Shown: positions 1 to 40,233 of the stretch, one piece after another
How positions within the stretch are numbered: position 1 is the stretch's first letter
How the letters are laid out: each line of letters begins with the position of its first letter
NCBI GenBank assembly: GCA_002007295.1
Contig: LNZM01000022.1
Coordinates: forward strand, 1 to 40,233
Source of the DNA: Candidatus Epulonipiscioides saccharophilum
GTDB lineage: Bacteria > Bacillota > Clostridia > Lachnospirales > Cellulosilyticaceae
DNA: 40,233 nucleotides
Direction of reading: 5' to 3'
Made by a program: the position numbers and the translations under genes
The notes under the pieces: generated by a model
Database searches by the model: none
What the model saw: the letters and a program-made list of their open reading frames with translations, nothing else
Told to the model about the DNA's origin: nothing

Positions 1-167
1 ACTTGAATGCACGCTTTCTCCCTCCGTCAGCTTACGCTGACACCTCCCCCGTAATTTTGTTTTCTATGGGAAGTGTCGCCGAGAGTTATTATTAGATGAC
101 GGAAGCAGAAGATGATCCTTCGTTTTTAAAGTTAATGCGACAGCCCCCTAAGTGCAGAAGAGCCTTA

Positions 168-2573
168 TTATTTAGAATGATTGATTAATGACACTGTCGA
201 CACATGGCCACCTGTTTCGTTTATCGAAACTAAAATTTCATTTTCGGCTTTAAGAAGATTTACGGGCACTTCAAATTCTACATAATCAAAGAAATTCCCG
301 GTTTTATCACTATAGCTTAAATCCACAGTATCAAATTGATGCCCATTTATTGAAACATTCAATGGATTGCTAAATCCGTCCGTCTTACCAAAGTTTACTC
401 TCAATATGCTACTCTCCACCTTATCGGTCGGTGCTGATACTATAAACTTGGCTGGCTCAGATCCAGTTGGCTGAAGAGTTCTATCTCCATAATAAGTATT
501 TTTATTAAGTTGCTCCGTAATATTTGGATCCTCATTCAATGTAATTTTTATTATGCTAGTTTCCTCTACGTGCATAAATATATCTTCTAGGCTATCTATT
601 TTTTCATTATCTACAAAATGCAATTCGCCCAAATCTAAATACATCGTAGTTCTCTCGATCTTATCTATTTTTTCATCATCCAACTTTAAATTGATATCTA
701 CATACGCTCTCTGCGGATTCATATTTGTCATCGCCACATAAATAACGTTGCCCTCTTGAACACTGTGAGCATAAATTTCGCTGTCTAACGCATTTGTAGA
801 AATCGGCAATAGATCACCACTATACTCATCCCAAATTTCAAAGAAGTACTTCATCTTCGTTAAGCCCTCTTCTTGGTTAGGTATCAGTCGGCCATCCGGA
901 CCATATTGCCACAAAGTTTCAGGTGTTCCTTTTCTCCATGAAATCGCAGGTAGAATAAATTGGGTTACCATCGCAAATTTATTTGCATGATTCATATATC
1001 TTATCATGTACGAATTATGGTTCTTAAGCTTAATCCAATAATCCGGATCAGTTGGGCCAGCATGTAATGTGCCCGTTTCGGTGATTAACATCGGCTTTAC
1101 GTTGTCTGTTAGCAACATATGATTATATAGTAAATCTAAATCAGCATCCAAACGTCCGGTTAAGTATCCGCCATAATTCTCTGGAGAATCGGGATCGTTT
1201 AAAATCAAATTTTTACTTTCATAAAAATGGTATGAATAATAATCCAAATGATTTTTCGTCTCATCTAAGAAATCTAGGTGCTCAAACGCACTTGCAAATT
1301 CCGCTCCATCCATATTCATATAGGCAGCAGACGGCCCACCAACCAATGTTTCTGGATGAGCTTCATGAATCGTATCGGCCATAATATTATGGAAATCCAC
1401 TAAAACGTCCCAACCATATCCTGGTTCTGGATTAGTATGGTGGGACCACTCGCTTCTTAATGTTGATTCATTTTTTACTTCTATATATTTAGGTCCATTT
1501 CCATCCAATCTTTTGTCTATAGCTACGACATAGGCCGCCGCTAAATCGGCCGCTGCTTGAAAGTTTTCTACGTCTGGTGTACCTCTTCCGAGATCCTTTC
1601 CTTCATAGGTCCAACTTGGCCAGTTATCAAAACAAGTAACATACTCTATTCCTGGATAAAATTTATTTATCCCATTTACTGATATCGTATCTTTTACAAA
1701 TCTATCAAAATAACTTAGGTCCGAATGTCCCTCATTATCAGGATCTTCTTTTAACTTGGCTCCTAAATAACTTCCTGTTTCATAAGAAGGCCCAAATTTC
1801 ATTATTTGTCTTCCAGGTATAAAATTTTTCTCCGTAAAATATTCTGCTACCGTAAATGTATCCGCACCTGCTACGCCAGAATATAGTCGCTTAAATTTTT
1901 CTACATCTAATTTAGTTTCTCCTTCTAAACTTAAATGCTGTGTTGCATCAACATTTACACTTAATCCGTCCAATATCTCTCTATCTCCGCCGATTGTTTC
2001 CCACGCTTCTGTATCATAAACCATGGATACTCCACCACCATCATACAGAACTAAACTTGTAACTGACATTGGACCATTAAATTTAAATTTATATCCGGAA
2101 AACGCTTCTTCTCCTCTTTCTATTTCTTTTAGGTGATCTACGTCAAATGAATCTATCTTTATTTGGTAGGCTGTATCACTGAACCATCCTTCATGCACGT
2201 CTCCTGTCAGCCCTTTAGCTGGATCTATAGCTTGTATCGATTTCATAGTTTTAAATCCAGATCCATACGCTACAAATCTCTCAAAGGTAAAGCTTACTCT
2301 TAGTAAATCCGCTGGAATCTCGATCTCTTTAGATTCTCCTTCGGCTAATGTAAACGGCTCGATTGGAAAATTTACACTCGTTATCCTCTCTTCTAGATCA
2401 TTTACTTGGTATAGCATTTTCGGATTATATTTTTCTATTATATCCGGAAAACTATTGTACGCTGCTTTTTCCGCCGCAATGGCCGGGGGTAATCCTGTAG
2501 CTTTTATGTAGTTCGTTGTGCCTAGCATACCTACTAATAATAATGGTAAAAATATTTTTTTGGATAATTTCAT
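168..2573 (-). CDS. Secreted glycoside hydrolase, clan GH-A, probably GH86-like (beta-agarase/porphyranase type)
   Basis: 801 aa ORF with N-terminal signal peptide; candidate acid/base region PKYIEVKNES and nucleophile-like MLITETGTLHAG; overall layout recalls GH86. Exact family not verified. Confidence 0.62.
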   Translation of the reverse strand: MKLSKKIFLPLLLVGMLGTTNYIKATGLPPAIAAEKAAYNSFPDIIEKYNPKMLYQVNDLEERITSVNFPIEPFTLAEGESKEIEIPADLLRVSFTFERFVAYGSGFKTMKSIQAIDPAKGLTGDVHEGWFSDTAYQIKIDSFDVDHLKEIERGEEAFSGYKFKFNGPMSVTSLVLYDGGGVSMVYDTEAWETIGGDREILDGLSVNVDATQHLSLEGETKLDVEKFKRLYSGVAGADTFTVAEYFTEKNFIPGRQIMKFGPSYETGSYLGAKLKEDPDNEGHSDLSYFDRFVKDTISVNGINKFYPGIEYVTCFDNWPSWTYEGKDLGRGTPDVENFQAAADLAAAYVVAIDKRLDGNGPKYIEVKNESTLRSEWSHHTNPEPGYGWDVLVDFHNIMADTIHEAHPETLVGGPSAAYMNMDGAEFASAFEHLDFLDETKNHLDYYSYHFYESKNLILNDPDSPENYGGYLTGRLDADLDLLYNHMLLTDNVKPMLITETGTLHAGPTDPDYWIKLKNHNSYMIRYMNHANKFAMVTQFILPAISWRKGTPETLWQYGPDGRLIPNQEEGLTKMKYFFEIWDEYSGDLLPISTNALDSEIYAHSVQEGNVIYVAMTNMNPQRAYVDINLKLDDEKIDKIERTTMYLDLGELHFVDNEKIDSLEDIFMHVEETSIIKITLNEDPNITEQLNKNTYYGDRTLQPTGSEPAKFIVSAPTDKVESSILRVNFGKTDGFSNPLNVSINGHQFDTVDLSYSDKTGNFFDYVEFEVPVNLLKAENEILVSINETGGHVSTVSLINHSK

Positions 2574-2910
2574 TGATTCCTCCCCTTTATTAATAATTTT
2601 TCGTATATAATGATACTACATATCAACAAGACAAGTCAATAATTTTTGAAAAATTTTCCAAATATTTTTACAACTTTAACTTATACTTACTCTATATTTA
2701 CAGCTTCTAGTTTCTAGCTTTTGGCTCGCATCCTTTTAATCTCATAGGCGGGAACTTAAGAATCTTTCGGCGAAGCTAACTAATGGTGCAGACAACCTAC
2801 TCCCATTCCAGCGAAGCTGACTGAGGGGTTCTTCTGGAGTAGTTACTCCGTAATCACCTTCTATTTTCTTAAATTCCCATGTATGCCTTTTAATCTACAC
2901 TTCTAGTTTC

Positions 2911-3206
2911 TAGCTTTTGGATCGCATCTTTATTTCCAAAATCAATAACTCGTTGTAGTCAATATTTTAATTGATCCATATCTTTTTCTACCCCGATTCC
3001 TTCTTCATAACATTCTGCTGCCTTTTAAAACTTATATTCACTCTGTACTTATACTCTCTAGCTTTTGGATCGCATCTTTATTTCCAAAATCAATAACTCG
3101 TTGTAGTCAATATTTTAATTGATTCATATCTTTTTCTACCCCGATTCCTTCTTCATAACATTCTGCTGCCTTTTAAAACTTATATTCACTCTGTACTTAT
3201 ACTTTC
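2911..3206 (-). repeat. Two 148-bp tandem copies (2911-3058, 3059-3206) derived from the 3' end of the adjacent Sel1 gene
   Basis: tagcttttggatcgcatc...ttcataacattctgctgcc recurs at 2911, 3059 and inside the gene at 3207, exactly 148 bp apart. Confidence 0.93.
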
Positions 3207-4112
3207 TAGCTTTTGGATCGCATCCTTATTTCCAAAATCAACAGCTCGTTGTAGCCAATATTTTAATTGCTGTATATCTTTTTCTACCCCAATTCCTTCT
3301 TCATAACATTCCGCTACCTTTAAAAATGCATTGCCAAAATTATGTTCTGTTGCTTTCATATACCAATTAAATGCTTGCTCCAAATTTTGTTCTACTCCAT
3401 ATCCATTCTGATAACATTGTGCTACATCCATTTGTGCGCTATAATATCCTTGTTTGGCTGCCCTTTTGTACCAAATAAACGCTTGTTTTGGATTTACCCT
3501 TGTATTCTGTCCATCTTTATAGTATGTCCCTAATTGATACTGCGACCTATTATGTCCTTGCGTTGCTGCTGCTTTTAACCACTCAAAGGCTAAGTCCTCA
3601 TCTTTTTCAACGCCCCATCCTAGTAGATAACATCTAGAGATTTCATACTGAGATTGCGCATCACCTTGCAAGGCGGCCTTATAATACCATCTATAAAAAT
3701 CCTTCTTGTTAAAGTTTTGTTTAGCTTGTTCAGCTAAAAGAAGCTGGGCCGGCAAATATCCTAATTCTGCAGACATATTATATAATGCTTGCACTTCATT
3801 TGTATCTCCCTTTTCATCATGTTCATTAGCTAATTCAAACATACGTTTTGCTTTGAAATTAAATAATTTCGGATATTTTTGCAAGTTTTCATAAAATGAA
3901 TCATCTTCTCCCTCATATACATATACTATATCTTTATCTTGCATATATATTTGCAGTTCTTTGGTTAAGCCTTTCCAGTCTTCTTCGAATAAAAACCATT
4001 TAGATATATCGTTAGAATTTATAAACATAATAATTCTAATAGACTCTATAGGTTTGTTGTTAACATATATTGTTACAGACGATACATTATAATTAATTGT
4101 TACAAATAACAT
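3186..4112 (-). CDS. Sel1-like (SLR/TPR) repeat protein with unique N-terminal domain
   Basis: Repeated A..G...AQ..L...Y..G.GV..D...A..W...A motifs; likely start MLFVTINYN at 4112 after GGGAGG, inside ORF 3186..4163. Confidence 0.88.
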   Translation of the reverse strand: MLFVTINYNVSSVTIYVNNKPIESIRIIMFINSNDISKWFLFEEDWKGLTKELQIYMQDKDIVYVYEGEDDSFYENLQKYPKLFNFKAKRMFELANEHDEKGDTNEVQALYNMSAELGYLPAQLLLAEQAKQNFNKKDFYRWYYKAALQGDAQSQYEISRCYLLGWGVEKDEDLAFEWLKAAATQGHNRSQYQLGTYYKDGQNTRVNPKQAFIWYKRAAKQGYYSAQMDVAQCYQNGYGVEQNLEQAFNWYMKATEHNFGNAFLKVAECYEEGIGVEKDIQQLKYWLQRAVDFGNKDAIQKLESISTE

Positions 4113-4266
4113 AAAAGCCTCCCTTATTTTATTTTTATAACTAATATATGTAAGACCTCGCAAAAAAAAAACAACTTAATTTTTTTATTCTTTACTGTAA
4201 CTTTAAAACTTGTATGTGTATATTATAAATATAGTATAAATTGAATTATTAGGAGGAGGATTATAC

Positions 4267-5727
4267 ATGGCAGAAACTATTTCTATAATCACCAAACCAA
4301 AAAAAGGTTTAGACGAATCCGCTTGGACCATTATAGCAATGGGTGAACCTAAAAATTTATTGCTATCTAAAGTTTCTACAGATTTTCAAGATCCATTATT
4401 TCAACATAATATTAACTTTGCTACTCTCACTACATCTAAAAAAGAGGATGAAATAGTATTTTATATTTTAGAACCTAATTATCATGTTAGAGCCATAATT
4501 TATTTGAACGAACATAATCCGATTACGGTCGATAACCTTATAAATATTGTAGCCAACTTAAAAGAATATGAATTCAAAAATGTAGAAAATCTAGTAGAAT
4601 ATGAATTAAAAAATGTAGAAAGCCTAACAGAATCCGAATTAAAACATGTAGAAAAGCTAATAGAATCCGAATTGCAAAATGTAGATGCTAATTCTATGAG
4701 ACTATCCAATAATCCGATTTGCCCTAATTTAAACAGAAGTGTAGGAGAATACATTCTCGGCAGCGCCAATCATGTAAACCCTTTCGTGCTAGATTTTGTT
4801 GTCTACTCTTTTGCTCTAATTCAACCCGACGGTTCTTTTAAAGTTTATTCACAAAAACAATTAAAGGATTTAGTCGCCCTAAAAACTCTTAACCCCAATC
4901 TAAAGGTTACCATGGCTATCGGTGGTTGGGCTGCCGACGGTTTTTCCGATGCAGCCTACTCAGCAGAAAGCCGATTTAAGTTTGCTCGAGAAGCCCAAAA
5001 ATGGGTAAACGAATATAATTTGGATGGTATCGATTTAGACTGGGAATATCCTGGTAGTAGCGCCGCTGGTATAAAATCTAGAAAGGAAGATAAACAAAAC
5101 TTTACCCTTTTATTAGAAGCTCTTCGCATGGTTCTTGGGCCAAACAAACTTATCACCGTGGCTGGTATCGCCGGCGATAGCTATATAAAAAATGTGGAAA
5201 TTAGCAAGATTGCAAAATTCATAGACGCTTTCCACGTTATGACTTACGACTTTACTGCCGGCAATAGTGGCGATTCAGCCAAAAAACATCAGGGCAATTT
5301 ATATACTTCCGAACTTAGTCTATCTACCATCAGCGCCGATCTGTATGTCCGAAACTTAATGGATGCTGGTATGCCTTCTGAAAAAATATTACTCGGCCTA
5401 GCTTTCTATGGCCGACAAGGCATGTTCATGACTAAAACTTATGACGAAATAAAAAGGGACTATCTAAACAAAAATGGCTATAAAGTCAAATTCGATAACG
5501 TTGCCAAAGTCCCTTATATCATCGATCCGAATGGTAACTTCTTCTTGTCTTTCGAAGATGAATTATCTATCTATTACAAAGGAGAATATATTATCGAAAA
5601 TTGCTTGGGTGGCTTGTTTAGTTGGCAATCCGCTTTCGATCAATCCAATGTATTGGCTGCTGCTATGAATTTATCCGTTACTAATCCGCCTGAATTGGAG
5701 AAACTGCTTAAATCTTACTATGTTTAA
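4267..5727 (+). CDS. GH18 chitinase-like protein with N-terminal domain and 11-aa repeat linker
   Basis: GH18 motif LDGIDLDWEYPG and MAIGGW; AGGAGGA RBS; no N-terminal signal peptide. Confidence 0.87.
   Translation: MAETISIITKPKKGLDESAWTIIAMGEPKNLLLSKVSTDFQDPLFQHNINFATLTTSKKEDEIVFYILEPNYHVRAIIYLNEHNPITVDNLINIVANLKEYEFKNVENLVEYELKNVESLTESELKHVEKLIESELQNVDANSMRLSNNPICPNLNRSVGEYILGSANHVNPFVLDFVVYSFALIQPDGSFKVYSQKQLKDLVALKTLNPNLKVTMAIGGWAADGFSDAAYSAESRFKFAREAQKWVNEYNLDGIDLDWEYPGSSAAGIKSRKEDKQNFTLLLEALRMVLGPNKLITVAGIAGDSYIKNVEISKIAKFIDAFHVMTYDFTAGNSGDSAKKHQGNLYTSELSLSTISADLYVRNLMDAGMPSEKILLGLAFYGRQGMFMTKTYDEIKRDYLNKNGYKVKFDNVAKVPYIIDPNGNFFLSFEDELSIYYKGEYIIENCLGGLFSWQSAFDQSNVLAAAMNLSVTNPPELEKLLKSYYV
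4558..4689 (+). repeat. Four in-frame 33-bp (11-aa) repeats in the GH18 protein
   Basis: LKEYEFKNVEN / LVEYELKNVES / LTESELKHVEK / LIESELQNVDA. Confidence 0.9.
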
Positions 5728-5969
5728 ACTTAGTACTTAGACAGACTGAGGGATTCTTATGGAGTTGTCGCACCGCTTCCCTGCAATTTTGTGACAGCTC
5801 CCTTTCCAGCGAAGTAGGAACAATATCTAAGTTGGCCAACAACTTAAATATGATTCGCTAAAAGGGGAGCAGGTTGCCTACACTCTTAGTTCGCTTCGCA
5901 AAAAGATTCTTAAATTCCCGGCTATGCTCCTAGAAGGAGAGTCTGGTCGGAGAGCCTTGAAATAATAAA

Positions 5970-6009
5970 AGACTTGTAGAATATCAATCATCTACAAGTC
6001 TATTTTTTT
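5970..6009. terminator. Bidirectional terminator between convergent GH18 and LRR genes
   Basis: agacttgtaga-atatcaatca-tctacaagtct with T tracts on both strands. Confidence 0.85.
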
Positions 6010-7162
6010 AAACTGGAACAGTTAACAACTTCCAAGTTTTTGCTGTGATTATCGTCTTCGGTGCCAAAACTTTCGGCTTAGAAAAAGAAACAGATTTCGA
6101 GCCAATAAATTTCAACGTAGTCGGTAGTGTAACAGACTTAAGCGCCGGACAATTAGCAAACACGGCTGATCCAAGAATCGTAACTCCTTCTGGAATTATC
6201 ATTTCGGTTATAGCCGAGCAATCGGCAAAAGCACTGTCCCCTATTTTTGTGATCGAATCCGGTATCTCAAAACTCGAAATGCCTGCACACCCTTTAAATG
6301 CTGCATCTCCTATCTCGGTCGTTTTCGGCGGTATTTTTATTTCTGTTAAAGCCTTGCATCCTTTGAATGAACTTTTTCCGATAATAGTTACTGTGTCTGG
6401 AATTTTAATTTCGCTTAAATTCCTGCAACCTTCGAATGTTCCATTCTCTACGCTTGTCACCCCTTCTGGGATTTCAAAGCTCTTTATTTTTGTACATCCA
6501 TAAAATGACGCATCTCCTAAGAACTTAATATCTTCTGTCATATTTATATTGGTTAAATTTCTGCAGTTGAAAAATGCATTGTTTCCTATATGCGTTAATC
6601 CAGGCGGTATCTTCACCGATTCCAATGCTGAACAACCATAGAAGGCTTTCGACCCTATCGTTACTACACCCGGCGGTATGATCACTTGCTCCAATTGTGT
6701 GCACTTTCCAAATACACTGGATGCTATGTTTGTTACCCCTTCGGGTATTTCTAATATTTTATCTTCTCCTTTATATTTTGTTAAGCTCTTATCTACTATC
6801 TTAAATCCGTCTATCTCTTCTTCTTCCACCATCACTGTAAAGTTTTCTATATTAAATTCTATTTCAGGTCCAAATTTCGTCCTTACTAATATCTCTATCG
6901 CTCGGATTGCTATCTCTTTTGGCCACTGTCCCTTAGTAATCAACTCTTCAGCAATGAGGTTCATTACTATGTATTCCGTTTCGGAACTTACGTGTTTCAT
7001 CACGGCCGCCAATACACCTGACTGAATCGATGCTAATACTATATTTGTATCTGCTGTTTTTAGCCTCTGTTGTACTAACTCCATTAACTTATCGTTCTGA
7101 AAAAATATCTTGCCTCCATATTCTTCATAGATATCTCTGAGGACTTTTACCGTTTCTTCCAT
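6008..7162 (-). CDS. BspA-type leucine-rich repeat (LRR_5) protein
   Basis: Serial IPEGVTSIG..AF.GC..L..I.IP repeats; no signal peptide; N-terminal helical domain. Confidence 0.9.
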   Translation of the reverse strand: MEETVKVLRDIYEEYGGKIFFQNDKLMELVQQRLKTADTNIVLASIQSGVLAAVMKHVSSETEYIVMNLIAEELITKGQWPKEIAIRAIEILVRTKFGPEIEFNIENFTVMVEEEEIDGFKIVDKSLTKYKGEDKILEIPEGVTNIASSVFGKCTQLEQVIIPPGVVTIGSKAFYGCSALESVKIPPGLTHIGNNAFFNCRNLTNINMTEDIKFLGDASFYGCTKIKSFEIPEGVTSVENGTFEGCRNLSEIKIPDTVTIIGKSSFKGCKALTEIKIPPKTTEIGDAAFKGCAGISSFEIPDSITKIGDSAFADCSAITEMIIPEGVTILGSAVFANCPALKSVTLPTTLKFIGSKSVSFSKPKVLAPKTIITAKTWKLLTVPV

Positions 7163-7648
7163 GTATTTTTTACCTCCATTGCTCTCTGTTCTTTTGATTA
7201 TTATCTTACATTATTTTTAGATAAATTGCAATAAAAAAATCAGACTTTACCATATTATACACTGAAAATTTTTACCATATTTTTTTCCTTAAGCTAAAAA
7301 TTCCTCCGTTATTGCTATACTCTAATATAAAATGTTTGGTGGAATGAATAAAATGTTGCATTTACATAATATATCGATTATTATAATTTCATGAGGGTTA
7401 AAACGTTAACCTCGCAGTCAGCTTCGCTGTAAGGGAAAACTTCCACAGAAATAGAAATCCTCGTAAAATAATTCGAAGGAGTACCTTTCATTTCCCTGTA
7501 GTTGATACCCCCTAGCCTCTCAGTGTCAGCTTGGCGGAGAGCCTTTCGCCGGCCCCTTAGTCATTTTATCTTTCGCTGACAGGGGCATTAATTTAAGACA
7601 AATCAATCTATAATGAGGTAATTATAACATTATTTTAAATATGCTTTA

Positions 7649-7750
7649 GAAATAAAAATCGCAGCAAACGAACCAGTGCGAAAGATGGTAGAAATTTGCG
7701 AAGATTTAGATTTTGGCAATCTACTAAAAGAGTATAGAAGGAATTTATAA
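7649..7750 (+). pseudogene. Possible transposase N-terminal remnant (IS1182-like?)
   Basis: Translates as EIKIAANEPVRKMVEICEDLDFGNLLKEYRRNL*, resembling the DPVR..DE.V..LDF..L...Y segment of IS1182-family transposases; no start or downstream body. Confidence 0.4.
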
Positions 7751-7782
7751 CTTCGTGGCTAGAATCTATTCAATAAATTAGA

Positions 7783-7866
7783 TTAAAGTATCACTTTAAG
7801 TCGCTATTATCCATAACCTTGCAAGCATTGATAATAATAGAAATTTCGTTTAAAGTAGCACTTTAA
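7783..7866. repeat. 84-bp paired element, copy 1
   Basis: Bounded by TTAAAGT-ATC-ACTTTAA and TTAAAGT-AGC-ACTTTAA; about 66/84 identical by hand alignment to 8526-8609. Confidence 0.85.
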
Positions 7867-7893
7867 CTTAATCAATTAACCGCATAAAAAGTA

Positions 7894-7922
7894 TTGACAG
7901 TAACCAAAAGTTATGTTACACT
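7894..7922 (+). promoter_or_regulatory. Sigma-A-like promoter upstream of GNAT gene
   Basis: TTGACA (7894-7899), 17-nt spacer, TACACT (7917-7922). Confidence 0.65.
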
Positions 7923-7933
7923 AAATTTAGTGT
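7918..7933. promoter_or_regulatory. Perfect 16-bp palindrome overlapping the -10 (putative operator)
   Basis: ACACTAAATTTAGTGT. Confidence 0.6.
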
Positions 7934-8105
7934 TTTCCGTCGATAAAATAGGCAATGTCTTACATATAGTACTCGCTATATATGCGAGTCTTTAATTCTA
8001 TAAATGTCAATAGCTAGCCGAAATAAAGGTCATAGCAACTATTGGAAATTAATGTATGCTATATTATAGCTAAGATTGTTTATATAAGGAAAGGAATTTG
8101 ATATA

Positions 8106-8510
8106 GTGATTAATTATAAAGAATTTGATTCTAGTTTATTATTCGAAATTAAAGCAATATATGATGATTCAGGTTGGTCCGCATATCTGCAAGATAATGA
8201 AAAATTAAAAAGTGCATTTGACAATTCATTATACCTTTTCGGTGCATTTGACCATGATAATTTAGTTGCTTTTATCAGATGCGTGGGTGATGGAGAACAT
8301 ATTATTCTAATCCAAGATTTAATAGTGTTATCAACATATCAGAAAAAAGGAATTGGGACATATTTATTGAAACATTGCTGGGACAAATATCAAGACGTTA
8401 GATTATTTACGTTATTAACTGATATCCACAATGAAACAAGTAATCATTTTTATCAATCTATGAACATGAAAAAATTAGAGCAAGCCAATTGTGTTTGTTA
8501 TTATAGATAA
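8106..8510 (+). CDS. GNAT family N-acetyltransferase
   Basis: LIVLSTYQKKGIGTYLLKHCW matches the acetyl-CoA binding motif Q/RxxGxG; GTG start after aaggaaagg. Confidence 0.88.
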   Translation: MINYKEFDSSLLFEIKAIYDDSGWSAYLQDNEKLKSAFDNSLYLFGAFDHDNLVAFIRCVGDGEHIILIQDLIVLSTYQKKGIGTYLLKHCWDKYQDVRLFTLLTDIHNETSNHFYQSMNMKKLEQANCVCYYR

Positions 8511-8525
8511 ATATAGATATTAAGC

Positions 8526-8609
8526 TTAAAGTAACACTTTAAGTCGACACAATAGATAACATTTAAAGCATTGATAACAATAGAAAATTAAGTTAAAGTA
8601 ATCCTTTAA
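8526..8609. repeat. 84-bp paired element, copy 2
   Basis: Direct-orientation relative of 7783-7866, offset 743 bp, same 67-bp internal spacing of the inverted repeats. Confidence 0.85.
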
Positions 8610-8657
8610 GTTCTTCGCTATGTATATAAATCCTTTAAGTTCTTCGCTATGTATATA
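8600..8657. repeat. Perfect 29-bp tandem duplication
   Basis: aatcctttaagttcttcgctatgtatata x2. Confidence 0.95.
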
Positions 8658-9013
8658 GTGGAGAATTTTTTTATGCATTCCTAACCTCTCAGTCACTACG
8701 TGACAGGAACTGTCGCATTAACAATTCCAAATATTAAATTCTAGATAACAGAAGAATGATGCAAACTTGCAAAATTTACAATTTACTTGAAAGCAATTAA
8801 AACGAAGTAATCACAACTTGTAGAACCCCTCAGTCAGCTAAAGTTGACACCTTCTCCTAGCATGAGAGTCTGGGCGTAAAACCTATACGGAGAGCCTAGT
8901 CAATAAAAACGGATCTTTGGAAACCTCCAAATATTTTTTTTATTTCAGATCTAATTCTCCAACCTATTGATCGGACAAATATTTCGGTCGAAGCTGATCC
9001 GGATCATTTTCTT

Positions 9014-9083
9014 TTGTATTAATTCTATATCAGATTGGTCGGCTAGCAATTTCCCTACCTATTTTCTATCTACAATTCGATTA
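9014..9083 (-). pseudogene. Decayed duplicate of the 3' end of the heparinase-like lyase gene
   Basis: Reverse strand reads VDRK*VGKLLADQSDIELIQK versus gene C-terminus VDGKQVEKLPAGQHDIELIKNN; offset 109 bp. Confidence 0.82.
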
Positions 9084-9113
9084 TTTTCTCAGGCGAGCTT
9101 AAGTACTCGTGAC

Positions 9114-11369
9114 TCAATTATTTTTTATTAATTCTATATCATGTTGACCGGCCGGCAATTTCTCTACCTGTTTTCCATCTACTTTGATAACGTCGAATCC
9201 ATCCCAAGTCAATAAAGTATCTTTAGTTGCGAAGTAGGATCCTTTAGAGTTTGCTACGAATATACTTAATGATTTATCCGCTGTGAAGTGTATATCATGG
9301 TTAGCAAATTCGGTTGTATTTTCTACAAAAACCCATTTTGTCTCTTCGGCCTTTTTTCTAAATACAGCGCTTTCGCCGTCAAAGGTTATGTGCTCGCCAG
9401 TTTCTAGATCAATTTCTTTCGGTCCTTCTTCTATGCTGTTGAATATATAATCGTACGTTCCGGATGCAAATCTTAATTTTCCGACCTCTAACCCTTTTTC
9501 TTCGTATTTGCTAAAGGCTGGCCCCCAATGTAATATATCTGAAGGAACTAGAAGGGTGGCTAAATTAATGTTTTTGTCTGAATCGGATTTATACTTTGGA
9601 ATTAGAACTTCTAAATCTACCTTATTATTGCCACTACTAAATGCTGCGCCTTTTGTTATCTCTACCGAATCCGGTTCTGATATCAAAAAATAGGACAAGT
9701 ATACATTATGATTGCTAAGTCTATTTATCGTATATGTATAATGTTCATTTGGTACCACTACATTTCCGTTATCAGTTAGTGGTCTATGTATGACACTTGC
9801 GATATCGGTTACACTTTCGGTGGCTATATCATCAAAAATTATAAAATATCCAAATGCACCGTCACCCATTGGAACTCTGACTAAACTTCTTTCATGTTTA
9901 GCGTTCGGTATCGCTTCTCCTGAATTTGTTCTGGCATAATCTAAATTTGTATTTGTAAATCCAGACACTACTCCGCCTCCACTTTTGCTAACATGATCAT
10001 TTTCCTTGCTCGGACTTTTATAATTTTCATATTCGTAATCCACCAATACTGTATTCGCAGAAAAGGCTGAGTTATTGATGTAATCCCATGTATATCCATC
10101 TAACCCTTTAGCCCACCCATTATATCCAGAATTTATTGTTAAGTATTCTCCATAGGCCGTAATATTTACCGAATTCGTTTCTTTATGCGCATGGCCGTCT
10201 GTTCCGTCCGATGACCATAAAAAAGCAGCTAATGATTGCGGGTCTCTTATATCTTCGTAGAAAAATGCGCCGGTTTCTTCAAAGATAGCACTGGTAGGTG
10301 CCTTGGCCTCTACTTCATTTTCTTCAAACATTAAGTAGGCCAATAAATCTACCGCATTTGGTAGTCCCTGCATTCTCCATTTAATTATTTCAGCCGTTTC
10401 TTCGCTAAATAGATGTCCTAAATACGCTGTCGGATTTTCGCCAAAATAATCTTTCACTGTTGTTGATACCGAGTTGGTATCGCCTATAGCCCAAGTTAAT
10501 CTCATCGGAGTCATGGAATAGCCGGCTAGCCAATGTAGCCCTTTTGCAAATAGCTGATCTTCTTCATATAGATTCGGCCCAGTTTCAGTCTGTAGAGTTA
10601 GGTACGGTAAAATAGATTTCGAAATATTTCCAAATGATCCAAACCTCGATACAGCATAACCAGCGCCAGGATTTATTGTTCCGTCTCCATTTATATACTG
10701 CTGGACGAATTTATTATAATGATCTATCGTTTTTTCTATTTTTGTTTTATCATCTATAAATAAAGCCCAGGTGCCTCTTACTCCTACTTGAGAAATTTCA
10801 TGACCCTCTCTGTGATCCCAAAAATACTGCCCTACATCATTCATTATCTCGGTCACTTGATTAAATTCTGCTTCTGTTATGTACGGTGCTATACTATCCA
10901 AGGATACCAAGCTAGTAATGGCTAATGCTGCCGGCGGTATCGTTTGATTCCATTGTGCCCCAAAAGTTACGAAAATATTTTTAAATAAGTTGACCTCTTT
11001 TTCTTTATTAAAATACTCAATCGCTTCTAAAATATTTTTTGTATATATATCCTTGTTCGTGGGATCCGAAAAAAATAAGATCGTATTCACATTTATAATT
11101 TCTCGGAGCATATTGCATGCGTCCTTATATGTCTTCGCATTTATGCTTTCCGGATACTTCAATTCTGGCAATCGATCTTTGGCCTTTTCGGCCATATAAG
11201 ACCATGGAGCTGTCGTAGCTTTATTCTCTAACTCTTGATATTCATCGGCTTTTACTATCAATCGTGGGTGTTCACTTTGTGTTGTTGCATAACATAGTGA
11301 TCCAGTAGCTAACATTGTAGCTCCAAAAAATAAAGCTTTCACTATATTATTAATTTTTTTGCTCACCAA
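9114..11369 (-). CDS. Secreted heparinase II/III-like polysaccharide lyase
   Basis: 751 aa, signal peptide, HPRLIV start, GHAHKETNSVNITAYGEYLTINSGYNGW typical of heparinase II/III domain. Confidence 0.78.
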   Translation of the reverse strand: MVSKKINNIVKALFFGATMLATGSLCYATTQSEHPRLIVKADEYQELENKATTAPWSYMAEKAKDRLPELKYPESINAKTYKDACNMLREIINVNTILFFSDPTNKDIYTKNILEAIEYFNKEKEVNLFKNIFVTFGAQWNQTIPPAALAITSLVSLDSIAPYITEAEFNQVTEIMNDVGQYFWDHREGHEISQVGVRGTWALFIDDKTKIEKTIDHYNKFVQQYINGDGTINPGAGYAVSRFGSFGNISKSILPYLTLQTETGPNLYEEDQLFAKGLHWLAGYSMTPMRLTWAIGDTNSVSTTVKDYFGENPTAYLGHLFSEETAEIIKWRMQGLPNAVDLLAYLMFEENEVEAKAPTSAIFEETGAFFYEDIRDPQSLAAFLWSSDGTDGHAHKETNSVNITAYGEYLTINSGYNGWAKGLDGYTWDYINNSAFSANTVLVDYEYENYKSPSKENDHVSKSGGGVVSGFTNTNLDYARTNSGEAIPNAKHERSLVRVPMGDGAFGYFIIFDDIATESVTDIASVIHRPLTDNGNVVVPNEHYTYTINRLSNHNVYLSYFLISEPDSVEITKGAAFSSGNNKVDLEVLIPKYKSDSDKNINLATLLVPSDILHWGPAFSKYEEKGLEVGKLRFASGTYDYIFNSIEEGPKEIDLETGEHITFDGESAVFRKKAEETKWVFVENTTEFANHDIHFTADKSLSIFVANSKGSYFATKDTLLTWDGFDVIKVDGKQVEKLPAGQHDIELIKNN

Positions 11370-11789
11370 CTACCTCCTGTTTTTTAATTGTAAATATATA
11401 TTATTTTTATATTTATGATAATCTGCACTTTTTTTTGAAAATTTTTCTCATTCTCTTATATACATTCTATAACTACACTCCAACAATAAATTATATGATT
11501 AATTTTTCTCTATATGCTTTTTTTATACGTTGTTATTTGCAACTTTTTTATATCAAAAACAAATCTATATATTTTTTATCTATTTTTTTGAACAATATTT
11601 ATGTTCTATTAGTATAAACTCATGTTCTTAGCCTTAATTTCCATTTTGCTCTTTCATAGAATTTTTTCCCATTTTCTAAATAGAATTATGTTGAGTTATT
11701 AATTTCCTTTTGGTTATGTGGTTCATTTGCTAAAATGTCAATAAAATACTTATTAGCAAAAAAAAATATAAAAAATTTTCAAAAAGGTC

Positions 11790-11818
11790 TTTACAAACTA
11801 TTTTTCATCTGATATAAT
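11790..11818 (+). promoter_or_regulatory. Promoter of tRNA-Ser
   Basis: TTTACA, 17-nt spacer, TATAAT. Confidence 0.7.
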
Positions 11819-11861
11819 AGCACTATAAATAAGAAATGAAACGCCTAAGCGCCTGATTTAT

Positions 11862-11947
11862 GGAGAGGTGTCCGAGTGGTTTAAGGAGCTAGTCTTGAAA
11901 ACTAGTGATTCCGAAAGGGACCGTGGGTTCGAATCCCACCTTCTCCG
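11862..11947 (+). tRNA. tRNA-Ser(UGA)
   Basis: Long variable arm, anticodon loop cttgaaa, GGTTCGAATCC T-arm, acceptor GGAGAGG/CTTCTCC, G73. Confidence 0.97.
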
Positions 11948-11956
11948 TCAGTTAAT

Positions 11957-11986
11957 CCCCTGCTATGTTGTATAGCGGGGTTTTTT
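11957..11986 (+). terminator. Intrinsic terminator after tRNA-Ser
   Basis: cccctgctat-gttgt-atagcgggg-tttttt. Confidence 0.85.
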
Positions 11987-12015
11987 GTGTCTTATTTAAA
12001 GGAGTAATAATTATT

Positions 12016-12993
12016 ATGAATATAGAATATAAACAAGCCATTATCCACGTATTAGATGAAAAATCAAGTCAGCCCATTATTTCTAATGGTACTTTAGAAA
12101 TTTATGCGGATAATGAAAGTTTTTTAACAAAACATATGTTAAATCTCTTTGATAATATAAATGTTTCACCAGCTCAATTCAATGATGATTCAGATTTATT
12201 GGATTTAATTGTTAACTTCCATGATGGATCTTTTTTAGATTTTTCAAAAATTGTAGCACAAAAGTTTTACGACTATATGCGTAAGCTTTCTTCTTTTCAT
12301 GGTGGCGATCTCTTATTTACCCATTTTATAAAAGATGATCTTTCTTATCTCGGTATTTTTCTATTAAATTACAAAGATGAATTTACTCATAAAATAAATA
12401 TTAATAGCGCCGGGACCGGAACTACAGAAATTATTAAGTGCCATGGTATTTTACCAAGCAAACAAAAAGTTACTGAGGCTGTTTTAATTAATTTAGAAAC
12501 TAGACAGTTAAACATTCTAGATAAATCCAAAGAACCTTATCTTTGCGACCTTTTGGATTTAGATAAAGAAATGTCCATTAAAGAAAAGATAGATGTTATT
12601 GATGAGGCGACCAGGGAAATTATTTTAGAAAATTTTGATAATCCTACTGAAACTTTGGCTAATTTTAAAACGCACATAGCAACTAATATTATAGAACATA
12701 ACGAAATACCCGTCCAAAAAATAATAGATGATACCTTTTTCGATTTGGATGAAATAAAAGAAGCTTGTCAATCTAGAATTTCGGAATACGGATTAAAGGA
12801 TGACAAGATTGTAATAGAAAATGCTAAGGAAGCCAAGAAATATGTATCTCATCAAATTAAAACGGATACTGGTATAGAATTAAAATTACCTACTGAATTA
12901 GCTAATAATGTTAACGTTATCGAGTTTCTTCCTAACGAAGACGGGACCACGAATATTATTCTAAAAAATATTTCAGAATTTTTTAGTAAATAG
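12016..12993 (+). CDS. 37-kDa nucleoid-associated protein family (NdpA/YejK-like)
   Basis: Likely start MNIEYKQAIIHVLD at 12016 with AAAGGAG RBS; architecture and length match the nucleoid-associated protein family. Confidence 0.75.
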   Translation: MNIEYKQAIIHVLDEKSSQPIISNGTLEIYADNESFLTKHMLNLFDNINVSPAQFNDDSDLLDLIVNFHDGSFLDFSKIVAQKFYDYMRKLSSFHGGDLLFTHFIKDDLSYLGIFLLNYKDEFTHKININSAGTGTTEIIKCHGILPSKQKVTEAVLINLETRQLNILDKSKEPYLCDLLDLDKEMSIKEKIDVIDEATREIILENFDNPTETLANFKTHIATNIIEHNEIPVQKIIDDTFFDLDEIKEACQSRISEYGLKDDKIVIENAKEAKKYVSHQIKTDTGIELKLPTELANNVNVIEFLPNEDGTTNIILKNISEFFSK

Positions 12994-13202
12994 ATGAATA
13001 TAATTCGACTAAATGGTATATAATAATGTTGTATCTTATTTAAGATATTTAGGATTAATATTTTATTTAGCGAATTAATCCTAAACTAAGACCACTGATA
13101 ATATTTTATTTTTTGAATTTAAAATGTTGTCTCAAGGTGGTGATGCCCAGATTATTTCTGGGCAATTATTATGTGTAGCAATTAAGAAAGGAGGAATCGA
13201 GC

Positions 13203-13598
13203 ATGGATAAGCTGAAAATGAAATTGTTCAAGACTCTTATACTAAAGTACATGAAAGAACATATAGTAATAACAACGGTATTAATTTTTCTAATATGTTC
13301 GATAATATGTAATATTGCATCGGAATTAATCATAGGCACGCCATATTACAACGATATAGTACATATATATCCGATAGCAATTTTAAGTAGCATACTTGAT
13401 CCGAACGGCATAAGTAAGGCTATCATGGGAATAGTCGGCGCCATTGTAGCGATAAGTACGGACGTACTAATAGGATTTATAATTGGATTAATCATAAGTA
13501 AAATTGAAAAGATCCGAGATAAATCATTAATTATAGTACCAATTTTAGCGGCAGTGTATTTTATAGTAATTTGTTTCCAATGTATGCCAATTATATAA
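13203..13598 (+). CDS. Small integral membrane protein, unknown function
   Basis: 131 aa, three to four hydrophobic segments, strong AAAGGAGGAATCGAGC RBS, followed by terminator. Confidence 0.65.
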   Translation: MDKLKMKLFKTLILKYMKEHIVITTVLIFLICSIICNIASELIIGTPYYNDIVHIYPIAILSSILDPNGISKAIMGIVGAIVAISTDVLIGFIIGLIISKIEKIRDKSLIIVPILAAVYFIVICFQCMPII

Positions 13599-13606
13599 AT
13601 TTTATT

Positions 13607-13637
13607 AGATCGGTCACTAGACTGGTCTTTTTTTTTT
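13607..13637 (+). terminator. Intrinsic terminator
   Basis: agatcggtc-acta-gactggtct followed by T10. Confidence 0.9.
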
Positions 13638-13774
13638 GCAATTTTACATTAAATTGCATTGTAGTTTTTTAATTCTATTGTAGAATGAATTGATATTTTG
13701 GGCTAAAAATATTTTTTTATATTCATCTTTTTCAACATTTTAAATAGTGTGATTAATTTTTTATTTATATTCTA

Positions 13775-13803
13775 TTGACTTTGCAAGAATTTATTGTTAT
13801 AGT
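13775..13803 (+). promoter_or_regulatory. Promoter upstream of livK
   Basis: TTGACT, 17-nt spacer, TATAGT. Confidence 0.6.
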
Positions 13804-13854
13804 TTCATAAAGTAATTATTATTAATAATTAAATTAGAGAGGAGTTTAAATATA

Positions 13855-15006
13855 ATGAAATTTAATAAAATATTAAAGTCAGCATTATTTTTAAGTTTAA
13901 TCTCAACGATGTTCGTTGGATGTTCGGGAGGAGAATCGGATACGATCAAAGTTGGCGGAAGTTTTGATGTTACAGGAGCGACCGCACAATATGGAATACC
14001 AGCAAACAATGGAGCGCAATTAGCCATTAAAGAGTATAATGAAACGGGAGGAGTTTTAGGCAAACAAATCGAGTACATATTTGAAGATAACAAAGGAGTC
14101 CAAACGGACGCTGCTAGTGCTTACAAAAAATTAGCAGACAGCAAGGATGTCATAGCATTTATAGGATCCGATATTTCTGGAACTACAGAGACAATTGCTA
14201 ACTTAGCAAAAGAAGATGGAATACCCATGATTACGCCATCAGCCACAAAGATGGAGATCACATCTATTGGGCCAAATATATTTAGAGCTTGTTATATAGA
14301 TCCGACACAGGGCGAAATTCTAGCCAATTTTGCGTCTGCTGAACTAAAAGCGGAGACGGCGGCTGTACTTATCAATAATGAAAGTGATTATTCTGTTGGC
14401 ATAGCCGAGGCTTTCATTGAAGAAATAAGTGCTTTAGGCATTGACCTAGTGGCCGAAGTAAACTATGCTGCAGCAGATGTTGACTTCAAATCTATATTAG
14501 CTCCTGTTTTGAATACTAATCCTGATATTATTTTAATTCCAGATTATTATGAAACCGTTGCTAAAATAGCTCCCCAAGCCAGAGAAATTGGTATAGAAGG
14601 TACTTTTCTTGGTGGAGATGGTTGGGACGGCGTAACTGAAATGATCGGTACGAATGCTACTCCAATTAACGGTAGCTATTTTATTAATCACTATACTACA
14701 GAAGACGAATCAGAAATTGTACAAGATTTTATCACAAACTACACTGCTGAATACGGCGAAACTCCCAACGCTTTCGCTGCTCTCGGTTATGATGCAGCCC
14801 GCTTATTATTAGAAGGTTTTTCTGCAGCCGGTACTATCGAAGATAGCTCAACCGTTGTGACCGCTATCCAAAATATAGACGTAGAAGGAGTAACCGGACG
14901 AATAACATTCGACGAAAATCGTAATCCTCAAAAGTCTGTTGCTGTTATCGAGATAGTGGACGGCCAAAACAAGCTTCTTACAAAATTTGATTCTTCCGCT
15001 AAGTAA
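13855..15006 (+). CDS. livK: Branched-chain amino acid ABC transporter substrate-binding lipoprotein
   Basis: Lipobox MFVGC; IKVGGSFDVTGATAQYG; first gene of liv operon. Confidence 0.93.
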   Translation: MKFNKILKSALFLSLISTMFVGCSGGESDTIKVGGSFDVTGATAQYGIPANNGAQLAIKEYNETGGVLGKQIEYIFEDNKGVQTDAASAYKKLADSKDVIAFIGSDISGTTETIANLAKEDGIPMITPSATKMEITSIGPNIFRACYIDPTQGEILANFASAELKAETAAVLINNESDYSVGIAEAFIEEISALGIDLVAEVNYAAADVDFKSILAPVLNTNPDIILIPDYYETVAKIAPQAREIGIEGTFLGGDGWDGVTEMIGTNATPINGSYFINHYTTEDESEIVQDFITNYTAEYGETPNAFAALGYDAARLLLEGFSAAGTIEDSSTVVTAIQNIDVEGVTGRITFDENRNPQKSVAVIEIVDGQNKLLTKFDSSAK

Positions 15007-15016
15007 GTAACTTTTT

Positions 15017-15047
15017 AGACACGGTATATACTTACGTGTCTTTTTTT
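15017..15047 (+). terminator. Terminator/attenuator between livK and livH
   Basis: agacacg-gtatatactta-cgtgtct-ttttttt. Confidence 0.75.
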
Positions 15048-15077
15048 GGATTATATAAAAAAGGAGTTGAAATAATA

Positions 15078-15980
15078 ATGGATTACATGACTTTATTTAT
15101 CCAACAAGTTATAAATGGCCTACATATCGGTAGCATATACGCATTGATTGCACTCGGATATACTATGGTTTACGGTATTGTGAAACTAATCAATTTTGCT
15201 CATGGCGACATTATGATGGTTGGAGCTTATACAGCCTTTATTTTTATGACTACATATAATCAAAATATTATAGTAGCCTTAATTATCGCTGTTCTTTTTT
15301 GTTCAATATTAGGTTTTACAATTGAAAAAGTAGCCTATAAACCTTTAAGAAAAGCGCCAAGGATGTGGGCTTTAATTACAGCTATAGGTGTTAGCTTTTT
15401 TCTAGAATCAACTGTTATGGTTTTATTTGGGGCTAATCCAAAACCATTTCCGGCACCACAATCTAGCTTAATAAAAATTGGTAATTTACAATTTAGCCAG
15501 TTAATGATTATCTCATTAGTATTATCCGTAATTTTAATGTTATCCTTAGAACGCTTTATTCAGACAACTCGGCTAGGGAAAGCCATGAGAGCTTCTTCCG
15601 AAGACGCTGAAGCGGCGGCATTAATGGGAATTAGCGTAAACAAAACAATATCTACTGCTTTCATTATTGGTTCGGCCCTCGCCGCTATTGGCGGAGTTCT
15701 ATTTGCTGTTGCTTATCCACAAATTAAGCCCATGATGGGTGTTATGCCTGGCCTAAAAGCCTTTATAGCAGCTGTACTTGGCGGTATCGGTATTATTCCT
15801 GGTGCTGTGTTGGGCGGATTTTTATTAGGTTTAATCGAATCTTTAACCAAAGGTTTTTTATCTGCTTTCTGGCCAGATGCAACATTATGGGCTGATGCTA
15901 TTCTTTTTAGTATATTAATTTTAGTTTTACTTATTAAACCTTCTGGAATACTCGGAAAAAATATCAGAGAAAAAGTGTAA
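15078..15980 (+). CDS. livH: Branched-chain amino acid ABC permease
   Basis: GSIYALIALGYTMVYGIVKLINFAHGDIMMVGAY; start at 15078 with AAGGAG RBS. Confidence 0.95.
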   Translation: MDYMTLFIQQVINGLHIGSIYALIALGYTMVYGIVKLINFAHGDIMMVGAYTAFIFMTTYNQNIIVALIIAVLFCSILGFTIEKVAYKPLRKAPRMWALITAIGVSFFLESTVMVLFGANPKPFPAPQSSLIKIGNLQFSQLMIISLVLSVILMLSLERFIQTTRLGKAMRASSEDAEAAALMGISVNKTISTAFIIGSALAAIGGVLFAVAYPQIKPMMGVMPGLKAFIAAVLGGIGIIPGAVLGGFLLGLIESLTKGFLSAFWPDATLWADAILFSILILVLLIKPSGILGKNIREKV

Positions 15981-15995
15981 AAGGAGGCTATTTTC

Positions 15996-17069
15996 ATGAA
16001 AAAATTAGTCAATCAAGTTAATTCTAAACTTATCAATCCGGCCAAAGAAAAGGTTGTCGATCCAATTAACTTAAGAATAAAAAAACAAAATAAATCCATG
16101 CAAAGATTTATTTATGCAAGTTTAACTATAGGTTTCGTTTATATTTTATTAATACTTGGAATGCTAACTGGCCTAATAGATAGCTATCTTAGCGGAATTA
16201 TTGTATCCATTATGATAAATATAATTATGGCCGTTTCTTTAGCTTTAGTAACCGGTTATCTCGGCGAATTAGTTCTCGGCCATGCAGGATTTATGGCCGT
16301 TGGTGCGTATACAGCAGCAATTTTGACGATGCAATTAAATTTACCGATGATAATCGAGTTTCCTATTGCTATAATTTGTGGTGGGCTCTTATCTTCTTTG
16401 GTCGGTATAATAATCGGCATCCCTGCTCTTCGGCTAAGAGGAGATTATCTCGGCATAATTACATTGGGCTTTGGAGAAATAATCCGAATCATTTTAAATA
16501 ATCTAGACATAACCAATGGGGCCAGAGGGTTATCCGGAATACCGCATTACAGTAACTTTAGTGTTACGTTTTTTGTAACAATAATCGTTATCGTAATATT
16601 ATATAAATTAATTTCATCCAAAACTGGCCGTGCTATAGTAGCGATTAGGGATAATGAGATAGCGACAGACTGCATAGGAATATCAACATTTTTTTATAAA
16701 ACCTTAGCTTTTTCATGCGCTGCTTTTTTTGCTGGGGTGGCCGGTGGATTATATGCACATTATCACACAGTATTAAATCCTGTAAGTTTTGGCTTTATGC
16801 AATCCATAGAAGTTTTAATTATCGTGGTTTTAGGTGGGATGGGAAATTTATTTGGCACAATAATTGCTGCTGTAATTTTAGGTATCCTAAATGAATTGCT
16901 ACGCTCATTTAGCGAATATAGGATGATTATGTATTCGTTAATTTTAATTATAATGATGATATGCAAAGCTAAAGGGATTACATTAGCTATAATCAAAAGT
17001 AAATTTGCGAATAGATCGCCGAAAAAATCTAAAGGAGGAAAATCCGATGCTAGAAGTTTCAAAAATTAG
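15996..17069 (+). CDS. livM: Branched-chain amino acid ABC permease
   Basis: GYLGELVLGHAGFMAVGAYTAAI; LRLRGDYLGIITLGFGEIIRI. Confidence 0.95.
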   Translation: MKKLVNQVNSKLINPAKEKVVDPINLRIKKQNKSMQRFIYASLTIGFVYILLILGMLTGLIDSYLSGIIVSIMINIIMAVSLALVTGYLGELVLGHAGFMAVGAYTAAILTMQLNLPMIIEFPIAIICGGLLSSLVGIIIGIPALRLRGDYLGIITLGFGEIIRIILNNLDITNGARGLSGIPHYSNFSVTFFVTIIVIVILYKLISSKTGRAIVAIRDNEIATDCIGISTFFYKTLAFSCAAFFAGVAGGLYAHYHTVLNPVSFGFMQSIEVLIIVVLGGMGNLFGTIIAAVILGILNELLRSFSEYRMIMYSLILIIMMICKAKGITLAIIKSKFANRSPKKSKGGKSDARSFKN

Positions 17070-17799
17070 TGTAACATTTGGAGGAATAAAACCTGTAGAT
17101 GAATTCGATTTAAAACTAAATAAAGGTGAATTAGTCGGATTAATCGGCCCAAACGGTGCTGGCAAAACAACAGTATTCAATCTTTTAACCGGTGTATACA
17201 CTCCCAGTCATGGCACTATAAAGCTAGATGGCAAAAATTTAACTCGTTTAAAACCTCATCAAATTGTAAAAAAGGGAATTACCCGAACATTTCAGAACAT
17301 CAGACTATTTAAATCTATGACGGTAATAGAAAATGTTAAAGTGGCCTTTAATAATCAACTACACTATAGCCTATATGATCGGATATTTAATACAGTCAAG
17401 TATAATAAGCAAGAAAAATGGCTACATAAAGAAGCAATGTCACTTTTAAAAATTTTTGATTTAGACAATGAAGCAAATGAATTAAGTACAAATTTACCAT
17501 ATGGAAAACAAAGAAAATTAGAAATTGCTAGAGCCTTAGCATGTAAGCCTAAAATACTGTTATTAGATGAACCAGCAGCCGGAATGAATCCGAATGAAAC
17601 CAATGAGCTTATGGAAACTATTCGGCTAATCCGAAACAAGTTCGATATAACTATTTTATTAATAGAACATGATATGCGCTTAGTTATGGCCATTTGTGAA
17701 CGGTTAGTAGTAATTGAATATGGCAAAATTATAGCCGAAGGTACGCCAGAAGAAATTAGTAAAAATCTGAAAGTAATCGCAGCATATTTAGGCGAATAA
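17047..17799 (+). CDS. livG: Branched-chain amino acid ABC ATP-binding protein
   Basis: Walker A GPNGAGKTT; start at 17047 after AAAGGAGG, overlapping livM. Confidence 0.95.
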   Translation: MLEVSKISVTFGGIKPVDEFDLKLNKGELVGLIGPNGAGKTTVFNLLTGVYTPSHGTIKLDGKNLTRLKPHQIVKKGITRTFQNIRLFKSMTVIENVKVAFNNQLHYSLYDRIFNTVKYNKQEKWLHKEAMSLLKIFDLDNEANELSTNLPYGKQRKLEIARALACKPKILLLDEPAAGMNPNETNELMETIRLIRNKFDITILLIEHDMRLVMAICERLVVIEYGKIIAEGTPEEISKNLKVIAAYLGE

Positions 17800-17812
17800 A
17801 GGAGGTGTTATT

Positions 17813-18517
17813 ATGTTAAAAGTTGAAAACATGAATGTATATTACGACAATATTCAGGCATTAAAAGACATAACTTTCGAAGTTGGAAAAGGTGAGATCG
17901 TAACGTTAATCGGAGCCAATGGATCCGGAAAAACTACTATACTTCAGGCTATAAGTGGTATGGTTACACCAAGATCCGGAAATATATTGTTTGCAAATCA
18001 GAGCGTAATAAATAAACCGTCTAATGAACTGTTATCATTAGGTCTTGCTCATGTACCAGAAGGTCGGCGAGTATTTTCGAAAATGACCGTAGAAGAGAAC
18101 TTAGAATTAGGGGCCTATATCATTAAAGATAAAGATCAGATAGCAGAGGACAAGAAAAAAATGTTCATACAATTCCCAAGGCTTTTTGAACGAAGAAGGC
18201 AATTAGCTGGAACGATGAGTGGTGGAGAACAGCAAATGTTAGCCATGGCTCGAGCATTGATGTCTAGGCCATCCATAATGATTATGGATGAACCGTCTAT
18301 GGGACTATCCCCCGTTTTAGTGCAAGAAATATTCAACATAATATTTGAAATTAATATGGAAGGAACCACAATTTTGTTAGTAGAACAAAATGCGAAAAAG
18401 GCTCTTCAAATAGCTAATCGAGGTTATGTACTAGAAACAGGAAAAATTGTTTTAACCGGAACTGGTAAAGCACTTTTAAAAGATGAAAATGTGAAAAAAG
18501 CTTATTTAGGTGGTTAA
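17813..18517 (+). CDS. livF: Branched-chain amino acid ABC ATP-binding protein
   Basis: GANGSGKTT, MSGGEQQMLAMARALM, IMDEPSMGL. Confidence 0.95.
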   Translation: MLKVENMNVYYDNIQALKDITFEVGKGEIVTLIGANGSGKTTILQAISGMVTPRSGNILFANQSVINKPSNELLSLGLAHVPEGRRVFSKMTVEENLELGAYIIKDKDQIAEDKKKMFIQFPRLFERRRQLAGTMSGGEQQMLAMARALMSRPSIMIMDEPSMGLSPVLVQEIFNIIFEINMEGTTILLVEQNAKKALQIANRGYVLETGKIVLTGTGKALLKDENVKKAYLGG

Positions 18518-18640
18518 GCCGAGACTTTTTTAAACGAAGTCACACATTCTCCCCCCCTACCCCCTCTCCCGGAGGGGGGTCCCACTTCCCTTGAAACTAG
18601 TGGAAACTTAAAGGCACGCTTTCTCCCTCCCGGAGTGAGG

Positions 18641-18780
18641 CACCACTTCCCCCGCAATGTTGTGAAGACGGAGGGGGCACCGCTTCCCCACAATTTTGCG
18701 AAGACGGAAGGGGCACCGCTTCCCCACAATTTTGCGAAGACGGAAGGGGCACCGCTTCCCCACAATTTTGTGACAGCTCC
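18641..18780. repeat. 36-bp tandem array within REP-like intergenic DNA
   Basis: caccgcttccccacaattttgcgaagacggaagggg units at 18641, 18678, 18714 and partial 18750. Confidence 0.95.
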
Positions 18781-18832
18781 ACTTCCAGGCATACATGGGA
18801 ACTTAAGCAAATTAACTATTATTACCACCAAC

Positions 18833-19474
18833 TTAGAATTTAACGCCATTTTCCATTAAAATCTTGCGTACTTCTTTAATCTCGGCCAAAGTTTCTTCTT
18901 GCGAATCTACTTCAGGTGGCAAATGCTCCGGTAAAATTTCTTCCAATTCTTTGCCAAATCTATAAACAACCATTCCAGCATGACAATCATGGCCATATCC
19001 ACAAGTATAGCATGAATTATAGGAATTAACTTGCATCTTAGCAATTGTTTTAATATTGCTAAAATTAAACGAATGTTCTATAACTCCTACTACTGGATCA
19101 TGCATATCTCTTTTATAGCAAGTTGTAATTATAACACCTAATTTATCTTTCAATGCAAAATCACTTCTATGTCTAAATGAAAAAGTTCGTTCCAAACATG
19201 CATGGGCTAGAGCATTTATGGTACCAAAATAGTTTGGAGCGCCGAAAATAATTAGGTCAGCATCTTTCATTTTTTCGCCGATTTCGTTCCAGTCATCTTT
19301 AACTTTACAAGTATTGTCTGCAGCACATGCGGTACAGGCTATACAACCTTGAATCTTTTTTCCGGCCAAAGAAATAATCTCTACATCTTCTTTGCAATCT
19401 CGCAAAAGTTCTGTTATAGCTTGATGAGTCATTCTTCCTTTTCTAGGACTTCCACTTATAGCTAATATTTTCAT
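18833..19474 (-). CDS. Flavodoxin-family NAD(P)H-dependent FMN reductase / iron-sulfur flavoprotein
   Basis: MKILAISGSPRKGRMT flavin motif; GCIACTACAADNTC; IIFGAPNYFGTINA. Confidence 0.85.
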   Translation of the reverse strand: MKILAISGSPRKGRMTHQAITELLRDCKEDVEIISLAGKKIQGCIACTACAADNTCKVKDDWNEIGEKMKDADLIIFGAPNYFGTINALAHACLERTFSFRHRSDFALKDKLGVIITTCYKRDMHDPVVGVIEHSFNFSNIKTIAKMQVNSYNSCYTCGYGHDCHAGMVVYRFGKELEEILPEHLPPEVDSQEETLAEIKEVRKILMENGVKF

Positions 19475-19499
19475 CGTTTTCCTCCAAATGTTTTTTTAT

Positions 19500-19531
19500 A
19501 GTTAAAATAACAAAAATTGTTCTACATATTT
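19500..19531. repeat. Duplicate of esterase 3' end (32 bp)
   Basis: agttaaaataacaaaaattgttctacatattt matches 19599-19630 with one mismatch. Confidence 0.92.
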
Positions 19532-19539
19532 CATTTAGG

Positions 19540-19598
19540 CGGTTAACCAAAGGCTCTCTTTTTAGAAGAGCTGTCAGCGAAGCTGACTGAGAGGTTGT
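19540..19598. repeat. REP-like hairpin element
   Basis: ggctctctttttagaagagctgtcagcgaagctgactgagaggtt: two adjacent stem-loops. Confidence 0.8.
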
Positions 19599-19600
19599 AG

Positions 19601-20386
19601 TTAAAATAATAAAAATTGTTCTACATATTTAGACCAGGATCGTTCCGAATGGGTGTCGCCGACACCAACATTAAGATCAATGTTTTCAATAGGCACGCCC
19701 AACTCCAATAACGTCCGAACATATTTTATCGTATCGTTTACATAAATTTGTGCTAACTCTAGCTCATTGGCCAAATGACCTTCTTCTGTACCGACATGGA
19801 CAAAATATTTCATATGCTTATTCGCTTTATTGGTTTTTAAATAATCTATAAATTCATTGTTTTTATACACCCACGATGCTATAGAAAAAACTCCGACTTT
19901 TACAAATTTATCCGGATATTTCGATACAATAAATGCTGTAACTAATCCGCCCATCGAACTTCCGATTATAGAGGCTTCGGCCGTCCGATATTTACTTGCT
20001 ATAAAGGGCATCAATTTTTCTACAAAAAATTCAGCATATTCGAATGCTTTTCCGCCTATCTCTTCATCACCGAATTTTATCGAACTGCTTTGCTTAAACG
20101 GTAGGTATTCTATGGCCCGTTCTTCTTCTGCATTGTCCATGGCCACTATTATATATCCTTCACTCTTTCCTTCTGCTTCTATTCTTGTTACCGTGTCTAA
20201 TACTTCCCAGCTTCCAGTTCCAAAGGGACCTGAACCATAGAATACCGCTTTGCCATCATGAAAGTATACTACTGGATATGCTTTATCATCAATGTCATAT
20301 TTATTTGGTAAATATACTCTTATCTTTCTGGTTATATTTTTTTTCAAATATGGTGTTTCTAAAATATGTTCTTCTATTTTCCACAT
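19601..20386 (-). CDS. Alpha/beta-hydrolase, esterase-D/enterochelin-esterase-like
   Basis: YPVVYFHDGKAVF, nucleophile elbow GSSMGG, terminal catalytic His candidate GDTHSERSW. Confidence 0.85.
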   Translation of the reverse strand: MWKIEEHILETPYLKKNITRKIRVYLPNKYDIDDKAYPVVYFHDGKAVFYGSGPFGTGSWEVLDTVTRIEAEGKSEGYIIVAMDNAEEERAIEYLPFKQSSSIKFGDEEIGGKAFEYAEFFVEKLMPFIASKYRTAEASIIGSSMGGLVTAFIVSKYPDKFVKVGVFSIASWVYKNNEFIDYLKTNKANKHMKYFVHVGTEEGHLANELELAQIYVNDTIKYVRTLLELGVPIENIDLNVGVGDTHSERSWSKYVEQFLLF

Positions 20387-20913
20387 ATTTTTTTCTCCTT
20401 TCTATATAATTTAGATAAATTTTACAATAAAATAGCTTTTTTTGCAAGGGGCATAAATTTTTTATAAGCTTTATGCTTAATCAATTCACCAATTTTCTTT
20501 TATTTGCAATTTTTACTTTATAAAACGTCTTATTATTTTTTGCAAAATATTAAATTTTAGTCGTATTTCTTTAATACTGAACATAATATAGTTAGAGTTC
20601 ATCTTTAGTCGATATAATTTATTTAAATATTTGCAATTTTAATTCTTTGAAATATCTTATTTTTCATAATTTTATATTTCAACTTGAATTAGTCTTATCA
20701 AAAAAAATGTAAAAGCTGACGGTATGTACTAAATTCACTTCGTATTTTTTTAAAATAATGCCTAATATTTTAATCATAAAATATGATTTACGATACTATA
20801 ATAACTATAGAGAGTATCAAATATAATTTTAATTAATAATCAAATTCCTAATGAGTCATTTTATAACATTAGATAATATAAATTTAATAAAATTATAGAA
20901 GGGAGAATTAACC

Positions 20914-21654
20914 ATGTTAAATAATAAGGTAAAAATCCAAGTTAGAAATTTACAAAAAAGTTTTGGGAAAACAGAAGTTTTAAAAGATATGAGTCTTGAT
21001 ATTCATGAAGGTGAGGTAGTCGTACTAATTGGACCTTCTGGAAGCGGAAAATCAACATTTTTAAGATGTTTAAATCACTTAGAAAGTGCTACTGGCGGAA
21101 CAGTTTTTGTAAATAATGAAGAGGTTACTAGTCGACGAACAGATATAAATCAATTAAGAGAAAAAATAGGCATGGTGTTTCAACATTTTAATTTGTTTCC
21201 ACATAAAACAGTAATCGGAAATATCACAACAGCACCCATAGATTTGAAAATTCTATCCAAAGAAGAAGCCTTTGAACGAGGAATGAGCTTATTAAAGCGA
21301 GTTGGATTAGAAACCCGAAAAGATGCTTATCCATCTCAATTATCCGGTGGCCAAAAACAACGAGTAGCTATCGCTCGAGCCTTGGCTATGAATCCTGAAA
21401 TCATGTTATTCGATGAGCCAACTAGTGCGCTGGATCCAGAAATGGTTGGTGAAGTTTTGGCCGTGATGAAAGAGTTAGTATCGGATGGGATGACTATGGT
21501 TATCGTAACTCATGAAATTGGTTTTGCCCGTGAAGTAGCTGATAGAATAGTATTTATGGATAATGGCCATATTATTGAAATAGGATCTCCCGATGAAATT
21601 TTGGATAGCCCTAAAGAACGTCGTACCATAAATTTTTTAAACAAAGTTCTTTAA
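20914..21654 (+). CDS. glnQ: Polar amino acid (glutamine-type) ABC transporter ATP-binding protein
   Basis: [53 protein letters not shown]. Confidence 0.92.
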
Positions 21655-21726
21655 CAATAAAAACCTCTCCAAGTTGGAGTAGTCCTAAATTTTAAGCAAA
21701 GTTCTTTAACAATAAAAAAACTCTCC
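21630..21726. repeat. Duplication of glnQ 3' end (about 40 bp, 21630-21670 and 21687-21726)
   Basis: gcaaagttctttaacaataaaaa...ctctcc recurs 55-57 bp downstream. Confidence 0.9.
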
Positions 21727-21765
21727 GTCAACAAATCTGACTGAGAGTTTAGAGAGGTGTTGTTA

Positions 21766-23049
21766 TTAAAAATTCGACATCATTGCAACAAATGAAGCCT
21801 GAACTTGTTTATAAGCATCTTCTACTGTTTTCGGCTGTACTGTAGACCATGACAATATTGAGTTTTGCCATGTAGCCCAAACTTGATTCCATTCTAAAAC
21901 TCTTGGTCTCGGCACAGATTGCTTATATGAATTTATTGTAGCTACTATTATTTTCTTATTGGTTTCATCTATATCTGATTCTAAATAATTTTCCACGGAT
22001 ACATTTTCTAAGATTTTGCCAGTTTGATTAAATAGATCAGCAGCGTATTCTGGGTTTACTAATTCTTTTATCAGTTCTTCGGCCAATGCCATTTTTTCAG
22101 CATCTTCCTCGATTCTAGCATTTATAACTAGGCCCCATCCGCTCTGCCAATGTTTCAAAGTATCACCGTTTACTGTTACGTCAGTCAAGGCTAACACTTC
22201 CAGATCTTTTCCGGCATTTGTTTTTTCTAGCATACCAGTTGCACCCCATGGGCCGTCTATTCTAAAAGAAGCATCACCGCCGGATCTAATTTCTGATTCT
22301 ATATATCCTATGTAGGCAGCAGAATCCCACAAATCTGTTGCAGCAGCATAATGACCCTGCCAATATTTAAATAACGATGCGAACATTTTTTGTTGTTGTT
22401 CTGTCAAATCCGAGTAATCTTTAACTAAATCACTGTATAAAATTTCTTGATCATTTCTGTCTAACAAGGTTAAACCTACCGCGTTGGTAAATGCTAATCC
22501 AAACCATGGTTCGCAAACCGGAACTAACATGTCTTCATAATTTAGATTGCTGAATTCTATCGGCCCGGTTATGCTAACTTCATTTTTTTCGGCATTCGCT
22601 TTATTGGCAAATACTATTAAAGTTTCTATATTAAAAGGAAATCCTAAATAATCTTCTCCAACTTTAAAGGAAGCACCTAGACCTGATTGAAAATCCGACC
22701 AACCACCTACTTCTTCAGCCATTTCTAAGGCGTTAACTTTGGCTAATACATCATTCCTTGCAAATGAATCGACTGTGTCTGCACCTATTGCAAATACATC
22801 CGGAACATCTTCGTTTGTTACTGTAGTCATGCTAATTAATTCATAAACATCGAACGAACTCAAATTATAAATTTCTATTTCGGCATTTGGATTCTCTTCT
22901 AACACTCTTCCTATGGCCGATTCATAATATTCTTTATGTAGTGGATCCACTTGTATGCTTATGCTCACTTTCTCATCCGTGTTACTTTCTTGTGCACAAC
23001 CAACAAATAATCCTGTTAATATTAACGTTATACATCCAAATTTCTTCAT
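21766..23049 (-). CDS. Extracellular solute-binding lipoprotein (family 1, sugar-type)
   Basis: Lipobox LFVGC; VSISIQVDPLHKEYYESAI; DVFAIGADTVDSFA; FRIDGPWGATGM. Confidence 0.87.
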   Translation of the reverse strand: MKKFGCITLILTGLFVGCAQESNTDEKVSISIQVDPLHKEYYESAIGRVLEENPNAEIEIYNLSSFDVYELISMTTVTNEDVPDVFAIGADTVDSFARNDVLAKVNALEMAEEVGGWSDFQSGLGASFKVGEDYLGFPFNIETLIVFANKANAEKNEVSITGPIEFSNLNYEDMLVPVCEPWFGLAFTNAVGLTLLDRNDQEILYSDLVKDYSDLTEQQQKMFASLFKYWQGHYAAATDLWDSAAYIGYIESEIRSGGDASFRIDGPWGATGMLEKTNAGKDLEVLALTDVTVNGDTLKHWQSGWGLVINARIEEDAEKMALAEELIKELVNPEYAADLFNQTGKILENVSVENYLESDIDETNKKIIVATINSYKQSVPRPRVLEWNQVWATWQNSILSWSTVQPKTVEDAYKQVQASFVAMMSNF

Positions 23050-23438
23050 TTATTATCTCCTTACCTCTTAAATTTTAAAAAAAATACGATGTCCTATACA
23101 TATGTACACCTCATTTAATTCCTGTACTTTTACGCTCGACTTTCAATTGTTGATAAATCAACACTAATTTGCAATTGCTTTGTTATCTTAACGCAATATT
23201 ATTATTATCTACTTAATTTTAGTATACATTCGCAAAAAATTCATGCTTAAGTTTTACTGTTCTTTCCTTATATTAGCACACTACTGCATGTTTTTCAATG
23301 CATTTATTGTTTTATTTATAAATAACTTCAGTGTTTTTATTCCTATTCTCAATCTCTCAGTCACTTCGTGACAGCCTTGCAGTATATATTAAAAATCATT
23401 TATACTAATATTACAACATAAAAAATCAGGAGGAACTT

Positions 23439-24617
23439 ATGATTTCAAAAAAAATGCAAGAATTAGTAGCCGGTAGCTCAGTTATACGAGCTATGTTTGA
23501 AGAGGGCAAATTAATGGCCCAAAAATATGGTGCAGAAAATGTATTTGATTTTAGTTTAGGTAATCCAAATACAGCGCCACCGAATACATTGATAGAAGAT
23601 ATTTGCGATATATTGAAAAATAATCAATCTATCCATGGTTATATGAACAATTCCGGATATGAACAGACTAGAGAAACTATCGCACAATCTATAAATTGCA
23701 AAGACGGTCTTAATCTAAACTTTAAAAATGTTTGCATGTGCGTAGGCGCAGCAGGTGGCCTAAATATTATCTTAAAAACCATATTAAATCCTTTAGACGA
23801 AGTTATAGTCTTCGCACCATTTTTTAGTGAGTACAAAAATTATGTAGACAATTTTGATGGTCACTTAAAAATTATTCCGGCTAATCCACCTAGCTTCATG
23901 CCAGATCTGAAAGCTTTCGAGTCGGCTATAAATAAGAATACGAAAGCAATTATAATTAATACGCCGAACAATCCTACCGGTGTCGTTTACGACGATGATA
24001 CTTTAGCCGGATTAGCCCATATATTAAATCGTAAGCAACAGGAATTTTCCCAGGATATTTATCTAATTTCCGATGAACCATATCGAGAAATCGTTTATGA
24101 TAACATTAAAGTCCCTTCCATTTTAAAATTTTACGATAACTCTTTTATTGCGTATTCTTACAGCAAATCCTTATCTTTGCCAGGTGAACGCATCGGTTAT
24201 GTTGTTGCTAACTCGGCCATGAAAGACTTGGACGAAATAATGTCTGCCCTAAATGTAGCAAACAGAATTTTAGGATTTGTAAATGCTCCGTCCTTATTTC
24301 AAAAGGTTGTTGAACGCTACGTCGATGCACCAGTTAATTTAGACTTATATAAATCTAACCGAGATATTTTATATAAGCATTTAGTTTCTTTAGGTTTTGA
24401 GATAAATAATCCGGACGGAGCATTTTATTTATTTCCTAAAAGCTTAATATCCGACGATGTAGCTTTTTGCAATGAGGCCAAAAAATTCAATTTATTATTA
24501 GTCCCGGGGAGCGCCTTTGGTTGTAAAGGATATTTTAGAATCGCCTATTGCGTAAGCCCCTCTACTGTTATTAACTCTCTTTCTTCTTTTACAAATCTTG
24601 TGGCCCATTTTAAATAA
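23439..24617 (+). CDS. Pyridoxal-phosphate aminotransferase, class I/II
   Basis: FDFSLGNPNTAPP, NTPNNPTGVVY, LISDEPYREI, SYSKSLSLPGERIGY lysine motif. Confidence 0.93.
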   Translation: MISKKMQELVAGSSVIRAMFEEGKLMAQKYGAENVFDFSLGNPNTAPPNTLIEDICDILKNNQSIHGYMNNSGYEQTRETIAQSINCKDGLNLNFKNVCMCVGAAGGLNIILKTILNPLDEVIVFAPFFSEYKNYVDNFDGHLKIIPANPPSFMPDLKAFESAINKNTKAIIINTPNNPTGVVYDDDTLAGLAHILNRKQQEFSQDIYLISDEPYREIVYDNIKVPSILKFYDNSFIAYSYSKSLSLPGERIGYVVANSAMKDLDEIMSALNVANRILGFVNAPSLFQKVVERYVDAPVNLDLYKSNRDILYKHLVSLGFEINNPDGAFYLFPKSLISDDVAFCNEAKKFNLLLVPGSAFGCKGYFRIAYCVSPSTVINSLSSFTNLVAHFK

Positions 24618-24662
24618 AAAAATCCACTAAATTATTTTAACGCTAAAGGAAAGGTTAGTACA

Positions 24663-25811
24663 ATGGACAATATTTTTGATAAATTAAGCAAAACGTGGGA
24701 TATAAATAGCGATAAGAATACTTATAAACAAGAAATATCTCATTTAATTCATCAACTCTATATACAGGATGATTTTGAAGACCTTATAATTCTTAGCCAA
24801 CGCATCTTAGATTTATCATTTAAATTTAGTGTTTGTAAAATTCGATACGCAGACGCTCTTATCGGATCCGAATTAGTCTTGAAAGAAATTACAGAACTGC
24901 ATGGTATATCCAAAATTTTTGTGTGTAACCAAGACTTTGTACATCCTGATAATTTAGCCAGTTATAACGACTCCATTCTCACTCTAAGCTTATGGTGCGA
25001 AATAATTAGATACAACGAAAATAATTCCTTAGAACCTATTGAACTTTTACACAATGGTCAACGTTTTGAAATTCAAAATCGACTTATTGAAGCCTATCAA
25101 ATTATTGAAATTTGGGAACTAACCGGTGATAGATGGTATCGTTTCATTCAAATTGCAAAATCTATTTTACAACAATATGATAAGCAAAAAAGTTTATTTG
25201 AATATATTTGTGATTTATTCGGCCATTTATGTAATATCTTCATTTTTTATATAGATATAGATATGCCAATCTATTTAGAACGTTTTGTAAAATTGGTTGT
25301 ACAAGAAAATAAATTAACTACCATACAAATACCAGATATAATTAATGCTCAGCCTCAAAATATTATTCTCTTCGATTTAGCTTTGGATATTTTAGAACAA
25401 TGGTGTATCCTAAAATACCCATCCATAATAGAGCGAAGTAAACTAAACCTTTTAGTCAAAAATCGAGTTTTAGAGGATGGTTGTATTGACGAAACTAATA
25501 TTATTAAAATCTTGCATAAGTGGAACGATCTAGAAGACATCGAGTTTAACTTTAAAATTTTAATTAACGATCTAACTATGTTACTTTTAGACAAAGACGA
25601 TTCTCTAAAAATGGGTTGGGATACATTCAACTTAACTAAACATTTAATTTCTAATATGATGACTTATAACGAAATAAAAAATAGATGGTTTATAGAATTA
25701 GAAAGTTATGAACATTTTTTAGAACTAGTCAGTATCCATTTTAATTTGCAACTGAATTTAGCCAAAACATTTATAAATAATTTTGCTAATTATGAAATAC
25801 GGCATCTATGA
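24663..25811 (+). CDS. Hypothetical protein, helical, no recognised domain
   Basis: 382 aa ORF with upstream aaaggaaagg, no overlap, co-directional with aminotransferase. Confidence 0.75.
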   Translation: MDNIFDKLSKTWDINSDKNTYKQEISHLIHQLYIQDDFEDLIILSQRILDLSFKFSVCKIRYADALIGSELVLKEITELHGISKIFVCNQDFVHPDNLASYNDSILTLSLWCEIIRYNENNSLEPIELLHNGQRFEIQNRLIEAYQIIEIWELTGDRWYRFIQIAKSILQQYDKQKSLFEYICDLFGHLCNIFIFYIDIDMPIYLERFVKLVVQENKLTTIQIPDIINAQPQNIILFDLALDILEQWCILKYPSIIERSKLNLLVKNRVLEDGCIDETNIIKILHKWNDLEDIEFNFKILINDLTMLLLDKDDSLKMGWDTFNLTKHLISNMMTYNEIKNRWFIELESYEHFLELVSIHFNLQLNLAKTFINNFANYEIRHL

Positions 25812-25854
25812 GCAATAGTAAATAAGATAAATATTAAAAAGCCAGTCCTTATTA

Positions 25855-26028
25855 CTAAGGGCTGACTTCTTCTAGTTCTAAGTTTATGGGCATATCGTCT
25901 TGTAGATTTTTCACTACCTCTATTACAGATTGATTTTCGAATTTATTACTAATAAAAGTAACAGTTTGTGCAGTCACTATTGAAGCTATTACATAAACTG
26001 TTGCTATTAGTGAAATATTTTTTTTCAC
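25855..26028 (-). CDS. Putative small secreted/membrane protein (57 aa, GTG start)
   Basis: MKKNISLIATVYVIASIVTAQTVTFISNKFENQSVIEVVKNLQDDMPINLELEEVSP; RBS aaaggggg; absent from the ORF track. Confidence 0.55.
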   Translation of the reverse strand: MKKNISLIATVYVIASIVTAQTVTFISNKFENQSVIEVVKNLQDDMPINLELEEVSP

Positions 26029-26197
26029 AATAAAGATGCCCCCTTTACAACTTATTTAATTTATTCAAGTTAACTAACTTATTAAAAGTATTGACAAAAT
26101 TTTAGATCTATATACTTAGATAAATAGTTTGGAAAATTTTTTATTAGATAAACCTCTCAGTCAACTTCGCTGACACCTCCCTCTCCGAGGGAGGCAC

Positions 26198-26232
26198 AAA
26201 AAAAGCCCACTCCATCTAGGCAGTAGGCTTTT
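26198..26232 (-). terminator. Terminator of tRNA-Gly/tRNA-Pro unit
   Basis: Minus strand AAAAGCCTACTGCCTAGATGGAGTGGGCTTTTTTT. Confidence 0.75.
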
Positions 26233-26246
26233 GTAATTTTAATAAT

Positions 26247-26320
26247 CGGGGTGACAGGACTCGAACCTGCGGCCTCCTGGACCCAAACCAGGCGCTCTAG
26301 CCAAACTGAGCCACACCCCG
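26247..26320 (-). tRNA. tRNA-Pro(UGG)
   Basis: CGGGGTGTGGCTCAG...CCTGGTTTGGGTCCAGG...GGTTCGAGTCCTGTCACCCCG. Confidence 0.97.
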
Positions 26321-26325
26321 ATAAA

Positions 26326-26397
26326 AGCGCGAGACGGGAGTCGAACCCGCGACCCTCTCCTTGGCAAGGAGATGCTCTACCACTGAGCCACTCGCGC
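26326..26397 (-). tRNA. tRNA-Gly(GCC)
   Basis: GCGCGAGTGGCTCAGTGG...CTCCTTGCCAAGGAG...GGTTCGACTCCCGTCTCGCGC. Confidence 0.97.
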
Positions 26398-26416
26398 ACT
26401 TCTCTTTTACGTTCTT

Positions 26417-26446
26417 ATAATAGCATAAATTGTCGACCTTTGTCAA
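26417..26446 (-). promoter_or_regulatory. Promoter of tRNA-Gly/tRNA-Pro unit
   Basis: Minus strand TTGACA, 18-nt spacer, TATTAT. Confidence 0.6.
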
Positions 26447-26485
26447 CACCTTTTTGAAAATTTTTTTATTAATTTTTCGACATCG

Positions 26486-26570
26486 CTTTTCATCCACCAA
26501 TTTCACTCCATCATCTACTTATTTAATGCTGGATATTTCTTTCGCTCTCATTTCAAACCCTATTAATTTC
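26486..26570 (-). pseudogene. Decayed duplicate of acpP 3' end
   Basis: Minus strand KEISSIK*VDDGVKLVDEK versus AcpP KEISNFKRVNDIVKMVDEK; colinear offset 95 bp. Confidence 0.88.
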
Positions 26571-26802
26571 CCATAAGCATTTTTTCGTCCACCATTTTTA
26601 CTATATCATTTACACGTTTAAAGTTGGATATTTCTTTCGTACTAAATTCAAATCCATATTCTGTTTCTATATTCATAACTATTTGATATACATCCAAAGA
26701 ATCAGCATTTAAATGTCTAACAAAATGACTTTTCGGCTTAATTTTGTCAATTGGTATGTTCAAATTACTACTAATAATTTTTTTTATAATATCAATTGTC
26801 AT
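26563..26802 (-). CDS. acpP: Acyl carrier protein
   Basis: 79 aa with phosphopantetheine site motif ADSLDVYQIVMNIETEYGFEF. Confidence 0.93.
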   Translation of the reverse strand: MTIDIIKKIISSNLNIPIDKIKPKSHFVRHLNADSLDVYQIVMNIETEYGFEFSTKEISNFKRVNDIVKMVDEKMLMGN

Positions 26803-26867
26803 CTAATCACCATTTCATTTTTTGTATATTATATGTATTCTATAAGTAAATTGATCCACCTTTATTT

Positions 26868-26914
26868 AAAACCCTCAATAATCTATATGATAAATAGAAT
26901 AAGAGGGCTTTTTC
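26868..26914 (-). terminator. Probable terminator between plsX and acpP
   Basis: Minus strand CCCTC..ATTCTAT..ATAGAT..GAGGG followed by T-rich tract. Confidence 0.6.
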
Positions 26915-26919
26915 TTCAA

Positions 26920-27921
26920 TTACTTCTCTTCTTCAAATTTCATACTTATTTTCTTCACTAAATCTGTCTTTATAAATCTTTCTACTTGTAGTATAGCTCC
27001 TTTTACTTCTTCGGATTTTGAATTTCCATGGATCTTTACTACTAAGCCTTTTAATCCTAATATTGGTGCTCCGCCTTTGTCGTTATAATAGAATTTGCTT
27101 TTTATATTCTTTAATCCGCTTTTCATCAATAGCGCTGCTATCTTTGTTTTAACACTTCTTGTAAACTCTTCTTTCATCATGCTAAATACCCAGTTTCCAA
27201 AGCCTTCCATGAATTTTAATATTACATTCCCAACAAACGCATCACAGACTACTATATCGGCTACTCCACTCGGTATTTCTCTAGCTTCTAAATTGCCCAT
27301 AAAATTTATATTCTTATCTTCTTTTATTAATTTATAGGCCTCTTTTGTTAATTGATTGCCTTTCTCTTCTTCCGTTCCAATATTCACTAATCCGACGACC
27401 GGATTTTTCACATGTAAACATTCCTGCATATAAACTGTTCCTATTTTTGCAAACTGATATAAAAATTCCGGCTTTGCATCTACGTTTGCGCCACCATCTA
27501 CTAGCAAAGAATAACCTTTTTTAGTTGGCATTAACGGTGCGATTACTGGCCTCTTTATCCCTCTTAATCGACCCACGACTGATGTAGCCCCCGCTACCAA
27601 TGCTCCAGAATTTCCTGCGGATATTATTCCTTTTACTTTTTCATCTCTCACTAAATGTAATCCAACCGACATCGATGAATCTCTTTTCGTTCTTACGGCT
27701 GAAAATGAGTCTTCCATCGTTATTATATCTTTTGCGTCTTGGATTTCTATCCTACTTTTATCTACTTTGTATTTATCTAATTCCTTTTTTATAACATCTT
27801 CTTTGCCGACCAATACTAATTGTACTGTACACTTTTCTTCTTTTAACGCTTCGACACACCCTTTTATTATTTCACTTGGTGCGTTGTCTCCGCCCATGGC
27901 ATCTATAGCAATCTTTATCAT
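26920..27921 (-). CDS. plsX: Phosphate acyltransferase PlsX
   Basis: MIKIAIDAMGGDNAPSEIIKG; start at 27921 with GGAGGA RBS. Confidence 0.96.
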   Translation of the reverse strand: MIKIAIDAMGGDNAPSEIIKGCVEALKEEKCTVQLVLVGKEDVIKKELDKYKVDKSRIEIQDAKDIITMEDSFSAVRTKRDSSMSVGLHLVRDEKVKGIISAGNSGALVAGATSVVGRLRGIKRPVIAPLMPTKKGYSLLVDGGANVDAKPEFLYQFAKIGTVYMQECLHVKNPVVGLVNIGTEEEKGNQLTKEAYKLIKEDKNINFMGNLEAREIPSGVADIVVCDAFVGNVILKFMEGFGNWVFSMMKEEFTRSVKTKIAALLMKSGLKNIKSKFYYNDKGGAPILGLKGLVVKIHGNSKSEEVKGAILQVERFIKTDLVKKISMKFEEEK

Positions 27922-27965
27922 TTTCTTATCCTCCTTTTCAAGTACATTATGCATTTATTTATTCA

Positions 27966-27992
27966 AAAAAAAGACAGCCGAAGCTGCCTTCT
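27966..27992 (-). terminator. Terminator/attenuator between rpmF and plsX
   Basis: Minus strand AGGCAGC-TTCG-GCTGTCTTTTTTTT. Confidence 0.8.
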
Positions 27993-28000
27993 AAATTAGT

Positions 28001-28177
28001 CTAATCTATCTTAATAACTTCACGTCCAGCATATGATCCGCACGCTTTACATACGTGATGTGTCATCATAAGCTCTCCACATTTTTTACAAGAAGCTAAG
28101 TTAAGCGGAGATAGTTTCCAGTTAGCTTTTCTAGAGTTTCTTCTCGCCTTAGACGTTTTTCTTTTTGGTACTGCCAT
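28001..28177 (-). CDS. rpmF: 50S ribosomal protein L32
   Basis: MAVPKRKTSKARRNSRKANWKLSPLNLASCKKCGELMMTHHVCKACGSYAGREVIKID; not in the ORF track (58 aa). Confidence 0.97.
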   Translation of the reverse strand: MAVPKRKTSKARRNSRKANWKLSPLNLASCKKCGELMMTHHVCKACGSYAGREVIKID

Positions 28178-28251
28178 TTTTTTACACCTCCATTTTTACC
28201 ACTTACGGCTATTATATATTATTTAGAGGTATTTTGTCAACTTAATATCTG

Positions 28252-28365
28252 CTATTTATTGCCTTTTTTGCTAAAGCTTTTTAGATATTTCGACACTTTT
28301 TCCTTATACCCTACTAAACTTTTTTCGATTTGTTGTATTGATTTCTTCATATCCATTTTATCCAT
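28252..28365 (-). CDS. Putative 37-aa basic small protein
   Basis: MDKMDMKKSIQQIEKSLVGYKEKVSKYLKSFSKKGNK after GGAGG RBS. Confidence 0.55.
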   Translation of the reverse strand: MDKMDMKKSIQQIEKSLVGYKEKVSKYLKSFSKKGNK

Positions 28366-28390
28366 TTTGCGTATACCTCCGTATAACTTC

Positions 28391-28470
28391 ATCCATAGTT
28401 AATTAGTTGTTAGTTGGCTATTTCAAAATTATCCATAGTTAATTGGTTGTTAATTGGCTATTCCAAAATT
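28391..28470. repeat. 40-bp tandem duplication spanning the ackA stop codon
   Basis: atccatagttaatt(a/g)gttgtta(g/a)ttggctatt(t/c)caaaatt at 28391 and 28431. Confidence 0.95.
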
Positions 28471-29651
28471 TTAATACAATCTTCTGCGATCATCAATTCT
28501 TCATTGGTTGGAATTAAGAACATTTTAATTTTAGATTCTGGTTTTGTAAGTTCCATTTCTACGCCACGACTTTTATTTTTTTCAGGATCCAATTCTACAC
28601 CTAAACCTTGCAGTAAATCAGCCATTTCAGATCGCATTTCCGTATTATTTTCGCCTAAACCGCCCGCAAAGCAAATCGCATCTACTCCACCTAATAAGGC
28701 TATATAACCACCGATATAAAATGTTAATCTATGCTGAAAAGCATCCATTGTCATCCTACATACAGGATTTCCATTTTTTACGCCATTCTCTATTTCTCTG
28801 AAATCACTTCCTATTTCAGATAATGCTAAAGCTCCTGACTTCTTATTCAGAATTTCGTCCATGTCATGTGCGCTAATTCCTTCTTTGTCCATTAAATATG
28901 GTATTATGGCCGGATCTATGTCACCAGATCTGGTTCCCATTATTAGGCCTTGTAATGGTGTCATTCCCATTGAAGTATCTATCGATTTTCCGCCTTTTAC
29001 TGCACAAACCGATGCTCCGTTTCCTAAATGACATACAATAATTTTTGTTTCTTCTATTGGTTTACCTAACATTTTTGCCGCTCGTTGAGATACATAATTG
29101 TGCGATGTTCCATGAAATCCATATTTACGTACTCCGTACTTCTCATAAAAGTGCTTCGGTATTGCGTACATAAACGCTTTCGGTTCCATCGTTTGATGAA
29201 AGGCTGTATCAAACACTGCGATCATCGGAACTTTCGGCATCAATCTCTTACATGCAGAAATTCCTAGTAAATTAGCCGGATTGTGCAATGGTGCTAATTC
29301 CGAACAGATCTCTATAGCATGAATTACTGACTCGTCTATTAATACCGACTCATTAAACTTTTCTCCTCCGTGAACTACTCTGTGCCCTACAGCGCCGATG
29401 TCTTCAATCGAGCCAACACACTTAGTATCTCCAGTTGTCAACATTTCAACCATTTTTTGAAGTGCCATTTCATGGTCGGGGAAATCACACATAACTTTTA
29501 CTGCTTCAGATCCTTCTGTAGTGTGCTTTATAAAAGAGTCATCAATCCCTATTCTTTCGCAAATTCCCTTTGCTATTATACTTTCATCCACCATATCCAG
29601 TAACTGATATTTTAACGAAGAACTTCCACAATTTACTACTAATACTTTCAT
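28458..29651 (-). CDS. ackA: Acetate kinase
   Basis: MKVLVVNCGSSSLKYQL, HRVVHGG, GFHGTSHNYVS, GTRSGDIDPAI. Confidence 0.98.
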   Translation of the reverse strand: MKVLVVNCGSSSLKYQLLDMVDESIIAKGICERIGIDDSFIKHTTEGSEAVKVMCDFPDHEMALQKMVEMLTTGDTKCVGSIEDIGAVGHRVVHGGEKFNESVLIDESVIHAIEICSELAPLHNPANLLGISACKRLMPKVPMIAVFDTAFHQTMEPKAFMYAIPKHFYEKYGVRKYGFHGTSHNYVSQRAAKMLGKPIEETKIIVCHLGNGASVCAVKGGKSIDTSMGMTPLQGLIMGTRSGDIDPAIIPYLMDKEGISAHDMDEILNKKSGALALSEIGSDFREIENGVKNGNPVCRMTMDAFQHRLTFYIGGYIALLGGVDAICFAGGLGENNTEMRSEMADLLQGLGVELDPEKNKSRGVEMELTKPESKIKMFLIPTNEELMIAEDCIKILE

Positions 29652-29976
29652 TTATTAATCTCCATTCTGCCACGTGGAATTTGCCACATGAGTCTTACTT
29701 TTAAAATTTTAATACGTGAACTTACCACGTTGGTCTGACCATTTAATATTAACGTTTAACAAAATTTTCATCTTTTTGTTTTAGTAGTTTATATTAATTT
29801 CTATCTATATTATATTATAATTATATAATAAATAATAAATTATATATTGTACATTATCTATTATATTGCATAATATCAATATTTAGTACATTTATCAATA
29901 ACTGTTGCTAACATTTAGTAGTTATGATTCTCGTCGCATAGAAGAAAGTAATTGCTACAAAATCCTCTTAAGAATA

Positions 29977-31062
29977 TTATTCTCCTTCACATTGCAGGGC
30001 GGTAATCGCCACTACATAAACTATATCTTCAGCGCTACATCCTCTGGATAAATCGTTTACAGGTTTTGCTATACCTTGAGTTAACGGACCGTAAGCTTCA
30101 GCTTTAGCTAACCTTTGAACTAATTTATAACCGATATTACCTGCATCTAAATTTGGAAAAATTAATACATTTGCTCTACCTTTTAATTCACAATTCGGAG
30201 CTTTGGCCGTACAAATTTCAGGAACGATAGCCGAATCCAGCTGTAATTCACCAGAAATTAAAAGATCGGGACATAATTCTTTGGCCAGTTTTGTAGCCTG
30301 CACCATTTTGTCTACGTCAGCGTGAGCTGCGGATCCCATTGTTGAATGAGAAAGCATTGCAACTTTTGGCTCATGGTGAGTTAAATGCCTAAAGCTTTCG
30401 GCCGAACTTTTCGCTATCGCTGCCAACTCTTCGGCGGACGGACTTTGATTTAACCCGCAGTCTCCGAAAACAAAAACTCCATTATCACCGTACTCACAAT
30501 TTGGTACTATCATCAAGAAAAAGGCTGAAACTATTTTTGTTCCTGGTGCCGTCTTCAATATTTGTAACGATGGTCTCAAAACATTAGCTGTAGAGTTTGC
30601 GGCACCGGCCACCATACCGTCTGCTAAACCTTTTTTAACCAGCATAACGCCCAAAAATAATTCGTTAGTTGTTAACAGTTCTCTTGCTTTTTCTAAAGTC
30701 AAACCTTTGGACTTTCTCAATTCATATAATGCAATTACATATTCATCCATTTGTTCAAAATTATTCGGATCTATTATAGTCGCTTTGGATAAATCTAAGT
30801 CTGCTGCATCTGATTTAATTTTTTCTGGATTACCAATTAATATTAACTTCGCAAACCCCTCTTTTAATATTTGATCCGCCGCTTGTAATGTTCTCATATC
30901 GTAGCTCTCAGGCAATACTATTGTTTTTTGCAACTTCATTGCTATTTCTTTTGCAGAATCCAAAAATGATAACTCTGTACCATTGGCCTCGTCTTTTCGT
31001 TGTGAACTTTGATTTATTAATTGTTTTTTTACCGTTTGTTTTACAGTATCTAAAACTGACAT
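29977..31062 (-). CDS. pta: Phosphate acetyltransferase
   Basis: IVLPESYDMRTLQAAD, FPNLDAGNIGYKLVQRLAKAEAYGPLTQGIAKPVNDLSRGC. Confidence 0.97.
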   Translation of the reverse strand: MSVLDTVKQTVKKQLINQSSQRKDEANGTELSFLDSAKEIAMKLQKTIVLPESYDMRTLQAADQILKEGFAKLILIGNPEKIKSDAADLDLSKATIIDPNNFEQMDEYVIALYELRKSKGLTLEKARELLTTNELFLGVMLVKKGLADGMVAGAANSTANVLRPSLQILKTAPGTKIVSAFFLMIVPNCEYGDNGVFVFGDCGLNQSPSAEELAAIAKSSAESFRHLTHHEPKVAMLSHSTMGSAAHADVDKMVQATKLAKELCPDLLISGELQLDSAIVPEICTAKAPNCELKGRANVLIFPNLDAGNIGYKLVQRLAKAEAYGPLTQGIAKPVNDLSRGCSAEDIVYVVAITALQCEGE

Positions 31063-31182
31063 CTATTAAAAACCCCCTTTACTTATAACCACTAGACAAT
31101 TAAAATGTATACTTCAAAAATTTATTATACCTAAAATTTGTATTGTATACAATACCTATTTTCATTTTTCAAGGAGATTTTC

Positions 31183-32382
31183 ATGTACATCACAGCTATC
31201 ATAGCAGAATATAACCCTTTTCATAACGGTCATTTATATCAACTATCAAAAATAAAAAAAGATTTAAAGTCTAATTATATTATTTCAATCATTAGTGGTA
31301 ACTTCACTCAACGTGGATTACCCACCATAATTGATAAATTTCATCGCACAAGAATGGCCTTAGCCTCTGGAGTAGATATGGTAATCGAATTACCCACAAT
31401 ACACGCAACAGCTAGCGCCGAATTTTTTGCACGTGGAGCTATCTCTATATTAGATAAATGCAACATAGTAAACTCACTTTGTTTTGGAGCCGAAAGTCCG
31501 GATTTAGAATTATTTAGACAAATATCCGAATTATTGTTAGACGAACCATCCGGCTATAAAATTCATTTAAATGATTTATTAAAGTCCGGGTATAGTTATC
31601 CAAATGCAAGAAGTCTTGCTATTTGTAAACATTTTAACAATCCTTCTTTAGAACAATTTATATCTAGCCCTAATAATATTCTTGGTATAGAATATTTAAA
31701 AGCACTCCAATACTATTTTTCCCCAATTTTACCAATTTCTATACAACGAGAAAGAACAAATTATAAAGATAAAACAATTTATTCCAATTTAGCGTCTGCT
31801 TCTGCTATTAGAAAAGCCTTGGAAATCAACGAAATTGAACAATTAGCAAATGCTATGCCAAAAGAATGCTTACAGATATTACTAGAACATAAATATCCGG
31901 ATATGAATAAACTGCATGATTTAGTGTGCTATAAATTAATGGCTAGCCCAAAGTCTGAAATCTACTCTACCTTTGATGTGCCCAAAAACTTAATTAATTC
32001 TCTCTATAATTCTCTCGGCCAAGTAACAACGTATAGATCTCTCGCCGAAAGACTAACTTCTAAAACCTATTCCAAAGCAACCGTATATAGATCGCTTCTA
32101 AAAATTATTTTAGGGATTTATCCGGATAAATTTGACGGTGATTATGTAAGGGTCTTGGGTATACGAGAAAGTAGTAAAAATCTTTTATCTTTGCTATATA
32201 AAAAATCTAAGATTCCTATTATAACCAATGCAAAAGCAGCTACGAATAGCCATTTTTCTGATAAACAGCTTAACTCTTTAAATACGGATATTTTGGCCAC
32301 CAATTTGTACAGTATATTAAATGGCGATAACATTCTATATAATGCTGATTTTAATAAAAAATTCATCATCTATCCATCTTAA
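31183..32382 (+). CDS. tmcAL: tRNA(Met) cytidine acetate ligase (YlbM family)
   Basis: MYITAIIAEYNPFHNGHLYQL, ISGNFTQRGLPTIIDKFHRTRMAL; start at 31183 with AAGGAG RBS. Confidence 0.94.
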   Translation: MYITAIIAEYNPFHNGHLYQLSKIKKDLKSNYIISIISGNFTQRGLPTIIDKFHRTRMALASGVDMVIELPTIHATASAEFFARGAISILDKCNIVNSLCFGAESPDLELFRQISELLLDEPSGYKIHLNDLLKSGYSYPNARSLAICKHFNNPSLEQFISSPNNILGIEYLKALQYYFSPILPISIQRERTNYKDKTIYSNLASASAIRKALEINEIEQLANAMPKECLQILLEHKYPDMNKLHDLVCYKLMASPKSEIYSTFDVPKNLINSLYNSLGQVTTYRSLAERLTSKTYSKATVYRSLLKIILGIYPDKFDGDYVRVLGIRESSKNLLSLLYKKSKIPIITNAKAATNSHFSDKQLNSLNTDILATNLYSILNGDNILYNADFNKKFIIYPS

Positions 32383-32634
32383 TCATATCAGAATATTTTA
32401 TTTGCTAACAGCCAGCCACTTTTATTATTTTTTCTTTGCTGACAATCAACTCTAATTATTTTTAAATTTTTCTCAACATCTCTATATCTAAACGCTGGGC
32501 TATACTTTTATCCGAATATCTATTCTAATCGCCGGACTGTCCTTTTATTCACCAAGCTTAGGCAAGGAAGCCCTTGCCTTTAGGCGTAGGGAGGAATTGC
32601 CCTAACTCCTTGCATTACTTTATTTTTTATGATA

Positions 32635-32718
32635 TTATAAAGACAAATTAAATTTGAAAATTATTGAATTTATAATATCTACTATTTTAGTATTTGTTAT
32701 TTCTTCTACCTTTTTCAT
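32635..32718 (-). CDS. Putative 27-aa peptide immediately downstream of coaD
   Basis: MKKVEEITNTKIVDIINSIIFKFNLSL; AGGTGA RBS adjoins coaD stop. Confidence 0.4.
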   Translation of the reverse strand: MKKVEEITNTKIVDIINSIIFKFNLSL

Positions 32719-32727
32719 CAAGTCACC

Positions 32728-33198
32728 TCATGTATTAAGCATATGCATTATTTCATTCGGAACATACTCGGTTACATCCTTTTTAAAATACATAAGCTCA
32801 CGTATCATACTCGAACTAATGAAACAATATTTTGGATCGGCCACCAATAAAAATGTTTCTACCCCTTCTTTTAAACTATTATTTATCAACGCCATATTTT
32901 GTTCATACTCAAAATCTTTGGAGTTACGAACACCTTTTATAATTATATTTGCACCTACTTTTTCTGCAAAGTCAATCAATAATCCATCATAAATATAAAC
33001 TTCTACGTTGTCCATATTTTTGGTTGCCGACTTAATCATATCTAAACGTTTTTGGACCGGAAACATCCCATCTGCTTTATTGTGATTGTGCCCTATCGCT
33101 ACTATAACCTTCTCAAAAAATTTGCTGGATCTAGAAATGATGTCCATGTGCCCCATCGTAATCGGATCAAAACTCCCTGGATAAACTGCTGTTTTCAT
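32728..33198 (-). CDS. coaD: Phosphopantetheine adenylyltransferase
   Basis: MKTAVYPGSFDPITMGHMDII; ISSSMIREL. Confidence 0.98.
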   Translation of the reverse strand: MKTAVYPGSFDPITMGHMDIISRSSKFFEKVIVAIGHNHNKADGMFPVQKRLDMIKSATKNMDNVEVYIYDGLLIDFAEKVGANIIIKGVRNSKDFEYEQNMALINNSLKEGVETFLLVADPKYCFISSSMIRELMYFKKDVTEYVPNEIMHMLNT

Positions 33199-33204
33199 TT
33201 CATA

Positions 33205-33756
33205 TCAAATCCTTTCAAAAATGCTTAGCCTAGTTGTTGGATATATTCTTTCTTTAATTAAGTTTAATTTATTTTCAAAAAATATAGTCGGCGCATTCGT
33301 AGCATCTTCTATAATTAGTTTGCCTCCTGTAACTAAAATATCATTTGTTAATAGAAAATCAACTATTTGATTCAACTCTGGATAATGATATGGTGGATCC
33401 ATAAAAATTATATCAAAATTTTCCTGCTGCTGTTTGATGAATTTTAAAGCTTCATGAATATCTATTTTATACGTTTTTGTCAAGTTTTGCAACCTAATTT
33501 TTGATAAATTTTTCTCCAAAATTTCATATGCTACCTTATTTTTTTCTACAAAAGTAACTTTATTTGCACCTCGACTTAGGGCTTCTATGCCAATTTGTCC
33601 ACTGCCACTAAAAAGATCTAAAAAATTCGAATCAATTAAGTCAAAATTTATTATATTAAATAACGTCTCTTTTATTCTATCTGTTGTTGGTCGGGTGTTT
33701 AATCCATCCGGTGTAAATAATGTTGTTCCTCGAAATTTTCCACTTATAATTCTCAT
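33205..33756 (-). CDS. rsmD: 16S rRNA (guanine(966)-N(2))-methyltransferase
   Basis: MRIISGKFRGTTLFTPDGLNTRPTTDRIKETLFNII; DPPYHYPE. Confidence 0.96.
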   Translation of the reverse strand: MRIISGKFRGTTLFTPDGLNTRPTTDRIKETLFNIINFDLIDSNFLDLFSGSGQIGIEALSRGANKVTFVEKNKVAYEILEKNLSKIRLQNLTKTYKIDIHEALKFIKQQQENFDIIFMDPPYHYPELNQIVDFLLTNDILVTGGKLIIEDATNAPTIFFENKLNLIKERIYPTTRLSIFERI

Positions 33757-33978
33757 AAATATTCTTCCTTTTATATTATTATTCTTAACCTCTCAGTCGA
33801 GGGGTTCTTATGGTGCTCTAACTCCGTACTTTGCATACTAAGATTAATAACAAAAACTTTTATGCACACTTTCTCCCTCCGTCAGCTAACGCTGACACCT
33901 CCCTCCCGGAGGGAGGCACCGCTACCTCGCAATTTTGTGACTTCTTAAGTTCCCGCTTATGCCCCTGGAGGGAGAGCC

Positions 33979-35136
33979 TTAATCTACTGTAATTTTTTTG
34001 GTGGCTAATCTTTTTTCTGTGCTCTCCTTTAATAATTTATAAATTACTGCTGCTAGTGGTACACCTATGATCATTCCGGCCACGCCTAAAAAGCCAGAGC
34101 CGATTACGATCGCTAACATTACAAAAACTCCTGGTAGTCCGATCGAATCTCCAACCACTCTCGGATAAATTATGTCCGCATCTATCCGTTGTATAACTAG
34201 AATGAATACTATAAACCATACGGCTATCATAGGGTCACTCGGATTATCCATAAGCACTATAAATGTTGTTGGTATAGCTCCAAAAATTGGGCCAAAAATC
34301 GGAATAATATTTGTCACTCCAATTATTACACTAACTAAAACTGCATACGGTAATTCAAAAATTAGCATGCCGACAAAGCATAATATACCTAAAATAAAAG
34401 CTTCTGTGATTTGACCGCTAATAAAATTCGTAAATGCATCGTTTGTAACATTGGATACATATAAAATTTTGTCTACTTTTGCTTTTGGTAAAAAGGCGTA
34501 TAAAACCTTTCTAATTTGCCTAGATAATTTTTCTTTTCCGGCTAAAAAATAAATTGAAAAAATAACAGCAAAAATTGTATTCGTTATGCTCGACGTAATT
34601 GCTGCTATAGCATTTAAAACGGCTGGTATCATATCAGTTAAAATTGCAGTGACAAAGTTCACAATACTCATCCAAGCATCTTCTAACTGACTATAAACTT
34701 GTTCGTCCACGGATGCAATCACAGTATTATCTATGCCCTTCAAATAAGTTTCTAAGCTCGTTAAAATTACTTGAATCTGAGAAGGTACAGTAGCTAGAAG
34801 TTTTTGTATACTTTCCCATAATTGAGGCACAACTAATATAGTTATTATGCTCACAACACAAATAACTATTACATATGATAACACTAATGACATAGTTGAT
34901 TTTACGGATTGTATAATATGTTTATCTTTTTCACTTATTTTAAATAATTTATATCTAAAGAAATTGTAAGGTCCTTTTAATATATACGCTATAATAAATC
35001 CGGTGGTTACCGGTGCGAATATTGTAAGTAATATTTGCCATGTGTCTTTGACAACATGTAAATTTAAAATAATTAAGTATAACAATACAGCATAAGTTAT
35101 GATAATCATATATTCTTTGATTTTTTTATTGTCCAT
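33979..35136 (-). CDS. AI-2E family transporter (YtvI-like)
   Basis: Multi-TM; NIIPIFGPIFGAIPTTFIVLM and DADIIYPRVVGDSIGLPGVFVMLAIVIGSGFLGVAGMIIGVPLAAV. Confidence 0.93.
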   Translation of the reverse strand: MDNKKIKEYMIIITYAVLLYLIILNLHVVKDTWQILLTIFAPVTTGFIIAYILKGPYNFFRYKLFKISEKDKHIIQSVKSTMSLVLSYVIVICVVSIITILVVPQLWESIQKLLATVPSQIQVILTSLETYLKGIDNTVIASVDEQVYSQLEDAWMSIVNFVTAILTDMIPAVLNAIAAITSSITNTIFAVIFSIYFLAGKEKLSRQIRKVLYAFLPKAKVDKILYVSNVTNDAFTNFISGQITEAFILGILCFVGMLIFELPYAVLVSVIIGVTNIIPIFGPIFGAIPTTFIVLMDNPSDPMIAVWFIVFILVIQRIDADIIYPRVVGDSIGLPGVFVMLAIVIGSGFLGVAGMIIGVPLAAVIYKLLKESTEKRLATKKITVD

Positions 35137-35221
35137 TATTTCACACTCCTTTTCTTTAATTAGATTTTCATGATTATATCACAAAAAACCAATCTATTGC
35201 AAACATTTTATTCCATAAATG

Positions 35222-35257
35222 AAAAAAACTACCGTCTTATGTTTAACGGTAGTTTTT
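35222..35257. terminator. Bidirectional hairpin terminator
   Basis: aaaaaaactaccgt-cttatgttta-acggtagttttt. Confidence 0.8.
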
Positions 35258-35490
35258 AATCTCTTCGTCAGCTAAAGTTGGTACCTATTCAATCTCTCAG
35301 TCAGCTAAAGTTAGTACCTATTCAATCTCTCAGTTAGCTAAAATGGTACTATTCAATCTCTCAGTTAGCTAAAATGGTACTATTCAATCTCTCAGTTAGC
35401 TAAAATGGTACTATTCAATCTCTCAGTTAGCTAAAGTTGACACCTCTTAACCTCTCAGTCAACTTCGTTGACAGCTCTTCTAAAAGGAGA
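35258..35490. repeat. 31-33 bp tandem array of REP-like half-units, ending in a full REP-like element
   Basis: aatctctcagttagctaaaatggtactattc-type units at 35258, 35291, 35324, 35355, 35386, 35417, 35449. Confidence 0.95.
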
Positions 35491-35522
35491 GCCATGGCGG
35501 AGAGGCTGATCGGAGAGCCTAT

Positions 35523-36602
35523 TTATTCTTTACTATATGTTTCTACTAGTTTAACGACGGAGTCTGCTTCCTCCGGATTTTTTATACCTCTAACTTTAAA
35601 GCTCATGCCTTTTGCAGACATGTTTTCTAATATAATTGGTATTTCGTCAGCCATTACTCCGATTATTAATCTTTTCCCTGCATCTTGGATTCGTTTTAAG
35701 GTAGATAAATAAGTCGATGCTTTTGGTTGACCGGCTACATGGGTCCACTGAATAACTTTTAATTTTTCAAAACTCAATAAAATATCTAGATGCCTTTCTT
35801 GTTCTATACCATCAAAATGGTATATTGGATAATCCAAAAAGTCAATCTGCTCCTTTAGCTCATCATAAACAAATTCTTGGAACATATCTCTGGAAAACAT
35901 AACCGACATGTCACATTGCATTTGAGCCATTTTTCCTGGGGCCAAAAGATGCATCCATGAATGACAAGATCCATTATTGACTTCTTTTAATGCGTTGTAA
36001 AATAATTCTGTACTTTCTTTCCAACCTTTGTTTACAATTTTTATTGCATGCTTTAGTTCATCTGGATCGGAAATCATGTCCATTAGTACATTGTCAGAAC
36101 CGTATAGGTGGCCGATAGCATCTAAAGTTCCGCAGCTATCTGGCATTCCCACAAAATAATCTCCTTTCGATAAGTCGGCCAAATCCGATGCTATCTTTAC
36201 ATGCTTTCTCATAATATCCGGCCTAAAGCTGTTATCACAATCTTCTAAGCTCTCCCATACTGGATCGAACCACAATGTTTCGGACGATAATGTCGGTACA
36301 GATCCAAAGAAGTGGCAGTGCCCACTTGTTCCAAAATTTAAAAATATGGCCGGTATTGCGTCTCCAGCATAGTAGGTGTTTTCCATTCTTCTTATGTTAG
36401 CGTCATGTATTGTTTGCGGATCAAACCAAAATTTCTCTAAATAGTTTTTATCATTTCCATATTTTTTTTGGTCAAATAAACTATTATTTATTCCTTTTTG
36501 CTTTGGTACCTCCATTGATACTAAAGCTCGATCCATTAATTCATTGGCCCAAAATGCATCCATTCTTTTTCTAACGATATCAATATCTTCTTTAAATCTC
36601 AT
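35523..36602 (-). CDS. Uroporphyrinogen decarboxylase (URO-D)-like / methyltransferase-like protein
   Basis: VRKRMDAFWANELMDRALVSMEVP and TIM-barrel-like IYHFDGIEQERHLD...VIQWTHVAGQP; similar to URO-D-like family. Confidence 0.65.
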   Translation of the reverse strand: MRFKEDIDIVRKRMDAFWANELMDRALVSMEVPKQKGINNSLFDQKKYGNDKNYLEKFWFDPQTIHDANIRRMENTYYAGDAIPAIFLNFGTSGHCHFFGSVPTLSSETLWFDPVWESLEDCDNSFRPDIMRKHVKIASDLADLSKGDYFVGMPDSCGTLDAIGHLYGSDNVLMDMISDPDELKHAIKIVNKGWKESTELFYNALKEVNNGSCHSWMHLLAPGKMAQMQCDMSVMFSRDMFQEFVYDELKEQIDFLDYPIYHFDGIEQERHLDILLSFEKLKVIQWTHVAGQPKASTYLSTLKRIQDAGKRLIIGVMADEIPIILENMSAKGMSFKVRGIKNPEEADSVVKLVETYSKE

Positions 36603-36891
36603 ATTTTACTCTCCTTAATATTATATTATCTGGATGTTTATTATAAATTTACCCCATTTTATCCCAAAATATGTTATAACATTTGATTTTATTTTAAATT
36701 TTCCTTCGTTAAGTGGACCTATTATAAAATAACTGAATGCGTAGAGCTAGTGGGCTGATTTTAACTTATTTTTATCTTAATTATACTAAAATTTATATGT
36801 TTTAACCAAAAAAAATCGCTTTTGGGCATTGACAATTTGGTCTATTTAACCTTATATTTGACAAGTAATTACTTTTTTAAAGGAGGAAATT

Positions 36892-38184
36892 ATGAAAATT
36901 ATTACAACTACTAGGCAACTTCAATGGCAAGAATTATCTACATCAGGTTTAGACACAATTAAATCCACTCTCTCAATTAAAGATGCGGGACAACTATGGG
37001 ATGGTTTTGGAGGATGTTTTAACGAACTTTCACAAATAGCCTTATTAAAATTACCCGAAGATCAACGAAAAGAAGTTTACGATTTCTTATTCAGCAAAAA
37101 CGTAGACGGCCTTAAATTCGATTTTTGTAGAATCCCTATCGGTGCTTCTGATTACGCTGAATTTTGGTATTCTCATAATGAAACAGACGGCGATTATGAA
37201 ATGAAAAATTTTTCTATAGAGCGTGATCATAAATATTTACTTCCTTATATCAAAGAAGCTCTAAAAAGAAATCCATCCATGAAATTTTTCGCATCGCCAT
37301 GGAGTCCACCGGCTTGGATGAAGTATCCAAAGGCCCATAATAACGGTACTTTGCTACAAACCGACGAAAATTTGAAAGCTTATGCTTTATACTTGGCCTT
37401 ATTCATAGAAGCTTATGAAAAAGAAGGGGTTACGATTCATCAATTACACATTCAAAACGAGCCTGTTTCTAGCCAAAAATTCCCGTCATGCATTTGGACT
37501 GGTGAAGAATTTTCAAATTTTATAGCAAACTATCTTGGCCCTATTTTTAAAGAACGTAATATCAAAACTAAAATTTGGTTAGGTACTTTAAATGGTCCGG
37601 AAACAGATAATCGCAAATTATATACTCGCTATGATAACTATGCCAATCTTGTTCTTCACGATGAAGAAGCTTATCCTTACATTGAAGGTGTATCTTATCA
37701 ATGGGCCGGGAAATATGCGTTAGAAATAACAAGATCTGCGTTTCCAGAAAAAAAATATATGCAAACCGAAAATGAATGCGGTGACGGAACAAATAGCTGG
37801 AATTATGCTATGTACATTTTTGAGATGTTTCACCATTATATTTCCAACGGAGTTTGTGCATATATTTATTGGAACATGGCGTTACCTCCTGGTGGAGCAA
37901 GTACATGGGGATGGCATCAAAATAGCATGATAGATATAACATCAGAGCATTATAAATTTAATTATGAATATTATGTAATGAAACATTTTGCAGCCTTCAT
38001 TCAGGTTGGTGCACAACTTCAAATCTTGGATGGCCACTTTAATGCTACATCGATATGTTTTAAAAATCCGGATAACTCTCTTGTTCTTATATCTAAAAAT
38101 CCATTTGAAAGAGAAGTAGAATTTGAATTTGAAGGTCAAACAATTATTTTACCTCCATTTTCTATCAACACAATTTTATTTTAA
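36892..38184 (+). CDS. GH30 family glycoside hydrolase (glucosylceramidase-like)
   Basis: WDGFGGCFNELSQIALLKL, RIPIGASDYAEFWYS, FFASPWSPPAWMK, HIQNEP, MQTENECGDG; no signal peptide. Confidence 0.93.
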   Translation: MKIITTTRQLQWQELSTSGLDTIKSTLSIKDAGQLWDGFGGCFNELSQIALLKLPEDQRKEVYDFLFSKNVDGLKFDFCRIPIGASDYAEFWYSHNETDGDYEMKNFSIERDHKYLLPYIKEALKRNPSMKFFASPWSPPAWMKYPKAHNNGTLLQTDENLKAYALYLALFIEAYEKEGVTIHQLHIQNEPVSSQKFPSCIWTGEEFSNFIANYLGPIFKERNIKTKIWLGTLNGPETDNRKLYTRYDNYANLVLHDEEAYPYIEGVSYQWAGKYALEITRSAFPEKKYMQTENECGDGTNSWNYAMYIFEMFHHYISNGVCAYIYWNMALPPGGASTWGWHQNSMIDITSEHYKFNYEYYVMKHFAAFIQVGAQLQILDGHFNATSICFKNPDNSLVLISKNPFEREVEFEFEGQTIILPPFSINTILF

Positions 38185-38185
38185 A

Positions 38186-38222
38186 TATAAAAGAGACGTG
38201 GCTTTTATTTTACCACGTCTCC
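38186..38222. terminator. Hairpin between convergent GH30 and ferredoxin genes
   Basis: gagacgtgg-cttttatttta-ccacgtctc. Confidence 0.75.
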
Positions 38223-38277
38223 CAAACTAAAGTATTTCAATCTATTCTATTCACTCTATGCTACTTGATACTTTGTC

Positions 38278-38448
38278 CTATTGTGCTTGCGGAGCATCCA
38301 CTGGACAAACACTTGCACATGCGCCACACTCAATACATTTTTCGCTATCTATTACATATTTGTTAACGCCTTCTGAGATACACTCTTGAGGACATTCAGA
38401 TGCGCAGGCACCACATGAGATACAATCATCGTTAATTACGTATGCCAT
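38278..38448 (-). CDS. 2[4Fe-4S] ferredoxin
   Basis: MAYVINDDCISCGACASECPQECISEGVNKYVIDSEKCIECGACASVCPVDAPQAQ; two CxxCxxCxxxCP motifs; not in the ORF track. Confidence 0.97.
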   Translation of the reverse strand: MAYVINDDCISCGACASECPQECISEGVNKYVIDSEKCIECGACASVCPVDAPQAQ

Positions 38449-38530
38449 ATTTAACAACCTCCTAATGTTTATATTGTTTATTGTTATACAGTATTATATA
38501 TAAAATCGTTAAGTTAGTCAATTATAATTT

Positions 38531-38735
38531 TTAATACCAATTTCATTGCCAATTGCATAGTTATTTTTCAAGCCAATTTACTACTAATTGCATAATTATT
38601 TTTTACGCCACTTTACTGCTCGCATAATTATTTTTTACGCCTCTTTACTGCTCGCATAGTTATTTTTCGAGCCAATTTATTGCTAATTGCATAATTATTT
38701 TTTACGCCTCTTTACTGCTAATCGCATAGTTATTT
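38531..38735. repeat. Six 32-35 bp tandem units running into the stop codon of Sel1 gene 2
   Basis: ttttacgcctctttactgctaattgcataattatt-like units at about 38531, 38566, 38601, 38633, 38665, 38700. Confidence 0.93.
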
Positions 38736-39830
38736 TTTCAAATTTTTTAAGGCTTCGATTGCTTCTTCAAAATCTTGTTTGGCAGCCTTTTTGTACCATC
38801 GTTCTGCTTTATTTATGTTAATAGGATAAACGATACCCTGCTCATAACATTGGCCTAAAAGATATTGAGCGATAGCGTTATCTAATTTGGCGGCCTTTTC
38901 TAAATATTCTACAGACTTTTCCCAACTGTGCATTACGCCTATTCCGGATTTATAGCATTCGGCCAATTCCAAATACGCATCGTCACTTCCATTATCGGCG
39001 GCCGCTCGTAGCCAAAGTACTCCATAGAAATCACTTTGTGGTACGCCCTCACCACCTAAGTAAAATGCACCCATCATAACTTGTGCCAGTGCTAGATTTT
39101 GCTCTGCGGCTTTTCTGCAAAGTTCTACAGCCTTTCGTATGTTTTTTTGTACTCCTTCACCCTCATAATAGCACATAGCTAAATTCATTTGAGCCATAGG
39201 ATCTTGTAAATTAGATGCTTTTTTAAAATATTCAATAGCTTTATTTTTATTTTTTGCTACTCCATCCCCTTCTCGATAACATTCACCCAAGTCATTTAAT
39301 GCTAGTGTATGGTTTTGTTTAGCAGCTTTTTCGTATAATTCTATAGCTTTATGAATATCGTCTTTTACGCCCTCACCAAATTTGTAATATAAGCCTAAAT
39401 TATATTGCGCTTCGGCCAGTCCTTTATTGGCAGCACGTTGATAATATTCAAAAGCTTTATGTTTATTTTTATTTACTCCTATACCAGCTTCGTAACAATC
39501 ACCCAAATTTAATTCCGCTTTTGCATAACCTTGTTCTGCTGATTTTTCATACCATGAAAATGCTAATTTAAAATCTCGTTTAATTTCAAATCCATACTCA
39601 TAGCATTCACCTAAATTATTTTGAGCCTCCGCATTACCATTTAAAGCATCTTCCATAATTTCATTTAGAATACTATTTAACGTTAACATTTCTTCGTCTC
39701 TATCCGAAATGCTCAAATGCTCCATATTATAAATTTCTCCTTTAGGATGAGAAATTTTATTAATAGCAGTCGGCGTTCTCGGAGTCGTTTTTTGCTTTTT
39801 AAATTCAATAATTGATGCCATATTTTTCAT
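38730..39830 (-). CDS. Sel1-like repeat protein
   Basis: About eight A...LG.CY..G.GV..N..KA...Y.KAA repeats. Confidence 0.93.
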   Translation of the reverse strand: MKNMASIIEFKKQKTTPRTPTAINKISHPKGEIYNMEHLSISDRDEEMLTLNSILNEIMEDALNGNAEAQNNLGECYEYGFEIKRDFKLAFSWYEKSAEQGYAKAELNLGDCYEAGIGVNKNKHKAFEYYQRAANKGLAEAQYNLGLYYKFGEGVKDDIHKAIELYEKAAKQNHTLALNDLGECYREGDGVAKNKNKAIEYFKKASNLQDPMAQMNLAMCYYEGEGVQKNIRKAVELCRKAAEQNLALAQVMMGAFYLGGEGVPQSDFYGVLWLRAAADNGSDDAYLELAECYKSGIGVMHSWEKSVEYLEKAAKLDNAIAQYLLGQCYEQGIVYPININKAERWYKKAAKQDFEEAIEALKNLKK

Positions 39831-39871
39831 TCCTTTTCTTAATCTTAGTTTATAAATGATTTTATACTAAC

Positions 39872-40130
39872 AAAGTATTAACTTGGCCAAAGTATTGTAT
39901 GTTATACTAAAAAGAATTCATTGGGCCAAAGTATTCTAGACAGCTAAAAAGTATTAACTGGGCCACAGTATTCTATATTATACTAAAAAGTGTTAACTGG
40001 GCAAGGTATTCTATGCAACTAAAAAGTATTAGCTAGGCCAAATTATTCTAGACAGTTAAAAAGTATTAGCTGGGCTACGGTATTCTAGACAGCTAAAAAA
40101 TATTAGCTGGACCACAGTGTGATATATATT
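39872..40130. repeat. Seven-copy 36-39 bp tandem array upstream of Sel1 gene 2
   Basis: aaagtattagctgggccacagtattctagacagcta-type units at 39872, 39911, 39948, 39987, 40023, 40060, 40098. Confidence 0.92.
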
Positions 40131-40233
40131 ATAGTGCGACACGTTGCGATATGAAAAGTATCGTCTAAATCTTGAAATATAAGATTAAAAGAACTAATAA
40201 TCTGAACAATCGAATGATAGGGTAACGCCTTGA

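Follow-up and report, generated by a model that had tools for sequence, protein, structure and literature searches.

A duplicated esterase tail beside a REP-like palindrome, and duplicated gene tails in Candidatus Epulonipiscioides saccharophilum

In the genome of Candidatus Epulonipiscioides saccharophilum, the last codons of an esterase gene occur twice, on either side of a REP-like palindrome. The arrangement raises the question of whether insertion of the palindrome created the repeat or whether the palindrome was carried along when the end of the gene was duplicated. The window considered here is the whole of one contig (C22; LNZM01000022.1; 40,233 nucleotides) of a 3.19-Mb draft genome whose assembly is 92% complete. 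At 40189–40233, where the contig ends, a group II intron (Rfam RF02004) begins, and the contig break may therefore fall in a repeated intron.

The esterase locus and its two tails

The features of the locus are the following.

17813..18517, plus strand: ABC transporter ATPase gene, convergent neighbour; LivF-like as inferred by gene order
18833..19474, minus strand: gene for an NADPH-dependent FMN reductase-like flavoprotein (PF03358); follows the esterase gene directly on its downstream side
19496..19531, minus strand: duplicated esterase tail, copy t2; non-genic, within the flavoprotein gene's 5′ region
19532..19551, plus strand: 20-nt spacer; agrees at 14 of 16 nt with the final codons and stop of the ABC ATPase gene at 18505–18520
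19552..19596, minus strand: REP-like palindromic element, AACCTCTCAGTCAGCTTCGCTGACAGCTCTTCTAAAAAGAGAGCC; two hairpins, fold z = −2.44 on the minus strand
19595..19630, minus strand: original esterase tail, copy t1; KYVEQFLLF-stop and post-stop CTACAA
19601..20386, minus strand: esterase gene (PF00756), 261 aa, intact ORF; Pfam E 2.3e-22

The two tails form an ungapped direct repeat of 36 nt, 34 of them identical (19496–19531 and 19595–19630), with a start-to-start distance of 99 bp; their shared minus-strand sequence is AAATATGTAGAACAATTTTT(A/G)TTATTTTAACTA. A sequence-only reading had placed the copies at 19500–19531 and 19599–19630. These coordinates hold, the ungapped repeat being slightly longer, and the copy at 19599–19630 is, as that reading had it, the true end of the esterase; the duplicated part comprises its last nine codons and the stop. 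The 67 bp that it described between the copies, with a REP-like element inside, are likewise present and consist of the 20-nt spacer, the 45-bp core and 2 nt, the final two nt of t1 overlapping the core. The repeat is not a chance resemblance, because its score of 61 compares with a 99th percentile of 41 among mismatched flank pairs.

Esterase orthologs in four relatives (G002, G003, G004 and G009) end at the same C-terminal residue as the esterase here, and at these four orthologs both the second tail and the REP are absent. Identity of the esterase to the relatives compared is 65–70%, and the esterase–flavoprotein junction is kept in none of them.

Gene tails across the genome and empty sites in a congener

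The survey of tails took in ORFs that were 150 codons or longer and were followed by 60 bp or more of non-coding DNA, and a copy was sought within 400 bp downstream; the genes came from a simple longest-ORF caller rather than a curated annotation, and part of the sample was selected for REP content. In the first set, a copy was present for 56 of 273 tails, where mismatched pairs would lead one to expect 0.5, and for 11 of 270 starts; in shuffled pairings, tail duplications were near zero. Further contigs brought the totals to 81/394 tails versus 16/387 starts (Fisher p 7e-13), and contigs taken by number, regardless of REP, gave 40/164 versus 8/157. By way of comparison, tail copies in relatives amounted to 0–5% (5/107 in G002, 2/110 in G003, 0/26 in G001, 0/60 in G009 and 0/167 in G006). 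For 15 tail-duplicated genes, the sampled genomes contain a relative whose end falls on the same residue or close to it, and the tail copy is found in none of these relatives. Two further duplicated tails lie in the window.

9012–9073 copies 9121–9182, minus strand: end of ORF 9114–11369; no REP between the copies
21635–21663 and 21690–21718, plus strand: end of the ABC gene 20914–21654; degenerate REP after the second copy

At 2889–3332 of the window, a 148-bp unit occurs three times in tandem and includes the end of ORF 3186–4163, also a duplicated tail. In the G000 sample, tail copies were more frequent between codirectional genes (61/246) than between convergent ones (14/108).

The tails belong to a larger population of local duplications, of which 161 were counted in 664 kb (24 per 100 kb, compared with 0.75 to 9.4 in five relatives). 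Near-perfect contiguous two-copy duplications have a junction overlap of about 0–4 nt, fitting illegitimate head-to-tail duplication. Contiguous short tandem tail duplications are present at L054 (period 60) and L065 (period 36), and several other spaced copies can be parsed as tandem units that later acquired indels. The closest known counterpart is the partial tandem duplication of gene 3′ ends, with which these cases share head-to-tail units of ~30–300 bp, little junction homology and the lack of a mobile element; what differs is the density, which is extraordinary here, at about one fifth of tested tails against 0–5% in relatives. Loss of mismatch repair was considered as a cause of the duplications and rejected, each of the five genomes of the genus having both MutS and MutL. 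We found no description of gene-tail duplications, or of the REP-like element in Epulopiscium, in the literature within reach of the search, which excluded most subscription papers.

For 94% of the duplications that fall within genes, the period is a multiple of three, compared with about 35% for the others, as by chance, and random placement predicts 4.5% at tails and 4.1% at heads, compared with 41 tails and 9 starts seen. The selective filter that we infer would let duplications inside genes survive only in frame, keep start duplications rare and tolerate those of tails. Since a second tail would be harmless and a second start would bring another ribosome site and start codon, we read the tail excess as the outcome of selection acting on short tandem duplications that arise at a high rate. 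It seems to us improbable that the bias is mechanistic, with an active process preferentially copying gene 3′ ends downstream and selection against duplicated starts being only part of the cause; candidate links for such a process would be, for example, the termination of transcription, or the pausing of replication in cells that contain very many copies of the chromosome.

Sites that lack the duplication could be identified in a congener. Over 42 gene pairs that are adjacent both here and in a relative, the median gap is 97.5 bp here versus 31.5 bp. At L041:14171, the gap is 196 bp versus 29 in G003, and the difference of 167 bp is close to the 165-bp tandem unit; at L061:8921, it is 223 versus 75, the difference of 148 bp equalling four periods of a 37-bp tandem repeat. 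Neither site has a REP. At L061:7440–7709, a unit of tail, REP and GGTCCGG is repeated in tandem and the REP of the first unit is truncated; the G003 counterpart has one tail and no REP, with the same terminator-like sequence behind.

Order of events at the esterase locus

The matched part at the esterase locus covers 33–36 nt of the 99-bp period, about a third, whereas in other local tandem duplications of this genome the matched length approximates the period; a later deletion or insertion is therefore needed. A second event is required also because one tandem duplication cannot yield tail–REP–tail followed by REP-free DNA, and precedents favour the loss of one REP over the later insertion of one. 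We consider it probable that the locus is a local tandem duplication in which the REP was a passenger, later lost from one unit. In the order of events that we infer, a head-to-tail duplication would have copied the esterase 3′ end, the REP-like element and the spacer behind it as a 99-bp unit; the REP and spacer would then have been deleted from the second unit, which would leave the intact esterase and a dead tail copy downstream. The REP would not have created the duplication, which would be one among many in a genome where short tandem duplications are unusually abundant. Of a REP, the sequence after t2 retains two bases at most, so that the deletion must have removed nearly all of it. The sequence-only reading had offered two accounts, insertion of the element or tandem duplication with one REP lost; only the second stands up well, its closest precedent being L061:7440–7709.

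The 36-bp tail could instead have been duplicated in tandem first, the REP and spacer being inserted later at the junction. This account explains the bases as well as the loss of one REP does, since t1 and t2 abut exactly if the REP and spacer are removed, and contiguous tail duplications of this kind occur, as at L054 and L065. Moreover, comparison with G003 shows no host duplication on either side of the L061 REP, and a REP can therefore arrive without duplicating its target. The insertion would, however, have had to strike the exact junction of two 36-bp copies, and the precedents have the REP within the duplicated unit (L061 and, in part, L046 and window position 21635). We regard this sequence of events as unlikely.

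A special case of passenger duplication followed by REP loss draws on the spacer. The spacer may derive from the stop region of the convergent ABC gene, as its 14/16 match suggests, a match that is short and was noticed post hoc. Among all 185 sampled loci, the pattern TTTAGGYGGTTAASC is found only in the spacer and in the ABC ATPase stop region, and the match ranks first of 572 gene tails on the same strand; a match of 14/16 arises by chance on the opposite strand too. The 99-bp unit would then have been a convergent junction of ABC-gene tail, REP and esterase tail, duplicated in tandem, and the flavoprotein gene would later have replaced the first REP. Spacer, REP, 2 nt and tail add up to exactly the 99-bp period, as this version would have it. 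Against it, both tails are duplicated at none of 71 sampled convergent gene pairs, and the ABC gene and the esterase are not adjacent in relatives. This version is doubtful, and we give it little weight.

REP-like copies elsewhere and the wider setting

The core of the REP-like element has at least 49 other matches in its own genome (about 50 in one search). A search of 924 kb returned 83 matches, mostly intergenic, and about 664 kb of the own genome contained 76 matches at 64 loci. The window holds one other strong copy.

35449..35493, minus strand: second strong REP-like copy; its flanking direct repeat is not above chance (L010)

An array of about six 31–33-bp units related to the REP left arm occupies 35252–35448 and adjoins this copy. 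No orientation bias of the REP relative to genes was seen (24 vs 25), and no Rfam family matched the element at 19.5 kb. The element resembles RAYT-associated REP/BIME sequences in being short, palindromic, intergenic and present in many copies, both singly and in arrays. It differs from them in that no constant GTAG/CGTC tag, of the kind named as REP-associated in the title of PMC3733652, stands next to the core, the adjoining bases varying among copies, and in that no intact Y1 transposase (RAYT) was found in the 92% complete assembly; the sole PF01797 match in the genome is partial (profile positions 80–121, in a 58-aa frame). It is also of a clostridial type and patchy across the order: at E 1e-6, the core was found in 12 of 295 genomes, most of them from one family. 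Congener copies occur only on one 12-kb contig (G003:C8, loci L037 and L038), for which recent transfer and misbinning are both possible. A second dispersed repeat, about GGCCAACAACTTAGATATTGTTCCTACTTCACTGGAG, adjoins REP copies and also lies in other intergenic gaps (L012, L023, L061:777–955 and L185:17946–18325), and accounts for the apparent direct repeat flanking the REP at L012.

To survey flanks, the two sides of each of the 64 REP loci were compared, with 1500 random 45-bp REP-free intergenic windows as the control. A direct repeat straddles 10 of the 64 loci (15.6%), compared with 15.9% of the random windows, and the repeat around the window's element is therefore what the intergenic DNA of this genome offers anyway. 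A REP in the downstream spacer goes with rarer tail duplication (odds ratio 0.35, p 0.03), the association being, if anything, weakly negative, and the palindrome does not appear to be the cause of tail duplications. The locus had been called the clearest link between REP-like elements and tail duplication; this was mistaken, tail duplications being common where there is no REP.

The survey also leads us to reject the model in which a mobile REP, on inserting, produced a 32–36 bp target-site duplication (32 bp in the sequence-only reading): the layout at the esterase locus, with direct repeats around a palindrome as in a MITE-like insertion, speaks for it when taken alone, as does an 18-nt exact repeat near the element at L005, but 54 of the 64 REP loci have no flanking direct repeat, the few repeats present vary in length (18–105 bp) and in distance from the element (0 to >100 bp), and the genome matches only a fragment of a Y1 transposase, so that we hold this origin to be highly improbable.

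Taken singly, the esterase locus is ordinary; the interesting part is the genome-wide load of duplicated gene tails. Here, about one fifth of the tested gene ends are followed by a decaying second copy of the tail, and intergenic gaps are stretched compared with those of relatives. The organism is a relative of Epulopiscium, the giant bacterium of the fish gut, and its genus is noted for giant cells with extreme polyploidy. Such a genus lends itself naturally to the question of whether a load of this kind reflects a high rate of duplication or weak selection.
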